Below are positions 1-64,000 of a DNA stretch of 64,000 nt, piece after piece; the stretch's first letter is position 1; the number at the start of each line of letters is the position of its first letter. The notes beneath the pieces are model-generated. The model worked only from the letters and a program-made list of their open reading frames with translations, did no database searches and was not told where the DNA came from. The translations under genes and the position numbers were made by a program. The DNA is from Candidatus Desulfofervidus auxilii (GTDB lineage: Bacteria > Desulfobacterota > Desulfofervidia > Desulfofervidales > Desulfofervidaceae). The stretch is taken from the NCBI GenBank assembly GCA_030262725.1, contig JAJSZS010000007.1:1-64000 (forward strand). The letters run 5' to 3'.

Positions 1-1055
1 TCTTTTAACCCATCTTCCCAAAATCTGCAGGAAGTAGGATAATCAGGATAAGAAAAAGAAGTTGTTAAAAATAAAAAATCTTTAGGAAGATATTGTGGTT
101 GCCAAGGTTTATCTCCAGCACAAAAAACAAACCAGGTAAAATCTTTTAAAATTTTGAAAAAAATAGATTCATAAAAATGAGATTTTTCGTGCGTATAAAG
201 AGCTTCAAAATGATTAAAATAAACTAAAGAACCTGAAAGTAAGGCTTCACGAAATATTATACTTAACAACTCTTCTAATTTAGTGGGAGAATCTATAACA
301 TAACTGGTATTTACTTCAAGAAGATTATAGCCTATGGCTTGAGCTAAATCTAAAGCAAAATTTTTTCTCCCAGAGCCATATGGGCCATAAATATAGAAAA
401 AGAATTTTTTCCTTTTTTCTATACCTGTGTTTATAGCATTTAATAAATTTTTTATTTTAACTGATGATTCTCTTTTTTTGGAAACAGAAAAAAACAGCTG
501 AGCAAATGTCTTTACTCGGTTATCTAAACTATAATATCCCAAAATAAAATTTCTAACCGATTCTTCTAATCTCAGTGGACAGGAAAGCCAAGAAGTTTCT
601 GTAGAATTTCCTACAAATCTTAAAAGGCGGAATTTAAAAAGGGGAGAATGAGGTAAAAAATAAGGTAAAATCTTTAGTCTTTCTGTTTTATTTTTACAAA
701 GGAGGAAAGAAATTAAAGAAATGGTAGGATATTTGCGAGTAAGATCATCTTGAAGATAGGCATATATCCTTTCATACTTCACATCAATTTCAGGAGCAAG
801 AACAATTAAAAGAATCTGTTTTTCTAATTCAGAAAGATGAAATAACTTTCCTAAAATATCTAAACCTGGTAAACACTGCTTTGATATAAATGTCTGTTTA
901 GCATCAGAATTAGAAGATTTTAAATGTCTTTCTACTTCTTCAGGTGTAATACAAAAGAATTTAAATTCTGTTGATTTTAAAATATTTTCTTTTTCTATCT
1001 TTTGACTGATAAGTCCATCAAGATAAGCAAATACTTCATGGAAATTTAATTCCAT
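1..1055 (-). CDS. AAA+ ATPase, contractile-injection-system type (partial, C-terminus off window)
   Basis: No gene runs here on the plus strand; on the minus strand an open frame of about 351 codons starts at ATG 1055 and leaves the window at base 1. Residues 76-120 (SELEKQILLIVLAPEID followed by YAYLQDDLTRKYPT) match, from memory, the N-terminal winged-helix region of the two-domain AAA ATPases found in extracellular contractile injection system (eCIS, Afp15-like) loci. The first ATPase domain looks degenerate: the P-loop at about 224-232 reads GPYGSGRKN and the Walker B position reads LVYFNHFEAL, without the Asp-Glu pair. Family knowledge says the active domain would be the second one, here off-window. 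No RBS precedes the ATG. The family call rests on recalled motifs; membership of the ATPase superfamily is firmer than the eCIS role. Confidence 0.7.
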   Translation of the reverse strand, partial: MELNFHEVFAYLDGLISQKIEKENILKSTEFKFFCITPEEVERHLKSSNSDAKQTFISKQCLPGLDILGKLFHLSELEKQILLIVLAPEIDVKYERIYAYLQDDLTRKYPTISLISFLLCKNKTERLKILPYFLPHSPLFKFRLLRFVGNSTETSWLSCPLRLEESVRNFILGYYSLDNRVKTFAQLFFSVSKKRESSVKIKNLLNAINTGIEKRKKFFFYIYGPYGSGRKNFALDLAQAIGYNLLEVNTSYVIDSPTKLEELLSIIFREALLSGSLVYFNHFEALYTHEKSHFYESIFFKILKDFTWFVFCAGDKPWQPQYLPKDFLFLTTSFSYPDYPTSCRFWEDGLK

Positions 1056-1064
1056 AATTATTTT

Positions 1065-1094
1065 TTTATAATGGATTTTTAGATTTTATGTCAA
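1065..1094 (-). promoter_or_regulatory. sigma-70-type promoter of the edge ATPase gene
   Basis: On the minus strand TTGACA (1094-1089) is followed after 17-18 bases by TTATAA/TATAAA (1071-1065). Transcription would start near 1058, only a few bases before the ATG at 1055, so the transcript would be leaderless or nearly so. Confidence 0.6.
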
Positions 1095-1125
1095 GAAAAA
1101 AATTTTTCAAAGGTCCGAAATTTTT

Positions 1126-1200
1126 TGGAGCCAGCGAGGGGATTTGAACCCCTGACCTGCTGATTACGAATCAGCTGCTCTACCACTGAGCTACGCTGGC
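1126..1200 (-). tRNA. tRNA-Thr (anticodon CGU)
   Basis: The minus strand folds as a full cloverleaf. The acceptor arms are GCCAGCG and CGCTGGC, the D arm contains GCTCAGTGGTAGAGC, the anticodon loop is TTCGTAA and the T arm contains GGTTCAAATCC. The anticodon CGT reads ACG codons, giving threonine. The 3' CCA is encoded (1128-1126). Confidence 0.95.
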
Positions 1201-1207
1201 TTTGGTA

Positions 1208-1236
1208 AATTTAAGCAATTTGTATAAATTCGTCAA
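1208..1236 (-). promoter_or_regulatory. promoter of tRNA-Thr
   Basis: TTGACG (1236-1231), a 17-base spacer and TAAATT (1213-1208) end 7 bases before the tRNA 5' end, the usual geometry for a tRNA promoter. Confidence 0.6.
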
Positions 1237-1240
1237 TGAT

Positions 1241-1507
1241 TTACTTTTTCCATTTTTTATCAAGTACATAAATAAAAGCTAATACTTCAGCTACTGCTTG
1301 ATACAAACGAGGGGGTATTTCTTGCATTATATCTAATTGATATAATATTTCAGTTAAAGCTGGATCAAGATAAATAGGTATATTGTGTTTTTTTGCCAAT
1401 GTAATTATTTTTTCAGCTAAATTACCGGCTCCTTTAGCTATTACTTTTGGCGCTCTCTCACTTATTTTATATTTCAAAGCTACTGCTTTTTGTCTTTTTT
1501 TATTCAT
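1241..1507 (-). CDS. stand-alone FlhB C-terminal domain protein (FlhX/YlqH-like)
   Basis: An 88-residue protein matching only the cytoplasmic C-terminal domain of FlhB, the export-gate substrate-specificity switch. It shares VALKY near the N-terminus, AKGAG.LAEKI in the middle and [14 protein letters not shown] at the end with the full FlhB encoded at 53947-55020. The Asn-Pro-Thr self-cleavage segment is absent; the protein begins about where the cleaved fragment would. A longer frame to 1567 exists, but ATG 1507 follows GAGGG at normal spacing and overlaps the upstream stop as TAATG. The pair with the upstream FliK-like gene matches ylqG-ylqH-like pairs known in other bacteria. The family is known to be able to stand in partly for FlhB-C; a role here is inferred. 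Confidence 0.85.
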
Positions 1508-2433
1508 TATACCCTCACATCTACTAATGTAATTTGGGTTAAATTTATCCAAAGATCTTTTTGCCAATATTCTTTATTTGCTACTTCACAATGAAATCCT
1601 TTTATTTTGAAATTTAAAATTTCAAGTATTTTATAAAGTTGAAAAATATTTGTTTGGATAAATTTGGCTATCTCTTCTTTTTCTACTAAAAAATCCAAAA
1701 ATAGGTCATTTTGATTCTCCAATCTAATGATCCCTTCTAGCTTTTTTAAATGCTCAAGTTCTAACCTAAAATGAAAAAAATAATGTCCTATAAAGACTTC
1801 AAAATCTTTAAATTCTTTATTCCATTGAATAGGCCAACGAAGATAAAATCCTTTTTCTTTTAAATGATGATTTATATCTCTTAACCAAGTTAAATAAGAT
1901 AAAAAATTTTTAATTATTTCTTTTTTCTCCTTATCACTTTCGCTTTCTAGAAAAGTAAAAAATAATTTTTCTAATATACTCTTTTCTTTCTTTTTAGAGC
2001 TTAAGCAGATGCCTGCTAAAAGTTTCCAGAAAAAATCTTTTTTAATTTTTTCTTTATCTGCTAAAAGCAAATATAATGTTTGTTTTATATCATGTTCTTG
2101 CCAAGATAAAATTTTTTTAAAAAGGGCAGAGATAGGGTCTTTAAATTCCAAATCCTTTATTGATTTAGAAGATGAAGATTGTTTTTTTGGTAAGAGTTTA
2201 AGTAATATTTTTGGACGTAAAGCCTCTACCTTTACTTTAATAATTTCTCCAGGGATTAAGGGAATAGATGTTTCAGCTAAAATAAGCTGTTCATTAAATT
2301 TGAGGAAAAAACGAGAATCAGTTAATTTTTCTATCACCTGAGCTTTTAATATTTGGCCAATGCGTGTAAAAATTGTTTGAGCTTCTTTTTGAGAAACTAA
2401 AATTAATTCTGAAAGTCGATGAAGTGGCTCCAT
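1507..2433 (-). CDS. FliK-like protein (flagellar hook-length control related)
   Basis: A 308-residue protein without signal peptide or membrane segment. The N-terminal part (about residues 28-80) is a small beta-rich domain with [14 protein letters not shown], seen in FliK-like proteins that pair with FlhB-C proteins. The C-terminal third (about 200-305) resembles the Flg_hook domain, which in FliK contacts the FlhB C-terminal domain. It is translationally coupled to the FlhB-C gene downstream, which supports the call. A second, more typical FliK is encoded at 60959-62308, so this copy is a paralogue whose function may lie in regulating export rather than hook length. The similarity is weak and read by eye. 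Confidence 0.6.
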
Positions 2434-3141
2434 TTAATTTATTTTTCGGCCAGAAATAGAAGCTGTTCGAGTGAGAATGATAGTTATTTCTCCTTTGATT
2501 TCTTTTAATTTTTCTTGAATTTCTTTTATTTTTCCTCTTATTATTTCTTCATGAAGTTTTGTCACTTCTCTAGCAATTACTATGTTAGATTCTGGATAGA
2601 TTTCTTCAAGAAGTTTTAATGTTTTTTTGAGTCGATGAGGTGATTCAAAAAATACAATTGTATAATGTATGTTCTTTAAGCTTTCAAATAATTTTCTTTT
2701 TTTTCCTTCTTTTTGTGGTAAAAAACCAAGAAAAAGAAATGGATGTATAGGAACACCAGCAATGCTTAAAGCTGCTACTAAAGCAGATGGTCCTGGTATA
2801 GAGACTACTTTTATTCCTTCTTTTAAAGCTAAGTCTACTAAATGTACACCCGGATCAGAGATACAAGGTGTGCCAGCATCACTTACTAAAGCAACATTTT
2901 TTCCTTCTTTTAAAAGCTTAAGTATCTTTTTTCCTTGTTTTTCTCTGTTTTGTTCCCGATAACTAATAATACGTGTTTTTATATTATAAAAATTAAGTAA
3001 TTTTTTTGTATGGCGTGTATCTTCTGCAGCAATTAAATTTACTTCTTTAAGAACTTTTAAAGCCCTTAATGTTATATCTTCTAAATTTCCAATAGGAGTA
3101 GCAACAATATAAAGGATACCTGATTTAGAGAGTGAATGCAT
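2434..3141 (-). CDS. rsmI: 16S rRNA (cytidine-1402-2'-O)-methyltransferase RsmI
   Basis: RsmI uses S-adenosylmethionine to methylate the ribose of C1402 in the decoding centre of 16S rRNA. The N-terminus has the family signature LYIVATPIGNLEDITLRA, followed by AAEDTRHTKKLL, then SDAGTPCISDPG and FFESPHRLKKTL, all typical of the tetrapyrrole-methylase-like fold. At 235 residues it is shorter than the E. coli enzyme (about 286) and lacks the C-terminal helix-turn-helix extension, as in several other lineages. Its start overlaps the end of yraN by 17 bases. The SD is weak, but no better start was seen. Confidence 0.95.
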   Translation of the reverse strand: MHSLSKSGILYIVATPIGNLEDITLRALKVLKEVNLIAAEDTRHTKKLLNFYNIKTRIISYREQNREKQGKKILKLLKEGKNVALVSDAGTPCISDPGVHLVDLALKEGIKVVSIPGPSALVAALSIAGVPIHPFLFLGFLPQKEGKKRKLFESLKNIHYTIVFFESPHRLKKTLKLLEEIYPESNIVIAREVTKLHEEIIRGKIKEIQEKLKEIKGEITIILTRTASISGRKIN

Positions 3142-3490
3142 TATGAATATGTTCTATCTCTTTATTTTTAAGATTTATAGCTATAACATCGAATCTTACT
3201 TTTAAATTTTTCTCATTAAGTGTTTTTAAATAACACATTGCTACTTTTATAATTTGTTTTTGTTTATGTTTATTTACTGCTTCTTTAGCTAAACCAAATC
3301 GTTTGGTAGTCCTTGTTTTTACTTCTACAAATACAAGGGTATCTTTTTCTAAAGCAATTATGTCAATTTCACCTAATTTGTTTTTATAATTAGTAGCAAT
3401 AATTTTATACCCTTTTTTCTGCAAAAATTTCTTGGCTAATATTTCCCCTTCTGTGCCTATTTTAGTCTTGCCAAACTTCCAAAATTTCAT
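3125..3490 (-). CDS. YraN family (UPF0102) putative nuclease
   Basis: A 121-residue single-domain protein of the UPF0102/YraN family, which has a restriction-endonuclease-like fold. The catalytic core is visible: GEIDIIA (Asp) followed by VFVEVKTR (Glu-x-Lys), with the conserved upstream segment GTEGEILAKKFLQKKGYKI. The family's biological role is unsettled, though nuclease activity and a link to DNA uptake or repair have been proposed. The start codon lies 29 bases inside the 3' end of rng and the gene's own 3' end overlaps rsmI, so it is embedded in a tightly packed operon. Confidence 0.9.
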   Translation of the reverse strand: MKFWKFGKTKIGTEGEILAKKFLQKKGYKIIATNYKNKLGEIDIIALEKDTLVFVEVKTRTTKRFGLAKEAVNKHKQKQIIKVAMCYLKTLNEKNLKVRFDVIAINLKNKEIEHIHNAFTL

Positions 3491-4937
3491 ATTGTTCTAA
3501 ATGAAAATTGGGCTCAGAGATAAATTCAATTTCTTTCCCTAAGGATTTTAAGATATCTTGCCAAATAATTGTCTCTTTTTCACGAATATGATTAATTAAA
3601 TCTGGGTGTGCTCTTAATTTCAATCGTTTTGCTAAAGTTGTATGCTGTTCTAATTCACGTAATATTTCATAAAAAATAGTTCTTTTTGATTTTGTAAATC
3701 CTCTTCCTTTACAACATGCACAGGTTTCACCAAGGCATTTAAGCAAACTTTCTCGCGTACGTTTTCTGGTCATCTCTACTAATCCAAGTTCTGACATGTG
3801 AATAATGCGTGTTCGACTTCTATCTTTTTTTAAAGCTTCTGCTAGTGTGTCTAACACTTTTTTCCGATTGCTTTCCTTTTGCATATCAATAAAATCAATA
3901 ATTATAATACCTCCTAAATCTCTTAACCTTAATTGTCTTACAATTTCATGAACAGCTTCAAGATTTGTTTTTACAATAGTTTCTTCTAAACCATTTTCAC
4001 CTACAAAACTTCCAGTATTTACATCAATAGTTACCAAAGCTTCTGTTTCTTCTATTACAATATAACCACCAGATTTTAATTCTACTCTTGGTTGTAAAGC
4101 TTGATTAATAGCTGTATCTACCCCAAATTTAGTAAAAAGTGGTTCTTTTTCCTGATAAAATTCAATGGCAAATTCAAGATGAGGCAAGAATTCTCGTGCA
4201 TAGGCTAATAGATTTTTATAAACTAAAGGATCATCTACTATAAGACGTTTTGTTTCCTTTACAAAAAAGTCTCTTAATGCCCTTAAGCCCAAATCTAACT
4301 CTGCATATACTAACCCTGGCAAAGATGTATGTCTTTTTTTCTCTAATATTTTTTGCCAAAGAGCAATTAGTTTTTCCATTTCATGAAGAAGTTTTTCAGC
4401 TTCAACTCCCTCACTAGCAGTGCGTACAATAAATCCCATATTTTGAGGTTTAGATGAAGAAACTATATTTCGTAAACGTTCCCTTTCTGCCTCATCTTCA
4501 ATACGACGTGAAACTCCAACATAATTAAGCATAGGCAAAAGCACTAAATAATGGCCAGGAAGGGTAATACGGGTAGTGAGTCGTGCACCTTTTGTACCTA
4601 TTGGTTCACGTACAATTTGAACTAAAACTTCCTGCCCTTCTTTAAGAAGATTTTCAATCCTTTCAGAAGGAGGATTTAGAGAACCAAATTCGCTTTCTAA
4701 ATCCCATATATTAGGTAGTATATCGGAGACATAAAGAAACCCTGCTTTCCCAAAACCAATATCTACAAATGCTGCTTCCATCCCAGGTAATATTTTAAGT
4801 ACCTGTCCTCGATAAATATTACCTACTAAACTAGGTTCAAGTTTACGTTCTAAATGAAATTCTACTACTACTCCATCTTCTAGTACTGCTAATCTTGTTT
4901 CGTAAGGACGAGCATTTAACAACAATTCTGTTATCAC
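3462..4937 (-). CDS. rng: Ribonuclease G/E
   Basis: A 491-residue RNase E/G family endoribonuclease, which cuts single-stranded AU-rich RNA and matures rRNA 5' ends. The S1 domain is at about residues 35-115 (GNIYRGQVLKILPGMEAAFVDI). The DNase-I-like catalytic subdomain follows with the metal-binding Asp residues in LVTIDVNTGSFVG and IIIIDFIDM. The zinc-link CxxC is CACC in the segment ETCACCKGRG. The length fits RNase G rather than RNase E, because there is no long C-terminal scaffold. It starts at GTG 4937, which overlaps the upstream stop as GTGA and has GGAG at good spacing. Confidence 0.95.
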   Translation of the reverse strand: MITELLLNARPYETRLAVLEDGVVVEFHLERKLEPSLVGNIYRGQVLKILPGMEAAFVDIGFGKAGFLYVSDILPNIWDLESEFGSLNPPSERIENLLKEGQEVLVQIVREPIGTKGARLTTRITLPGHYLVLLPMLNYVGVSRRIEDEAERERLRNIVSSSKPQNMGFIVRTASEGVEAEKLLHEMEKLIALWQKILEKKRHTSLPGLVYAELDLGLRALRDFFVKETKRLIVDDPLVYKNLLAYAREFLPHLEFAIEFYQEKEPLFTKFGVDTAINQALQPRVELKSGGYIVIEETEALVTIDVNTGSFVGENGLEETIVKTNLEAVHEIVRQLRLRDLGGIIIIDFIDMQKESNRKKVLDTLAEALKKDRSRTRIIHMSELGLVEMTRKRTRESLLKCLGETCACCKGRGFTKSKRTIFYEILRELEQHTTLAKRLKLRAHPDLINHIREKETIIWQDILKSLGKEIEFISEPNFHLEQYEILEVWQD

Positions 4938-7408
4938 ATTTCTACTCCTACTTTTAAGATCTGCAATCTAGGAATATCTTCTTTTTTAAGTGAAAAAATT
5001 GCACTTATAGCTTCAGTAATTTTAATGCCTCCCTGTGAAGGGAGAAGTAAAACAATTTCTACTTTTTCTCCCTGTTTAGGTATAAGACATTTTACAACTT
5101 TCTTTAAATCAACTTGTCTTACTTTTCCATTATGTAATACCTGCCAGATGAAACTCTTTTTTGCTTGGAATTCTTCTATTTTTTTTCTATCCAGGCCAAA
5201 TGCTGAAAAGTCAACAAGGAATCGCTGTGCAGAAGGAGGAGATAAAGAGGCATTAAGTGGAACTTCTATGGCATGAGTGATGCGTAAACCTTCAGGAAGA
5301 TGTGGATTGATTTTGCCTAAAAGACTTTTTCCATCATATTTACCATAAATTTCTATATCTAATATCTCAACTAAACTTTCCACTCCCACAGGTAAAGCAA
5401 CAGCAAAACTCATTTTTGGTAAAGGATGAAATCCTTTTGAATAAACTAATTTTAATCCAGCTCGACGAAAGGCACGATGGAAGATATTTATTAATTCTAA
5501 GTGACCAAAAAAACGGGCTGTATTGAGTTTACTAAAAGTTAGTCGATATTTATGTGGTTCATTAAATTTAAATGTTTGCTCTTTTAAAATAATTTCACTT
5601 TTTTCTTTATAAATTATTGGGGCAATTTCCTTAAAATCACATACACCACATTGCTGGCAAGCTTCATAACGACAATCAGGGGTTATTTCTCCTCGCTGGC
5701 TTTTAAGTCTTTCTTGCCATAAAAATTCTGCATCTACACCTATATCAATCTTTGCCCAAGGTAAAATTTCATCTTTGCTTCTTTCTACTAAATAAAAATA
5801 AGGATTAAGTCTTGCATCTTCAAAAGCTGCTTGCCATAATTCAAATCTAAATCTATCACGCCAACTATCAAATCTAGCTCCTTTAAGCCATGCTCTAAGT
5901 ATTACTTCATGTAAACGCCTATCTCCTCTAGAAAAAATACCTTCTAAAAAACTTTGTTCTGGTTCATGCCATCTTATCCGAAAACCATATTTCCAAGCCA
6001 TCTTACGTAAAAATTTTATTTTTTCTCGGCTTTCTTGAAGAGAAATCTGGCGTTCCCATTGAAAAGGAGTATGAGATTTAGGGACAAAAGTAGAAATACT
6101 TACAGTGATTTGAAGTTTATGTTTGCCTAATTTTACTAATTGTCTTGCAAGTTCTGCAATAGCTTTTATATCTTCATCAGTTTCACCTGGTAAGCCAATC
6201 ATAAAATAAAGTTTTAAAGAAGGCCATTTTCTAGAAAAAACTTCCTTTGCTGTTTCAAAAAGCTCTTCTTCATTAATTTTTTTATTTATTCGATTGCGCA
6301 TCTCTTGTGTAGCAGCTTCTGGTGCAAACGTAAAACCTGTACGTCTCACTCTGCTAATTTGTTCCATTATCTTTGAACTAATTGTACCTACACGTAAACT
6401 TGGTAAACTTAGTGCTATTCCTTCATTACTCAATCTATCCATTAAAACAGGTAGTAAATCTTTTAAAGGTTGATAATCACCAATACTTAAAGAGAGCAAA
6501 GAGACTTCTTCATATCCTGTATTTTTAAGAGACTTTTCTACAATTTCAAACACCTTTTCAGGTGAGCGTTCTCGAACAGGTCTATAAATAAATCCAGCTT
6601 GGCAGAAACGACAACCATGAGTGCAACCACGTGTAACTTCAATAGAAAGGCGATCATGAACAGGTTTGTGATAAGGCACTATAGGGCAGGTAGGAAATGG
6701 GGCTGTATTTAAATCTTTTAATATGCGTCTTTTTACTTTATGATAACCTGTTAATAATTCTTCAATTTCTTTGATACTACCATCTAAATAATATCGAGGA
6801 TAAAAGGCGAAGGGCAGATAAAAACCAGGTATTTGAGTTAAACGATTTAATAATTCTTCCTTATTTCCTCCTTCTTTTTTCCAAGAGATATAAGTTTCAA
6901 TTATTTCCAAAATCGCTTCTTCACCATCACCAACAATAAATCCATCTAAAAATGGACTAATAGGTTCTGGATTCATACTAATAGGTCCACCACCAATAAC
7001 TAAGGGATGATTCTCATTACGCTGGCGAGAATAAAGAGGTATTTGTCCTAAGTTTAAAATATTCAATACATTGGTAAAACAAAGTTCATGTTGAAGGCTA
7101 AATCCAATGATTTCACACTCTTTTAAAGGAATTCCTGATTCCAGTGTAGTTAGAGGTACTCGATTCCGACGTAACCACTCTTCTAAATCAATATCTGGAG
7201 CAAAAACACGCTCAGCTGCCACACGTGGATCTCTATTAAGAATATGATAAAGTATTTGTAAACCTAAATGAGACATACCGACTTCATAAAGGTCAGGAAA
7301 ACAGAGAGCAAATTTTACTTCTACTTTTTCTAAATCTTTTCGTATAACATTTATTTCATTACCTAAATAACGACTTGGTCCTTTTACATAGGGAATAAAA
7401 TCCTTCAT
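4934..7408 (-). CDS. B12-binding radical SAM protein fused to DUF2344 domain (TIGR03960 + TIGR03936)
   Basis: An 824-residue two-part protein. Residues 1 to about 600 are the TIGR03960 family: a cobalamin-binding-like N-terminal region and a radical SAM core whose iron-sulfur cluster motif is CTHGCRFC within EVTRGCTHGCRFCQAGF. The last 200 or so residues (from YRLTFSKLNTARFFGHLE) are the TIGR03936/DUF2344 domain, a separate gene in many bacteria. The substrate is unknown; it is often next to rng, as here, which suggests an RNA-related role, but that is inference. A longer frame starts at 7438, but ATG 7408 has AGAGGTG before it and overlaps the upstream stop as ATGA. Confidence 0.9.
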   Translation of the reverse strand: MKDFIPYVKGPSRYLGNEINVIRKDLEKVEVKFALCFPDLYEVGMSHLGLQILYHILNRDPRVAAERVFAPDIDLEEWLRRNRVPLTTLESGIPLKECEIIGFSLQHELCFTNVLNILNLGQIPLYSRQRNENHPLVIGGGPISMNPEPISPFLDGFIVGDGEEAILEIIETYISWKKEGGNKEELLNRLTQIPGFYLPFAFYPRYYLDGSIKEIEELLTGYHKVKRRILKDLNTAPFPTCPIVPYHKPVHDRLSIEVTRGCTHGCRFCQAGFIYRPVRERSPEKVFEIVEKSLKNTGYEEVSLLSLSIGDYQPLKDLLPVLMDRLSNEGIALSLPSLRVGTISSKIMEQISRVRRTGFTFAPEAATQEMRNRINKKINEEELFETAKEVFSRKWPSLKLYFMIGLPGETDEDIKAIAELARQLVKLGKHKLQITVSISTFVPKSHTPFQWERQISLQESREKIKFLRKMAWKYGFRIRWHEPEQSFLEGIFSRGDRRLHEVILRAWLKGARFDSWRDRFRFELWQAAFEDARLNPYFYLVERSKDEILPWAKIDIGVDAEFLWQERLKSQRGEITPDCRYEACQQCGVCDFKEIAPIIYKEKSEIILKEQTFKFNEPHKYRLTFSKLNTARFFGHLELINIFHRAFRRAGLKLVYSKGFHPLPKMSFAVALPVGVESLVEILDIEIYGKYDGKSLLGKINPHLPEGLRITHAIEVPLNASLSPPSAQRFLVDFSAFGLDRKKIEEFQAKKSFIWQVLHNGKVRQVDLKKVVKCLIPKQGEKVEIVLLLPSQGGIKITEAISAIFSLKKEDIPRLQILKVGVEM

Positions 7409-8070
7409 AAAACACCTCTTTTTTTCAGTATATTCCAAGCATTTTTGATAGATTCTTCAAAGTCTTTTTCATCTAAACCTGCTCCTAAAGTAATCTTCTT
7501 TGCCATTTCAAAATTTAAAAAATCAGAAGGAGCATGTCCGTCTGAATTTATCACTATTTTTGCCCCTATTTTTTTTGCTAGTTTAGCTACATGACCATTA
7601 GAAAAACAATGTCCTTTTCTACCAGAAATTTCTAAACAAATATCTCTTTCTTTTGCTAATATTACTTCTTCTTCACTGATAAGACCTGGGTGAGCAAGAA
7701 TATCTATGTCTGCTTCAAGGGCAGCTCGATTAGTACCAGGAGCTACTGGCTCAACTAATGTTTCGCCATGAACAACAATAATCTTTGCTCCTAATGTTCT
7801 TGCTTTTTTTGTTAATGAAGCAATAAGTTTTGGTGGAACATGAGTTAATTCAACTCCAGGAATAAGTTTTAATGAAGAATGGGCATTCCATAAAGAGGCA
7901 GCTTTTAATAAAGATTTAATAACAATTTCTAAATTTGAACTATCTACATGATCAGTGATAGCTACCGCACCATAATCCATTACTTCAAGACGTCGACATA
8001 ATTCAAATGGTATAAGCTCACCATCACTGAAAATAGAATGGGTATGTAAATCAATCATTTTAAAAGCCAT
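7405..8070 (-). CDS. PHP-domain metal-dependent phosphoesterase
   Basis: A 221-residue PHP-domain protein. The metal ligands typical of this fold are visible: DLHTHSIFSDG near the N-terminus, TDHVD, then HGE, DILAHPG and a late INSDGHAP. The members include histidinol phosphatase and nucleotide or RNA phosphodiesterases; the substrate here cannot be read from sequence. Of three in-frame ATGs (8082, 8070, 8058), 8070 has GGAG six bases upstream and is preferred. It lies between the vanZ-like gene and the radical SAM gene, overlapping both ends slightly. Confidence 0.85.
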   Translation of the reverse strand: MAFKMIDLHTHSIFSDGELIPFELCRRLEVMDYGAVAITDHVDSSNLEIVIKSLLKAASLWNAHSSLKLIPGVELTHVPPKLIASLTKKARTLGAKIIVVHGETLVEPVAPGTNRAALEADIDILAHPGLISEEEVILAKERDICLEISGRKGHCFSNGHVAKLAKKIGAKIVINSDGHAPSDFLNFEMAKKITLGAGLDEKDFEESIKNAWNILKKRGVL

Positions 8071-8417
8071 TTTCCACTCCAAATACTAGCCAAAAGACCG
8101 CCTAAAGAATTTGCTAAAGCATCAAAAAAACTAGGTTGCCTATTGGGAACAAAAGTTTGAGCAATTTCATTAAAGATGCCATAAAAAGTACAAACAAAAA
8201 CAGTAATAAGGCCAATCTGAAAGAGAGAAAGAGAACTAAAACTACGATTGCAAGCTTTAAATACCAATATACCTAAGATAAAATAAGCAAGAAAGTGAAA
8301 AAATTTATCCTGATAAGAAAAACTGTTTTTAATTGGCAAACTGCTTTTAATAGAAAGAAAAAACAATAATAAAGCATAAATAATTGTTAATAACCATAAC
8401 CAATAATTTCCCTTCAT
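8055..8417 (-). CDS. VanZ-like family membrane protein
   Basis: A 120-residue membrane protein with about four transmembrane helices (residues 5-22, 43-60, 68-88 and 100-117). It carries the VanZ-family pattern: a charged DKFFHFLAYFILG segment, then NEIAQTFVPNRQPSFFDALA followed by a glycine pair. VanZ itself gives low-level teicoplanin resistance, but most members are of unknown function, so no resistance role is claimed. Its stop overlaps the PHP gene region and it starts 2 bases after the nuclease-family gene ends. Confidence 0.85.
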   Translation of the reverse strand: MKGNYWLWLLTIIYALLLFFLSIKSSLPIKNSFSYQDKFFHFLAYFILGILVFKACNRSFSSLSLFQIGLITVFVCTFYGIFNEIAQTFVPNRQPSFFDALANSLGGLLASIWSGKWLLK

Positions 8418-8419
8418 TA

Positions 8420-8914
8420 TTACATCTTGTATTTTCCAAAATCATCAGGAGAAAGATTTTCCAAAAGTTCTGTCCACTTTTTAGCTTCTTCACTTTCCAC
8501 ACCTTCCTGAACCTGATAAGCCTGTCGTGATTTTTCTAATACTTTTTCATCTACAAAAATAGGTGCTTTTACACGCAAAGCAAGGGCAATAGCATCACTA
8601 GGTCTAGCATCAATTTCATATTTTCTTTCTCCAACAGTTAAGTATATGAGGGCATAATAGGTATTTTCTCGTAAATCGCATACTACAATACGTTCTACTT
8701 TAGCTCCAATAGTATCTAAAATATTTTTCAATAAATCATGAGTCATCGGACGACTAAACTTTATCTCTTCTAATTCACTGGCAATAGCAGTGGCTTCCAT
8801 TACACCAATCCAAATAGGTAAGGCATCATCACCATCCATTGCTTTTAAAATAACAATAGGTGAGTTTGTTACAGGATCTACTGTCAAACCAAAAACCCGC
8901 ATTTGTAATAACAT
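8420..8914 (-). CDS. Bifunctional nuclease family protein (DUF151)
   Basis: A 164-residue protein with a clear BFN/DUF151 domain (about residues 3-130): VILKAMDGDDALPIWIG, then RPMTHDLL, and the hallmark EIDARPSDAIALALR followed by PIFV. Plant members degrade RNA and DNA; bacterial members are widespread and poorly understood. The C-terminal 35 residues are charged and variable. ATG 8914 has GGAGAGG four bases upstream. It is the second gene of the operon that begins with miaB. Confidence 0.9.
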   Translation of the reverse strand: MLLQMRVFGLTVDPVTNSPIVILKAMDGDDALPIWIGVMEATAIASELEEIKFSRPMTHDLLKNILDTIGAKVERIVVCDLRENTYYALIYLTVGERKYEIDARPSDAIALALRVKAPIFVDEKVLEKSRQAYQVQEGVESEEAKKWTELLENLSPDDFGKYKM

Positions 8915-8937
8915 ATGACCTCTCCTTTAAAAATTTT

Positions 8938-10266
8938 TTAATCTATTATTTTAACTACTTTTCCCCTTAAAGAATGAGCTAAAGCTCTTTCTATTTTTAC
9001 CTCCACTAAATGTCCTAATAATTTAGGTTCTGCCTCAACATTAACTACACGATAACATCTGGTTCTACCAGAAAGTTGTTTTGGATCCTTTTTACTATAA
9101 TTATCTAAAAGCACTTCAACTACTTTACCTTCCTTTTCTTTATTTTTGGCTTCAGTAATAGGTGCCTGAATTTCAAGGACTGTTTTGAGTCTCTCTGCTT
9201 TGATTTTTTCGTCTATCTTATCTGGAAATAACACTGCTTTAGCCGGTGGTCTATCTGAATATTTAAAGGCAAAGATAGCATCAAACTCTACCTCTTTCAA
9301 GAGAGAGAGTGTATCTTTAAAATCATCTTCTGTTTCACCAGGAAAACCTACAATAATATCAGTAGTAATAGCAATATTAGGACAAATTTTACGTAATGCC
9401 TCAATTTTTTTTAAATAATCACTTCTAGTATATTTTCGCCCCATTTTCTTTAAAATTCGATCCGAACCTGCTTGTACTGGTAAATGAATTTGCTCACATA
9501 AAATATCAATTTCTTTAAATGTTTTAATAAGTTCTAAAGAAAGATCTTTAGGATGAGAGGTAATAAAACGCAATCTTTTTAATCCAGGAATCTTTGCTAA
9601 AGAATGTAATAATTCAGGAAAACTTATTTCATCTGGTCTATCTTGTCCATAAGCATTCACATTTTGCCCCAATAAAATAATTTCTTTTACTCCTTGCTCT
9701 ACTAAAGTTTTTGCCTCTTGCAAAATTTTTTCACTTTTGCGGCTGATTATCCTTCCTCGTACATAAGGCACAATACAATAAGTACAGAAATTATTGCAAC
9801 CCTGTATAATAGTAATATAGGCACGTCCATAACCATCTCTTGGAAATGGTATTAAATCATAAGGAGGTTCAATCTGATTAAATTCTATAAAACAAATTTG
9901 TTTTTTATTTTCTTTAATATACTCAATAAATTCTAAAATACGATAAAATTGATGTGTGCCAAAAACAAGATCTACAAAAGGCATTTTTTTTAAAATTTTT
10001 TCTCCTTCTTTTTGAGCTACACAACCTCCAACACCAATGATTAAATCAGGTTTCCTTTTTTTAAGAGACTTAAGTCTTCCAAGGAAACTATATACTTTTT
10101 CTTCTGATTTTTGTCTTACAGCACAAGTATTAACAATAATAATATCTGCTTTTTTAACATCTTTAGTTTCAATATAACCAGCTTTTTCTAAAAGAGTAGC
10201 CATATATTCACTATCATGTACATTCATCTGACAACCATATGTTTCAATAAAGAACTTCCCCTTCAC
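8938..10266 (-). CDS. miaB: tRNA-2-methylthio-N6-dimethylallyladenosine synthase MiaB
   Basis: A 442-residue methylthiotransferase that adds a methylthio group to i6A37 in tRNAs reading UNN codons. The N-terminal UPF0004 domain binds a second iron-sulfur cluster (Cys in ETYGCQMN, VNTCAVR, VGGCVAQKEG). The radical SAM core has CNNFCTYCIVPYVRG, and a TRAM domain forms the last 70 residues. The HPKDLSLELI and GFPGETEDDF segments are typical of MiaB rather than RimO. It starts at GTG 10266 with a GAGGAG SD upstream. It is the first gene of a ten-gene operon. Confidence 0.96.
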   Translation of the reverse strand: MKGKFFIETYGCQMNVHDSEYMATLLEKAGYIETKDVKKADIIIVNTCAVRQKSEEKVYSFLGRLKSLKKRKPDLIIGVGGCVAQKEGEKILKKMPFVDLVFGTHQFYRILEFIEYIKENKKQICFIEFNQIEPPYDLIPFPRDGYGRAYITIIQGCNNFCTYCIVPYVRGRIISRKSEKILQEAKTLVEQGVKEIILLGQNVNAYGQDRPDEISFPELLHSLAKIPGLKRLRFITSHPKDLSLELIKTFKEIDILCEQIHLPVQAGSDRILKKMGRKYTRSDYLKKIEALRKICPNIAITTDIIVGFPGETEDDFKDTLSLLKEVEFDAIFAFKYSDRPPAKAVLFPDKIDEKIKAERLKTVLEIQAPITEAKNKEKEGKVVEVLLDNYSKKDPKQLSGRTRCYRVVNVEAEPKLLGHLVEVKIERALAHSLRGKVVKIID

Positions 10267-10281
10267 TTTTTCTCCTCTTTC

Positions 10282-10310
10282 ATCTTATCGTTTAAAGAAA
10301 AATTTGACAA
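10282..10310 (-). promoter_or_regulatory. promoter of the miaB operon
   Basis: TTGTCA (10310-10305), a 17-base spacer and TAAGAT (10287-10282) lie in the gap between tRNA-Arg and miaB. The predicted start is near 10275, about 10 bases before the GTG, with the SD between them. Confidence 0.55.
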
Positions 10311-10343
10311 GGAATTTAAAAAATTTTTCTTTTAAAAAGATAA

Positions 10344-10417
10344 TGCCCCCGACTGGAGTCGAACCAGTGGCCTAGGGATTAGGAATCCCTCGCTCTATCC
10401 TCCTGAGCTACGGGGGC
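10344..10417 (-). tRNA. tRNA-Arg (anticodon CCU)
   Basis: The minus strand gives a full cloverleaf. The acceptor arms are GCCCCCG and CGGGGGC, the D arm contains GCTCAGGAGGATAGAGC, the anticodon loop is TTCCTAA and the T arm contains GGTTCGACTCC. The anticodon CCT reads AGG, giving arginine. After the discriminator A (10344) comes TTA, so CCA is not encoded and must be added after transcription. Confidence 0.95.
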
Positions 10418-10427
10418 AACAATAATA

Positions 10428-10456
10428 TTTAAACCTTTCTTTATTTACTTTGTCAA
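10428..10456 (-). promoter_or_regulatory. promoter of tRNA-Arg
   Basis: A consensus TTGACA (10456-10451) lies in the last codons of the epimerase gene. A 17-base spacer leads to TTTAAA (10433-10428), 10 bases before the tRNA 5' end. The -10 box is weak (4 of 6). Confidence 0.45.
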
Positions 10457-11401
10457 GGTTAAGTAATATTCAATGGTTTTTTTAAGACCTTCTTCTAATT
10501 CCCACTTAGGAAAATAATTTAGCTGTTTTTTTGCTTTTTCTATACTTGCTAAAGAATGACGTATATCTCCAGGACGAGGAGCGACATGAATTGGTTCAAT
10601 TTTTGTTTGTAAAATATCTTTTATAATCCCTGCTAATTGATTGATGCTTGTACTTTGTCCATAAGCAATATTAAAAACTTCTCCTCCAATACCAGGTGTT
10701 TTCATTGCCAAAATATTGGCTGTTACAACATCTAATACATAAGTAAAATCCCTTGTTTGTTCACCATCACCGTATATTTCAGGAGATTTATCTTGTAAAA
10801 AAGCTGTAATAAATTTTGGAATAACAGCTGCATAAGGGGAATTTGGATCCTGACGAGGGCCAAAAACATTAAAATATCTTAAAGATACAGTTTCTAAACC
10901 ATAAACATGATAAAATATAGAACAATAATATTCACCTGCTAGTTTAGAACCAGCATAAGGAGAAAGAGGTTGAGGGATAAGCGTTTCTGTTTTAGGAGAG
11001 ATTGGCTGGTCACCATAAACTGAAGAGGAACTTGCATAGATAAATCGTTTTATTCCTTTTTCTTTAGCAGCCCAAAGCAAATTGAGAGTTCCTTTGATGT
11101 TAATTTCATTAGTAGTAAATGGATCTTCTATTGAACGGGGTACTGAAGGTAAGGCTGCTTGATGTAAAACATAATCTATATCTTCCATTACTTTTCTGCA
11201 AGTTTCTATTTCTCGAATATCTCCTTCAATAATTTCAATTTGTTCAGAAGGAATATCTAAGCTTTGGATAAATGCTAAATTTTCTTTTTTTCCAGTAATA
11301 AAATTATCTATTACTCTAACTTTATATCCTTTTTTTAATAATACTTCCACTAAATGCGAGCCAATAAATCCTGCACCACCTGTAACTAAAACATTAGACA
11401 T
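10445..11401 (-). CDS. NAD-dependent nucleotide-sugar epimerase (GalE/WbpP/TviC-like)
   Basis: A 318-residue extended short-chain dehydrogenase. The Rossmann motif is TGGAGFIG near the N-terminus, with ASSSSVYG and the catalytic YAGSK (Tyr-x-x-x-Lys) further on, and SLRYFNVFGPRQDPNS as in UDP-GlcNAc/GlcNAcA 4-epimerases. The gene follows a UDP-sugar 6-dehydrogenase, the same pairing as tviB-tviC or wbpO-wbpP, so a pathway to UDP-N-acetylgalactosaminuronate is the best guess. The exact substrate is not proven; 4-epimerisation of UDP-Glc or UDP-GlcA is possible. It is the last gene of the exopolysaccharide operon; AAGGAG precedes ATG 11401. Confidence 0.85.
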   Translation of the reverse strand: MSNVLVTGGAGFIGSHLVEVLLKKGYKVRVIDNFITGKKENLAFIQSLDIPSEQIEIIEGDIREIETCRKVMEDIDYVLHQAALPSVPRSIEDPFTTNEINIKGTLNLLWAAKEKGIKRFIYASSSSVYGDQPISPKTETLIPQPLSPYAGSKLAGEYYCSIFYHVYGLETVSLRYFNVFGPRQDPNSPYAAVIPKFITAFLQDKSPEIYGDGEQTRDFTYVLDVVTANILAMKTPGIGGEVFNIAYGQSTSINQLAGIIKDILQTKIEPIHVAPRPGDIRHSLASIEKAKKQLNYFPKWELEEGLKKTIEYYLTLTK

Positions 11402-11412
11402 CTTTTCTCCTT

Positions 11413-12714
11413 TTAAAGTTTAATAATTTTTTCATTATGAAATTTCTTAAAAGCATTTCTTGTATCTATTATTAATTTAGCATTTTCAGCAATATAGGCA
11501 TAATCGAATGCTTTATGATTAGTGATTAATACGGTGCAATCTGCTTTAGTTACTTCTTTAAGAGGCTTTGCTTCAAGCGTAATTGTTCCTAAAACAATTT
11601 TTGGTACATATGGATCAGAATAAGAAAGTATAGCACCTTTACGATGAAGTAATGTTATAATATCTAAAGCAGGAGATTCACGAACATCATTTACATCTGC
11701 TTTATAAGCAACGCCTAAAATATGAATATGGGAATTTTTAATACTTTTACCATAATCATTAAGGGCATCAGTAATTTTATCCACAACAAAATGTGGCATC
11801 TGACTATTTATTTGTGTAGCTAATTCTATTAATCTTGCTTCAAAACCAATCATCCTTGCTTTCCAGGTAAGATAAAGTGGATCAATAGGAATGCAATGCC
11901 CCCCAATTCCTGGTCCTGGGTAAAATGGCATAAATCCAAAAGGCTTAGTTGCTGCAGCTTCTATTACTTCCCAAACATCTATTCCTAATTTATCACACAT
12001 AAGTGCCATTTCATTAACAAGGGCAATATTAACACTACGGAAGGTATTTTCCAAAAGTTTGACCATTTCTGCTACTGTAGCAGAAGATACAGGTATTACT
12101 GTTTCAATTGCTTGATTATAAAGACTACAAGCAAGCTTAGTACATATTGGTGTAACACCACCAATAATTTTTGGAATATTTCTGGTGGTATATTTTTGAT
12201 TTCCAGGGTCTACCCTTTCTGGAGAAAATGCTAAAAAAATATCCTTTCCTACTTTAAAATTGTTTTTTTCTAAAATAGGTTTTACCATTTCTTCTGTTGT
12301 GCCAGGATAGGTAGTGCTTTCTAAAACTATCAATTGAGGTGGATTTAGATATTTGCTTATACCTTCAACTGCTGACATAACAAAAGAAAGGTCTGGGTCC
12401 TTTGTTTTGCGTAAAGGGGTAGGAACGCAAATGATAATGGCATCACATTCTTTAACAAGTTTATAATTTGAAGTGGCTTGAATTTTTTTCTCTTTAACTA
12501 AAAGATTTAATTCTTCAGATTCTACATCTAAAATATAAGAAATTCCTTCGTTGATTTTTTTAACTTTTTCTTTATCTATTTCAATACCAAGGATATAAAA
12601 GCCATTTTTAGCAAATTCTACTGCTAATGGTAATCCAACATAACCTAGACCAATAATAGCTATTTTTGCATGTTTATTTTCAAATTTTTCTTTTAAATAA
12701 ATTTCCTGATTCAT
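11413..12714 (-). CDS. UDP-sugar 6-dehydrogenase (WbpA/TviB/WecC-like)
   Basis: A 433-residue nucleotide-sugar dehydrogenase that oxidises C6 of a UDP-N-acetylhexosamine to the uronate with two NAD. Its NAD-binding motif is IGLGYVGLPLA near residue 20. The middle carries SPERVDPG and the Lys/Asn segment KLLENTFRSVNIALVNE, then the catalytic cysteine in GPGIGGHCIPIDP. The C-terminal domain has GVAYKADVNDVRESPA. The sequence type fits UDP-GlcNAc or UDP-ManNAc dehydrogenases better than UDP-Glc dehydrogenase. Its ATG overlaps the stop of the sugar transferase gene by 4 bases. Confidence 0.9.
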   Translation of the reverse strand: MNQEIYLKEKFENKHAKIAIIGLGYVGLPLAVEFAKNGFYILGIEIDKEKVKKINEGISYILDVESEELNLLVKEKKIQATSNYKLVKECDAIIICVPTPLRKTKDPDLSFVMSAVEGISKYLNPPQLIVLESTTYPGTTEEMVKPILEKNNFKVGKDIFLAFSPERVDPGNQKYTTRNIPKIIGGVTPICTKLACSLYNQAIETVIPVSSATVAEMVKLLENTFRSVNIALVNEMALMCDKLGIDVWEVIEAAATKPFGFMPFYPGPGIGGHCIPIDPLYLTWKARMIGFEARLIELATQINSQMPHFVVDKITDALNDYGKSIKNSHIHILGVAYKADVNDVRESPALDIITLLHRKGAILSYSDPYVPKIVLGTITLEAKPLKEVTKADCTVLITNHKAFDYAYIAENAKLIIDTRNAFKKFHNEKIIKL

Positions 12715-14099
12715 CTTGCTCCTCTCCTTAACAAAACAACTTTTGAAGTTTCAAAGACAATGGCTAAATCAAAAAGAATGGACATATTCTTGATATAATA
12801 CAAGTCATATTTTAACTTCTCTAAAGCATCTTCAACTGAAGCACCATAAGGATATCTAATTTGTGCCCACCCAGTAATGCCAGGTTTTACAGCATGTCTT
12901 TGAATATAATAAGGAATTATTTTTTTCAATTGTTTAACAAAATATGGTCTTTCTGGACGAGGGCCAACAAAACTCATATCTCCTTTAAGTACATTAAACA
13001 TTTGAGGGATTTCATCAATTCTCAATTTACGAATAATTTTACCTACTCGTGTTACTCTTGGATCTTTTTCTTTTGCCCAAACAGGTTTGTCTTTTTCTGC
13101 TCCAATATGCATAGAACGAAATTTATAAAGTATAAATATTTTTCCTCTTTCTCCTACACGTTCTTGTTTAAAAAGCACAGGACCTGGACTGTCTAGTTTA
13201 ATAGCAATAGCTGTGATTATGGAGATAGGTAGAGAAAGGAGAAGACCTAAAGAGGCAAAAATAATATCTAAACACCTTTTTATTCTTCTTTTTATCCCAT
13301 TGGTTTTAAATCCATCAGAGAAAATAAAATAACTTGGATGGACTCTTTCTACCATTACCTTTCCTGTAAGATGTTCATAAAACTCTACACCATCTTGAAT
13401 AGTAGTGCCTTTTAATTTAATTTCTAAGAGTTCTTTAAGAGGTAAAAATCCTCTTTTTTCCTTCATAGCTATAATAAGTCGATCATAGCAAAGATTTTCA
13501 GTTACAGAAAGAATGTCATTTATTTTCCCTAATATTTGATATTTATATGGTTTCTTTGGAAGAGAGTTTTCAGCAAGGATGCCTACAATTTTAAAAGCAC
13601 TGTCTTTTCTTTTTTTTATTTCAGTTATAATTTTGTCTGTCAACTCATCAGATCCAAGGATCAATACCTTTTCGGTAAGTTTTTCCGTTTTCAATACCCA
13701 ATTGTAGACAAGACGCCAACAAAGGACAAAGCTTACAATAAAAAATAAACTAAGCATGAATACTTTTTCAGCAATAATAAAGTTTGGGAAAAAGAAATAA
13801 ATAGCAGCCAAAGTAAGACAAGAAATTCCTAATGCTTGCAATAATCTAATGATTAACTCTCCATATTCACTTACTTTATTAAAGTCATAAAGATCAAGAT
13901 AATAAAGACTAAGAATACATATAACTGTAATTAGTGCTACTTTTGGTAATACATTTGTCCATTGAAAGACCTGAGCATCAATAAATTCAATTTTAATAAT
14001 AGAGGCAATTAAAATAGAAGAAAAAATTGAAAAGGTTTCAATAAGAAAAAAAACAAGATTTCTAATAGGATAATAGAAATTGAATATTTGAAAAATCAT
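12711..14099 (-). CDS. Polyprenyl-phosphate sugar-1-phosphate transferase (EpsB/WcaJ type)
   Basis: A 462-residue initiating enzyme for exopolysaccharide: it moves a sugar-1-phosphate from a UDP-sugar to undecaprenyl phosphate at the inner membrane. Four hydrophobic helices fall in the first 135 residues, followed by a CoA-binding-like region (VLILGSDELTDKI). The C-terminal transferase domain (from about 265) has the membrane-entry helix, then SPGPVLFKQERVG, YKFRSMH and RIDEIPQMFNVLKGDMS with VGPRPE. This is the TIGR03013/TIGR03025 architecture associated with XrtA-type loci. Its start overlaps the kinase stop as ATGA. The sugar carried is not readable. Confidence 0.92.
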   Translation of the reverse strand: MIFQIFNFYYPIRNLVFFLIETFSIFSSILIASIIKIEFIDAQVFQWTNVLPKVALITVICILSLYYLDLYDFNKVSEYGELIIRLLQALGISCLTLAAIYFFFPNFIIAEKVFMLSLFFIVSFVLCWRLVYNWVLKTEKLTEKVLILGSDELTDKIITEIKKRKDSAFKIVGILAENSLPKKPYKYQILGKINDILSVTENLCYDRLIIAMKEKRGFLPLKELLEIKLKGTTIQDGVEFYEHLTGKVMVERVHPSYFIFSDGFKTNGIKRRIKRCLDIIFASLGLLLSLPISIITAIAIKLDSPGPVLFKQERVGERGKIFILYKFRSMHIGAEKDKPVWAKEKDPRVTRVGKIIRKLRIDEIPQMFNVLKGDMSFVGPRPERPYFVKQLKKIIPYYIQRHAVKPGITGWAQIRYPYGASVEDALEKLKYDLYYIKNMSILFDLAIVFETSKVVLLRRGAR

Positions 14100-14905
14100 A
14101 TTTTTTTCTTTTTATCTTTTGATCGGTAATAAGAATAACCGTATTTATATTTTAATAATTTGAAATCTACTCTATTAAATACAATACCTAATATCTTTTC
14201 TCTAGGCAAGGACAATAATGCTCTTTCTAAAGAATTTTTTGGAGTTTTACCATATTGAACTACAAGGATAATCCCATCTACTTGTTTTACTAAAATATCT
14301 GGTTCAGAAGTAAGCAAGATAGGTGTAGAGTCAATAAGAATATAGCGATCTGGATATCTATTTTTAACTTCTGTGACTAAATTACGCATTAATGACGAAG
14401 AAAGAAGTTCAGCTGGACTCTTTGTACGTTTTCCAGCAGGGATAAGAGAAAGTTTTGGTATTAGTGTTTTATAAAAAATTTCTGAAATTTTAACTTTTTT
14501 TTGAAGATATTCAGAAAGTCCTTTTTTTTCTTGCATTCCTAAAAGCTTATGCAAACTTGGTTTTCTTAAATCTGCATCTATTAAAAGCACATAACTTTCT
14601 GGTAACTGAGCAAAACATACTCCTAAATTAGTTGTAACTACAGTTTTTCCTTCTAAAGGTAAAGCACTTGTTATAAGAATGACTTTTTTATCAGAAAAAT
14701 TTGTTAAAATTTTCATACAAAGTTTTCTAAATTGTTCAGCAACTTCTGATTCTGGGTCCTTCCAAGCAATAACTAAGTCGTCAATTTCAGATGGCTTTTC
14801 TTCTTTAATAGGCTCTTTTGAAATAAATTTCTCAATTTTCATAATTTGAATAGAATCTTTTTTCTCTTTTTCTGCTTTTTTTAAAGCTTTATATATTTTA
14901 CTCAA
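14096..14905 (-). CDS. XrtA-type tyrosine autokinase (CpsD/CapB family)
   Basis: A 269-residue cytoplasmic bacterial tyrosine kinase that controls polymer length with its Wzz partner. It starts MSKIYKALKKAEKEK, the typical N-terminus of exosortase-associated kinases. The deviant Walker A is LPLEGKTVVTTNLG, Walker A' is LLIDADLRKPSLHKLLG and Walker B is ILIDSTP. A tyrosine-rich tail (KYKYGYSYYRSK) is the likely autophosphorylation cluster. It lies 2 bases downstream of the Wzz-like gene, whose cytoplasmic tail would activate it. Confidence 0.92.
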   Translation of the reverse strand: MSKIYKALKKAEKEKKDSIQIMKIEKFISKEPIKEEKPSEIDDLVIAWKDPESEVAEQFRKLCMKILTNFSDKKVILITSALPLEGKTVVTTNLGVCFAQLPESYVLLIDADLRKPSLHKLLGMQEKKGLSEYLQKKVKISEIFYKTLIPKLSLIPAGKRTKSPAELLSSSLMRNLVTEVKNRYPDRYILIDSTPILLTSEPDILVKQVDGIILVVQYGKTPKNSLERALLSLPREKILGIVFNRVDFKLLKYKYGYSYYRSKDKKKKI

Positions 14906-14906
14906 T

Positions 14907-16355
14907 TTAACTCCTTTTTATTAAACGTTTTTGCTTTTTCTTTATTTCAGGAATGTTAGCAATAACAGTTAAACCAGTAGCTTTTTCTAAATCTTCAACT
15001 TTATAAAAAGATTGATTAAGATATTCTACAAGAACAACTAAACCAATACCAGCAGCTAATCCAAGGAAAAGACCCATTAAAAGAAGCTTTGGCCGGTTTG
15101 GTCTAATAGGTTTTTCTGGAACTTTGGCTGGATCAAGTATTCTAAATGTTTGTCCTTTTTGTTTCCTTTCCATATTAGCTGCTAATTCAGCCTGAAGTTT
15201 TTTATCTAGTAAAGATTGATATTCTTTTTGTGTTACTTCATACCCACGAGAAAGTTCTTTAAGCTGTTGTTCTACTTTTGGTGTAATTTCCACTCTTTCT
15301 TCATATTTTTTTATTTCGGCTTTTAATCTTTTTTGTTCGGCTTTAAGCTGAGCAATTTCTGTATCTAATTGAGCTAATTGAGCCTCAATTTGAGCTTTCC
15401 AGGGAGAAGTACTTTCTGAAAATGTTTCAGTTTCATCTTCCTGTTCTTTCTTTCTTTCTTCTTTTTCAAAACGAGCAATAAGTTTCTTTAACCTTATTAT
15501 CTCTGGATGCTTATCTGTATATCTAAGTTTAAGTTGAGCAAGTTGTTTTTTTAACTCAGTAAGTGTCGGATTTTCATATGAAGTATCTATAGATTCTTCA
15601 GTATCATCAATGGTAATAAATGAGCCCATATTTTCCATTTGAGAAAGTTGTTGAAGTAATGATCTTTTTGTCTCTTCTGCTACTTTTAAAGATTGTGTAA
15701 CATTTTGGAGTTGTAATTGTAATCTATCAAGTGTTCGTAAATTAGCCTCCAGTTGTTCTGGTAATACTCCAAGATGTTTTGCTCTAAATTCTGAAATCTT
15801 TTTTTCTTGTTCTTTTAAAAGCTTACGTACCCTTTCTAATTCTTTTTCTAAAAATAAAAGAGTTCCTTCTGCCATTTCCTCTCTCACTTTTAAATTTTCT
15901 TCTATAAAAATAGAAGCCAAACGATTAGTTACTTTCATAGCTATTATAGGGTCTTTATCTTCGAAGGAAACACTAAAAGCACGTCCTTTTCTTACCTGAA
16001 CCTTAATACATTTTCTCATTCTTTCAATAATATTTTCCATAGGAAATTTATTTCTCATTTCAGAATAGAGATTAAATTCTTTAATGACCTTTTCTAAATA
16101 AGCTCTACTCATAATCTGTTCTGTAATAGTACGTAATTGTGTTTGTATACTTTCTGTTACTGTTGGTCTAACATAAGAAGTTGGTACTTTTTGAGATTCA
16201 ACAAGAATTAATGTTGTAGCTTGATATATATTAGGTGCAGTTTTTACATAAAATATAGTAGCAGCCATAATAAGAACAAATGGAATAATGAAATACCATT
16301 TTCGTCTTAAACCAATTTCTATATAATCACGAAGATTAATAGCTTCATTTGTCAT
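14907..16355 (-). CDS. Polysaccharide chain-length determinant (Wzz/Wzc N-terminal, XrtA-type)
   Basis: A 482-residue inner-membrane polysaccharide co-polymerase. One helix lies near residues 20-40 and a second near 430-450, preceded by the proline-rich PEKPIRPNRPK typical of Wzz. Between them is a large periplasmic domain with long coiled coils (about 175-260 and 300-370, rich in Leu, Glu, Lys and Gln). It matches the exosortase-associated chain-length proteins. It probably works with the tyrosine kinase encoded just downstream and the export protein upstream to link synthesis to export. Confidence 0.9.
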   Translation of the reverse strand: MTNEAINLRDYIEIGLRRKWYFIIPFVLIMAATIFYVKTAPNIYQATTLILVESQKVPTSYVRPTVTESIQTQLRTITEQIMSRAYLEKVIKEFNLYSEMRNKFPMENIIERMRKCIKVQVRKGRAFSVSFEDKDPIIAMKVTNRLASIFIEENLKVREEMAEGTLLFLEKELERVRKLLKEQEKKISEFRAKHLGVLPEQLEANLRTLDRLQLQLQNVTQSLKVAEETKRSLLQQLSQMENMGSFITIDDTEESIDTSYENPTLTELKKQLAQLKLRYTDKHPEIIRLKKLIARFEKEERKKEQEDETETFSESTSPWKAQIEAQLAQLDTEIAQLKAEQKRLKAEIKKYEERVEITPKVEQQLKELSRGYEVTQKEYQSLLDKKLQAELAANMERKQKGQTFRILDPAKVPEKPIRPNRPKLLLMGLFLGLAAGIGLVVLVEYLNQSFYKVEDLEKATGLTVIANIPEIKKKQKRLIKRS

Positions 16356-16365
16356 TTTAATCCCC

Positions 16366-17574
16366 CTAATAAATTAATCTGATTGAAAGTATAACTCGAT
16401 TTATATCATAATTTCCATAAAATCCAGTAGTATCAAGGTCTTCATGTTGATAATTGATTTGTCCATGAAACCATCTTCTGGGTGTCCAATTAAGACTAAC
16501 ATGAGTAGACCAATATTTATCTTTTATTGAAAAATATTGATACTTGCTTTCACGATAAGAACCACCCATATTTCCTGACCAATGAGGTGTAAATGTATGT
16601 TTAAAATCTAATGATACTTGCCAATAAGTACTAAAGCCAAGGTTTAAAACAGTAAAAAATACTTCATTATAACTTCTTTCTGCTCTAAGATTTAATTGAG
16701 AACGTTCATAAATATAAGTTAGTAGAATATTTCCAGAAAACCCTTTACTATCTTCTCCTAATTCAGGATGATAGAAAAAATATCCTCCTTGTAATGCAGT
16801 TAAAAATCTTGGGGTTAATTTTTTTTCTATACCTAACCCAATTTGATAAATTTCATAATCCGGTGCCAAACTATATTCGCGCAAACTATAACCACCTGTT
16901 AAAGTAATAGTTGTATAAGGATTTAAGAGCCAATTATAACCTATATTTATAAGATGGCCATTTAAAATTCCCCATTGTTGGTATAAATCACCATATGTGT
17001 AAATATATCCTAAATTTAAAATTCCTTTTTCAGTTAATCCATAATTAAAATTAAGATTTACAGAGTGTTCTTCGCTATTTTGATAACCACCTGAAAAATG
17101 CAAAATATTATATTGATAACTTAATCCAAAACTATTTCTTTCTGCAAATTGCCAGTTTATGCTAGGGTTTAAACGATTTTGCCAATAGGAAATCCTTGCT
17201 CTTCTAATCCCATAAATGTCTATTTCTGAAAGACTACGAGACTTTATATAGTTTTCTGTTAATTTAAAGGTTAAATTTTCAGTAGCTTGATAACTTGCTT
17301 CTCCATTAAAATTATGAGTAACTGTATTTTCAATACTATTTTCTACAAAGAACTCAAAATTTGCTTGATAACTTAATGTTAATTCTTTATGATATTTAGG
17401 CATATGTAATACAATTCCTGGTGTGATTCTATTAATTATGTCATCTTCTTTTATTTCTCCACCATAAATATTATCATTGTATTCTGTAGAAAGACCTATA
17501 CTTAAAGTTAATTCTTTCGCATATACGTAGAAATTGGGTAAGAAAAAAAAGAGAATAATAAAACTAAGGAACAA
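16366..17574 (-). CDS. Outer-membrane beta-barrel protein of the exopolysaccharide locus
   Basis: About 402 residues from a TTG at 17574: a hydrophobic leader (SFIILFFFLPNFYVYA) and then many alternating strands rich in Tyr, Asn and Gly, ending RVILSIRLIY with the aromatic terminal residue of outer-membrane barrels. It resembles the TIGR03016 group of exosortase-system outer-membrane proteins and probably forms the outer-membrane channel for the short export protein next door. Start choice is uncertain: an ATG at 17658 would add 28 residues but overlap the export gene by 95 bases, while the TTG has GGAG nine bases upstream. Confidence 0.7.
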   Translation of the reverse strand: MFLSFIILFFFLPNFYVYAKELTLSIGLSTEYNDNIYGGEIKEDDIINRITPGIVLHMPKYHKELTLSYQANFEFFVENSIENTVTHNFNGEASYQATENLTFKLTENYIKSRSLSEIDIYGIRRARISYWQNRLNPSINWQFAERNSFGLSYQYNILHFSGGYQNSEEHSVNLNFNYGLTEKGILNLGYIYTYGDLYQQWGILNGHLINIGYNWLLNPYTTITLTGGYSLREYSLAPDYEIYQIGLGIEKKLTPRFLTALQGGYFFYHPELGEDSKGFSGNILLTYIYERSQLNLRAERSYNEVFFTVLNLGFSTYWQVSLDFKHTFTPHWSGNMGGSYRESKYQYFSIKDKYWSTHVSLNWTPRRWFHGQINYQHEDLDTTGFYGNYDINRVILSIRLIY

Positions 17575-18100
17575 TAATTCTATCTCCAGGTTGTAATTTA
17601 ATATCCATTGCCCCTTTTCCTTTGATAATCTTTTCAATGTTGACCACAATTCTTTCATCTCCCTTTCCTGTTTTTCGCAAGATTATCACTCTACTCTTTT
17701 TTGCCCATTCTGCAAATCCACCTGCCATGGCTATGGCTTGTAAAAGGGTAATTTCACTTCGCAATGGATAAGCACCAGGTTGGTTTACTCGGCCAAGAAC
17801 ATAAAACTTTGCTCCATTAATTTGTTGTATAATAACAGTAACAACTGGATTTTCTAAATATTGAGAAAATGCCTTTTCTAAGTCTTTTGCTAAAGTTGCT
17901 GGTGTTTTTCCTTGTGCTTGAATATCACCTATAAGAGGTAAAGAAATTTTTCCGTCAGGTCGTACTAATACTACCCTTGAAATATCTGGCTCTTTCCAAA
18001 CATTAACTTCAATAACATCTTCAGGTGCAATTAAATACTTTTCAGCAAAAACCAAACTACAATAAAATACTATAAAAAAAATAAAAAATAATTTTTTCAT
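17564..18100 (-). CDS. Polysaccharide export protein (OPX, Wza-like, short form)
   Basis: A 178-residue periplasmic or outer-membrane export protein. The signal peptide is MKKLFFIFFIVFYCSLVFA with likely cleavage before EKYL; I see no good lipobox. The Poly_export domain follows (APEDVIEVNVWKEPDIS, RPDGKISLPLIGDIQAQG), then an SLBB domain (VLGRVNQPGAYPL). It lacks the C-terminal amphipathic helix by which Wza spans the outer membrane, so it needs a partner; the barrel protein encoded immediately downstream is the obvious candidate. It ends 11 bases inside the chosen start of that gene. Confidence 0.9.
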   Translation of the reverse strand: MKKLFFIFFIVFYCSLVFAEKYLIAPEDVIEVNVWKEPDISRVVLVRPDGKISLPLIGDIQAQGKTPATLAKDLEKAFSQYLENPVVTVIIQQINGAKFYVLGRVNQPGAYPLRSEITLLQAIAMAGGFAEWAKKSRVIILRKTGKGDERIVVNIEKIIKGKGAMDIKLQPGDRIIVP

Positions 18101-18101
18101 T

Positions 18102-18602
18102 TTAATCCTCTATTTTTTCAGTTAAATGTGGGAAACAAATAATATTTCCTCCCCTTTTTTGAGCCATTTTAAGCATTTTTTCTGCCATAAGCATTAATTC
18201 ATTTTTTTCTACACTATTTGTTGGAAAACAAGCTCCACCAATGCTTACAGGAAGTTTTTTATCTGGTTCTTTAAGAAATTCATAATTATTCACATGTTCC
18301 AATACTCTTTTAGCCATTATCCAAGCACCATCTAAATCAGCACCTATCAAAATAATGCCAAATTTATAACCATTTAATCTTCCAATAATGTCAGTTTCTC
18401 TTATGTTTCTTTTGAGTACTTTTACAAGTTCTCCAATGCTTTCTATATGTGATACCTTTCTATCTGGTTGAAGCATAACCAAAGTAGCAAATGCTTGATA
18501 CCGAAAACTCCTTTTGATTTCATATTCTAAGAAAAAATCAAATACTGGAGTGCAAAATACCCCTGTTTCCTTATCAAAAAGATCAATTTTGTTAATAATC
18601 AT
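18102..18602 (-). CDS. Degenerate GGDEF-domain protein
   Basis: A 166-residue single-domain protein with the layout of a GGDEF domain: [16 protein letters not shown] at the start, [18 protein letters not shown] in the middle, [10 protein letters not shown] and [14 protein letters not shown] at the end. The active-site GGDEF is replaced by NGYKF, so cyclase activity is very unlikely. I see no RxxD inhibitory site in the usual place and no sensor domain. It overlaps the sigma-54 activator stop by 4 bases, so it may work with the activator or with the export machinery. That role is inference. Confidence 0.75.
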
Positions 18603-19558
18603 TTTATCTTCAACTCCCTTATTTTATAAAGCAAAGCCTTATAACTAATGTTTAAGATTTTAGCTGCTTCTTTCTTATTCCATTTTACTTTTTCTAAAAC
18701 TTCTTTAATAGCTTTTCTTTCAGCTTCCATAACTGCCATTTTAGCAATTCTTTTTAAATCATAAGTTTCAACAGGTTTAGGAGTACTTTCCAATTTAGAT
18801 TCCAATTCTCGTATTACTGCTTTTTCTCCTAATATAACCAATCGTTTCATAGCATTTTCTAATTCCCTTACATTACCAGGCCAAGGGTATGTGGTTAAAA
18901 GATCTATACAATGAGATGAAAGCTTCACAATAGGTTTATTGTATTCAGCTGCAAATTTCTTTTGAAAGAACTTGATAAGATATGGGATTTCTTCTTTTCT
19001 TTCTCGAAGAGGAGGCACTTCTAATTTAACAACATTTATACGAAAATATAAATCTTCCCTAAATTTTCCTTCTTGAACCATATCTTCAAGACAACGATTA
19101 GTAGCCGAAATTACTCGAATATCCACTTTTATATCTCGATAACTACCCAATCTTGAAAATTCTCCTTCCTGCAATAATCTTAATAATTTTCCTTGAATAA
19201 CAAGAGGGACATCACCAATTTCATCTAAAAATAAACTTCCTTTATTAGCAAATTCTACCCGTCCTGGTTTACTATGATACGCACCAGTGAACGCTCCTTT
19301 TTCATAGCCAAAAAGCTCGCTTTCTAAAAGTTCTGCTGGAATATTTACACAATTCACTTTAATAAAAGGTTTATCTGCACGTATAGAACGTTTATGAATA
19401 GCTCTAGCAACCAAATCTTTACCTGTTCCACTTTCTCCTGTAATCAATACAGGAATATTTGTGGGAGCAACTTCTTCAACAATTTTTCTCAATTCTTGCA
19501 TTGCTCTACTTTGCCCAAATAAGTGCTCAAAAGTGATACCTTCAACTATTTCAAGCAT
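18599..19558 (-). CDS. Sigma-54-dependent activator without receiver domain (PspF/PrsR-like)
   Basis: A 319-residue enhancer-binding protein. A short lead of about 15 residues runs straight into the AAA+ domain (about 15-240): [15 protein letters not shown], the sigma-54-contact loop [16 protein letters not shown] and [13 protein letters not shown] Fis-type helix-turn-helix closes the protein ([20 protein letters not shown]). No receiver, GAF or PAS domain is present, so its control must come from a partner, as in PspF. It matches the regulators of exosortase-type loci but without their response-regulator part. A TTG at 19564 is an alternative start. It is the first gene of the exopolysaccharide operon. 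Confidence 0.9.
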
Positions 19559-19592
19559 ACGCAAAATCTATACCAATTTTTTATTTTCAGGA

Positions 19593-19621
19593 AGTATAGG
19601 CAAATCCAAGAAAACTGTCAA
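19593..19621 (-). promoter_or_regulatory. sigma-70-type promoter of the exopolysaccharide operon
   Basis: A near-consensus promoter: TTGACA (19621-19616), 17 bases, TATACT (19598-19593). The predicted start near 19586 gives a leader of about 28 bases before ATG 19558. Its strength suggests the activator and probably the whole operon are transcribed by the housekeeping sigma factor. Confidence 0.75.
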
Positions 19622-19692
19622 GGTAAAAGGTGAAATTTTTGAGAAAAATTCCCCTTTTTTTCCCAAAATAGGAAAAATTTTTCTTATTTTTA

Positions 19693-21957
19693 TCATTGTT
19701 TTAATTTTAAATTTTTCAACATTTCATTAGCTTTTTCACGATAAGGAGAATTTGTTTTTAAAAGTTTTTCTAATTCTTTTTTAGCCATTTCTTTTTCACC
19801 TTGTTTTAAGTATGCCATAGCTAAATGATAACGGATGACTGCAGCTTCAGGTATTTGTTTTAAAGCATCTTGAAATAAACCAATAGCTTTTAAATAAAGA
19901 CCTTTTTTATAATAAATCCAACCTAAGGTATCAGTTATAGCTGGATTATCCGGCATTTTTTCTTTTGCTCTTTCTGCCAAAATCAAAGCTTCATCTAAGT
20001 TACCTCCATATTCAGCATAATTCCAAGCAAGATTATTAGCTGCAGGTGCAAAATCTGGATCTATTTTCAATGCTTGTTTATAATAATAATTAGCTTTTTC
20101 TATTTTTCCTAAAGAATTGTAAATTGCTCCCAAAATCATGTATGCCTGTATAAAGTTTGGTCTTAATTCAATAATTTTTTTATATTCTTTTATTGCTTCT
20201 TCTGGTTTTTTTTCAGATAAATATACATTTGCTAAAAGCACATATGGCTCAATTAATTTTGAATTTTCTTCAATAGCTTTTGTAAGATAAGTTTTTGCTG
20301 TTTTATAATCTTTTATATTTACATGAATCCTGCCCAGTTGGTAATAAATAAATCCTTTATCTTTAACTTGTTCTAAATATTTCTTACAAAGAGCAATAGC
20401 TTGTTTTGATTTTTTTTCAATCAAATAAATGCTTACTAAATTAGCCAATGATGCCTTTGAGTTAGGATTTAAATTTAATGCTTTCTCAAAATGTCTTATT
20501 GCCTTTTCAAACTCTCTTTTTGCCATATACACTCCACCGAGTCTTGAATAAACTAAAAAATTTTTTGGCATTAATTTCATAGCTCTTTCATAATTATTAA
20601 TAGCTTTATCTAGCTTATTTTGCATTAAATAAATATCGCCAATGGCTATATAAGCATTAAAATTATTAGGGTTTATTTTTAAAACAGTCTTTAATTCTTC
20701 AATAGCTAAATCAAAATTTCTTTCACGAGTATAAATACTAGCCAAAAGACTATGTGCTCTTTCATGATGAGGATTAAGTTTTATAGTTTGAAATAACTTT
20801 CCTTTAGCCATATTTTCATTACCTTTTGCCAAATAAGCAATAGCAAGGAAATAATGTGCCATTGCATATCTTGGTCTATTTTTTATTACTTTATTTAATT
20901 TGGCTATGGCTTCATCCCATTTTCTTTCTATCATTTCTATTCTAGCTTGCAAAAAAATGGCATCTATATTTTTTGGATTAGTTTTTAGTATTTTTGTTAA
21001 AATTTCTTTTGCTTTTTTTGGTTGATTTAAATCTAAATATAAACTAGCTAATTTTATACTGGCTATTTGTCCCTTCTTTTCAAGAGTTTCTGCTTTTTTG
21101 TATGCTTCTATTGCCTTTTGTGTTTCTTTTAAAATAAGATAAAAATCCCCTAAAATAATAAAACTTTTTGCATTTGGACTTAAACGTGTAAGTTCTAGAA
21201 GTAATTTTTCTGATTTATCTTTTTGACCACGGCGATAATAAAATTCAGCTAAAAATAGTCTTGCTTGCAAATTTTTAGGTTTTAGAGAGATTGCTTTTTG
21301 TAAAATAATTTCTGTTTCTTTAAAACGTTTTTCACGAAAATAAAGTCGAGCAAGAGCAAGATGAAAACTGATAGCTTCAGGTATAGCTTTCATTCCTCTT
21401 TTTAAAATTTCTTCTGCATTTTTAAAATCTCTTTTTGAAACATAATAATTAGCTAGTAAAAGATAGCCCATTTCATATTTTGGATCTATTTGAAAAATTT
21501 TTTCAAATATTTCTTTACCCTCTTTCTCTTTTCCTTCTTTTAACAGTCCTTTTCCTTTTACAAATAAGGCATCTTTATTTTCTGGTTCTGCTTTTAATAC
21601 AGGTTCAATGAGTTCCATTGCCTCTTTTGCTCTACCAGTGACAAGATAAATGTTAGCTAAATTTATTCGCGCTTTAAAAAGTTTTGGATCAGAATCAATA
21701 GCCTTTTTTAATTCAGATATTGCTTGTAAAATATTACCTGTTTTTTGATAAATTTCTGCTAATTCAAAATGGGCTAATGCTGATTTTGGTTTAATCTTAA
21801 TAGCATTCTTATATTCAATAATAGCTGCTTGAAAATTACCTTTTTCTTTGTATGCTCTGGCTCTTTCTAAATGATTTGAAAATTTTTTTTCTGGATTACT
21901 ACAACTAATTCCTAAAAAAAGACAAAACAATAAAAACTTAACTATTAATTTTTTCAT
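19693..21957 (-). CDS. PrsT-like TPR-repeat lipoprotein
   Basis: A 754-residue protein made almost wholly of tetratricopeptide repeats (about 19-20 units, many with A.Y.LA..Y...G and A...Y..AL...P patterns). The N-terminal signal ends LGISC, an acceptable lipobox, so it is probably a lipoprotein with a periplasmic repeat domain. It resembles PrsT (TIGR02917), the giant TPR lipoprotein of exosortase/PEP-CTERM polysaccharide loci. It has its own promoter and lies upstream of the sigma-54 activator. Its role is thought to be assembly or export scaffolding, which is not established. Confidence 0.8.
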   Translation of the reverse strand: MKKLIVKFLLFCLFLGISCSNPEKKFSNHLERARAYKEKGNFQAAIIEYKNAIKIKPKSALAHFELAEIYQKTGNILQAISELKKAIDSDPKLFKARINLANIYLVTGRAKEAMELIEPVLKAEPENKDALFVKGKGLLKEGKEKEGKEIFEKIFQIDPKYEMGYLLLANYYVSKRDFKNAEEILKRGMKAIPEAISFHLALARLYFREKRFKETEIILQKAISLKPKNLQARLFLAEFYYRRGQKDKSEKLLLELTRLSPNAKSFIILGDFYLILKETQKAIEAYKKAETLEKKGQIASIKLASLYLDLNQPKKAKEILTKILKTNPKNIDAIFLQARIEMIERKWDEAIAKLNKVIKNRPRYAMAHYFLAIAYLAKGNENMAKGKLFQTIKLNPHHERAHSLLASIYTRERNFDLAIEELKTVLKINPNNFNAYIAIGDIYLMQNKLDKAINNYERAMKLMPKNFLVYSRLGGVYMAKREFEKAIRHFEKALNLNPNSKASLANLVSIYLIEKKSKQAIALCKKYLEQVKDKGFIYYQLGRIHVNIKDYKTAKTYLTKAIEENSKLIEPYVLLANVYLSEKKPEEAIKEYKKIIELRPNFIQAYMILGAIYNSLGKIEKANYYYKQALKIDPDFAPAANNLAWNYAEYGGNLDEALILAERAKEKMPDNPAITDTLGWIYYKKGLYLKAIGLFQDALKQIPEAAVIRYHLAMAYLKQGEKEMAKKELEKLLKTNSPYREKANEMLKNLKLKQ

Positions 21958-21986
21958 TTAATACTCTTTATTAATTTCTTATTTTG

Positions 21987-22015
21987 AATGTAGCAGAAGT
22001 TTTATATTGTGTCAA
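21987..22015 (-). promoter_or_regulatory. promoter of the PrsT-like gene
   Basis: TTGACA (22015-22010), 17 bases and TACATT (21992-21987), preceded by TG to give an extended -10 (TGCTACATT). The predicted start is near 21980, about 23 bases before the ATG at 21957. Confidence 0.7.
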
Positions 22016-22057
22016 ACACCACTTGATTTCAGTTTAAATTTGGTCTTGAATTAAATT

Positions 22058-22255
22058 ATGATAAAAATTAAATTTTTTCCTGAAGGTAAAGAATTAACGT
22101 TGGAAAAATCAATTACTGTAAAAACACTTTTAAAAAGGCTAAATCTTTTACCAGGTACAGTTTTAATTATTAAAGATAAACAACTATTAACCTCTGATAT
22201 GGTAATTAAGGATGGGGAAGAGATAGAGATTCGTTCTGTACTTTCTAGAGGATAA
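22058..22255 (+). CDS. ThiS/MoaD/TtuB-like sulfur-carrier protein
   Basis: A 65-residue beta-grasp protein (VKTLLKRLNLLPGTVLIIKD, then IKDGEEIEIRSV) of the ThiS/MoaD/TtuB family. These proteins are adenylated and thiocarboxylated on their last glycine to deliver sulfur. Because it lies 2 bases before a TtuA-like tRNA thiolase gene, a TtuB role (sulfur donor for 2-thioribothymidine at tRNA position 54) is likely. The C-terminus is Arg-Gly rather than the usual Gly-Gly. No strong SD precedes the ATG. Other members serve thiamine or molybdopterin synthesis, so the assignment rests on context. Confidence 0.8.
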   Translation: MIKIKFFPEGKELTLEKSITVKTLLKRLNLLPGTVLIIKDKQLLTSDMVIKDGEEIEIRSVLSRG

Positions 22256-22257
22256 TC

Positions 22258-23157
22258 ATGAAATGCCGCCGTTGTGGAAAACAAGCTGAAGTTGAATTAA
22301 GAAGCCATCATGCGGCTTTTTGTCGTGATTGTTTTTTTATTTTTTTTAGAAGGCAAGTAGAAAGAGCTATAAAAAGATGGCGCATGTTTAAACCACAAGA
22401 TAGAATTTTAGTAGCTATATCTGGTGGAAAAGACAGTCTTAGTCTTTGGGATATTTTGTTAAATATGGGTTATAAAGCAACTGGTCTTTATATTGATTTA
22501 AAAATAGATGGTTTTTCTGAAAAGGCAAAAGAAAAAGTGGAAAAATTTGCTCAAGAAAGGAAAAGCGATTTAATAATTGTTGATTTAGAAAAAGAAGGTA
22601 TCCCTATACCAAAAATTATTCATTATAGTGGCAAAGAGCCATGTTCAATATGTGGTCAGATAAAACGATATTACTTTAACCGTATGGCATATGAAAAAAA
22701 TTTTCATGTTTTGGCTACAGGTCATAATCTAGATGATGAAACTACAAGGCTTTTAGCAAATATTTTACGCTGGCAGATGACTTATCTCATTGATCAAGCA
22801 CCAGTATTACCACCTATTTATCGTTTTGTTAAAAAAGTAAAACCACTTTATCGTTTAGGAGAATATGAAATAGCTGCTTATGCTTTTTTAAAAAATATTG
22901 ATTATTTTGCCTATCGCTGCCCATTTAGTAAAGGAGCTACTTTTTTAAAATATAAAGAATACATAGCATATATAGAATATAAATTTCCTGGCACAAAATT
23001 AGATTTTTATGAAGGTTTTTTAAAAAAATTAAGACCTCTATTACAACCACTTCAGCGTCAATCAGCTAATACTTTTCATATTTGTCCTGAATGTGGTTAT
23101 CCTACTTTAGCTCCTCAGTGCAGTATATGCCGACTTAAAGCAGAAATGAAAAAGTAG
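22258..23157 (+). CDS. TtuA/Ncs6-like tRNA 2-thiolation enzyme (TIGR00269)
   Basis: A 299-residue adenine-nucleotide alpha-hydrolase. An N-terminal zinc finger (CRRCGKQAEV ... FCRDC) precedes the PP-loop VAISGGKDSLSLW, which binds ATP. The middle has the conserved CSICG, and ATGHNLDDETTR, both typical of TtuA, where the cysteines hold an iron-sulfur cluster. A second zinc finger closes the protein (CPECGYPTLAPQCSIC). TtuA makes 2-thioribothymidine at position 54 of tRNA, a modification known from thermophiles. The adjacent sulfur-carrier gene supports this. Confidence 0.9.
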   Translation: MKCRRCGKQAEVELRSHHAAFCRDCFFIFFRRQVERAIKRWRMFKPQDRILVAISGGKDSLSLWDILLNMGYKATGLYIDLKIDGFSEKAKEKVEKFAQERKSDLIIVDLEKEGIPIPKIIHYSGKEPCSICGQIKRYYFNRMAYEKNFHVLATGHNLDDETTRLLANILRWQMTYLIDQAPVLPPIYRFVKKVKPLYRLGEYEIAAYAFLKNIDYFAYRCPFSKGATFLKYKEYIAYIEYKFPGTKLDFYEGFLKKLRPLLQPLQRQSANTFHICPECGYPTLAPQCSICRLKAEMKK

Positions 23158-23193
23158 CTTGTTTTTTTACAATTTTCTTGATAAAAAGAAAAT

Positions 23194-24387
23194 ATGAACT
23201 TTCTTCAAAATAAGCGGATTCTCTTAGGTGTATCAGGAAGTATTGCTGCTTATCGTAGTTTAGATTTGATTAGACTTTTACAAGAAAAGGACGCAGAAAT
23301 AAAAGTAATTTTGACAAAAGGGGCAACAAATTTTATTACCCCTTTAAGTTTTTCTGCTATAAGTCGTCATCATGTATATACTGATATTTTTAAAAATTAT
23401 CCTACAATAATTCATTTAGAATTGGCTAATTGGGCAGATGTTCTTATTATTGTTCCAGCTACTGCTAATATTATTGCTAAACTTGCACAAGGTATAGCAG
23501 ATGATCTTTTAAGTAGTATAATTTTAGCTTTTAACAAACCTATTTTAATTGTTCCGGCTATGAATCCAAAAATGTATGCTCATCCAACTGTAAAAGAAAA
23601 TATTGAAAGATTAAAAAGCTATGGTTATCAAATAATGCAACCTGCTGAAGGGAAACTTGCTTGTAATGAAGAAGGAAAAGGTAGATTGCCTTCTGTTGAA
23701 GATATTTTAGAAACAATAGAAGCCTTATTTTTACCTAAAGATTTAAAAGGTTATTGTGCTATAATTACTGCTGGGCCTACAAGGGAGGCTATTGATCCAG
23801 TAAGATTTATTAGTAATTATTCTTCAGGTCTTATGGGTTTTGCTTTAGCGAAAATTGCAGCTCAACGTGGAGCAAATGTTATCCTCATAAGTGGACCAAC
23901 AAATTTAAAGCCTCCTTATAATGTTAATTTTATATCAGTAATTACAGCAGAAGAAATGAAAGAAACTGTTTTAAAATACTTCCCTCAAGCAGATGTTGTA
24001 ATGATGGCAGCTGCTGTAGTAGATTTTAAACCAATTTATCAGTCTGAAAAGATTAAAAAAAGAGATAAAATAAATTTAAATTTTGAACTCACGCCAGATA
24101 TTCTCAAAATACTTGGTGAAAGGAAAAAACATCAATTTTTAATAGGTTTTGCTGCTGAAACTGGAGAACTTGTCGTAGAAGCTATAAAAAAACTTAAAGA
24201 AAAAAATTTAGATATAATTGTTTTAAATGATATTACCTATCCTAATGCAGGTTTTGGAGTACTTACTAATAAAGTAAGGATAATTTATAAAAATGGTGTT
24301 CAAGAAGTATGGCCTTTATTAAGTAAAGAAGAAATAGCTATGCGTCTTTGGGATAGGGTAAAAATGGCGTTATGCAGGAATTATTAG
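23194..24387 (+). CDS. coaBC: Bifunctional phosphopantothenoylcysteine decarboxylase / phosphopantothenate-cysteine ligase
   Basis: A 397-residue two-domain coenzyme A synthesis enzyme. The N-terminal CoaC flavodoxin-like half has GVSGSIAAYRSLDLIR, the substrate motif PAMNPKMYAHP and the lid cysteine segment PAEGKLACNEEGKGRLP. The C-terminal CoaB half starts near residue 188 with ITAGPTREAIDPVR and continues with SNYSSGLMG, AAAVVDFKP and NDITYPNAGFG. It makes 4'-phosphopantetheine from 4'-phosphopantothenate with CTP and cysteine. The end overlaps the next gene by 16 bases. Confidence 0.96.
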   Translation: MNFLQNKRILLGVSGSIAAYRSLDLIRLLQEKDAEIKVILTKGATNFITPLSFSAISRHHVYTDIFKNYPTIIHLELANWADVLIIVPATANIIAKLAQGIADDLLSSIILAFNKPILIVPAMNPKMYAHPTVKENIERLKSYGYQIMQPAEGKLACNEEGKGRLPSVEDILETIEALFLPKDLKGYCAIITAGPTREAIDPVRFISNYSSGLMGFALAKIAAQRGANVILISGPTNLKPPYNVNFISVITAEEMKETVLKYFPQADVVMMAAAVVDFKPIYQSEKIKKRDKINLNFELTPDILKILGERKKHQFLIGFAAETGELVVEAIKKLKEKNLDIIVLNDITYPNAGFGVLTNKVRIIYKNGVQEVWPLLSKEEIAMRLWDRVKMALCRNY

Positions 24388-25034
24388 AAGATATTAAAAC
24401 TTATTTATCTTGGTTACCTGAAATAAGCATAAAATATATATTTCTTTCAGAAAAGATGAAAGATCAGCTTGAAGAATTAAAAGAATCTTCTTTAAGAAAA
24501 ATTAAAGAAGAATTAGGTGAATGTAAACGCTGCCCTTTATGGGAAAATCGACATCATATTGTATTTGGTGAAGGACCAGCTAATGCTCGTTTAGTGATTG
24601 TTGGTGAGGCACCAGGAGAAGAAGAAGATTTACAAGGGAAACCTTTTGTAGGTGCAGCTGGGGAGCTTTTGACTAAGATGTTAAAAGCTATAAATCTTTC
24701 TCGAGAAGAAGTCTATATTACTAATATTGTGAAGTGTCGTCCTCCTAATAATCGTAATCCTCGACCAAAAGAGATTGAAAAATGTAAACCATTTTTATTA
24801 AAACAGTTAGAAACTATTCATCCAAAAGTAATTTGCACACTTGGTAGTATAGCAGCTCAAACTTTACTTGAAACAAAAACCTCTATTTCTCTTCTTAGAG
24901 GAAAGATTTATATATGGCATGGAATCAAACTTATACCAACATTTCATCCTGCCTATCTATTGCGTAATCCCCGTCAGAAAAAATTTGTCTGGGAGGATTT
25001 AAAATTATTAGAAAAAACTCTTAAAAGTATTTGA
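24372..25034 (+). CDS. Type-4 uracil-DNA glycosylase (iron-sulfur)
   Basis: A 220-residue family-4 UDG that removes uracil from DNA, relevant where cytosine deaminates fast, as at high temperature. The four cluster cysteines are visible: CKRCPLW (two), then KCRPPNNRNPRP and KCKPFLL. The catalytic region has VGEAPGEEEDLQGKPFVG, and the uracil-recognition loop is HPAYLLRNP. The N-terminal 45 residues form a longer lead than in archaeal members. It follows coaBC in the same operon. Confidence 0.93.
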   Translation: MQELLEDIKTYLSWLPEISIKYIFLSEKMKDQLEELKESSLRKIKEELGECKRCPLWENRHHIVFGEGPANARLVIVGEAPGEEEDLQGKPFVGAAGELLTKMLKAINLSREEVYITNIVKCRPPNNRNPRPKEIEKCKPFLLKQLETIHPKVICTLGSIAAQTLLETKTSISLLRGKIYIWHGIKLIPTFHPAYLLRNPRQKKFVWEDLKLLEKTLKSI

Positions 25035-25036
25035 TA

Positions 25037-26332
25037 ATGAAAAAATATATTATTTTAACGGTTTTTATAATTCTTATTTTTCCTGTTTCTGTATTAACAA
25101 AAGAGGTTTATTTTCTTGAAATTGAAGAGATTATTTCTCCAGCAGTAGCTGAGCTTATTCTCTCTACATTAGAAAAAGCAAAAACACACAAACCTGAATG
25201 TGTAATTATTCAGTTAGATACCCCAGGTGGCTTAGCTAATTCTATGTATAAAATTGTGAAAATTATTTTAAATAGTCCTATACCAGTAGTAGTTTATGTA
25301 GCTCCTAGTGGAGCTAGAGCTGCTTCAGCTGGTGCTATTATTACTATGGCAGCACATATTGCTGCTATGGCACCTGGAACAAATATCGGTGCTGCTCATC
25401 CAGTAAATTTAGGAGGGAAAACATCTAAAGAAATGACTGAAAAAATAGTTAATGATATGGTAGCTTATGTAAAAAGTATTGCTCTTAAGAGAAATAGAAA
25501 TGCTAAAATAGCAGAAAAAATGGTTAAAAAAAGTATTTCTCTTACAGCCAAAGAAGCATTAAAAGTGAATATAGTTGATATAATAGCAGATTCTTTCTCT
25601 GAACTTTTAGAAAAAATAAATGGCAAAAAAGTTTCTACTGTTTTAGGTAAGAAAATAATTAAAACTAAAGATTGCAATGTGATAGAGATTAAAGGTGGGA
25701 TACGTTATGAAATTTTGCGCATTTTAAGTAATCCAAATATTGCTTACTTATTAATGATGATAGGTTTAGCTGGACTTTATTTTGAACTTGCTCATCCAGG
25801 AGTGGTTTTGCCAGGAGTAATTGGCGCCATTTCTTTAGTACTTGCCTTTTTTGCCTTTCAAGTATTGCCAGTAAATTATGCAGGTGTGCTTCTTATTTTA
25901 TTAGGAATCATCTTTTTTATTCTTGAGCTTAAAATAACTAGTTATGGTCTTTTAACAATAGCAGCTATTTTTTGTTATGCTTTAGGTTCCTTAATGCTTT
26001 TTCATGAAGCTCCAGGTTATTTTCACATTTCTTGGAGTGTTTTATGTCCTACTTTATTATTTATTTCTTTATTCTTTATTGGTGTGATGGGTTTAGTAGT
26101 TAAAGCTCAAAGAGCAAGGGTAAAGATAGGTAAAGAATCATTAATTGGAGAAATTGGAGAAGTGGTTGAGGCTATTTCTCCAGGTAGTTTGGGTAAAGTC
26201 TTTGTTCATGGAGAATATTGGAATGCTGAAAGTGAAGAACATATTTCTAAAAAGGAAAAAGTAAAAATAATTGATGTTAAAGGGTTGAAATTAAAAGTAA
26301 AAAAAATAAAAAATGGAGGAAGTTATGTATAG
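25037..26332 (+). CDS. NfeD-type membrane serine protease (ClpP-class)
   Basis: A 431-residue membrane protein of the long NfeD (1510-N like) type. The signal sequence is followed by a ClpP-class protease domain (about 25-215) with QLDTPGGL and the nucleophile Ser97 in GARAASAGA. Four or five hydrophobic helices span about 225-365, and an OB-fold NfeD C-terminal domain ([16 protein letters not shown]) ends the protein. Such proteins cleave or quality-control membrane proteins with a partner stomatin, encoded here immediately downstream with an 8-base overlap. ATG 25037 is preferred over a TTG at 25031. Confidence 0.93.
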
Positions 26333-27080
26333 TTATGCCCTTATCACAATTTTAATTTTAATTCTTTTATTTCTTGCTAGTGCCATTAGGGTGCTAGCAG
26401 AGTATGAGCGTGGAGTGATTTTTCGATTAGGACGGGTTATAGCAGCCAAAGGGCCTGGTTTGATTATTCTTATTCCTATTGTTGATAGGATGGTAAAGAT
26501 TAGCCTTAGGCTTGTAGCTATGGATGTTCCTCCTCAAGATGTAATTACAAGAGATAATGTTTCAGTCAAAGTAAATGCAGTTGTCTATTTTAGAGTGGTA
26601 GATCCAATAAAGGCTGTAGTAGAAGTAGAGAATTATCTTTATGCTACCTCTCAGTTGGCTCAAACTACTTTGCGAAGTGTGTGTGGTGAGGCTGAACTAG
26701 ATGAACTTTTATCAGAAAGAGAAAAGATCAATACAAAGTTACAAGATATTTTAGATAGACATACTGATCCATGGGGAATAAAAGTAACTACTGTTGAGAT
26801 AAAACACATTGATCTTCCACAGGAGATGCAAAGAGCAATGGCTAAACAAGCAGAAGCAGAAAGAGAAAGGCGTTCAAAGATTATTAATGCAGAAGGTGAA
26901 TTTCAAGCTGCTACTCGACTTGCTGAAGCAGCAGCTATTATTGAAAAGTATCCTGTAGCTATTCAACTTCGTTATTTGCAAACTTTAAGGGAAATTGCTA
27001 CTGAAAACAATTCTGTTACTGTATTCCCAATACCAGTAGATCTCATCACACCATTTATTAAATTTAAAGCAGAAAAATGA
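26325..27080 (+). CDS. Slipin (stomatin/SPFH family) membrane protein
   Basis: A 251-residue slipin: one N-terminal hydrophobic hairpin, then the SPFH domain with [27 protein letters not shown] and [21 protein letters not shown] helical C-terminal part rich in Ala and Glu ([16 protein letters not shown]) follows. Slipins form rings in membrane microdomains and are the known partner and substrate of NfeD proteases. The start is ATG 26325, with GGAGG five bases before it, rather than the in-frame ATG at 26313. Confidence 0.94.
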
Positions 27081-27589
27081 AAAAAATAATCATCTTTTAT
27101 CTTTTCTTTTTTTTATTTGCCTGCATGACCAATGTGAGAATAAAAGGAAAACCACCTGTTATAAAAGCTGCTTTTGCACCAAAAGTAGTAAAGCCAGGGA
27201 CAGATTGGCGAGTATATTTAGAAGTAGAGGATTCTGATGGTGATTTAGAGAAAATTTATGTATTTATCTATCAACCTGGTATTGGTATGTATCCACCTTG
27301 GGTGGCCAAAATTCCTCAAAAACATAGTTTAAAATTAAAAGGTTATTTTACACTTTTTATCCCTAACAACTTATGGTGTTCAAAATTAAAGATAGAAATA
27401 TTTTTTAAAGATAAAGCTGGTCAGAAAACTGAAACTGTTTACTTCCCATTAAAAGTAGTTTATAAAAAAGAGCCTTTATTAAATGTGAATTCAGATTTTA
27501 AAAAATATTTAGGTAGGATTGACATAAATTTAATTTCACCTTTATTTGATAGGTATAAATTAGGAACAGATTGGATATGGGGGAGGTAA
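27077..27589 (+). CDS. Putative lipoprotein
   Basis: A 170-residue exported protein I do not recognise. The signal peptide has a long hydrophobic core ending LFAC, a good lipobox, so a lipid-anchored protein is likely. The rest looks beta-rich, with an immunoglobulin-like layout ([18 protein letters not shown], then [12 protein letters not shown]). It overlaps the slipin gene by 4 bases (ATGA) and so belongs to its operon, but no function follows from that. Confidence 0.7.
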
Positions 27590-27593
27590 AAAG

Positions 27594-27926
27594 ATGGAAG
27601 AAACTCAAGAAAAATTAACTCTGCCTGATAAACCTATTGAAAAACTTACTATTAAAGAATTAAGGGAAATTGCTTTAAAAATTCCTGGTGTAGAAGGTGT
27701 ACATGGAATGAATAAAGAAGAGCTTATCATTCTTATTAAGCGTTATTTTGGGATTAAGGAGGAAAAGAAGAAAGATGTTGCTTCGATTCGTGAGTTGAAA
27801 AGGAAAATAAAAGAATTAAAAGCAAAAAAGGAAGAGGCAAGGGCAAGAGGAGATAAAAAGATGGTAGAGATATTAAGGCGTCGTATTAGTCGTTTGAAAA
27901 AAAGGACAAGACGTTTGGCTGCCTAA
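27594..27926 (+). CDS. Small protein with Rho N-terminal-like domain
   Basis: A 110-residue protein. Residues 15-55 (IEKLTIKELREIALKIPG followed by MNKEELIILIKRYFG) match the helix-extension-helix Rho_N/SAP-like fold that often binds nucleic acid. The C-terminal half is a very basic predicted helix (KRKIKELKAKKEEARARG). No catalytic motif is visible. Similar small proteins occur in other sulfate reducers, by recollection; the role is unknown. A nucleic-acid-binding function is a fair inference. Confidence 0.7.
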   Translation: MEETQEKLTLPDKPIEKLTIKELREIALKIPGVEGVHGMNKEELIILIKRYFGIKEEKKKDVASIRELKRKIKELKAKKEEARARGDKKMVEILRRRISRLKKRTRRLAA

Positions 27927-27955
27927 TTGATTTTTTAAAAAAATTAAGTTATAAG
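27927..27955 (+). promoter_or_regulatory. possible promoter of the hisC-cmk-rpsA operon
   Basis: TTGATT (27927-27932), 17 bases and TATAAG (27950-27955) in the 66-base gap before hisC. The predicted start near 27962 leaves a leader of about 34 bases. Confidence 0.45.
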
Positions 27956-27995
27956 CAAGACTGTTTATAAGCTTTTTTAATTTTAGGGGAGATTG

Positions 27996-29087
27996 GTGAA
28001 TCTAACATTGCCAAAATATTTGCAAGAACTTAAACCTTATATAGCTGGTAAATCAATTAGTGAAGTGCAAAAAAAATATGGAATTTCTAAATTAATAAAA
28101 TTGGCTTCTAATGAAAATCCTCTTGGCCCATCTCCTAAGGCAATAGAGGCAATTAAAAATGCATTAAAAGATATTCATAGATACCCAGATAGTCAGATAA
28201 AAGAATTGAGATATAAAATTGCTGCTATTTCTCAATTAAAACCTGAACAAGTAGTAGTAGGTAATGGTTCAGATGAAATTATGGGATTAATTGGACAAGC
28301 CTTGCTTTTACCTAAAGAAGAGGTAATTATTCCTTATCCTGCCTTTTCTATTTATGAAAAGGTGGCTACCCTTGCCCAGGCTATATTGATTAAAGTACCA
28401 TTGAAAAACTTAGCTATAGATCTGGAAACAATCAAAGAAAAAATTTCAAAAAAGACAAAATTGATATTTCTTACAAATCCTCATAATCCTACTGGCAGTT
28501 TCTTTGATGCAAATGCCTTAGAAGCATTTCTTAAAAATATTCCATCTTCTACTTTAGTTGTATTAGATGAAGCTTATGTTAATTTTGTTTCTCAAGAGAA
28601 AAGATTTGATAGTGTTATTTATTTAAAAAAATTTCCAAATCTTATTATATTACGCACTTTTTCTAAAGCTTATGGTCTAGCAGGATTGCGAATAGGTTAT
28701 GGGCTTATGAGTGCAGAATTAGCTAGTTTTTTAGAAGCTGTACGTTATCCTTTTAATGTTAATTTTCTTGCTCAAGTAGCAGCAGCCGCTGCACTTGAGG
28801 ATAAAGAATTTCTTGAAAAAACTTGTCAAATTGTTCAAAAAGAAAGAAATTTTCTTATTAAATCTTTAACATCCATAGGAGTGAAAGTTTATCCTAGTGA
28901 AGCCAATTTTCTCTTGATTTATGTAGGAAAGCGAGCTATGGAAATTTATGAAAATTTGCTTAAAAAGGGTATTATTGTTAGACCATTAACAAGTTATGGT
29001 TTATCTGATTATTTAAGAATAAGTGTAGGTAAACATGCAGAAAATCAGGTTTTTATTGAAGTTTTTAAGGAATTATGGCAGAGATAG
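27996..29087 (+). CDS. hisC: Histidinol-phosphate aminotransferase
   Basis: A 363-residue fold-type I PLP enzyme making histidinol phosphate from imidazole acetol phosphate. The N-terminus has ISKLIKLASNENPLGPSP, then VVGNGSDEIM, TNPHNPTG and VLDEAYVNF. The PLP-binding lysine lies in RTFSKAYGLAGLRIGYG. The GTG at 27996 has GGGGAG at normal distance; a TTG at 27993 is too close to it. It is not next to other his genes, which is common in this group. A broader aromatic aminotransferase activity cannot be excluded. Confidence 0.92.
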   Translation: MNLTLPKYLQELKPYIAGKSISEVQKKYGISKLIKLASNENPLGPSPKAIEAIKNALKDIHRYPDSQIKELRYKIAAISQLKPEQVVVGNGSDEIMGLIGQALLLPKEEVIIPYPAFSIYEKVATLAQAILIKVPLKNLAIDLETIKEKISKKTKLIFLTNPHNPTGSFFDANALEAFLKNIPSSTLVVLDEAYVNFVSQEKRFDSVIYLKKFPNLIILRTFSKAYGLAGLRIGYGLMSAELASFLEAVRYPFNVNFLAQVAAAAALEDKEFLEKTCQIVQKERNFLIKSLTSIGVKVYPSEANFLLIYVGKRAMEIYENLLKKGIIVRPLTSYGLSDYLRISVGKHAENQVFIEVFKELWQR

Positions 29088-29794
29088 TGATTACTATTGA
29101 TGGGCCGGCAGGAGTGGGAAAAACATCAGTGGCACAGATATTGGCAAAAAGGCTTGGTTTTAAATATTTTGATACAGGAGCAATGTATCGAACCTTGGCT
29201 TTAGTTGCTTTTGAAAAAAATATTTCACCAACAGAGAATGTTTTGCTTGGCAAACTTGCTCTATCTTTACCAATTTCTTTTCATGAAAATGAGACAGGAT
29301 TAAAGATTTTTTTGGGGAAAAGAGATATCTCTAAAAGTATCCGTCGTCCTGAAATAGGAATGTTAGCTTCTACTATTTCGCAATTAAAAGAAGTAAGAGA
29401 GGCTATGTGGAAATTGCAGAGGCAGTTAGCAAAAAAAGCAAAAAAAGCAGTTTTTGAAGGAAGAGATATGGGGACTGTTGTTTTTCCTAAAGCACAAGTA
29501 AAATTTTTTCTTACAGCTTCACCTGAAATAAGGGCAGAAAGACGTTGGAAACAACTTAAAGCAATGGGAAAGGAGGTTAGTTATAAAGATATTTATGAAT
29601 CTCTTTTAAAAAGAGATAAGCAAGATACTGAAAGAGTTATATCTCCTTTAGAACCAGCCAAGGATGCAATTATTATTGATACCACTGCCCTTAGTTTAAA
29701 AAGGGTAGTGGAAATGGTTTTGAAATATACTTTGAATAAATTGGGAGGTCTTTGGGATGAGCAATCTGGAAGAGAGAACAGAGACGAACGATGA
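29075..29794 (+). CDS. cmk: Cytidylate kinase
   Basis: A 239-residue CMP/dCMP kinase using ATP. The P-loop is DGPAGVGKTSVAQ, and the CMP-binding part has YFDTGAMYR and AVFEGRDMGTVVFP. The lid region has ASPEIRAERRW and RDKQDTER. It overlaps hisC by 13 bases and rpsA by 38. The cmk-rpsA pairing is very common in bacteria. Confidence 0.95.
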   Translation: MAEIVITIDGPAGVGKTSVAQILAKRLGFKYFDTGAMYRTLALVAFEKNISPTENVLLGKLALSLPISFHENETGLKIFLGKRDISKSIRRPEIGMLASTISQLKEVREAMWKLQRQLAKKAKKAVFEGRDMGTVVFPKAQVKFFLTASPEIRAERRWKQLKAMGKEVSYKDIYESLLKRDKQDTERVISPLEPAKDAIIIDTTALSLKRVVEMVLKYTLNKLGGLWDEQSGRENRDER

Positions 29795-31442
29795 AAATTT
29801 AATAGCTTTTTATGATGAAAGTCTTAAAAATATACGTCCTGGCGAAATTGTCCAAGGTAAAGTTGTGCATGTAGGGAATGATTATGTAATGGTAGATGTG
29901 GGTTTTAAATCAGAAGGGGCAATTCCTGTAAGTGAATTTAAAGACAGTGAAGGCAATTTGGCTATAAAGGAAGGTGATGTTGTGGATGTGCTTTTTCAAG
30001 GAGTAAATGAAAGGGATGGAAGTGTTTCTCTCTCTAGAATAAAAGCTATACAAATACTCACATGGCAAAAGATTGAAAAAATATATGAAAAAGGTGGGAC
30101 TATCCATGGGAAGATTGTTGGACGAGTTAAAGGAGGTTTTACAGTAAATATTGGTATACCTGCATTTTTGCCAGGTTCTCAGGTAGATATTAAGCCAGTC
30201 CGTGACTATGAAAGTTTTGTAGGGAAAAGTTATAATTTTAAAATTCTCAATTATAATCGTAAATTACGTAATGTTGTCCTTTCCCGTCGTCGTTATTTAG
30301 AGGAAGAAAGAAAAAAAAGAAAACAGCAAACATTAGCAAGACTTAAAGAAGGGGCTATTGTTTATGGTCGGGTAAAAAATATTACTGATTATGGAGTTTT
30401 TATAGATTTAGGAGGAATAGATGGTCTTTTACATATTAGTGATATTTCATGGGGAAAAATAGGACATCCAGCAGATCGATTTGAGATTGGTGATGAAGTA
30501 AAAGTAAAAGTGCTTAAATTTGATCGAGAAAAGGAAAAGATTGCTTTAGGTATGAAACAGCTTTATCCAGATCCTTGGGAAAAAGTACCCCAAAAATATC
30601 CGGTTGGTAGTAGAATTAAAGGGAGAGTAACAAATTTAGCTGACTATGGTGCTTTTGTAGAGATAGAAGAAGGAGTAGAAGGTCTTATTCATATTTCTGA
30701 AATGACTTGGTCAAAACGTTTAAAACATCCTTCTGAGATTATCTCTGTAGGTGATATTGTAGAAGCAGTTGTGCTTGGTATAGATAAAAAAAGGAGGCGT
30801 TTATCTTTAGGTTTAAAACAAATTGGGCCTGACCCATGGGAAGAGATAGAAAAGAATTATCCAGTAGGTAGCATTATAGAAGGTAAGGTAAAAGGTGTAA
30901 CTGATTTTGGTATTTTTGTAGAAGTAGTAGAAGGTATTGATGGTTTAGTGCATATTTCTGATATTTCCTGGACAAAGAGAATTAAACATCCAAAAGAACT
31001 TTATAAAAAAGGAGATATTGTTAAGGCTAAAGTACTTGAAATCAATAAAAGTGCTGGTAAGCTGGCTTTAGGTATTAAACAGCTTTTTCCAGATCCTTGG
31101 TTAGAAGTGTCAAAGAAATTCCCTGTAGGAAGTATAATTAAAGGAAAAGTTACTCATGTTACTGATTTTGGTCTTTTTGTTGAAGTAGAGGAAGGAATAG
31201 AAGGGTTAGTACATATTTCAGAGGTAAGTTATGAGAAGATGAAAAACTTAAAAGAAAAATTTAAAGTAGGAGATGAAGTTAGAGCAAAGGTTATTCGTGT
31301 AAACCCAGAAGAAAGAAAATTGGGTCTTTCTATTAAACAATTAGAAGAAGAGGAAGAAAGAAATCAATGGCGTAAATATACTTCAAGTCAAAAGGGTATA
31401 AAATTAGCAGATTTGATTAGGATTAAACAAGGCAATGTATAA
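29757..31442 (+). CDS. rpsA: 30S ribosomal protein S1
   Basis: A 561-residue protein with six S1 (OB-fold) RNA-binding domains starting at about residues 28, 113, 198, 283, 370 and 457. The last four carry the clear GS.I.G.V...TDFG.FVE...G.EGLVHISE pattern. S1 brings mRNA to the small subunit. ATG 29757 has GGGAGG eight bases upstream and lies within the end of cmk. The C-terminus is short and charged. Length and domain number fit the gram-negative S1. Confidence 0.95.
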   Translation: MSNLEERTETNDENLIAFYDESLKNIRPGEIVQGKVVHVGNDYVMVDVGFKSEGAIPVSEFKDSEGNLAIKEGDVVDVLFQGVNERDGSVSLSRIKAIQILTWQKIEKIYEKGGTIHGKIVGRVKGGFTVNIGIPAFLPGSQVDIKPVRDYESFVGKSYNFKILNYNRKLRNVVLSRRRYLEEERKKRKQQTLARLKEGAIVYGRVKNITDYGVFIDLGGIDGLLHISDISWGKIGHPADRFEIGDEVKVKVLKFDREKEKIALGMKQLYPDPWEKVPQKYPVGSRIKGRVTNLADYGAFVEIEEGVEGLIHISEMTWSKRLKHPSEIISVGDIVEAVVLGIDKKRRRLSLGLKQIGPDPWEEIEKNYPVGSIIEGKVKGVTDFGIFVEVVEGIDGLVHISDISWTKRIKHPKELYKKGDIVKAKVLEINKSAGKLALGIKQLFPDPWLEVSKKFPVGSIIKGKVTHVTDFGLFVEVEEGIEGLVHISEVSYEKMKNLKEKFKVGDEVRAKVIRVNPEERKLGLSIKQLEEEEERNQWRKYTSSQKGIKLADLIRIKQGNV

Positions 31443-32355
31443 GTGTTGGTTGCAATTAATATGTGGAGCTTTAGTTATATTTTTTGCAGGTAAAAATTAT
31501 ACTCCATATAGTCAATTTTTTATTGCACAAGCAGAGATTAAAACATCCTGGTTTCAAGCATTACTTTGGGAAGTTTTAAAAGCATTTCCTGAATGTTGTG
31601 TAATGGCTCTTATCTTATATATTACAAAAGACCCAATTTTAGGGTTAAGTACAGCTTTAGGAATAATCTTAGTGCATTTTGTTATAATTGCTTGGATCTT
31701 ATATCATCGAATCGAAAAAATAAAAGTTCCTTTTTCTTTTTGGTTGCTAATGAGTTTTGTCATATTACTCACTATTTCTATAACGCAAAAATTAGGATTT
31801 GGCTTTTTAAAAGTAGGTCTTGCAAGTATCTTGCTTTTAGCTGGTTATGTAGCCTATTTTAGGATTATGTTAGTTGAAAAAGAGGTGTCATTACCTGACC
31901 TTCATTTAAAACCTATGATAATTTATTTGCGCTTTTTTATTGCTACTATTTTAATTATAGGAGGTGCTGGTCAAGTAACTTATGCTTCTAAAGAGATTAT
32001 TACTCAACTCCATTGGTCAAGTCCATGGGTTGGAGCATTAATTCTTGCTCCTATTGCCTGTTTCCCCAAACTTTCATTTGTTTTGTCAAAAAAAGATTTT
32101 GATATTGAAGAATTACTTCAATCAAGTATTTTTATTTTAGGAGTATTTGTATTTTTAATAGATTTTTTCCATTTTCATGAAGTAGTCTTTATAAAAGCAG
32201 AAAAAGGGCTTTTTTATTTAGTTTTAGAAACAATGATTTTTTCTTTTTTAATTTTGGGAGCTATTACTTGGTTGAAGCAGAAAAAAATTTTTAGCATATT
32301 AGTAATACTTGGTTATTTGGGTAGCTTTATTTCTTTTAGTCGACTTTTGAGGTAA
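31435..32355 (+). CDS. Polytopic membrane protein, possibly a degenerate CaCA-type exchanger
   Basis: A 306-residue integral membrane protein with about nine or ten hydrophobic helices. Two segments face each other like the inverted alpha repeats of the Ca2+/cation antiporter (CaCA) family: SWFQALLWEVLKAFPECCV (about 35-55) and SSPWVGALILAPIACFPKLS (about 196-215). In functional exchangers these hold an acidic residue after Pro. The first keeps Pro-Glu but the second has Pro-Lys, so transport by the usual mechanism is doubtful. Its start overlaps rpsA by 8 bases. The family call is tentative. Confidence 0.55.
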   Translation: MYKCWLQLICGALVIFFAGKNYTPYSQFFIAQAEIKTSWFQALLWEVLKAFPECCVMALILYITKDPILGLSTALGIILVHFVIIAWILYHRIEKIKVPFSFWLLMSFVILLTISITQKLGFGFLKVGLASILLLAGYVAYFRIMLVEKEVSLPDLHLKPMIIYLRFFIATILIIGGAGQVTYASKEIITQLHWSSPWVGALILAPIACFPKLSFVLSKKDFDIEELLQSSIFILGVFVFLIDFFHFHEVVFIKAEKGLFYLVLETMIFSFLILGAITWLKQKKIFSILVILGYLGSFISFSRLLR

Positions 32356-32357
32356 AG

Positions 32358-33218
32358 ATGACAGAAGGGAAACATAGTTTTTTACGTTTTTGGCTAAAGC
32401 TTTTTATTCTTCTTTTTGTATTTTTATTAGGATTTGGCTTAGCTAAACGTGTTACAGAAGAAGGAAAAATATCCAAAGATACTATTGGGGTGATTGAAAT
32501 TAAAGGTATCATAAAAACAGCTCGACCTATATTAGAACATTTGGTTAAATTTCAAAAAAATAAAAATATTAAAGCAGTAATTTTAAGGATAGAATCACCT
32601 GGTGGGGCAGTGGGCCCTTCACAAGAAATATATTTAGAAGTAATGAAATTGAGAAAAATTAAACCTGTAGTGGCTTCTCTTGGAGCTATAGCTGCTTCTG
32701 GTGGATATTATATTGCAGCAGCAGCTAACAAAATTGTTGCTGTACCTGGTACCCTTACTGGAAGTATTGGTGTAAAAATGGAGTTTCCAAATCTTGAAAA
32801 ACTTTTTAAAAAATTGGGAATAGAGTCTGAAGTAATAAAAAGTGGGCCGTATAAAGATATTGGTTCTCCTATAAGAGAAATGACAGAAGCAGAAAAAATG
32901 TTGCTTGAAAGGGTAGTAAAGGATGTGCATCGACAGTTTTTGGAAGCTATAGCTAAAGGTAGGAATCTTCCTTTAGAAAAAGTAGAAGCAGTTGCTGATG
33001 GTTCTATTTTTACAGGTGAACAAGCTAAAAAACTTGGGTTGGTAGATGAGTTGGGCAATTTTGAAGATGCAGTGAGATTGGCTGCCAAATTAGGCGGTAT
33101 TAAAGGGGAACCAAAACTTTATTTTCCTAAAGAGAAATCTCGTTTAACAAAATTGCTTTTTGAAAGTTTAAGCGAATTATTGTGGGAAAATATTCATCAA
33201 ATAAAATTTCATTATTAG
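32358..33218 (+). CDS. sppA: Signal peptide peptidase SppA (short form)
   Basis: A 286-residue membrane-anchored serine protease that degrades cleaved signal peptides. One N-terminal helix (about 10-30) precedes a single S49 protease domain: RIESPGGAVGPSQEIY, the nucleophile Ser in AIAASGGYYIAAAA, TLTGSIGV, and the general-base Lys in KSGPYKDIGSP. It is the half-length form that must oligomerise, unlike the tandem E. coli SppA. ATG 32358 has a GAGG SD. Confidence 0.93.
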   Translation: MTEGKHSFLRFWLKLFILLFVFLLGFGLAKRVTEEGKISKDTIGVIEIKGIIKTARPILEHLVKFQKNKNIKAVILRIESPGGAVGPSQEIYLEVMKLRKIKPVVASLGAIAASGGYYIAAAANKIVAVPGTLTGSIGVKMEFPNLEKLFKKLGIESEVIKSGPYKDIGSPIREMTEAEKMLLERVVKDVHRQFLEAIAKGRNLPLEKVEAVADGSIFTGEQAKKLGLVDELGNFEDAVRLAAKLGGIKGEPKLYFPKEKSRLTKLLFESLSELLWENIHQIKFHY

Positions 33219-33227
33219 GTGGAGGCA

Positions 33228-33509
33228 ATGCTGAAGAAAGATTTGGTTGTTGAGTTAAGGAAAAGGTTTCCGCAGTTTTCTAAAAAAGATATGGAATTGT
33301 TTGTAGATGTATTGTTTGAAGTATTGAAAGATGGTGTAAAAGCTGGCCGGATAGAGTTAAGAGGGTTTGGTGTGTTTACTTCAAAAATTAGAGCATCTCG
33401 GCAGATGCAGCATCCAAAGACTAAAAAAATTGTAAAAACTACTCCTCATCGAGCTGTAAAATTTAAACCAAGTTTTGAAGTGCCGTTAAATGTTTTAAAA
33501 AAGAAATAA
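33228..33509 (+). CDS. HU/IHF family DNA-bending protein (IHF-beta-like)
   Basis: A 93-residue DNABII protein that bends DNA as a dimer. It has the usual helices (LVVELRKRFPQFSKKDMELFV), then IELRGFGVF and the beta-arm with the intercalating proline (QHPKTKKIVK). The run RIELRGFGVF and its position after sppA and near rpsA fit IHF-beta-like members. ATG 33228 lies just after GGAGG; the in-frame GTG at 33219 is less likely. IHF-type bending would suit the sigma-54 promoters here, but that link is inference. Confidence 0.9.
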   Translation: MLKKDLVVELRKRFPQFSKKDMELFVDVLFEVLKDGVKAGRIELRGFGVFTSKIRASRQMQHPKTKKIVKTTPHRAVKFKPSFEVPLNVLKKK

Positions 33510-33512
33510 AAT

Positions 33513-35165
33513 TTAATTCCGGCCAGGATTATTAAAAGAAAAGTTACCTAAAATATTTTCTATTTTTTTGACAAGTAAGGGTAAAGTTTCTGGCTGGATG
33601 GCAGATATTGCTATAGCTTTATAACGTTGGCATTGTTGAGCTACATATTCAGCAGAAACTAGATCTTTTTTGTTAAATACTTTTAATACAGGAATGTGAG
33701 TAAGGTTTAATTTGTCAATGATTCCTTCTACTGTTTCTATATGTTCTTCAAAATGAGGATTACTAATATCAATAAGATGAATGAGAAGATCTGCTTCTTT
33801 TAACTCTTCTAAAGTTGCAGCAAATGCTTCTATTAAATCTTTTGGTAAATTGCGGATAAAACCCACTGTATCAGTAATGATAGCTTCCTTTTCATTAGGG
33901 AAACGAAGACGACGACTTGTGGGATCAAGAGTGGCAAAAAGTTTATTTTCAGTTAATATATTGCTTTTTGTTAAAGCATTAAGAAGTGTGGATTTACCTG
34001 AATTTGTATAACCAATAATAGAGATTATTGGTAAATTTGCTTTTTTGCGTTTTATCCTTCTCTGTTTTCTTTCATTTCGAATAGCCTTTAATTCTTGTTG
34101 TAATCGATGAAGGCGTTTTTTTATTCGACGTCTATCAATTTCTAATTTAGTTTCTCCAGGACCTCTTCCACCAATACCACCTGCCAATCTAGACATTGAA
34201 GCATCTTGTTTAACTAAACGAGGTAAAAGATATTTGAGTTGAGCTATTTCTACTTGAATCTTTCCTTCACGACTCCTTGCCCTTTGGGCAAATATGTCTA
34301 AAATTAATTGAGTACGGTCAATTACTCGCAAATCAGTAAAACTTGTGATTGCTTTTACTTGAGAAGGATTAAGTTCATGATCAAAAATAAGAAGATCAGC
34401 ACCTGCTTGTAAAGCACGGATTACCACTTCAGCTAATTTCCCTTTACCAATAAAAAATTTTGGATTAATTTTTTTTCGATACTGAATAATCTTATCTACT
34501 ACTTCTACACCTGCAGTATATGCTAATTCACTTAACTCCATTAAAGAGATTTCAGCTTCAGTTTTAGTATTAGAAGTGCTAACATGGATTAAGATAGCTC
34601 TATCTTTATTTCTTTTTACAGTATGTGCCCTTTGTACTCTTTGAAATTCTTCTTCAAGTGCCTCTATTAATTGAGAAAAGTTAAGATTTAAATTTCCATA
34701 ACGTATTGGTTCTAAAATTCTCCAGCCTTGACCGTTTTCATTTACTGGTAAGAGATGAGCAATATGATAAAAAGAAGGCAATCCATTTTGATTTGTAGTG
34801 ATAGCACACATTAGATCAAGACGTAATAAGGCAAGGTCCGTTAAGTCTTCTTCATTTAAACCTTCTTCTTTAAGATGAGTGTGAATACATCTTAAACCTC
34901 TTAATCGTGCTAGTCCACTACGATATCGACTTAAATCAGGCAATAAAACACTTTTTTGGTCACCTATTACAACAAACTCTATTTTACCACTTCTTTCAAT
35001 AAGAAGTGCTATTTGGCGGTTAATTTCAAGTGAAATTTCACAGATTTGTCGTGCTAATTCATGTGTAATGATTTTATCAGGAGGAATGCGCTTTTGATAA
35101 ATCTTCTCTAAACGCCGAAGATGATTAGGTTTTAAACCTTGAAGATTCCCAAAAACTTTTGGGAT
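33513..35165 (-). CDS. hflX: GTPase HflX, apparent AUC start
   Basis: A ribosome-associated GTPase that splits stalled or heat-damaged 70S ribosomes. The G domain has GYTNSGKSTLLNAL, DPTSRR, TDTVGFIRNLP and FNKKDLV; upstream is the HflX glycine-rich segment GGIGGRGPGETKLEIDRRR. Counting from the first usual codon (TTG 34943) gives 476 residues, but conserved N-terminal sequence continues upstream in frame (KVFGNLQGLKPNHLRRLEKI) for 74 codons to a TGA at 35171-35169. The only sensible start there is ATC 35165-35163, eight bases after a perfect AGGAGG. This gives 550 residues, the normal family length. It has its own promoter. Confidence 0.88.
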   Translation of the reverse strand: MPKVFGNLQGLKPNHLRRLEKIYQKRIPPDKIITHELARQICEISLEINRQIALLIERSGKIEFVVIGDQKSVLLPDLSRYRSGLARLRGLRCIHTHLKEEGLNEEDLTDLALLRLDLMCAITTNQNGLPSFYHIAHLLPVNENGQGWRILEPIRYGNLNLNFSQLIEALEEEFQRVQRAHTVKRNKDRAILIHVSTSNTKTEAEISLMELSELAYTAGVEVVDKIIQYRKKINPKFFIGKGKLAEVVIRALQAGADLLIFDHELNPSQVKAITSFTDLRVIDRTQLILDIFAQRARSREGKIQVEIAQLKYLLPRLVKQDASMSRLAGGIGGRGPGETKLEIDRRRIKKRLHRLQQELKAIRNERKQRRIKRKKANLPIISIIGYTNSGKSTLLNALTKSNILTENKLFATLDPTSRRLRFPNEKEAIITDTVGFIRNLPKDLIEAFAATLEELKEADLLIHLIDISNPHFEEHIETVEGIIDKLNLTHIPVLKVFNKKDLVSAEYVAQQCQRYKAIAISAIQPETLPLLVKKIENILGNFSFNNPGRN

Positions 35166-35192
35166 AAATCACACCTCCTTGTTTTTATAAAA

Positions 35193-35221
35193 ATAATAAA
35201 CATTTATACAAAAAGTGACAA
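35193..35221 (-). promoter_or_regulatory. promoter of hflX
   Basis: TTGTCA (35221-35216), 17 bases, TATTAT (35198-35193). The start would fall near 35186, followed within a few bases by the AAGGAGG ribosome-binding site at 35180-35174. Confidence 0.6.
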
Positions 35222-35227
35222 CTCTTT

Positions 35228-36169
35228 TTATGAAATTATATGTGGCCAATGATGAATAATAATGGCTGTTAAAATAATAAAAAATTGACGTAATCCATTA
35301 GAAAGAAGCATGATTTGAGTTCCTAAACGTGGACCAAAAATACCCCAATAATAAGGAATAAGATAACGGAGACTTACAATACTAGTTATTACTGTGCCCC
35401 AAAGAAGAGCAAGAATTATTTCATAATTTTTAAGAAGTCCATTGACAAGCAAATTAGAGGCTACAGTATAAGCAGCAATATGTCCGCCAAACTGAGCAAT
35501 AATGATAGAAAATGCTTCAGGAGATAATGGTAAATACCTTATAATAGGTTTTAAATGCTGAGAAATAAATTCAAAAAAACCAAAATGAATAAGGTAAAAA
35601 GTAAAGATGGTAATAGGTATGGTCATAAATATAATTCGTTTCAATATGAAACGAGACTGTATTAAACTTTGTTTAAAAGCTTGATATAGAGATAAATGGG
35701 GGGATATAGATTTATTTGTTTTAAAAATAGGAGGGGGAGGCAATAAATAACGAGCGATGATAAGTGTTAAGCTTGTTTTTAAAAAACCTATTAATACAAG
35801 TAATCCAAAATAAATTAGTCCTACTTTTCCTAACAAAGGGATAATTATAGGTAACATAGTACGTCCATGCATAAGAATAGCTGGGAAAGAATTGCTTAAG
35901 GAAGCAATAAAAAGCTCTTTTTTATTAATTTTACCTTTTTGAAAAAATTCCATAAGCATGGTATTAGCAGCTGTAGGTGAAGCAAAGGCTGTAATAAAAG
36001 AAAGGGCACATTCACTACGTAAATGACTAATTTTCATAAATGGTTTAATTATCCAAGTTAAGCGATTTAAAATGCCAAGAGCAATAAGAAAGTTTACTAA
36101 AATTACTCCAATAATCATGGAAGGAAGTATAAAAGAAAGATATTTAATAGCTATAAAAAAAGGTTTCAT
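35228..36169 (-). CDS. Nucleoside-recognition (Gate) domain membrane protein
   Basis: A 313-residue inner-membrane protein with about eight helices and two Gate-type (nucleoside recognition) domains: LPSMIIGVILVNFL with SFITAFASPTAANTML in the first, and AQFGGHIAAYTVAS in the second. Related proteins are the SpmA/SpmB and FeoB-like gates; the transported substrate is unknown. A TTG at 36205 would add 12 residues, but neither start has a clear SD, so the ATG is preferred. It lies upstream of hflX on the same strand. Confidence 0.8.
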   Translation of the reverse strand: MKPFFIAIKYLSFILPSMIIGVILVNFLIALGILNRLTWIIKPFMKISHLRSECALSFITAFASPTAANTMLMEFFQKGKINKKELFIASLSNSFPAILMHGRTMLPIIIPLLGKVGLIYFGLLVLIGFLKTSLTLIIARYLLPPPPIFKTNKSISPHLSLYQAFKQSLIQSRFILKRIIFMTIPITIFTFYLIHFGFFEFISQHLKPIIRYLPLSPEAFSIIIAQFGGHIAAYTVASNLLVNGLLKNYEIILALLWGTVITSIVSLRYLIPYYWGIFGPRLGTQIMLLSNGLRQFFIILTAIIIHHWPHIIS

Positions 36170-36198
36170 GGAACGGATAATAGACTTATAAAATCTAA

Positions 36199-36227
36199 TT
36201 GGCAATAGGATTTAGTTATGTTATACA
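36199..36227 (+). promoter_or_regulatory. possible promoter of rseP-tsaB
   Basis: TTGGCA (36199-36204), 17 bases and TATACA (36222-36227). The predicted start near 36234 is just ahead of the AGGAGG and TTG start of rseP. Confidence 0.45.
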
Positions 36228-36252
36228 ATGACAAATTAAAAGGAGGAAAGCG

Positions 36253-37326
36253 TTGCCAGTTTTTTGGACAATCATCATTTTAGGTTTACTTATCTTTGTT
36301 CATGAATGGGGTCATTTTTTAATGGCTAGATGGTGTGGGGTAAAGGTAAAAACATTTTCTTTAGGCTTTGGCCCAAAGTTAATTAGTAAGGAGTTTGGGG
36401 AAACAGAATATGCCATTTCTGCTTTTCCATTAGGTGGATATGTAAAACTTTTAGGAGAATCTTTAGAAGAATATATTCCTGAAGAAGAAAAATATCATGC
36501 TTTTTTATGCCAACCACTTTGGAAACGTATTTTAATTGTTCTTGCTGGCCCCTTTTTTAATATTTTATTTGCTGTAGTGATATTTATTTCTCTTTTCGCT
36601 ATTAAAGGACAACCATTGCTTTTACCTAAAATTGGTGATGTTCACCCTAATTCTCCAGCAGCTATTGCTGGATTGAAAAAAGGTGATTTGATTCTTGCAG
36701 TTAATCAAACACCAATAAAAACATGGGATGAGCTTGCCTTTAAAATTAAAGAATCAAAGGGAAAATCATTAATATTGCTTATAAGTCGTAATGGAAAGAA
36801 AATTTCTGTTGTTGTGAAGCCTAAAATAGAAAAGTTAAAAACTATTTTAGGTGAAGTAGTGGAACGCCCAATAATTGGTATTGTAGCAGCAGGTGAAGTA
36901 AAAATTCGTTATCTTTCTCCTTGGATGGCTGTTTGGGAGGGATTAAAACAGAGTTGGATAACAACAAAATTAACAATTATTTCTTTGAAAAACCTTATTT
37001 TAGGTAAAATTTCTTTAAAAATGCTTGCAGGACCTGTAGGTATAATTCAATTAACAACTAGACAAGCTAAAGCTGGCTTAGCAGCTCTTTTTGCATTTGC
37101 TGCTTTGCTCTCCATTAATCTAGGCATTATAAATCTTTTCCCTATCCCTATATTAGATGGCGGTCATTTAGTATTATTTGCAATTGAAGCAGTAAGAAGG
37201 CGACCTTTAAGCAAAAAAACAGTAGAAATTGCCCAAAAAATAGGCATAGCTATCTTGGCAGTCATAATGATTATGGTTATGTATAATGATATCTTACGCA
37301 TAGTACAAAAGACATCCTTTCCATGA
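36253..37326 (+). CDS. rseP: Site-2 zinc metalloprotease RseP/RIP
   Basis: A 357-residue intramembrane protease that cuts membrane proteins such as anti-sigma factors. The zinc site HEWGH lies in the first helix, the LDG zinc ligand motif in NLFPIPILDGGH near the C-terminus, and one PDZ domain at about 115-190 (PNSPAAIAGLKKGDLILAVN). Four helices are visible. It starts at TTG 36253 with AGGAGG six bases upstream. One PDZ domain rather than two is usual outside gamma-proteobacteria. Confidence 0.95.
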   Translation: MPVFWTIIILGLLIFVHEWGHFLMARWCGVKVKTFSLGFGPKLISKEFGETEYAISAFPLGGYVKLLGESLEEYIPEEEKYHAFLCQPLWKRILIVLAGPFFNILFAVVIFISLFAIKGQPLLLPKIGDVHPNSPAAIAGLKKGDLILAVNQTPIKTWDELAFKIKESKGKSLILLISRNGKKISVVVKPKIEKLKTILGEVVERPIIGIVAAGEVKIRYLSPWMAVWEGLKQSWITTKLTIISLKNLILGKISLKMLAGPVGIIQLTTRQAKAGLAALFAFAALLSINLGIINLFPIPILDGGHLVLFAIEAVRRRPLSKKTVEIAQKIGIAILAVIMIMVMYNDILRIVQKTSFP

Positions 37327-38012
37327 AAATATTAACTATTGATACATCTACTAGCATAGGTAATGTTGCAATTGTAGAAGAGGGGGAGATAAAAGGTGAA
37401 GTAACCCTTAATTTACCTTTAACTCACAATCAACGATTAATAAAAAGCTTAGAAACACTTTTAAGGATTACAAAAATTTCTTTTTCTGAAATAGATTTGC
37501 TAGCAGTAATAAAAGGGCCAGGTAGTTTTACAGGTCTTCGTATTGGTGTAGCAACAGCTAAAGGATTGGCTTTTGCTTTAAAAAAACCACTTATTGGTGT
37601 TAATGGATTAGATACATTAGCATACAATTTTTCCTATATATCTTATTTAATTTGTCCTATGTTGGATGCTCGTAAAAAACAAGTATTTGCTGCATTTTAT
37701 ATAGTAGAAAAAGGAGAGATAAAACGTATTTCTGATTATTATTCCATATTTCCTGAAATTTTATTAAAAGATCTGAGACGTAAAACCATTTTTATTGGTA
37801 CAGGTGCATTGATTTATAAAGAACTTATTAGACAAAAATTAAAAGAAAAAGCTATTTTTCCTCCTTCTCACCTTCATCGTATTCATCCTGAAACTATTGC
37901 TCAATTAGCTCTTAAAGCTATAGAAAAAGGAGAAAAAACTGATCCAATTACTTTTGTACCTTTTTATATTCGTCCTTCTGATGCAGAAATTAACTTTTAT
38001 AGAAAAAATTAA
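37323..38012 (+). CDS. tsaB: tRNA threonylcarbamoyladenosine biosynthesis protein TsaB
   Basis: A 229-residue TsaB, the scaffold of the TsaBDE complex that makes t6A37 in ANN-reading tRNAs. Signature parts are LTIDTSTSIGNVAIVE, HNQRLI and IKGPGSFTGLRIGVATAKGL, then PMLDARKKQVFAAFY. It overlaps rseP by 4 bases (ATGA). Its length and the lack of the metal-site histidines fit TsaB rather than TsaD. Confidence 0.95.
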   Translation: MKILTIDTSTSIGNVAIVEEGEIKGEVTLNLPLTHNQRLIKSLETLLRITKISFSEIDLLAVIKGPGSFTGLRIGVATAKGLAFALKKPLIGVNGLDTLAYNFSYISYLICPMLDARKKQVFAAFYIVEKGEIKRISDYYSIFPEILLKDLRRKTIFIGTGALIYKELIRQKLKEKAIFPPSHLHRIHPETIAQLALKAIEKGEKTDPITFVPFYIRPSDAEINFYRKN

Positions 38013-38559
38013 ATTATTAGAAAAACTATATGCACAATTTGAAGAAGAGGTAAAAGAGTTTAAAAAGAATGCTGTTTGCCATAAAGGTTGTGCTGATTGT
38101 TGTAAACAAATGGCAAAGATTGATTTGACTACCCTTGAAGCTTTACGTATAAAGGCAAAGATTGAAACATTTGATGAATCTACTAAATTATGGATTAAAA
38201 AGCAGTTAAAAAAAGATTTAAAAAAAAGAAAAAAGAAAAATTATGCCACTTGTCCTTTTCTCACTAAAGAAGATACGTGTCTTATTTATGAAGTACGTCC
38301 ATTTAGCTGTCGATGGATTTATTCTTTGAAAAAGTGTAAAGGCAATCCACCACTTATACATAGCTGTGTTTTTGAAAAAGCCAAAGAAGCTATAAAAAAA
38401 ATAAAACAACTTGATAATAATGGTTATTCAGGACATATTAGCATTATTCTTCAATTATTAGATCAAACGGAATTCAGAGAGAATTATCTTTTAGATAAAC
38501 CTAATAAAATTAAAATAAAAAGTTTTCTTCCTTACATTTTACCTAATAAAAACAAATAA
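37981..38559 (+). CDS. YkgJ family cysteine-cluster protein
   Basis: A 192-residue protein with the UPF0153/YkgJ zinc- or iron-binding cysteine cluster: CHKGCADCCKQ, then CPFLTKEDTC, RPFSCRW and later KKCKGNPP and SCVF. Function is unknown in the family. The in-frame ATG at 37981 overlaps tsaB by 32 bases; an upstream ATG at 37954 would deepen the overlap. It ends the rseP-tsaB operon, converging on a TPR gene. Confidence 0.75.
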   Translation: MQKLTFIEKIKLLEKLYAQFEEEVKEFKKNAVCHKGCADCCKQMAKIDLTTLEALRIKAKIETFDESTKLWIKKQLKKDLKKRKKKNYATCPFLTKEDTCLIYEVRPFSCRWIYSLKKCKGNPPLIHSCVFEKAKEAIKKIKQLDNNGYSGHISIILQLLDQTEFRENYLLDKPNKIKIKSFLPYILPNKNK

Positions 38560-38571
38560 TGTAGTCAACAA

Positions 38572-39072
38572 CTAGCGATCGTTAAATTTCTTTTCATATC
38601 TTATAATTTCTTTAAGTTTTTCTCTTATTCTGCGTTCATCATATATGTTAAGGGACTTTTGAAGACGTGCATCTCCAAGTCTTATAACCATTTTTAGATT
38701 TTCCTCTAACTTTCTTTTGTTTCCAAGAATTTGATAGATACGTGCTTTAGCAAGATAAGCAGGGGCATATGTAGGATTGATTCTCAATGCTTCATCAAAA
38801 TCTGCAAGGGCTTTTTTATATTCTTTAAGCTGTAAATAAACCAACCCTCGATTATAATAAGCACGGGCATTTCTAGGATCTAATCGAATAGCTTCATCAA
38901 AATCTTTACAGGCATTTTGATAATCAGAAATCATTACATATGCTACACCACGGCTTCTATAGACCTCACTAGATTTTTCGCCATTTTTAATTGCTCTAGA
39001 AAAGGCATCAATACTTTCTTTATATTCCTTTTGAACTAAATGTTGTTTACCTTTTTTTATTAAATCTTCCAT
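38572..39072 (-). CDS. Small TPR-repeat protein
   Basis: A 166-residue protein with three or four tetratricopeptide repeats (SSEVYRSRGVAYVMISDYQN, NARAYYNRGLVYLQLKEYKK, YAPAYLAKARIYQILGN) and a charged C-terminal tail. There is no signal peptide, so it is probably cytoplasmic and binds protein partners. Its own promoter shares a -35 box with the divergent DUF72 gene. Confidence 0.8.
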   Translation of the reverse strand: MEDLIKKGKQHLVQKEYKESIDAFSRAIKNGEKSSEVYRSRGVAYVMISDYQNACKDFDEAIRLDPRNARAYYNRGLVYLQLKEYKKALADFDEALRINPTYAPAYLAKARIYQILGNKRKLEENLKMVIRLGDARLQKSLNIYDERRIREKLKEIIRYEKKFNDR

Positions 39073-39079
39073 TTGTTAA

Positions 39080-39108
39080 AATTTACAAAATACCATTTAT
39101 TTTTGCAA
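39080..39108 (-). promoter_or_regulatory. promoter of the small TPR gene
   Basis: TTGCAA (39108-39103), 17 bases, TAAATT (39085-39080) on the minus strand. The -35 hexamer is palindromic and also serves the plus-strand promoter. Confidence 0.5.
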
Positions 39109-39131
39109 GTAAAATTTTAAAATGTTATTAT
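39103..39131 (+). promoter_or_regulatory. promoter of the DUF72 gene
   Basis: TTGCAA (39103-39108), 17 bases, TATTAT (39126-39131). The predicted start is near 39138, with GAGGGA ahead of the ATG at 39161. Confidence 0.5.
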
Positions 39132-39160
39132 TTTTTAAAAATTAAAAGAGGGATTGAAAA

Positions 39161-39871
39161 ATGTTTAAAATAGGTTGTTGTGGTTTCCCAATAGCTCAAA
39201 ATAAATATTTTAAAGAATTTTCTACAATAGAAATACAACAAAGTTTTTATCGCAACCTTACCGAAAAACAAGTAAAAAATTGGCGGAATAAAGCTCCATT
39301 AGAATTTGAATTTGTCTTAAAAGCCCCTCAATGTGTTACTCATCCTCCTAATAGTCCTACTTATCGACGTTCAGATTTAACAGAAGAAAAAAGAAAATAT
39401 TGTGGTGGGTTTAGGTTAAATGAAGTAATAGAAGAGATAATGGATATATTTTTTAAACGAGCAGCAATATTAAATACAGAAAAATTTGTCTTTCAAACAC
39501 CTGCTTCTTTTAAACCTAATTCAGAAAATATTAAAACTATGATTGAATTTTTCAATTATTATAAAAATAAAGGAATTTTTATTTGGGAACCAAGAGGAAA
39601 GGAATGGACACAAGAAATTGTTAAACATATTTGTCAGAAAGCCAATCTCATTCATGCAGTTGATCCATTTTTACATGGCCCTCCAGTTTGGGGTAATTTC
39701 ACTTATTTCAGACTTCATGGAAATCTAAAAAATTATGTTTATTCTTATTCTGATGAGGAGCTTAGAAATATTATTAAAATTTCCTCTCCTTCTGGTTACA
39801 TTATGTTCAACAATTCTGAAATGTATGAAAATGCTTTAAGATTAAAAAAGATGTTAGCAGAAGACAAATAA
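39161..39871 (+). CDS. DUF72 domain protein
   Basis: A 236-residue TIM-barrel-like DUF72 protein: IGCCGFP at the start, TIEIQQSFYRN, WRNKAPLEFEFVLKAPQCV, then WEPRGKEW and YFRLHGN. The biochemical activity is not known. It stands alone between a divergent TPR gene and the flagellar promoter region, with its own promoter and a GAGGG SD. Confidence 0.88.
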   Translation: MFKIGCCGFPIAQNKYFKEFSTIEIQQSFYRNLTEKQVKNWRNKAPLEFEFVLKAPQCVTHPPNSPTYRRSDLTEEKRKYCGGFRLNEVIEEIMDIFFKRAAILNTEKFVFQTPASFKPNSENIKTMIEFFNYYKNKGIFIWEPRGKEWTQEIVKHICQKANLIHAVDPFLHGPPVWGNFTYFRLHGNLKNYVYSYSDEELRNIIKISSPSGYIMFNNSEMYENALRLKKMLAEDK

Positions 39872-39875
39872 ATTT

Positions 39876-39892
39876 TGTGTCAAAATGGCACA
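39876..39892 (+). promoter_or_regulatory. enhancer-like dyad 1 upstream of the flagellar operon
   Basis: TGTGTCAAAATGGCACA is a 17-base imperfect palindrome (TGTG-n-CA-n3-TG-n-CACA). It matches dyad 2 in reverse orientation at 15 of 17 positions. Its centre lies about 156 bases before the predicted sigma-54 start, where activator sites usually are. Confidence 0.6.
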
Positions 39893-39947
39893 GTCTTTTT
39901 AGAGGACATATTTAATGGCAGTTTTATTCTTTCATTCAAAACTTTAA

Positions 39948-39964
39948 AGTGCCTTTTTGACACA
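39948..39964 (-). promoter_or_regulatory. enhancer-like dyad 2 upstream of the flagellar operon
   Basis: Read on the minus strand this is TGTGTCAAAAAGGCACT, an inverted near-copy of dyad 1. Its centre is 72 bases from that of dyad 1, close to seven helical turns, and about 84 bases before the predicted start. Confidence 0.6.
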
Positions 39965-40013
39965 TTTAAAATCTGTCTTCTAATAAAGTCCTTTCTATTT
40001 ATTGGAATTTCGT

Positions 40014-40030
40014 TTGGCACATAAGTTGCT
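40014..40030 (+). promoter_or_regulatory. sigma-54 (-24/-12) promoter of the flagellar operon
   Basis: TTGGCAC, five bases, TTGCT: TTGGCACATAAGTTGCT matches the sigma-54 consensus almost perfectly. Transcription should start about 12 bases downstream, near 40041, about 10 bases before the ATG at 40051. The dyads upstream complete a typical activator-dependent promoter. The same kind of promoter drives class-II flagellar genes in Vibrio, Pseudomonas and Helicobacter. Confidence 0.85.
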
Positions 40031-40050
40031 CAAAGCTTCAAAATGAAAAC

Positions 40051-41904
40051 ATGACTATCTTAAAGATATCAATAGGAATTTTATTGATAATGATGTCTGT
40101 ATCTTTTGGAAAGGCAGAGAATTTGGAAGAAGGGATTAAGGCATTTAGGACAGGCAAATATGAAGAAGCCAAGAATAAACTAGAATTATTTTTAAAAAAA
40201 CATCCACAGTCTCCCAAAGCTATTTTGTTTTTAGGACGAGTTTACAAGAAAATGGGTAAATTTTCTGAAGCTGAAAAAATATGGCAAGAAGCCATTCGCA
40301 AGTATCCTAAAAATTCATACTATCATTTATTTTTCTATGAATTAGGTATTCTTGCTTATGAATTAAAACAACCAGAAAAAGCCATAAAATTGCTTTTAAA
40401 GGCTTTAGAAAACTGTAAAGATAAGCAGCTTTCTATGGAAATCTGTTTTGCTATTGGTAACTGCTATGTAGATATGAATAATTATTTAGCTGCTCGCAAT
40501 TTTTATCAAGAAGCTTTAAATAAAGGAATTTTGCCTTATGAATATCTTAAAAAGCATCCTAAAACTTATCTCAATGTAGCTGAAATATTCTTTATTTATG
40601 GAAATTATGAAAAAGCAGTTGATGCTTATTTAGAAATCGCTTCTCTTTTTCCTAAATCAGATTTTGCTCCAAAAGCATGGTTAAGAGCAGGGGATGCTTT
40701 AATAAAAATGAAAAAGTTTAAAAAGGGATTAGAAGCTTATGCAAAGGTTATTTATCTCTACCCAGAAAGTGAAGAGGTATGGCTTAGTAAATTTCGTATG
40801 GCAGATTTAGCTACTGAAAAACCTGGTTTAAAATTACCACTTACTAGTTATTATGAAGCATATAAGCATCCATATGAAACATATCTAGAGCTTACAAAAG
40901 CTCCATTACCAGAATTATCAGAATTAGCCTATTTTAGGCTAGCACAAATTTTTTTACGAGAAAATCAATTTGCTCAAGCAGTAAAGTTTCTGGAAAAACA
41001 TCAAAATAAATTTCATCAGCTTAAAGAACATGTATTAGATTTAATGAAAAAAGCTATTATTGGCTGGATTAAAAAGGCATATCAAGATCATCAATATTTG
41101 CTTGTTTTGGAAATCTATATGAAATATCAGTCTTATCTTGATAAGGTTGATAAAGATTTCCTTGAAAAGATTGCTGAAGCTTATTATGAACTCGGTTTTT
41201 ATGAAGAAGCTTTAAAAATTTATCAAAAAATCTCTTTAAATTCAGAAAGCTTATTAAAACTTGCTAAAATATATTATGCTCTTCGTTGTTATCCTGATGC
41301 TTATCATCTATTACAATCATTTCTTACAAAAGTAGCAGAATTTTCTAAAAAATGTGATGCCACTTATTTATTAGCAGAAGTTAATTTAGCTCAAGGCAAA
41401 TATAAAGAAGCAATACCACTTTATATTGAATTCCTTGAACAATGTACTCCTTCTAATCCATATGCCCTTTATATACCGATTGCTAAATGCTATGCCGAGA
41501 TAAATGCCTATCAGGATGCTATTTCATTTCTTGAAACTATGTTCAGTTTTATTGAAAAAAAGGAATTTGAAAAACAATTTATTAGAGAAGGACATTGGCT
41601 TCTAGCAAATTGTTATTACCAGGTAGGAGATTATGAAAATGCTTTAAAACATTATTATGAAGTACTATCTCTTGAAAATGACGAAGATTTTACTCTCCTT
41701 GTTTGGTATTTTATTGCTGATTGTTATCTTAAAACTGGCCAAAAAGAAAAAGCAATTAGTACTTATCAAAAACTTAAAGAAAAAGATTCTTTTTGGCAAA
41801 GCTTAGCTAATTATGCACTAGACAATATAAATTGGAATAAAAAGTATCAAAGGTATCTAAAAGTCTTTACATTTACAGGAGGAAATAATGATAGAGAGAG
41901 TTAG
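40051..41904 (+). CDS. Exported TPR-repeat protein, first gene of the flagellar operon
   Basis: A 617-residue protein with a signal peptide (cleavage likely near SFGKAEN) and about 14 TPR-like helical repeats (EEGIKAFRTGKYEEAKNKLE, FGNYEKAVDAY-type units). No transmembrane helix follows, so a periplasmic location is likely. It is led by the sigma-54 promoter and overlaps fliE by 17 bases, so it is part of the flagellar regulon. I do not recognise a named flagellar protein; a role in motor or sheath assembly, like the periplasmic PflA-type TPR proteins of Campylobacter, is a guess. Confidence 0.7.
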   Translation: MTILKISIGILLIMMSVSFGKAENLEEGIKAFRTGKYEEAKNKLELFLKKHPQSPKAILFLGRVYKKMGKFSEAEKIWQEAIRKYPKNSYYHLFFYELGILAYELKQPEKAIKLLLKALENCKDKQLSMEICFAIGNCYVDMNNYLAARNFYQEALNKGILPYEYLKKHPKTYLNVAEIFFIYGNYEKAVDAYLEIASLFPKSDFAPKAWLRAGDALIKMKKFKKGLEAYAKVIYLYPESEEVWLSKFRMADLATEKPGLKLPLTSYYEAYKHPYETYLELTKAPLPELSELAYFRLAQIFLRENQFAQAVKFLEKHQNKFHQLKEHVLDLMKKAIIGWIKKAYQDHQYLLVLEIYMKYQSYLDKVDKDFLEKIAEAYYELGFYEEALKIYQKISLNSESLLKLAKIYYALRCYPDAYHLLQSFLTKVAEFSKKCDATYLLAEVNLAQGKYKEAIPLYIEFLEQCTPSNPYALYIPIAKCYAEINAYQDAISFLETMFSFIEKKEFEKQFIREGHWLLANCYYQVGDYENALKHYYEVLSLENDEDFTLLVWYFIADCYLKTGQKEKAISTYQKLKEKDSFWQSLANYALDNINWNKKYQRYLKVFTFTGGNNDRES

Positions 41905-42166
41905 TTTTAATGATTTTGAGATAGTAAAAAATATAGCAGAAAAAAAGGATTCTTCTTTTGGAGAAATTTTAAAAACTTATCTTCAAAAGGTTAATGCTGA
42001 ACAAAAAATAGCTGATGAAATGATAAATCGTTTTCTTGCTGGAGAAGCAGATATTCATCAAGTTATGATTGCTTTGGAAAAAGCAGAACTTTCTTTTCAA
42101 TTAATGATGCAAGTGAGAAATAAGCTAATTGAAGCTTATCATGAAATTATGAGGATGCAAATATAA
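41888..42166 (+). CDS. fliE: Flagellar hook-basal body protein FliE
   Basis: A 92-residue FliE, which joins the MS ring to the rod. The family C-terminus is clear: MIALEKAELSFQLMMQVRNK then AYHEIMRMQI. ATG 41888 has GGAGG upstream and overlaps the TPR gene. flgB and flgC, often beside fliE, lie 18 kb away at the end of the same operon. Confidence 0.93.
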   Translation: MIERVSFNDFEIVKNIAEKKDSSFGEILKTYLQKVNAEQKIADEMINRFLAGEADIHQVMIALEKAELSFQLMMQVRNKLIEAYHEIMRMQI

Positions 42167-43749
42167 TGATGGATAGGTTAAGAGAAATTATTAAAAAAAT
42201 TAAATCTTTATCTTTAAGTCAAAAAATTGCTTTAGTTATTATTGTTGCTTTGATTATAAGTAGCATTTGTGTAAGTTTTCTTTGGATATCTTCTCCTGAA
42301 TATCAACTTCTCTATGGTAATCTTTCTCCAGAAGATGCAGGTACAATAGTAAAAAGATTAAAAGAATTGCATATTCCATATAAATTGAAAAATGGTGGAC
42401 GAGATATCTATGTACCTCAAAATAGAGTATATGAAACCCGTCTTACTTTAGCCAGTGAAGGTTTACCAAAAGGTGGACAGATTGGATTTGAAATCTTTGA
42501 TCGCCGTATATTTGGCATAACTGATTTTGTGCAGAAGTTGAATTATCAGCGAGCCCTTCAGGGAGAATTGGCTCGGACAATTTCTAGTCTTAACGAAGTT
42601 AAATGGGCTAGGGTACATATTGTAATACCTGAAGAATCTTTATTTACTACTGAAAAAAAGCATCCTTCAGCTTCAGTACTATTAAAATTAAATCCTGGTC
42701 AACAACTTAATCGAGAACAGATTAAAGCTATTACTTATTTAGTAGCTGCAAGCATTCCTCAATTAAAACCTGAGGAAGTAGTTGTAGTAGATACTAGTGG
42801 AAATATGTTGGCTGGAGGTAAAAGTAATGTCTACTCCGGAGAAAGACTAACAGAGCTTTTAAAGGTTCAACACCAATTGGAAAATCAATTAGAGCAAAAA
42901 ATAAAAGATTTATTAGAAAAAGTCGTAGGGTCAGGAAAGGTAGTGGCAAAGGTTTCAGTTGAAATGGACTTTTCAAAATTAGAAAAAACACAAGAACTTT
43001 ATGACCCAGAATTAAAAGTAGCTAGAAGTGAGCAAGTAACTGAAGAGATAGCAAGTGGAAGTGAAAATATTCCTGCTGGAATTCCAGGTGTAGTTTCCAA
43101 TTTACCTCAAACACAAGCTACTGCTTCATCTACTAAAACTACACCTTACAAGCAAAAAAGAACAAATAAGATAGTCAATTATGAGATTACTAAAACAATT
43201 CAGCATATTACAGAACCTATGGGAAAAATTAGGAAAATATCAGCAGCTGTTCTTGTAGATGGTATTTATAAAGAAATAGAGGGAGAAATGCGTTATTTTC
43301 CTCGTACAGAAGAAGAAATAGAAAAATTTAAAGCTATTGTAGAGAAAGCAATTGGTTTTAGTAAAGAAAGAGGTGATCAAGTAGAAGTAGTAAATATACC
43401 ATTTGATCAAACATTCTTTAAAGAGCAAGCCAAGATTGAAAAGGAAATGGAAAATATAGCAAAACGGCAATGGTGGTATCAATTAGCTATTTCTGTTATT
43501 AAAGGTATTGTACTATTAGTTCTTATCTTTACACTTATACGTCTACTGAAAAATTTAACAAAATCTATAACTCCAGAAGTATCTGTACCTAAAGAATTAC
43601 CAAAACCTGTTAAGGAACTTGAAGCTACTGTAGGTGCTTTACCTGCTGAGAAAGATCTTGAAGAGATGAAAGAAGAGATAAAACAAATCGCTCAAAAAGA
43701 ACCTGCTCGTCTAGCTCAAGTAGCTCAGGCATGGCTTAGGGAGGAATAA
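42166..43749 (+). CDS. fliF: Flagellar MS-ring protein FliF
   Basis: A 527-residue MS-ring subunit. It has two helices (about 20-43 and 442-463) around a periplasmic region with the YscJ-like domain (SPEYQLLYGNLSPEDAG, ARVHIVIPEESLF) and FliF C-terminal part (NYEITKTIQHITEPMG). The short cytoplasmic tail ends near LAQVAQAWLREE, the FliG-binding segment. The start ATG shares a base with the fliE stop. Confidence 0.96.
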   Translation: MMDRLREIIKKIKSLSLSQKIALVIIVALIISSICVSFLWISSPEYQLLYGNLSPEDAGTIVKRLKELHIPYKLKNGGRDIYVPQNRVYETRLTLASEGLPKGGQIGFEIFDRRIFGITDFVQKLNYQRALQGELARTISSLNEVKWARVHIVIPEESLFTTEKKHPSASVLLKLNPGQQLNREQIKAITYLVAASIPQLKPEEVVVVDTSGNMLAGGKSNVYSGERLTELLKVQHQLENQLEQKIKDLLEKVVGSGKVVAKVSVEMDFSKLEKTQELYDPELKVARSEQVTEEIASGSENIPAGIPGVVSNLPQTQATASSTKTTPYKQKRTNKIVNYEITKTIQHITEPMGKIRKISAAVLVDGIYKEIEGEMRYFPRTEEEIEKFKAIVEKAIGFSKERGDQVEVVNIPFDQTFFKEQAKIEKEMENIAKRQWWYQLAISVIKGIVLLVLIFTLIRLLKNLTKSITPEVSVPKELPKPVKELEATVGALPAEKDLEEMKEEIKQIAQKEPARLAQVAQAWLREE

Positions 43750-44751
43750 ATGCATAAGAAATTGAATGGTTTAGAAAAAGCCTCAATTTTACTACTTAGT
43801 TTGGATGAAAATTTAGCTGCTCAAGTGTTAAGAAATCTAGATGATAGAGAGATTCAAAAGTTAACTCAATGTATGTCTCAATTAGAAGTTGTTAGTAAAG
43901 AAGAAATAAAAGAAGTATTAAAGGAAGCTATACAGAAGTTAAAAGAAGTTGGGATTGTAGGAAAAGGAAAAGATTTTGTCTCTAGACTTCTTACTAAAGC
44001 CTTAGGAGAAAAAAGAAGTGAAGAGCTTTTGAAGGTATTAAAAGGAATTTCCACTTTTCCAGGTGAAACAGGAAGTACATTTCAATTGGATAGCAAAATG
44101 CTAGCTACACTTATCCAAGATGAACATCCTCAGATTATTGCCCTTATTCTTTCATGTATGGATCCAGAAAAAGCAAAAGAAGTTATTAGTGAATTGCCTC
44201 AAGAATACAGAGCAGACATCATTTATCGAATTTCTACTATGGAAAGTATTCCTCCTGAAGTAGTAGAGGAGATTCAAGAGACACTACGTAATAAAATTAC
44301 TGGCACAGGTATAGGAGAGGCAAGACATGGAGGATTAGATAAAGTTTTAGAGATTGTGAAAAAAATGGATAAAAATACAATTGAAGCTATTTTAACTGAT
44401 CTTCAAGAATTAGATTCAAATCTTGCTGTTAAAATAGAAAATCAATTGTTTACTTTTGAAGATCTAATTCATCTAGATGATCGTAGTGTTCAAACTTTAC
44501 TTCGTGAGATTGATACTCGTGATTTAGTATTAGCCTTAAAAGCCGCTAGTGAAGAGCTTAAAGACCTATTTTTGAGAAATGTTTCTCAAAGAGCACGGGA
44601 GATGATTTTAGATGACATGGAAGCCATGGGGCCAGTAAGATTGAAAGATGTAGAAGCAGCTCAACAAAGAATCGTTGATGTAGCAAAGAAATTAGAAGAG
44701 GAAGGTAAGATTATTTTACAAAGAAGTGGAGAAGAAAATGTCTTTGTCTAA
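43750..44751 (+). CDS. fliG: Flagellar motor switch protein FliG
   Basis: A 333-residue rotor protein that receives torque from the stator. All three parts are present: the FliF-binding N-domain (GLEKASILLLSLDENLAAQV), the middle domain with EHPQIIALILSCMDPEKA, and the C-domain with the charged torque helix around DRSVQTLLREIDTRDLVLAL and RAREMILDDMEAMGPVRL. It follows fliF without a gap. Confidence 0.97.
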   Translation: MHKKLNGLEKASILLLSLDENLAAQVLRNLDDREIQKLTQCMSQLEVVSKEEIKEVLKEAIQKLKEVGIVGKGKDFVSRLLTKALGEKRSEELLKVLKGISTFPGETGSTFQLDSKMLATLIQDEHPQIIALILSCMDPEKAKEVISELPQEYRADIIYRISTMESIPPEVVEEIQETLRNKITGTGIGEARHGGLDKVLEIVKKMDKNTIEAILTDLQELDSNLAVKIENQLFTFEDLIHLDDRSVQTLLREIDTRDLVLALKAASEELKDLFLRNVSQRAREMILDDMEAMGPVRLKDVEAAQQRIVDVAKKLEEEGKIILQRSGEENVFV

Positions 44752-45406
44752 TGTGAAAAATTTTGAGTATCAAGATGCTTCTGTTTTTGAGATTAAAGGG
44801 GATGTAAAAGAAATAACACCACTTTTCTCTTTACCCAAAGAGGCATCATCTGAAGATTTACTTGTTAAAGCAAAGGAAGAAGCAGAGCAAATTAAAAAAC
44901 AAGCTTATGAAACTGGTTTTAAACAAGGATTAAAAGAAGGAATAAAACAAGGAGAGAAAGAAGCAAAAATAGAAATTTTGAAAAAAGCTGAAAAAAAATT
45001 GGAAAACTTAGAGAAAATAATTGAGGAAATTGCACAGTTTAGACAAAAACTTTTCCAAAAAATGGAAAAAGAGATCCTTGGATTAGCATTAGCTATTGCA
45101 AAAAAAATTGTCAAACAAGAAGTAAATATAAACAAAGAGGTAATTTTAAATAACATTCGAGAAGCAATTAATAAATTAACAGAAGTTGATAGGGTTTTTG
45201 TAAAAGTAAATCCTGAAGATTATGAATTTATTCAACAATATAGACCAGATTTTTTAGAAACATTAAATCAAAAGCAAAAGATAAAACTGATAAAGGATGA
45301 GACAATAAAACGTGGTGGATGTTTGATTGAAACAGATTTTGGACAGATAGATGCTAGAATTGAAACACAATTGGAAAATCTTACAAAAGACTTATGCAGG
45401 GCATGA
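44738..45406 (+). CDS. fliH: Flagellar assembly protein FliH
   Basis: A 222-residue FliH that holds back and delivers the export ATPase FliI. The centre is the expected repeat of glycine-spaced helix (KQGLKEGIKQGEKEAKIE), then the C-terminal domain with GLALAIAKKIVKQEV and KRGGCLIETDFGQIDARIE. ATG 44738 follows GGAG and overlaps fliG by 14 bases; an earlier in-frame ATG at 44726 is less likely. Confidence 0.92.
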   Translation: MSLSNVKNFEYQDASVFEIKGDVKEITPLFSLPKEASSEDLLVKAKEEAEQIKKQAYETGFKQGLKEGIKQGEKEAKIEILKKAEKKLENLEKIIEEIAQFRQKLFQKMEKEILGLALAIAKKIVKQEVNINKEVILNNIREAINKLTEVDRVFVKVNPEDYEFIQQYRPDFLETLNQKQKIKLIKDETIKRGGCLIETDFGQIDARIETQLENLTKDLCRA

Positions 45407-46707
45407 TAGATTTAAATAAATATTATCGAAGAATTGTTGAATCTGAACCGATTTTAGTAAGGGGTAAAGTGAAAAAAGTAGTTGGACTTGTTGTTGAGGG
45501 TGCGGGTGTGAAGGCTGCTGTAGGTGATGTATGCGAGATTGTAACAAGTGATAAAAAAATAGAGGCAGAGGTGATTGGTTTTAAAGAAAATATGCTTCTT
45601 TTAATGCCTTTTGGTGAAATACGAGGAGTTTTACCTGGAAGTGAAATTCTACATTTGGAAAGACGAGCTACAGTAGGTGTAGGTAAAGGATTATTGGGGA
45701 GAATAATAAATGCTTTAGGAGAACCACTTGATGATAAAGGAGGAATAAAAATAGAAGAAGAATACCAACTTTATGCTCTATCTTCCAATCCACTTGAAAG
45801 AATTCCTATAGATACACCACTTGATGTAGGCATAAGAAGTATAAATGGATTACTTACTTTAGGAAAAGGCCAAAGAATAGGCATCTTTTCTGGTAGTGGA
45901 GTGGGAAAAACAACTCTGCTTGGGATGATGGTGAGGAATGCTGAAGCTGATGTGAAAGTAGTTGCCCTTATTGGAGAAAGAGGAAGAGAAGTGAGAGATT
46001 TTGTGGAAAAGCATATTAAAAATGCTATGAATAAAACAGTTCTAGTAGTAGCAACTTCTGATCAACCGCCTCTTTTACGTATGCGAGGTGCTTTTGTAGC
46101 AACAGCTATTGCCGAATATTTTAGGGATCAGGGAAAAGATGTGCTTTTAATTATGGATTCTCTTACCCGTTTTGCTATGGCTCAACGTGAATTAGGGCTT
46201 TCTGCAGGTGAACCACCTACTACTAAAGGCTATACACCTTCAGTTTTTGCTACTTTACCAAAGCTGTTAGAAAGGGCAGGTTATTGGCAAAAGGGTAGTA
46301 TTACTGCTCTTTATACAGTATTAGTAGAAGGTGATGATATGTCAGATCCTATTGCTGATGCTTCAAGGGCAATCTTAGATGGACATATCATACTTGCACG
46401 AGAACTTGCCAGACAAAATCATTATCCTCCAATAGATATTTTAAACAGCGTTAGTAGAGTAATGCCAGATATTGTAGATCAAAAGCATCTTTATTTAGCA
46501 AATGAATTTCGAGATGCTTTGGCTGCTTATAAGTCTGCAGAAGATTTAATTAATATTGGTGCCTATGTGAAAGGAAGTAATCCGCGCATAGATAGATCTT
46601 TAGAACTTATAGAAAAACTTAGGACTTATTTAAAGCAAGATATGAATGAAAAAGTTTCTTTTGAAAAAAGCATAGAACAATTACAGGAGATCTTCTATGA
46701 AATTTAA
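45403..46707 (+). CDS. fliI: Flagellar export ATPase FliI
   Basis: A 434-residue ATPase of the type III export apparatus, related to the F1 beta subunit. The Walker A is FSGSGVGKTTLLGMM and Walker B LLIMDSLTRFAMAQREL; the signature ELGLSAGEPPTTKGYTPSVF is also there. The ATG at 45403 overlaps the fliH stop as ATGA; an ATG at 45394 is possible. Length and motifs are standard. Confidence 0.96.
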   Translation: MIDLNKYYRRIVESEPILVRGKVKKVVGLVVEGAGVKAAVGDVCEIVTSDKKIEAEVIGFKENMLLLMPFGEIRGVLPGSEILHLERRATVGVGKGLLGRIINALGEPLDDKGGIKIEEEYQLYALSSNPLERIPIDTPLDVGIRSINGLLTLGKGQRIGIFSGSGVGKTTLLGMMVRNAEADVKVVALIGERGREVRDFVEKHIKNAMNKTVLVVATSDQPPLLRMRGAFVATAIAEYFRDQGKDVLLIMDSLTRFAMAQRELGLSAGEPPTTKGYTPSVFATLPKLLERAGYWQKGSITALYTVLVEGDDMSDPIADASRAILDGHIILARELARQNHYPPIDILNSVSRVMPDIVDQKHLYLANEFRDALAAYKSAEDLINIGAYVKGSNPRIDRSLELIEKLRTYLKQDMNEKVSFEKSIEQLQEIFYEI

Positions 46708-47134
46708 ATTAGAACAAGTTTTAACATTTCATCAAAAACAAGAAGAAAGATTATCAAAAGAATTAGCAGATATTAAATTAAAACTAGAAAATCAACGAGC
46801 TCATTTGCAGTCTTTAAATGATGAAAGAATAAATTTGCTTAATTCTATTCGTGATCATCAAGAAAAATCAGAAGGATTGTGGGATGTTATTGCCTGTTTT
46901 CATTATTTAAGTGTTTTAGACAAAAAAATCGAAAAGGCAAAGGAAGGGATTAATATTCTTAAAATTCAATATGAAGTAAAGCAGAAACAGCTTATTGAGA
47001 CAGCTAAAGAAAGGAAAATCTTAGAAAAACTTAAGGAAAGATGGTGGAGACAGGAACAGAAAGTTTTGCTTAAAAAAGAACAAGTATTATTAGATGAATT
47101 TGCTATTAATGGTTATGTGCGCAGGGAAGGTTAA
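46697..47134 (+). CDS. fliJ: Flagellar export chaperone FliJ
   Basis: A 145-residue all-helical coiled-coil protein in the position of fliJ, right after fliI with an 11-base overlap. FKLEQVLTFHQKQEERLSKE at the N-terminus is typical of FliJ, which forms the central stalk of the FliI ring. Sequence conservation in this family is low, so context carries part of the call. Confidence 0.85.
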   Translation: MKFKLEQVLTFHQKQEERLSKELADIKLKLENQRAHLQSLNDERINLLNSIRDHQEKSEGLWDVIACFHYLSVLDKKIEKAKEGINILKIQYEVKQKQLIETAKERKILEKLKERWWRQEQKVLLKKEQVLLDEFAINGYVRREG

Positions 47135-47603
47135 AAAAATAATTTGTTTAATCATAATTTGTTTAATTTTAAATTGGATTAAAGTACTTGCACAAGAAGA
47201 TGCTCCAAGGTTTGAAAAAGAAATTAAGCTTATAGAGCTTTTAAAACAAAAGGAAAAAAAGCTTATGGAAAAAGAAGCTATTTTAAAAGAGAAAGAGAAA
47301 AAATTATCTGCTATTAAAGATGAAATCACTGCATTATTAAAAAAATTAATGGCATTAAAAAAGGAATTAGAAAAATATTTTGCTCAATTAGAAGCTGTAA
47401 ATGATGACCGTCTTAATCAATTAGCTAAAATGTATGAATCCACTCCACCAGAACAAGCTGGAAAAATGCTAGAAGTGCTTGAACCAAAATTGGCAGCACA
47501 GATTATTTTACGCATGGATAAAACAAAAGCAGGTGCTATTTTAGGATATTTAAATCCTCAAATTGCTCGAAAAATCACTGAAGAAATGACAAAGCTGAGG
47601 TAA
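47115..47603 (+). CDS. MotE-like flagellar stator-associated protein
   Basis: A 162-residue exported protein: a hydrophobic signal or anchor (IICLIIICLILNWIKVLAQ), a coiled coil rich in Lys and Glu (about 35-95) and a C-terminal MgtE_N-like helical domain (LAKMYESTPPEQAGKMLEVL). This layout is that of MotE, a periplasmic stator chaperone described in Helicobacter, and of similar genes between fliJ and motA elsewhere. ATG 47115 overlaps fliJ by 20 bases; starts at 47109 and 47094 are possible. Confidence 0.8.
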   Translation: MCAGKVKKIICLIIICLILNWIKVLAQEDAPRFEKEIKLIELLKQKEKKLMEKEAILKEKEKKLSAIKDEITALLKKLMALKKELEKYFAQLEAVNDDRLNQLAKMYESTPPEQAGKMLEVLEPKLAAQIILRMDKTKAGAILGYLNPQIARKITEEMTKLR

Positions 47604-47605
47604 TT

Positions 47606-48379
47606 ATGGATATTGCTACTATTTTAGGTATTATTTCTGCCTTTGGTTTAATGATTGCAGCTATTTTGCAAGGTAGTGGTTTAACACTTTTTATAGATAT
47701 TCCATCTGTCTTAATAGTAGCTGGAGGAACTATTGGTGCTACATTAATAGACTTTCCTTTAAAAGAAGTTTTTCGAGCAGTAAAGGTAGCCAAAAATGCT
47801 TTTTTTAACAAACTGGAAGTTCCTACAGAGTATGTACGCCTTCTTGTTTCTTTTGCTGAAAGAGCACGTAAAGAAGGGATTCTTGCTTTAGAAGCAGAAA
47901 CTGAAAAGATAGATAATCCATTTCTTAAAAAAGGTCTTCAAATGCTTGTAGATGGTTTTGAACCAAGAGTAATAGAAGATACTTTAGGGAAAGAGATAGA
48001 TTATTTAAAAGAAAGACATAAATTGGGAGCAGATATTTTCACTGCTATGGGTACATTTTCTCCAGCTATGGGAATGATTGGTACTCTTATAGGTTTAGTG
48101 CAGATGCTTCAAAATATGTCTGATCCAAGTTCTATTGGGCCAGCAATGGCTGTTGCATTGATTACCACTTTTTATGGAGCTGTCTTGGCTAATGTAGTTT
48201 TTCTTCCTATTAGTGGCAAACTTCAAGTATTAAGTAAATATGAGTGTTTAATAAAAGAAATGATTTTGGAAGGAATATTGGCTATTTCAGAAGGACTCAA
48301 TCCTCGAATAGTTGAGCAAAAACTTCATGTATTTTTAGAACCAAGGCTAAGGGCATTAACTGAAAAGAAGGGAGAGTAA
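47606..48379 (+). CDS. motA: Flagellar stator protein MotA
   Basis: A 257-residue stator subunit with four helices. The N-terminus has GIISAFGLMIAAILQGSGL and PSVLIVAGGTIGATLIDFP, and the cytoplasmic loop carries the charged FliG-facing region around AERARKEGILALEAE. The last two helices have FSPAMGMIGTLIGLVQML and AVALITTFYGAVLANVV, with the conserved prolines. It is of the PomA/MotP-like type, so sodium driving is possible, but the ion is not certain. Two motB genes follow. Confidence 0.95.
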   Translation: MDIATILGIISAFGLMIAAILQGSGLTLFIDIPSVLIVAGGTIGATLIDFPLKEVFRAVKVAKNAFFNKLEVPTEYVRLLVSFAERARKEGILALEAETEKIDNPFLKKGLQMLVDGFEPRVIEDTLGKEIDYLKERHKLGADIFTAMGTFSPAMGMIGTLIGLVQMLQNMSDPSSIGPAMAVALITTFYGAVLANVVFLPISGKLQVLSKYECLIKEMILEGILAISEGLNPRIVEQKLHVFLEPRLRALTEKKGE

Positions 48380-49122
48380 TGCCAAGGAAGAAAAAAGAAG
48401 AAGAAAGTAAAAGACCTAATACTTTTGTAATTAGTTTTGCTGCACTCTCTACTATTATTCTAGCATTTTTCATCACTATGACTACAATGGCCACCATTGT
48501 TGAAGAAAAGGTAGTAAGAGGTTTTTATTCTATTAGAGCAAGCTTTGGGGTAACTGGTGGGAAAATCTCTCCATTAGAAAGTTTCTTAGGTACCCTAGAG
48601 GAATACACTTTGGAAGGTGTAGATCATAAAGCAATTTTACAATTACAAGAGTTTTTACGTAAGCATCCTTTAGCAAAGGATATTCATTTAGGTATTACAA
48701 AAAGAGGATTGATTGTAGCATTGGGAGCTGATTTGCTATTTTCACCAGGAAGTGCAGAATTACATCCTCGCATTTACCCAATTTTGGAAAAAGTTGCTTG
48801 GTTAATTAGTAGTTGTAAAAATCAAATAAGGATAGAAGGTTATACTGATAATACTCCTATTCATACTTCACTTTTCCCTTCTAATTGGGAGCTCTCAGGG
48901 AATAGGGCATTAGCTGTTTTGAAATATTTCTTAAATAAAGGAATTCCAGCCAAAAGAATGGTAGCTGTTGGCTATGGAGAAACAAATCCTCTTTTCCCTA
49001 ACGATACTCCAGAACATCGAGCAAAGAATAGAAGAGTATGGATTGTTTTAGAAGGAATACCAAAAAAAATAAAGAAATCAGAAATTTTAAATGTACGAGG
49101 TTTTATTTTCAAAGTGAGGTAA
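48379..49122 (+). CDS. MotB-like protein 1, lacking the ion-binding aspartate
   Basis: A 247-residue MotB-family protein: a basic N-terminus, one helix (FVISFAALSTIILAFF, about 16-31), and a C-terminal OmpA-like peptidoglycan-binding domain (EGYTDNTPIHT, NWELSGNRALAVLKYF, HRAKNRRV). The essential Asp in the MotB helix (as in TYSDMMTLLLTFF of its neighbour) is replaced here by Ala22 in SFAALST. The reading frame is otherwise intact. It overlaps motA by one base. It cannot carry ions in the usual way, so a structural or anchoring role is likely. Confidence 0.88.
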   Translation: MPRKKKEEESKRPNTFVISFAALSTIILAFFITMTTMATIVEEKVVRGFYSIRASFGVTGGKISPLESFLGTLEEYTLEGVDHKAILQLQEFLRKHPLAKDIHLGITKRGLIVALGADLLFSPGSAELHPRIYPILEKVAWLISSCKNQIRIEGYTDNTPIHTSLFPSNWELSGNRALAVLKYFLNKGIPAKRMVAVGYGETNPLFPNDTPEHRAKNRRVWIVLEGIPKKIKKSEILNVRGFIFKVR

Positions 49123-49125
49123 AGA

Positions 49126-49788
49126 ATGGCTAAAAGAGATCCAAATTTTTGGATGCTTACTTATTCTGATATGATGACACTCCTTCTTACCTTTTTTGTG
49201 ATGTTAATTTCAATGTCTTCATTTGATATTGAGAAATTTAAAACATATGCAGCTAGTGTAGGTCATGCTTTAATAAGTGGAAATGGTCTTGGTATATTTA
49301 AAAAAGGAGGAACAGGAAAGATTGAATTAATTTCTCGTCGTGAGATTTTAGAACAATTAAAGAAAACTGTACCAAAAAACATAGTAGCAGAGCTTACCAG
49401 AAATATAGAAGTAATACCAAGAAAAGATGGGTGGATTTTTAGAATTCCTGCTGATATTCTTTTTGCTCCAAATAGTCAAGAAATTTCTCCTAATGCTTAT
49501 CCCATTTTAGATAAAATTTCTATGTTAATTAAAAATTTATTAGTTGATGTGGAAGTAAGAGGTCATACTGATGACAAAGAGAAAAATAAATGGGAACTTT
49601 CTTTAAGACGGGCAGCAAAGGTACTTCGATATTTTACTGAAAAGAAAAAACTAAATCCTGAGCGTTTTGTTCTTATGGGGTTTGCTGATACAAAACCTAT
49701 AGTGCCTAACATTAATGAAGAAAATAGAGCAAAAAATAGAAGAGTAGAAATTATTGTTAAAAAGAAAAAATTTATTATAGGGAGCTAA
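49126..49788 (+). CDS. motB: Flagellar stator protein MotB
   Basis: A 220-residue MotB with the normal features: a helix TYSDMMTLLLTFFVMLISM containing the ion-binding Asp15, a plug-like segment after it, and an OmpA-like domain (EVRGHTDDKEKNKWELSLRR, RAKNRRVEI). It follows the Asp-less MotB-like gene by 3 bases. Each MotB is different enough in sequence that this is not a recent tandem copy. Confidence 0.95.
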   Translation: MAKRDPNFWMLTYSDMMTLLLTFFVMLISMSSFDIEKFKTYAASVGHALISGNGLGIFKKGGTGKIELISRREILEQLKKTVPKNIVAELTRNIEVIPRKDGWIFRIPADILFAPNSQEISPNAYPILDKISMLIKNLLVDVEVRGHTDDKEKNKWELSLRRAAKVLRYFTEKKKLNPERFVLMGFADTKPIVPNINEENRAKNRRVEIIVKKKKFIIGS

Positions 49789-49790
49789 TT

Positions 49791-50300
49791 ATGGCAGAAG
49801 AAGAAACTCAAAAATTGGAAGAGAAAAAAGAAAAAAAGGACTTTCTTAAGCTAATAATGGTGATTTCTCAAATTCTCATTCTGCTTTTAGTTGTAGCAAT
49901 ATTTGTTTATTTTAAATTCTTTTTCTCTTTACCCACTGTTCCTGCTACAGTGGAATCACAAGAAAAAATAAAGAAGCAAGAAGAGTCTACTGTACAAAAA
50001 CAAGTAATTTCTCATTTAGATCCTTTTGTTGTTAATCTTTTAGATGAAGAAGGGAGACGTTTTTTAAAAGTAACAATAGATTTAGTAGTGGAGTCTGAAA
50101 AAGTAAGTAAAGAAATAGGAGAAAGATTGCCAGAAATAAGGGACCTTATTATTGTATGTCTTAGTGATAAAAGTTTTAATGAAATTTCAGACCAAATGGG
50201 GAAAATGAGGTTAAGGAATGAAATTAAACAGCAGCTTAACAGTCTACTTACCACAGGAAAAGTAACCAAAGTTTTATTTACTGAGTTTGTAGTGCAATAA
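49791..50300 (+). CDS. fliL: Flagellar basal body-associated protein FliL
   Basis: A 169-residue single-pass inner-membrane protein. A charged cytoplasmic N-terminus precedes a helix (MVISQILILLLVVAIFVYFKF), a linker, and the conserved FliL periplasmic domain from HLDPFVVNLLDEEGRRFLKV to VTKVLFTEFVVQ. FliL rings surround the stator and strengthen it. GGGAG precedes ATG 49791. Confidence 0.93.
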   Translation: MAEEETQKLEEKKEKKDFLKLIMVISQILILLLVVAIFVYFKFFFSLPTVPATVESQEKIKKQEESTVQKQVISHLDPFVVNLLDEEGRRFLKVTIDLVVESEKVSKEIGERLPEIRDLIIVCLSDKSFNEISDQMGKMRLRNEIKQQLNSLLTTGKVTKVLFTEFVVQ

Positions 50301-50309
50301 GGAGGAAAA

Positions 50310-51317
50310 ATGTCTCAAATATTAACAGAAAAAGAAGTAGAGGTTCTACAAAAAGCCCTTAGTGAAAAGCAAGTCTCATTGGAAGGAGAGAAAAGAGTAC
50401 CAAAGGTTCAAAAATATGATTTTATTGTTCAAAAAAGGATAACTCCCCGCATTGCAGCTATTTTAAATGTAGTTTTTAACCGTTTTTTAGTAAACTTTAG
50501 GGCTTCTCTTTCTTTAAAATTAAGACGAGTTATTAGAATGCAACTTTTGCCTTTTGATAATCAAAAATTTAATGAATTGACCGAAGGATTACCACCTGTA
50601 TGTTGGTTAGAAATTATTGAAATAGCACCATTACCAGGTCAATGTCTTTTTATTATTAATCCTGAACTTGTTTCCGTCTTAGTAGACCTTCTTTGTGGTG
50701 GAAATGGGAAAAGACCAACAAAAGAAATTCAAGCTGTTTTTGCTCCCTTAGAACAATCAGTAATGAATAAAATTGTTGTTTTAGCCCTTAAAGATTTGGA
50801 AAGTGCTTGGGAAACAGTGATGAAGGTAAAAGTAAAGTCAGTAGGATTAGAATTTAATCCACAATTACTTACAGGATTTTCTCCTGATGATTATTTCTGT
50901 CTTATTCCTGTTAAGGTTACATTAGGAGAATTCAATAGCATGATGGCCTTTGGTTTGCCTCATTATACTTTAGAACCTTTAAAAGAACAATTTTTAGAAA
51001 AAAAAGAAGTCCAACCAGTTGACCAAGAAGCTATGCAAAAACTACTAAATCATCTTTTAGATACAGAAGTTGAAGTTACTGTAGAATTAGCAACCAAAGA
51101 AATGCGTTTGAAAGACATTATGGAAATGGAAAGAGAGAAAATCATTGATCTTAATAAAAGTCTTTCAGAGGAAGTAATTGTAAAAGTGGAAGGTATGCCT
51201 TTGTTTAAAGGTTATCCTGTCCAATTTAAGGGCAACAAAGCAGTAAAGATTTCAGAGGTATTAAAATCTTTTTCTCTAGAGGAGGAAGTTCATGAAACAA
51301 ACAATACCAAAGGATAA
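50310..51317 (+). CDS. fliM: Flagellar motor switch protein FliM
   Basis: A 335-residue rotor switch protein. The middle CheC-like domain is evident (QKRITPRIAAILNVVFNRFL, PLPGQCLFIINPELVSVLVD, LLCGG), and the C-terminal SpoA domain begins near 245 (VELATKEMRLKDIMEMEREK). The N-terminus (SQILTEKEVEVLQKAL) takes the position of the CheY-binding peptide but differs in detail from LSQDEIDALL. AGGAGG precedes ATG 50310. Confidence 0.93.
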   Translation: MSQILTEKEVEVLQKALSEKQVSLEGEKRVPKVQKYDFIVQKRITPRIAAILNVVFNRFLVNFRASLSLKLRRVIRMQLLPFDNQKFNELTEGLPPVCWLEIIEIAPLPGQCLFIINPELVSVLVDLLCGGNGKRPTKEIQAVFAPLEQSVMNKIVVLALKDLESAWETVMKVKVKSVGLEFNPQLLTGFSPDDYFCLIPVKVTLGEFNSMMAFGLPHYTLEPLKEQFLEKKEVQPVDQEAMQKLLNHLLDTEVEVTVELATKEMRLKDIMEMEREKIIDLNKSLSEEVIVKVEGMPLFKGYPVQFKGNKAVKISEVLKSFSLEEEVHETNNTKG

Positions 51318-51621
51318 AGTGAAGGAAATCTTAAAAGAAGCTGCAGATCAACATATAGCAGCACCAAATTTAGAATTAATTTTAGATGTTCCTTTACAAG
51401 TTACTGTAGAGTTGGGAAGGACAAAAATGACTATTAGAGATCTTTTACGTTTAAGAGAAGGCTCAGTAATAGAGCTTTCCACTCCAGTAGGAGAGCCGTT
51501 AGATATTCTTGTTAATCAGAAACCCGTTGCTAAAGGAGAAGTTGTGGTTGTGAATGAAAGATATGGCGTGAGAATCCTTTCAGTAATAAGTCAGATGGAA
51601 AGACTAGAACAGCTTAAATAA
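51292..51621 (+). CDS. fliN: Flagellar motor switch protein FliN
   Basis: A 109-residue FliN made of a short lead and one SpoA domain: LILDVPLQVTVELGRTKMTI, then LLRLREGSVIELS and GEPLDILVN, VVVNERYGVRI. It forms the lower C-ring with FliM. ATG 51292 has GAGGAGG upstream and lies inside the fliM 3' end. Confidence 0.96.
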   Translation: MKQTIPKDKVKEILKEAADQHIAAPNLELILDVPLQVTVELGRTKMTIRDLLRLREGSVIELSTPVGEPLDILVNQKPVAKGEVVVVNERYGVRILSVISQMERLEQLK

Positions 51622-51631
51622 TGGAGGAGAT

Positions 51632-52165
51632 ATGAGATTTTTAGTAACTTTTATCACTCTTTTTCTTATAATGATTTCCTTATGTTTTGCAAATGAAGCA
51701 AAAAAAGATATTGTAAATGAAACTTTAGACAAATACATTTCTCCTCTTAAAACAAATCCTGATAGAAAAATGATATCTGAAAATTTTCCTCAATCATCAC
51801 TTCCTTCTTTATTGAAAAGTTTAAGTGCTTTATTTTTCGTTTTAGGGATAATTTTATTAAGTTTTTGGGGTTTTAAAAAAATAATAAAACGGGGAATGAA
51901 AAATATTAGTGGGCAAATGATAAAGGTAATAGCTCTTCATCATCTTTCACCACGTCAAATGATTGCAGTAGTAGACATTATTGGTGAAAGGTTGGTTTTA
52001 GGAATAACACCTAATCAGATTACTACTTTAGCTAAATTAAATACATCTAAAGTAGATACAGAATTTGCTGTGAATTTTAGACAAGAAGCTTTAAAGACAG
52101 AAAATGCTATGTCTCAGATGTTGGCGATTTTAAAAGAGAAAATGGGGGAATTAAAGCGAATATGA
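51632..52165 (+). CDS. fliO: Flagellar biosynthesis protein FliO
   Basis: A 177-residue protein with a signal-like N-terminus, a transmembrane helix (about 60-80: [17 protein letters not shown]), and a cytoplasmic domain with [20 protein letters not shown] and [12 protein letters not shown], typical of FliO. It helps assemble FliP. The gene order fliN-fliO-fliP supports the call. Confidence 0.88.
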
Positions 52166-52875
52166 AGAAAGTAATTGCAATAATCATTTTAACTATTTTT
52201 TGCTGTCCTAATATAGGTTTTTCTCAAGAGTTTTTCAATCATTCTTATACTATAAGTACAGTTATACAAATTGCTATTTTACTTACAATTCTTTCCTTAG
52301 CTCCTGCTATTTTAATTATGCTTACTTCTTTTACTCGCTTTATAATAGTTTTTTCTATCTTAAGACAAGCTATGGGTACTCAACAGATGCCTCCTAATCA
52401 GGTACTGATTGGAATTTCTCTTTTCCTTACTTTCTTTGTAATGACTCCTGTATGGCAAAAAATTAATCAGCAAGCATTTAAACCTTATCTTTCTCATCAA
52501 CTTTCTTTAGAAGCTGCCTTTGTTAAAGCTTCAATTCCTTTACGTGAATTTATGCTTAAACAAACTCGAGAAAAGGATTTAGCCCTATTTGCAAAATTAG
52601 CAAAAATTACCCCAGCGACACCAGCTGATTTACCAATGACAATTATTATCCCAGCTTTTGTCATTAGTGAATTGAAAACAGCATTTCAAATAGGCTTTTT
52701 CATTTATATACCATTTCTTGTTATTGATATGGTTGTAGCCTCTGTCTTACTTTCTATGGGAATGTTGATGCTACCGCCTATTATGATTTCTCTACCATTT
52801 AAATTAATGCTTTTCGTATTAGTAGATGGATGGGGATTGATTGTGGGTTCACTGTTACAAAGCATTAATTTTTAG
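52162..52875 (+). CDS. fliP: Flagellar export gate protein FliP
   Basis: A 237-residue export-gate subunit with a cleavable signal (to about GFSQ) and four helices. Signatures: [55 protein letters not shown] and the C-terminal [14 protein letters not shown]. It overlaps fliO by 4 bases. Confidence 0.97.
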
Positions 52876-52885
52876 GAGGAGAAAG

Positions 52886-53155
52886 ATGACACCTGAATTT
52901 GTTTTAGGTATAGGACAGGAGACTTTAAAAATAACACTGCTTATCTCTGCACCTATGCTTTTAGCTGGTTTAATTGCAGGAGTACTAGTAAGTCTTTTTC
53001 AAGCTGTTACTCAAATCCATGAAATGACTTTAATTTTTGTACCTAAAATTTTAGCAGTAGTAGTAGCTTTAATCTTTTTTTCACCATGGATGTTACGTTT
53101 AATGTTAGATTTTACTATACGCATTTTTACTCAATTTCCTATTTATTTGGGATGA
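52886..53155 (+). CDS. fliQ: Flagellar export gate protein FliQ
   Basis: An 89-residue two-helix protein of the export gate: VLGIGQETLKITLLISAPML, then LVSLFQAVTQIHEMTLIFVP. A longer frame starts at 52841, but ATG 52886 has GGAGGAG just upstream and gives the standard length, 10 bases after fliP ends. Confidence 0.96.
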   Translation: MTPEFVLGIGQETLKITLLISAPMLLAGLIAGVLVSLFQAVTQIHEMTLIFVPKILAVVVALIFFSPWMLRLMLDFTIRIFTQFPIYLG

Positions 53156-53158
53156 AAA

Positions 53159-53947
53159 ATGAAGGAATTAACTATTTTAATAACAAAATATTTACCTTAT
53201 AGTACTTACTTTTTCCTTATCTTTGTCCGAGTCTTTGGTATAGTTTATTTCTTTCCTTTCTTTAACAGTATGATTGTGCCTTGGCAGGTAAAAGCAGGAC
53301 TAGCAGCTATTATGAGTTTTATTATTTTACCATTTTTTAAGTTTCAAGTTATATCATTTGATATTTGGGAATTGGGAATAGCAGTTATCCGTGAATTATG
53401 TGTTGGTCTCAGCTTAGGATTTATCATTCAAATAATATTTGATGGTATTCATTTAGCAGGTCAAATAGTCGGTTATCAAATGGGTTTTGCTATTGTAAAT
53501 GTGATTGATCCATATATGAATACTCAAATTTCTATTATTGCTCGATTTAAAGGATTATTAGCTTTATTAATATTCTTTAGCCTAAATGCCCATTATTTAG
53601 TAATTTCAGGTTTACTTAAAAGCTTTGAGCTTGTGCCTATTGCTGGATGGACATTCAAAAACCGCATGGCAGCTCAACTTGTTCGGTGGACAGGAGACAT
53701 ATTTATTATGGCATTAAAAATTGCCTCTCCTGTACTTGTCACTCTTTTTTTAACTAACATCGCCTTAGCTCTTATTGCCCGCACTATGCCCCAAATAAAT
53801 GTATTTATTATTGGTTTTCCATTAGAAATAGGCATAGGCTTTTTAATGCTTGGAATTACTATGCCTTTTTTCTCTTGGTGTTTCCGACAATTTTTTGAAA
53901 AAGGGCTTTATGAAATGTGGTTTAATCTCCGTTTAGGAGGATTATAG
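53159..53947 (+). CDS. fliR: Flagellar export gate protein FliR
   Basis: A 262-residue membrane protein with six or so helices. Typical stretches are [45 protein letters not shown] and [14 protein letters not shown], then the late [20 protein letters not shown]. It completes the FliPQR gate and precedes flhB. Confidence 0.96.
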
Positions 53948-55020
53948 TGCCTTGGTTTAGAGAAGAAGATAAAACTGAACCGGCAACGCCGAAAAGGCGA
54001 GAAGAAGCTCGCAGTAAAGGGCAAGTAGCTAGGAGTCAAGAAATCCCTTCAGCCTTTATCATTTTAGGAAGTACTTTAGTTCTTTATTTCTGTGGAAATT
54101 ATATGTGTCGTCAGTTGGTTTGTTTTAGTAAAGAGATTTTTATAGAAGCAGGTCGTTTCCCATTAAATGATGTAAATTTCCTTAAAATAAGCATTTTAAG
54201 TATAAAAACTATAAGTTATATAATGTGTCCATTATTTGTAACCTTGGTGATAATTGGTTTTTCAGGTAATTGTTTACAAACAGGTTTCCTTTTCACTACT
54301 TATCCAATCATTCCTGATATTTCCCGTATTAATCCTATAAATGGTATAAAACGTTTATTTTCAATGAGTTCTTTTATCGAATTAATTAAATCTTTATTTA
54401 AATTGTTACTTATAGGTTTTGTTACTTATAGGACTATTAAATCAGAATTACCTTATCTTTCTATGTTAAGTACTACTTCTTATTATGATGTATTTGTTTA
54501 TACAGCGAAAATAACATTAAAACTTTGTCTACAAGTAGGTTTAATTATGTGTATTTTAGCTATAGCAGATTATTGTTATCAAAGATATGAATATGAAGAA
54601 GGCTTAAAGATGACAAAACAGGAAGTAAAGGAAGAATATAAAGAAAGAGAAGGTGATCCAAAGATTAAGGCAAGATTAAGAAGTATGCAACGGCAGCTTG
54701 CTAGAAGACGTATGCTTCAGGAAGTACCTAAAGCTGATGTAGTTATTACTAACCCAACATTAATAGCTGTAGCACTCAAATATACCTATGGAGAGATGCC
54801 AGCACCTCAGGTAGTAGCTAAAGGAGCAGGATTTTTAGCAGAAAAAATAAAACAAATTGCTATAACACACAATATTATGATTGTAGAGAATAAATGGCTA
54901 GCGCAAATTCTTTATAGAACTGTAAATGTTGGTGATTTTATACCTCCTAAACTATATCAAGCAGTAGCTGAAGTTTTAGCATATGTCTATCAGATTAAAG
55001 GGAGGAGGATAGCAGTCTGA
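53947..55020 (+). CDS. flhB: Flagellar export protein FlhB
   Basis: A 357-residue export-gate protein that switches from hook to filament export after cutting itself. Four helices lie between 30 and 210, followed by the cytoplasmic domain with [20 protein letters not shown] and the self-cleavage site. That site reads Asn269-Pro-Thr-Leu, where the family normally has Asn-Pro-Thr-His. The rest ([38 protein letters not shown]) is standard. It starts at GTG 53947, sharing a base with the fliR stop. Confidence 0.96.
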
Positions 55021-57074
55021 TGTTAGAACAATTAAAACGAAGTGATCTTTTTGCCGCAATAGGGATTGTTGTTATTTTGATGGTGATGATCATCCCTATA
55101 CCTCCTTTCTTAATGGATATTTTACTTACTTTTAGCATTAGTTTTTCCCTTATTATTTTGCTTGTAGCTATGTATATTTTAAAACCTTTAGAATTTTCAG
55201 TATTTCCTTCTATTCTTCTTGTAGCTACTCTATTTCGACTTTCTCTTAATATTGCCTCTACTCGCCTAATTTTACTTCATGGAAATGAAGGACCAACAGC
55301 AGCTGGACAGGTAATACGTGCCTTTGGCCAATTTGTGGTAGGCGGAAATTATGTTGTTGGATTTATAGTATTTCTCATCCTTGTAGTTATTAACTTTGTA
55401 GTAATTACCAAAGGTGCAGGTCGTATCGCAGAAGTAGCTGCCCGTTTCACACTTGATGCTATGCCTGGAAAGCAAATGAGTATTGATGCGGATTTAAATA
55501 GTGGTCTTATTGATGAAGCTGAAGCAAGAAGACGGCGAGAATTAATTTCAAAAGAAGCGGATTTTTATGGTGCTATGGATGGAGCAAGCAAGTTTGTAAG
55601 AGGTGATGCTATTGCTGGCATTATTATTACTCTCATCAATATTGTTGGAGGACTAATTATTGGTGTCCTTCAACAGGGGATGTCTTTATCTAAGGCAGCT
55701 AAGACTTACACTATTTTAACTGTTGGTGATGGTCTTGTAAGTCAAATACCAGCCCTTATTGTCTCTACAGCTGCTGGCATTATTGTTTCTAGAGCTGCTT
55801 CTGAATCTAACCTTGGTCAAGATATGGCTAAGCAATTATTTAACTATCCTAGAGCAGTATTTACTGCTGCTTTTATTGTCTTTTGCTTTGGCTTTTTGCC
55901 TGGTTTGCCTCATATTCCTTTTTTGCTTCTTGGACTTGCAATTGGTGGTTTAGGTTATGTGGTAATGCAAGCACAGCAAAGAATAGAAGAAGAGACTATG
56001 GCTGAAGTACCTCTGGAGGAAGAAGAAGAAATAACAGAAGTGCCTCCTTTAGATCCTATTGGACTTGAAATTGGTTATCGCTTAATTCGTTTAGTAGACA
56101 CATCTCAGGGAGGTGATTTATTAGAGAGAATAAAACTTTTGAGAAAAAAATACGCACAGGAAATGGGCTTTATTTTACCCCCTGTGCGGATAAGAGACAA
56201 TCTTCAATTATCTCCTAATGCTTATTCAATCCTTATTAAAGGAATAGAAATAGCTAAAGGAGAGTTAATGATGGGTTACCATTTAGCCATTAATCCAGGA
56301 AATGTAAAAGGGAAAATAGAGGGTATTGAGACTAAAGAGCCAGTTTTTGGACTTCCTGCCCTTTGGATACCAGAAAAGGAGGTTAAAAAAGCTCAAGCCC
56401 TAGGTTATACAGTTGTTGATCCCACAACAGTACTTATTACTCATTTTACTGAAGTAATCAAAAGACATTGTTATGAGCTTCTTGATAGACAAGAAGTGCA
56501 AGCACTATTGGATAGTTTGCGAAAGACACATCCTAAAGTAGTGGATGATCTTATTCCAAATGTATTAAGCCTTGGTATTGTGCAGAAAGTGCTTCAGAAT
56601 CTTTTACGCGAACAAGTGCCTATTAGAGATTTAGTAACCATTTTAGAGACTTTAGCTGATTATGCACCAATGACAAAGGATCCAGAAGTTCTTACAGAAT
56701 ATGTAAGAGAAAGATTGGGTCGCTATATTGTAAAACAATATCAAACAGAAGATGGCACACTTCCTGCTATTATGCTTGATCAGGAAGTGGAAGATCTTAT
56801 TAAAAAGGGTATTGAACAAGCAGAATTTAAATCATATCCAGTGTTGGAGCCTCAAGTGCTTAATAAACTTACTGCCCAATTAAATAAAGCCATTTCTCAA
56901 TTAACAACTCAAGGATATTTGCCCGTAATTTTATGTTCTACTAATGTGCGCAGATATTTTAAAAGACTATTTGAAAGAATAATGCCACAATTAATAGTGC
57001 TTTCATATAACGAAATACCGAGCAATATCAAAATAAAGTCCCTAGGAGTAGTGAGGTTAGGAGATGAAGATTAA
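55020..57074 (+). CDS. flhA: Flagellar export protein FlhA
   Basis: A 684-residue export-gate protein with eight helices in the first 310 residues. It has the FHIPEP-type cytoplasmic loop TLDAMPGKQMSIDADLNSGL, then EAEARRRRELISKEADFYGA and MDGASKFVRGDAIAGIII. The large cytoplasmic domain follows. No truncation or unusual feature. The start overlaps the flhB stop. Confidence 0.97.
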   Translation: MLEQLKRSDLFAAIGIVVILMVMIIPIPPFLMDILLTFSISFSLIILLVAMYILKPLEFSVFPSILLVATLFRLSLNIASTRLILLHGNEGPTAAGQVIRAFGQFVVGGNYVVGFIVFLILVVINFVVITKGAGRIAEVAARFTLDAMPGKQMSIDADLNSGLIDEAEARRRRELISKEADFYGAMDGASKFVRGDAIAGIIITLINIVGGLIIGVLQQGMSLSKAAKTYTILTVGDGLVSQIPALIVSTAAGIIVSRAASESNLGQDMAKQLFNYPRAVFTAAFIVFCFGFLPGLPHIPFLLLGLAIGGLGYVVMQAQQRIEEETMAEVPLEEEEEITEVPPLDPIGLEIGYRLIRLVDTSQGGDLLERIKLLRKKYAQEMGFILPPVRIRDNLQLSPNAYSILIKGIEIAKGELMMGYHLAINPGNVKGKIEGIETKEPVFGLPALWIPEKEVKKAQALGYTVVDPTTVLITHFTEVIKRHCYELLDRQEVQALLDSLRKTHPKVVDDLIPNVLSLGIVQKVLQNLLREQVPIRDLVTILETLADYAPMTKDPEVLTEYVRERLGRYIVKQYQTEDGTLPAIMLDQEVEDLIKKGIEQAEFKSYPVLEPQVLNKLTAQLNKAISQLTTQGYLPVILCSTNVRRYFKRLFERIMPQLIVLSYNEIPSNIKIKSLGVVRLGDED

Positions 57075-58200
57075 ACGTTTTGAAGCACAAACTGTTCAAG
57101 AGGCAATAAAGCAAATAAAAGAAACATTAGGTCCTGATGCTGTAATTCTTTCTATTAAAGAAATCAAGAGAGGAAAGGGTATTTTAGGTTTTTTACATAA
57201 AGGAGTGGAAGTAACAGCTGCTATAGATATGCCTGTAGAGCATTCTGAAAGTCCTGTTGAAGAAAAATTTGAAAAGATAGAGTCTTTTTCTAATTTAGTT
57301 CGAGTAATGGAGGAACTTAAATTAGAGATAAAAGAGCTTAAAGATTACATTCAAACATTTATGCCAAGTCCTACAGAAGCTAGTACAGAAATTTTTAATC
57401 TTTGCCAACAAATGAGAATGAATGGTTTAGCAGCGGAGATTGCCTTAAAGTTAATTGAAGGATTTAAAGAAGGATTTTTAGATACAATTGATGAAAATAT
57501 GAACATTCAAGAATTTCTTAGTTATTTGTTAAGTAGTTTAGTTAAAATTTTACCACCATTAGAGGATATAAAAGATGAGCAAAAAATTGCTGTTTTTGTA
57601 GGTCCTACAGGTACAGGTAAAACTACCACATTAGCTAAGATTGCAGGAAATTTAGTTAAAGTAGGTAAAAATGTAGGTATTATTACATTAGATCCTCGAA
57701 AATTTGCTTTAGAACAGCTTAACTTTTATGCCAATAACTGGGGAATACCAATAGAAAAGGTAAAATCACCAAAAGGACTAATAAAGGCAATTAGACGTTA
57801 TGTAGAAAAGGATGTGATTTTTATAGATACTTGTGGTTGTAGCCCTAACAATGAATTTCAGATTAAAGACCTTGGTCGCTATTTACATCAATTGTCAAAA
57901 CCATTGTTAATTTATCTAGTCTTAAGTGTGACAACAAAAGAAGAGATACTTTTAAAAACAGCAAAACAATTTGATTTTCTTTCTATTTCTAGCCTTCTTT
58001 TTACCAAACTAGATGAAGGAGATGCACATGGCACTATTTTCAATCAGATGATTTATACAGGTAAACCGTTGTCTTATTTAACTACAGGGCAACGGGTGCC
58101 TGAGGATATAGAGATAGCCACCCCTGAACGGGTGATTGATTTAGTTATCAATAACTTAAGAGGTGATAGCGATGTTGAGAGAAACGCTCAGATATCGTGA
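57064..58200 (+). CDS. flhF: Flagellar SRP-type GTPase FlhF, altered nucleotide motifs
   Basis: A 378-residue FlhF, which places polar flagella. The N-terminal B domain begins MKIKRFEAQTVQEAIKQIK with LGPDAVILSIKEIKRGKGI. The NG domain has an intact P-loop (VGPTGTGKTTTLAKIA, about 177-192) and a normal TKLDE (G4). Two other motifs differ from the SRP GTPase norm: the DTYR(I/A)-A region reads LDPRKFALEQL, and the switch II DTAGR reads DTCGCSPNN (about 254-262). GTP hydrolysis may be lost or changed. It overlaps flhA by 11 bases. Confidence 0.93.
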   Translation: MKIKRFEAQTVQEAIKQIKETLGPDAVILSIKEIKRGKGILGFLHKGVEVTAAIDMPVEHSESPVEEKFEKIESFSNLVRVMEELKLEIKELKDYIQTFMPSPTEASTEIFNLCQQMRMNGLAAEIALKLIEGFKEGFLDTIDENMNIQEFLSYLLSSLVKILPPLEDIKDEQKIAVFVGPTGTGKTTTLAKIAGNLVKVGKNVGIITLDPRKFALEQLNFYANNWGIPIEKVKSPKGLIKAIRRYVEKDVIFIDTCGCSPNNEFQIKDLGRYLHQLSKPLLIYLVLSVTTKEEILLKTAKQFDFLSISSLLFTKLDEGDAHGTIFNQMIYTGKPLSYLTTGQRVPEDIEIATPERVIDLVINNLRGDSDVERNAQIS

Positions 58201-59059
58201 GAAAATGCCAAATGCTGCGTATTATGCAGGTAATAGGTATAAAATTAAAGCTCCTCAGGCCCGAGTTATATCTATTACTAGTGGTAAAGGAGGGGTAGGT
58301 AAGACAAATGTAGTAGCTAATCTTGCCTATGTCTTAAGCCAAATAGGGAAAAAGGTTTTAGTAGTAGATGCGGATTTGGGGTTAGCAAATATAGATATCC
58401 TTTTAGGTCTTACTCCTAAATATAACCTCCAACATGTGATTTTGGGAGAGAAAAGACTAAGTGAGGTCATTATTTCTGGCCCAGGTGGTGTACGAATTCT
58501 TCCAGCTAGTTCTGGTGTAGAAGAACTTGCTGCACTTAATTCTGAACAGAAAAAAAGGCTAATAGTAGAATTTTCTTTTTTAGATGATAATTATGATTTT
58601 CTTCTTATTGATACAGCTGCAGGAATTTCACCAAATGTTATTTACTTTAACTTAGCTGCTTCAGAGATTGTTATTTTAGTTGAGCCAGATCCTACTTCAT
58701 TTACTGATTCTTATGCAATGATAAAAGTGCTTTCAGTAAAATATGGTGTGGATTATTTTAAAATTCTTTTAAATAATGTAACTTCTGAGAATGAAGCAAA
58801 AGAAATTTTTGAAAAACTTCATCTAGTTACAGATAAATTCTTGCAAGTTCGTTTAGAATATCTCGGCTATATCTTTCATGACAAAAAACTACGTGAGGCA
58901 GTAAGGATGCAACGTGCTGTTGTTGAAATTTTTCCTTATGCTAAATCAAGCCAGTGTTTTCATCAAATTGTTAAAGCCCTTTGTGATGAGCCAACAAATC
59001 TAGGTGGGAATAGTGTTAACCGATTTATAAACCGTTTATTAGGGAGGGATTATCTATGA
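58172..59059 (+). CDS. flhG: FlhG/FleN (MinD-like) flagellar number regulator
   Basis: A 295-residue ParA/MinD-type ATPase that limits flagellar number with FlhF. The deviant Walker A is SITSGKGGVGKTNVVANLA, with VLVVDADLGLANIDILLG and LLIDTAAGI as the other ATPase motifs. A basic C-terminal membrane-binding segment (NRFINRLLGRDYL) is present. The N-terminus (MLRETLRYREKMPN) lacks the DQAxxLR helix that stimulates FlhF in other species. ATG 58172 has AGAGGTG upstream and overlaps flhF by 29 bases; a GTG at 58163 is possible. Confidence 0.93.
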   Translation: MLRETLRYREKMPNAAYYAGNRYKIKAPQARVISITSGKGGVGKTNVVANLAYVLSQIGKKVLVVDADLGLANIDILLGLTPKYNLQHVILGEKRLSEVIISGPGGVRILPASSGVEELAALNSEQKKRLIVEFSFLDDNYDFLLIDTAAGISPNVIYFNLAASEIVILVEPDPTSFTDSYAMIKVLSVKYGVDYFKILLNNVTSENEAKEIFEKLHLVTDKFLQVRLEYLGYIFHDKKLREAVRMQRAVVEIFPYAKSSQCFHQIVKALCDEPTNLGGNSVNRFINRLLGRDYL

Positions 59060-59814
59060 AACCACTGGCTGAACGAATTACTGATGTAAATAAAGAGAAA
59101 GAAACAATACGAACTCAAATGATTCTTCAGTATCTTCCATTAGTGAAATACACTTTAGAAAGGATGAGTCTTTTTATTCCGCCTACAGTGGATAAAGAAG
59201 ACCTTATAGAAGCTGGTATTCTTGGATTAATTGATGCAGTTGAAAAGTTTGATCCTACAAAAAAATGCGATTTTAGTACTTATGCAAAATTTCGGATTAG
59301 AGGTGCTATTTTAGATGAACTTCGAAATTTAGATTGGATGCCAAAGTCATTAAGGCAAAAGGCTAGACGATTAGAAGAGATTTATCTGCGTCTGGAGCAA
59401 AAATTAGGTCGCCCTCCATCAGATGAAGATGTGGCTATGACATTGGGTATTAGTGAGGAAGAATATCAACAATTAATTCAAAAATTAAAAGGCATTAGTA
59501 TAGTCTATTTAGAGGATCTTCTTAATAATGCAGAATTAGAACGGGGTAATATTTCTGATATTGTAGTAGATCAAAATGCTGAATCAGCTATTGAATTTAT
59601 CTATTCTAAAGAGCTTGTATCTATTTTAAGTCAGGCCATAGCAGAATTGCCAGAAAGAGAAAGACTTGTAATTTCTCTTTATTACTACAATGGTCTTACT
59701 TTAAGGGAAATTGGTGAAGTTATAGGGGTGGCTAAATCTACTGTATGTGAATTACAAACAAAAGCTTTAATTCGTTTACGAGCTAAATTAAGACATAAAC
59801 TAAAGGAGAGATAA
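59056..59814 (+). CDS. fliA: Flagellar sigma factor sigma-28 (FliA)
   Basis: A 252-residue sigma-28/WhiG-type factor. Region 2 has YLPLVKYTLERMS, EAGILGLIDAVEKFDPTKKC and TYAKFRIRGAILDELR; region 3 has LGRPPSDEDVAMTLGISEEE; region 4 has LPERERLVISLYYYNGLTL and GVAKSTVCELQTKAL. It would drive late flagellar genes. It overlaps flhG by 4 bases. Confidence 0.97.
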   Translation: MKPLAERITDVNKEKETIRTQMILQYLPLVKYTLERMSLFIPPTVDKEDLIEAGILGLIDAVEKFDPTKKCDFSTYAKFRIRGAILDELRNLDWMPKSLRQKARRLEEIYLRLEQKLGRPPSDEDVAMTLGISEEEYQQLIQKLKGISIVYLEDLLNNAELERGNISDIVVDQNAESAIEFIYSKELVSILSQAIAELPERERLVISLYYYNGLTLREIGEVIGVAKSTVCELQTKALIRLRAKLRHKLKER

Positions 59815-60087
59815 ATGAAGTTAATAGAATTAAACCAAATTATATCAAATACTCCTTTAGTAGAAAAAACACAACAAAGCCATCAAAAAATGGATGAAGA
59901 AGCTAAAAAAATGTTTTTTCTCAATTTGCATAAAGAATTAATGCGTAAAGATAAACAAATTTCTAAACCTCCTGAGACAAAAGAAGCAAGGTTAGAAGAG
60001 AAAAAAGAAAAGACAAAGGAAGAGAGAAAAAAAAGAGAAAAGAAAGGGAAATCTAAAACAGAAGGAGGTCTTGATATTAAGGTATAG
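59815..60087 (+). CDS. Small hypothetical protein between fliA and flgB
   Basis: A 90-residue hydrophilic protein I do not recognise. The first 45 residues look helical (MKLIELNQIISNTPLVEK, DEEAKKMFFLNLHKEL). The second half is a low-complexity Lys/Glu tail (LEEKKEKTKEERKKREKKG). AAAGGAG precedes the ATG, and the stop is 9 bases before flgB, so it is translated in the operon. Small genes at this place occur in other sulfate reducers, from memory; no function is known to me. Confidence 0.65.
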   Translation: MKLIELNQIISNTPLVEKTQQSHQKMDEEAKKMFFLNLHKELMRKDKQISKPPETKEARLEEKKEKTKEERKKREKKGKSKTEGGLDIKV

Positions 60088-60096
60088 GAGGTAAAC

Positions 60097-60504
60097 ATGG
60101 AGTTATTTGGTGGTGCTTTTAAAAACATGGAAAAAGTTTTAGATTTTTATGCTTTAAGACACAATTTATTGAGTGCTAATATTGCAAATGCTGAAACACC
60201 TAATTATCGAGCTTTTGATCTTGTATTTAAAGAACAGTTAAAAAAGGTTTTTTCTGATAAAAACTTACCTTTATTGCTTACTAATAGTCGCCATATTTCA
60301 TCAAAACCAAAGGATATTTATGAAATAAAACCTGTTTTAGTTGCTACTTCTCCTCTTACTTTAGGTCTTGATGGAAACTTTGTAGATATTGATTATCAGA
60401 TGTCTCAACTCGCTCAAAACACTTTAGAATATCAAGCATTAGTGCAAATGTTAATAAGGAAAATTGCAATTTTGAGATATGCCATTAATGAAGGAAGGAG
60501 GTAA
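60097..60504 (+). CDS. flgB: Flagellar rod protein FlgB
   Basis: A 135-residue proximal rod protein. The N-terminus has the rod/hook motif RHNLLSANIANAETPNYRA, then FVDIDYQMSQLAQNTLEYQA near the end. AGGAGG precedes ATG 60097. It sits with flgC at the end of the operon rather than beside fliE. Confidence 0.95.
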   Translation: MELFGGAFKNMEKVLDFYALRHNLLSANIANAETPNYRAFDLVFKEQLKKVFSDKNLPLLLTNSRHISSKPKDIYEIKPVLVATSPLTLGLDGNFVDIDYQMSQLAQNTLEYQALVQMLIRKIAILRYAINEGRR

Positions 60505-60506
60505 GT

Positions 60507-60950
60507 ATGGATCCTTTTTTAGCTTTTAAAATTGGTGCAACTGGTTTAGCTGTACAAAGATTGCGTATAAACCTTATTGCAAGCAACATAGCTAATATAG
60601 AAACAACTCGCACTCTTAAAGGCACACCTTATCGGCGTAAGGATCTAGTTGTTATGGCAATGCCTGTTATACGTCCAGCAAATTCTAATAATCCTTTTGA
60701 AGAGAAATTAATCAGAGCACTTAAAGCAGTAATACCTGTAGAAGTAGTGGAAGATTCAAGACCCTTTAAATTAGTTTACAAACCAAGCCATCCTGATGCT
60801 GATGATAAAGGTTATGTAAGATTGCCAAATGTTAATCCTATTGAGGAAATGGTGAATATGATTTCAGCATTAAGAGCTTATGAAGCAAATATTACAGTAA
60901 TTAACAATACCAAAATGATGATGATAAAAGCATTAGAAATAGGTCGTTAG
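60507..60950 (+). CDS. flgC: Flagellar rod protein FlgC
   Basis: A 147-residue rod protein with AVQRLRINLIASNIANIETT near the start, then YRRKDLVVMA and the C-terminal NPIEEMVNMISALRAYEANI. The family N- and C-terminal coiled-coil segments are intact. GGAGG precedes ATG 60507. Confidence 0.95.
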   Translation: MDPFLAFKIGATGLAVQRLRINLIASNIANIETTRTLKGTPYRRKDLVVMAMPVIRPANSNNPFEEKLIRALKAVIPVEVVEDSRPFKLVYKPSHPDADDKGYVRLPNVNPIEEMVNMISALRAYEANITVINNTKMMMIKALEIGR

Positions 60951-60958
60951 GAGTAATG

Positions 60959-62308
60959 ATGATAAAGAGTGATTTAATAATAGAATCATTTAATAAAAAA
61001 TTTATTAATCTGAATTTGAAATCTTTTATACAAAATGGGGCTGATTTTGGTGAGCTTTTACAGTTATTAATGCAGTTAATTTCTGATGTTAAACCTATTT
61101 TGAATGAAGATAAAAATGTTTCTCTTTCAATTTCTTCAAAGGAATTTCCAAAAAAATTAATAAATCTTAAGGAACCATTAAAAGGAGAAGAAATAGTAAA
61201 AAATGAATATTTGGAAGAACCATTAGAAAAACTATCAAAAGACAAAGGTATTTATCCAGATTTAATGATTATTGTTGAAACTGGAAGAAATCAAGAAAAG
61301 AAAACACTATTTTTTACAAATCCAGAATTAAAAGAAAAAAATTGTTCTAAGTTTTGTCTTTTTCAAATAAAAGATGAGTTTGAAAAAAAGATTGAATATA
61401 AAAAATCTTTAGAAAAAACTATAAAAATTGATTTTGCTCCAAAAGAAATTAATATTGAAGAGGAAAAATTATTTATGTTTAAACAAGTAGAAAAAAATAT
61501 TGATTATAAAAAAGCATTCCAAAATGGAAAAAGATACACTTCATCTAAATCTTTTGAAAATCTTCCTCAAAATAAAGTTATAATTCACAACACAATACAT
61601 TGTTTAAAGCAACCAAAATTAAAAATAAAACAAGAAAATATTTATCCTATAAATTTGGAGAATCAAACTGTAACTATAAATGAAAAGGAAAATATTGAAA
61701 AAAACACAATAAAACTAATTTTTCCCCAATTGGAGATAGAAGAAATGCCTAAAAAATTAAAAGAAGTTTCAAAATTAAAGATAGATGAAAATAAAGAGCA
61801 AAAATCTGTTATTGGCAATCTCTTTAACACTGACATAAAGAAAGAAGTTGAAAAATTGCAGATTTTGAAAATGAATAGACCACTTATTAAAATTGATCAG
61901 GATGCAATTATTGAACAAATTGTAAAAAAAATAGAGGTTCAATTTCAAAATGGGAAGCAAGAAATTATACTAGATTTGAAACCAGAGGTATTAGGAAAAC
62001 TTAAAATTCATATAAGTATAGATAAGGGCACTCTTAAGGTGCACTTTTTTACTAACACATACATAGTGAAAGAAGTGATAGAAAAAGGACTAGAGATGCT
62101 TAAACAGAGCTTTGGACAACAAGGATTTTTAATAAGTGAGTTTAATGTTTCTTTAGCTAATGAACATTCTGAATTTTATATGCCTAGAAATGGAAGACAA
62201 TTGCCTCAAACTTATAAAAAAGAGAAAAGAGAAAAAGTTGAAATAATAAAACCAAAAATTTCAAAAAATCTTTCAATTAACTCAAAAAGTATAGATTTTT
62301 GGGCTTAA
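60959..62308 (+). CDS. fliK: Flagellar hook-length control protein FliK
   Basis: A 449-residue protein between flgC and flgD, the usual fliK place. The first 300 residues are low in complexity and rich in Lys, Glu, Asn and Ile, as expected for the flexible ruler. The C-terminal Flg_hook domain (about 320-400) has QEIILDLKPEVLGKLKIHI, then GTLKVHFFTNTYIVKEVI and LEMLKQSFGQQGF. Two ATGs are possible (60956, 60959); the second has better SD spacing. Confidence 0.88.
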   Translation: MIKSDLIIESFNKKFINLNLKSFIQNGADFGELLQLLMQLISDVKPILNEDKNVSLSISSKEFPKKLINLKEPLKGEEIVKNEYLEEPLEKLSKDKGIYPDLMIIVETGRNQEKKTLFFTNPELKEKNCSKFCLFQIKDEFEKKIEYKKSLEKTIKIDFAPKEINIEEEKLFMFKQVEKNIDYKKAFQNGKRYTSSKSFENLPQNKVIIHNTIHCLKQPKLKIKQENIYPINLENQTVTINEKENIEKNTIKLIFPQLEIEEMPKKLKEVSKLKIDENKEQKSVIGNLFNTDIKKEVEKLQILKMNRPLIKIDQDAIIEQIVKKIEVQFQNGKQEIILDLKPEVLGKLKIHISIDKGTLKVHFFTNTYIVKEVIEKGLEMLKQSFGQQGFLISEFNVSLANEHSEFYMPRNGRQLPQTYKKEKREKVEIIKPKISKNLSINSKSIDFWA

Positions 62309-62320
62309 AGGAGGTAAAAA

Positions 62321-62980
62321 ATGCAAGTAAACAGTATTTATACCCCACAAAGGACTTCTGAAGATAAAATAAAAAACCCTAATACATTAGATGAAAATGA
62401 TTTTTACCAAATTTTAATTACTCAATTACAAAATCAGGATCCACTTGATCCACTTAAACCAGATGAATATGTTGCTCAACTGACTCAGTTTGCCCAATTA
62501 GAAGCAGTAAATGATGTAAAGCATATGTTTGAAAATCTTATGCTTTATCAAACTTCTATAAATAATCTACTTGCTTTAAACCTTCTAGGAAAGGAAGTTA
62601 AAGCAGAAGGCGATATTATTCATTTAGAAAAAGATAAAGATGCTACGATTCATTATCAACTTCTTGATGATGCACAAAAAGTTTCCATTCATATTTATAA
62701 TGAAGACGGAAAACTTGTTCGAACTATAGAAGTGGGTGCTCAATCAAAGGGAGAACAAAGTATTATTTGGGATGGTAGAGATGATAAAGGTCATCATTTA
62801 CCTTCAGGTGATTATACATTTTCTGTAACAGCTATAAAAGATGGTCTTTCTGTTGGTGTTAATACATATATGTTAGGGCCTGTAACAAAAGTAGAATTTG
62901 ATAATAATAAACTTTATTTAACTATTGGTGAAAGTAAACATCTTGTAAATTTAGAAGACATTATAGAAATTAAACAATAA
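62321..62980 (+). CDS. flgD: Flagellar hook cap protein FlgD
   Basis: A 219-residue hook scaffold protein: DFYQILITQLQNQDPLDPLK and the FAQLEAVNDV segment at the N-terminus, then a tudor-like and an FnIII-like domain with IWDGRDDKGHHLPSGDYTF. It has a standard length and lies in place before flgE. Confidence 0.95.
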   Translation: MQVNSIYTPQRTSEDKIKNPNTLDENDFYQILITQLQNQDPLDPLKPDEYVAQLTQFAQLEAVNDVKHMFENLMLYQTSINNLLALNLLGKEVKAEGDIIHLEKDKDATIHYQLLDDAQKVSIHIYNEDGKLVRTIEVGAQSKGEQSIIWDGRDDKGHHLPSGDYTFSVTAIKDGLSVGVNTYMLGPVTKVEFDNNKLYLTIGESKHLVNLEDIIEIKQ

Positions 62981-63000
62981 ATGAAAGGAGGTGTTAGAAG

Positions 63001-64000
63001 ATGTTAAAGTCATTATTTACTGGTGTGAGTGGTCTAAATGCTATGAGTTTGGCGATGGGGACTATAGGCAATAACATTGCCAATGTAAATACAGTAGGTT
63101 TTAAGGGTTCACGTAATGTTTTTGCTGATTTGCTTTCCTCTTCAATAGGAAGGCTTAGTATTGGTGGTGGAGTCAGAATGAGTCGTGTGGTACCCAATTT
63201 TATGCAAGGTTCTATTATTACTACTGGCAATACTACTGATTTAGCTATTGATGGTGATGGTTTTTTTATAGTTAATACTGGTAATGGGATTTATTATACA
63301 CGTAATGGTCTTTTTCTCTTAGATGCTGATGGTTATTTGGTAACTTCCGAAGGTTATAGATTACAAGGATGGCAAATCAATCAAAATGGCACTATCAGCA
63401 GTACATTAGGAGATATAAATCTTTCAAATATCATGAGTGAAGCACACGCAACATCAAATGTAAGCTTGAAAGCTAATCTTGATGCCGAAGCTGAAATTAT
63501 TACTGTTCCATTTGATCGGGATGATCCCTCTACTTATAACTATTCTACTACTCTCACTGTTTATGACTCCCTTGGAAAAGCTCATGCTATAAGTATATAT
63601 TTTGTTAAAACTAACGTTAATACTTGGGATGCTCATTATGTATATGTAGATGGGACAGGTACAATTAGAGATGCAGGTACTCAGACACTAACTTTTAATT
63701 CTGATGGTTCATTAAATGATGACAATGATACACCTATTAATTTTGATTTTGGTGGTGGCGCAGTTTCCCCTCAGGCTATTTCTTTTAATTATGGTACTGG
63801 CACTAGTGAAGGAGGCACAGGTTTAGATGGTTCTACACAATTTGCTGCACCTTTTTCCACTAATTTTTTAGGACAAGATGGTTATCCAGCAGGGGATTTA
63901 AAGAGTATTTCTATTAATGAAGATGGAATAATAGAAGGTTTATTTTCTAATGGTCAAGTAAGAAATCTTTATCAAATCGCTTTAGCTGATTTTGTTAGCC
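63001..64000 (+). CDS. flgE: Flagellar hook protein FlgE (partial, 3' end off window)
   Basis: The frame is open from ATG 63001 through base 64000, giving 333 codons. The N-terminus MLKSLFTGVSGLNAMSLAMG then NNIANVNTVGFKGSRNVF is the family signature. TGNTTDLAIDGDGFFIVN and GYLVTSEGYRLQGWQIN follow. AGGAGGTG precedes the ATG by nine bases. The C-terminus is not visible. Confidence 0.93.
   Translation, partial: MLKSLFTGVSGLNAMSLAMGTIGNNIANVNTVGFKGSRNVFADLLSSSIGRLSIGGGVRMSRVVPNFMQGSIITTGNTTDLAIDGDGFFIVNTGNGIYYTRNGLFLLDADGYLVTSEGYRLQGWQINQNGTISSTLGDINLSNIMSEAHATSNVSLKANLDAEAEIITVPFDRDDPSTYNYSTTLTVYDSLGKAHAISIYFVKTNVNTWDAHYVYVDGTGTIRDAGTQTLTFNSDGSLNDDNDTPINFDFGGGAVSPQAISFNYGTGTSEGGTGLDGSTQFAAPFSTNFLGQDGYPAGDLKSISINEDGIIEGLFSNGQVRNLYQIALADFVS

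Follow-up and report, generated by a model that had tools for sequence, protein, structure and literature searches.

Within the window, the 64,000-nucleotide stretch of Candidatus Desulfofervidus auxilii DNA analysed here, an intact operon runs head to tail in the order motA–motB1–motB2–fliL–fliM, followed by more flagellar genes (Table 1). The motA stop overlaps the motB1 start by one base (TAATG), and a gap of 3 nt separates motB1 from motB2. The best NCBIfam match of motA was PomA, at 309 bits, under that model's cut-off of 341. A further protein is encoded at 47094–47603, between a fliJ-like gene (46697–47134) and motA; its frame overlaps the one upstream, and its product gave weak matches to MgtE_N/FliG_M and to the flagellar collar protein FlbB.

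Table 1 Genes and protein features of the tandem motB locus (window positions).
Feature	Position	Strand	Basis
motA	47606-48379	+	PF01618; PomA-type, Thr160/Thr187/Thr188
motB1, Asp-less MotB paralogue, 247 aa, ATG start	48379-49122	+	Uninterrupted frame; Pfam cut-offs exceeded for MotB_plug and OmpA; low dN/dS in relatives
MotB1 transmembrane helix, residues 15-38	48421-48492	+	Conservation table; AlphaFold helix
MotB1 plug helix, residues 42-55	48502-48543	+	AlphaFold helix; motif conservation
MotB1 OmpA-like peptidoglycan-binding domain, residues 120-218	48736-49032	+	PF00691, 82 bits; AlphaFold pLDDT mostly >90
MotB1 C-terminal GFIFKV hairpin	49081-49116	+	Predicted structure and sequence comparison
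motB2, canonical MotB, 220 aa	49126-49788	+	Asp in 79/79 tandem MotB2s
fliL, stator-associated protein, directly 3' of motB2	49791-50300	+	PF03748, 86.6 bits

A sequence-only reading of this locus had described one MotA and two MotB-like proteins in a row, the first with Ala22 where the second has Asp15, and the codons confirm it. Codon 22 of motB1, at the ion-binding Asp position, is GCA (Ala; 48442–48444, +; protein segment SFAALSTIILAFF), and codon 15 of motB2, the ion site, is GAT (Asp; 49168–49170, +; protein segment TYSDMMTLLLTFF). The full OmpA-like domain and open frame noted for the first protein were also recovered: the 247-residue frame is intact, and Pfam scores were 82 bits for OmpA (cut-off 27.2) and 31.5 bits for MotB_plug (cut-off 24). 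With both matches above cut-off, MotB1 is a full-length MotB homologue. It has the architecture of a MotB/PomB B subunit (one N-terminal transmembrane helix, a plug and a C-terminal OmpA-like domain) and the expected gene context, adjoining motA in a flagellar operon, but not the transmembrane Asp, which has been described as universally conserved in MotB/PomB (PMC10374538). The helix keeps ILAFFI, while the W/T/Y/D/T ion signature is absent; an S-x-x-x-x-F-G-x-x-x-G-G motif, the hallmark of the MotB1 clade, begins in the plug helix.

AlphaFold prediction for MotB1 (40 MotB1s; mean pLDDT 86.9) gave the transmembrane and plug helices listed in Table 1, a confident OmpA-type domain and a C-terminal hairpin; for MotB2 (35 rows; 82.7) it gave a helix at residues 8–50 and the OmpA-type order of elements. 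The best PDB folds for the MotB1 model were the periplasmic domains of MotS, the Desulfovibrio vulgaris MotB-like protein DVU_2228 and PomB, with matches to MotB as well. GFxF-type tails occur in many MotB1s from several subgroups and are absent from other subgroups.

The source genome, estimated to be 99.99% complete, encodes no MotB_plug proteins other than MotB1 and MotB2. Nor was a second flagellar motA found in it: its other four MotA_ExbB (PF01618) matches lie elsewhere, none beside a MotB_plug gene, and are presumably TolQ/ExbB. Since the genome offers no further MotB and no second motA–motB neighbourhood, a functional stator has to be built with the window MotA. This protein has Thr (T160, T187 and T188) at the positions of PomA T158, T185 and T186, as have 100% of MotAs from loci with the same tandem arrangement. 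In PomAB the Na+ site is made up of those residues, which are reported to be shared by every sodium-driven stator (PMC10374538), so sodium coupling is likely, and the stator is probably sodium-driven.

The locus further resembles Vibrio PomA/PomB in its best-matching MotA model, in the T-x-x-D of MotB2 and in the periplasmic fold of MotB1; however, PomAB has one B gene, with the Asp in both copies of its product, whereas here there are two B genes, one of them Asp-less. Bacillus MotPS and other Na+ stators with a single B gene likewise share the OmpA-like periplasmic domain, MotS being the best fold match of the MotB1 model, but their one B gene carries the Asp and their B subunit is a homodimer.

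We compiled 79 non-redundant motA–motB1–motB2 loci of Desulfobacterota type and from Zetaproteobacteria, Nitrospirota and Troglogloeales. A MotB1 search in relatives contributed to this set, as did a profile search covering 395 genomes from the phylum and searches of named genomes and of two further groups. Of those 395, at least 41 carry the tandem among the best matches listed, including all six members of the window's order in the set; named carriers among the matches listed included Deltaproteobacteria bacterium Phox-21 (L058) and several Desulfobacterales MAGs. MotB1 and MotB2 N-termini are the same in L058 and L047. The tandem was present in all 30 zetaproteobacterial loci examined, in one Candidatus Troglogloeales genome (L082) and in two Nitrospirota genomes (G395 and G541; loci L106/L178 and L179), the other Nitrospirota loci read having single MotBs. 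No genome with MotB1 only was seen among the loci read.

At the Asp site, read from the 79 loci with a small transmembrane profile, MotB1 has Ser in 29, Glu in 28, Ala in 11, Gly in 6, Gln in 2, Asn in 1 and Asp in 2. The Asp is thus absent from 77/79 MotB1s but present in every adjacent MotB2 (79/79) and in 121/121 single MotBs downstream of a motA. Two apparently Asp-less single MotBs both proved to be MotB1s, one followed by an Asp-bearing MotB2 (L159) and the other truncated by the end of its contig (L045). The ion-path residues Trp-6, Thr-3 and Thr+3 are mostly lost from MotB1, while the MotB-specific LLxFF(I/V)xL stretch of the helix shows strong conservation: of its FF pair, F+9 was found in 50/50 and F+8 in 49/50. 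The counterpart of F+9 in E. coli MotB, F41, lies at the dimer interface (PMC10659934).

A maximum-likelihood tree was built from the periplasmic parts only, leaving out the columns that define the trait; the search was quick, and support for the deepest branches was moderate. In it the 50 sampled MotB1s form one clade that also takes in a lone single MotB (L063), and the subgroups of MotB2 mirror those of MotB1, the window's order lying next to Zetaproteobacteria in both, for example. MotB1 and MotB2 distances were correlated (Mantel r 0.63, 0 of 2000 permutations), and a partial r of 0.43 remained once MotA was taken into account. Where dS was unsaturated, the dN/dS of MotB1 was 0.06–0.25; in the least saturated pair (L233/L235, dS 0.235) the ratio was 0.069 for MotB1 versus 0.039 for MotB2. 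Judged by these ratios, MotB1 is under purifying selection. Together, these comparisons show at the level of sequence that MotB1 is a sister of MotB2 that is old, under selection and devoid of the Asp, encoded in a tight operon with the sole motA.

The two Asp-bearing MotB1s (L006 and L139) indicate that the Asp-less state is not indispensable. One of them, L139:1468–2256 (+) in genome G387, has an intact W-T-Y-D-T signature (TTYCDLMTLMLSFF), and its sister L054/L177 (G233) has Asn. This relationship suggests repeated loss of the Asp, with L139 a possible intermediate; the periplasm-only tree is compatible with one or several losses in MotB1.

On balance, motB1 and motB2 probably each supply one of the two B subunits of an obligate mixed stator, for which MotA5:MotB1:MotB2 is the most likely stoichiometry that we infer. 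The near-exclusive partition of the Asp between MotB1s and all other MotBs argues for this, as do the single MotB1 clade with its matching MotB2 subgroups, correlated distances and purifying selection, and the presence of a sole motA and no other MotB in the genome. So does a MotB1 helix that keeps F+8/F+9 without the ion signature and has complementary-looking interface residues. Stop–start overlaps, with a median gap close to 0, are consistent with coupled and matched synthesis. An asymmetric pair of B subunits also has a structural parallel: the structure of Vibrio PomAB shows inequivalent Asps, one engaged and one disengaged (PMC10374538).

The interface residues are suggestive only. At position +13 the MotB2 residue is larger than that of MotB1 in 50/50 genomes, and at position -1 the MotB1 residue is the larger in 40/50, with anticorrelated sizes (r -0.49); an A31I change at -1 renders E. 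coli non-motile (PMC10659934). The (-1,-1) pair ranks 6th of 170 position pairs, a signal confounded by phylogeny. Counting against a mixed stator, the interface of MotB2 resembles that of single MotBs, so that a MotB2 homodimer could form, and two MotB1s bear the Asp.

MotB1 might instead form its own non-conducting MotA5(MotB1)2, which would take up stator positions or draw MotA away, tuning torque as a built-in dominant-negative stator. Its complete transmembrane, plug and OmpA architecture and its FF motif would suit this, and an Asp-less MotB can assemble with MotA, as in the C. jejuni D22N complex cited in PMC11940233. We nevertheless think such a unit unlikely: MotB1 shares an operon with MotB2 and tracks it across several phyla, never alone among the loci read; its bulkier -1 and smaller +13 residues appear poorly suited to a homodimer; and a constantly expressed inhibitor with one MotA would mostly be a cost in torque.

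Equally improbable, in our view, is that MotB1 lies outside the MotA ring as a membrane-tethered periplasmic anchor or scaffold that helps to position MotA5(MotB2)2 units about the rotor, in the way that MotX/MotY or FliL act in other motors. Favouring this placement is genome G004, which shares a genus code with G003. Its MotB1 (L006:1489–2223, −) is chimeric, with a MotB2-type, Asp-bearing helix (WIVTYSDMVTLLLTFF) that is 79% identical to that of its own MotB2 (tandem mean 35%) and 25–50% identical to the MotB1 helices of relatives; its periplasmic domain is 54–63% identical to relatives' MotB1s and 31–37% to MotB2s. It looks as if G004 regained the Asp by N-terminal exchange between neighbouring motB1 and motB2. 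Here the helix was replaced and the domain stayed, giving an Aquifex-like layout (PMC4525482) and pointing to the periplasmic domain as the constant part of MotB1. However, the conservation of LLxFF(I/V)xL, and the fact that this helix could be replaced by a MotB2-type one, point to a place inside MotA.

The sequence-only reading had named Aquifex as a parallel, and the layout does correspond: in Aquifex aeolicus a single motA precedes two motB genes whose periplasmic regions differ greatly (PMC4525482). The likeness does not extend to Asp loss. The transmembrane regions of Aquifex MotB1 and MotB2 are 97% identical, against 23% for the periplasmic regions, and both transmembrane regions drive rotation in chimeras (PMC4525482), which rules Aquifex out as an Asp-less precedent. 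Neither Aquifex MotB has lost its ion site, and the operon resembles G004 rather than the window; B1–B2 transmembrane identity across the tandem loci averages 0.35, and only G004 (0.79) comes near the Aquifex figure. Taken together, G004 and the Aquifex layout indicate that differing periplasmic domains are the constant feature and that the Asp-less helix is exchangeable. Another motor with one A and two different B-type subunits is the Myxococcus AglR–AglQ–AglS gliding motor, but there neither AglQ nor AglS has lost the Asp, and both are TolR-like (PMC9389320).

Less likely again is that MotB1 still carries ions, with Glu in Zetaproteobacteria, and Ser, Asn, Gln or the backbone elsewhere, binding Na+, so that both B subunits would conduct and differ in ion or voltage range. 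MotA would supply the three Na+ threonines, and in Zetaproteobacteria (L096, L208–L237) the site is Glu in 28/30 rows (FLELMMQMLAFF) and Gln in the other two (L219 and L236); this Glu may be partly functional. Yet 17 rows have Ala or Gly, with no side chain for a cation, and W-6, T-3 and T+3 are mostly lost. That MotB1 is a functionless, decaying duplicate that lost its catalytic residue after duplication is refuted by intact frames across several phyla, low dN/dS and a confident OmpA fold; an Asp-less form confined to one genome as a decayed copy, the outcome against which the sequence-only reading had set its claim, is not what the loci show, and the residue counts in MotB1s and MotB2s likewise dispose of chance and of a sequencing error.

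In the mixed stator that we favour, the MotB1 helix would lie beside the MotB2 helix within the MotA pentamer, packed as a heterodimer, and MotB1 would be anchored to peptidoglycan through its own OmpA domain. Ions, probably Na+, would be loaded and released solely by the MotB2 Asp with the three MotA threonines, and MotB1 would serve as a structural and anchoring half-axle that carries none. The standard rotary model has two Asps alternating around a ring of five MotAs; with a single Asp, each turn would be made in about five large steps rather than ten, a different gear ratio. Most E. coli Asp32 mutants are non-functional, and special adaptations would therefore be needed for a unit with one Asp to work. 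Such a mixed axle would fix genetically the asymmetry between Asps that is seen in PomAB. The earlier suggestion, that the first protein may enter mixed stators or act as an anchor that carries no ions, is thus partly supported and is the best-supported reading, with the mixing itself a proposal; because the site is mostly Glu in Zetaproteobacteria, the absence of ion carrying may fail for some MotB1s.

Our literature search, with subscription journals mostly outside its reach, found no account of a normal MotB with an Asp-less partner, and priority is uncertain. The annotations 'MotB' and 'OmpA family protein' seem to hide a distinct subunit, which could be given a name of its own and studied. 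Whether these loci define a class of flagellar stator with an obligately asymmetric MotA5:MotB1:MotB2 axle and a single ion-carrying Asp, in which the alternating two-site mechanism would not be required and half the ions would pass per turn, we regard as an even call. A natural and widespread Asp-less B subunit offers a direct test of whether the 5:2 motor needs two ion sites, and bears on what sets the number of ions per turn and on the role of the second B subunit beyond ion transport. The recurrence of the MotB1/MotB2 pair across bacterial groups suggests that a rotary motor may run on one ion site, not two.
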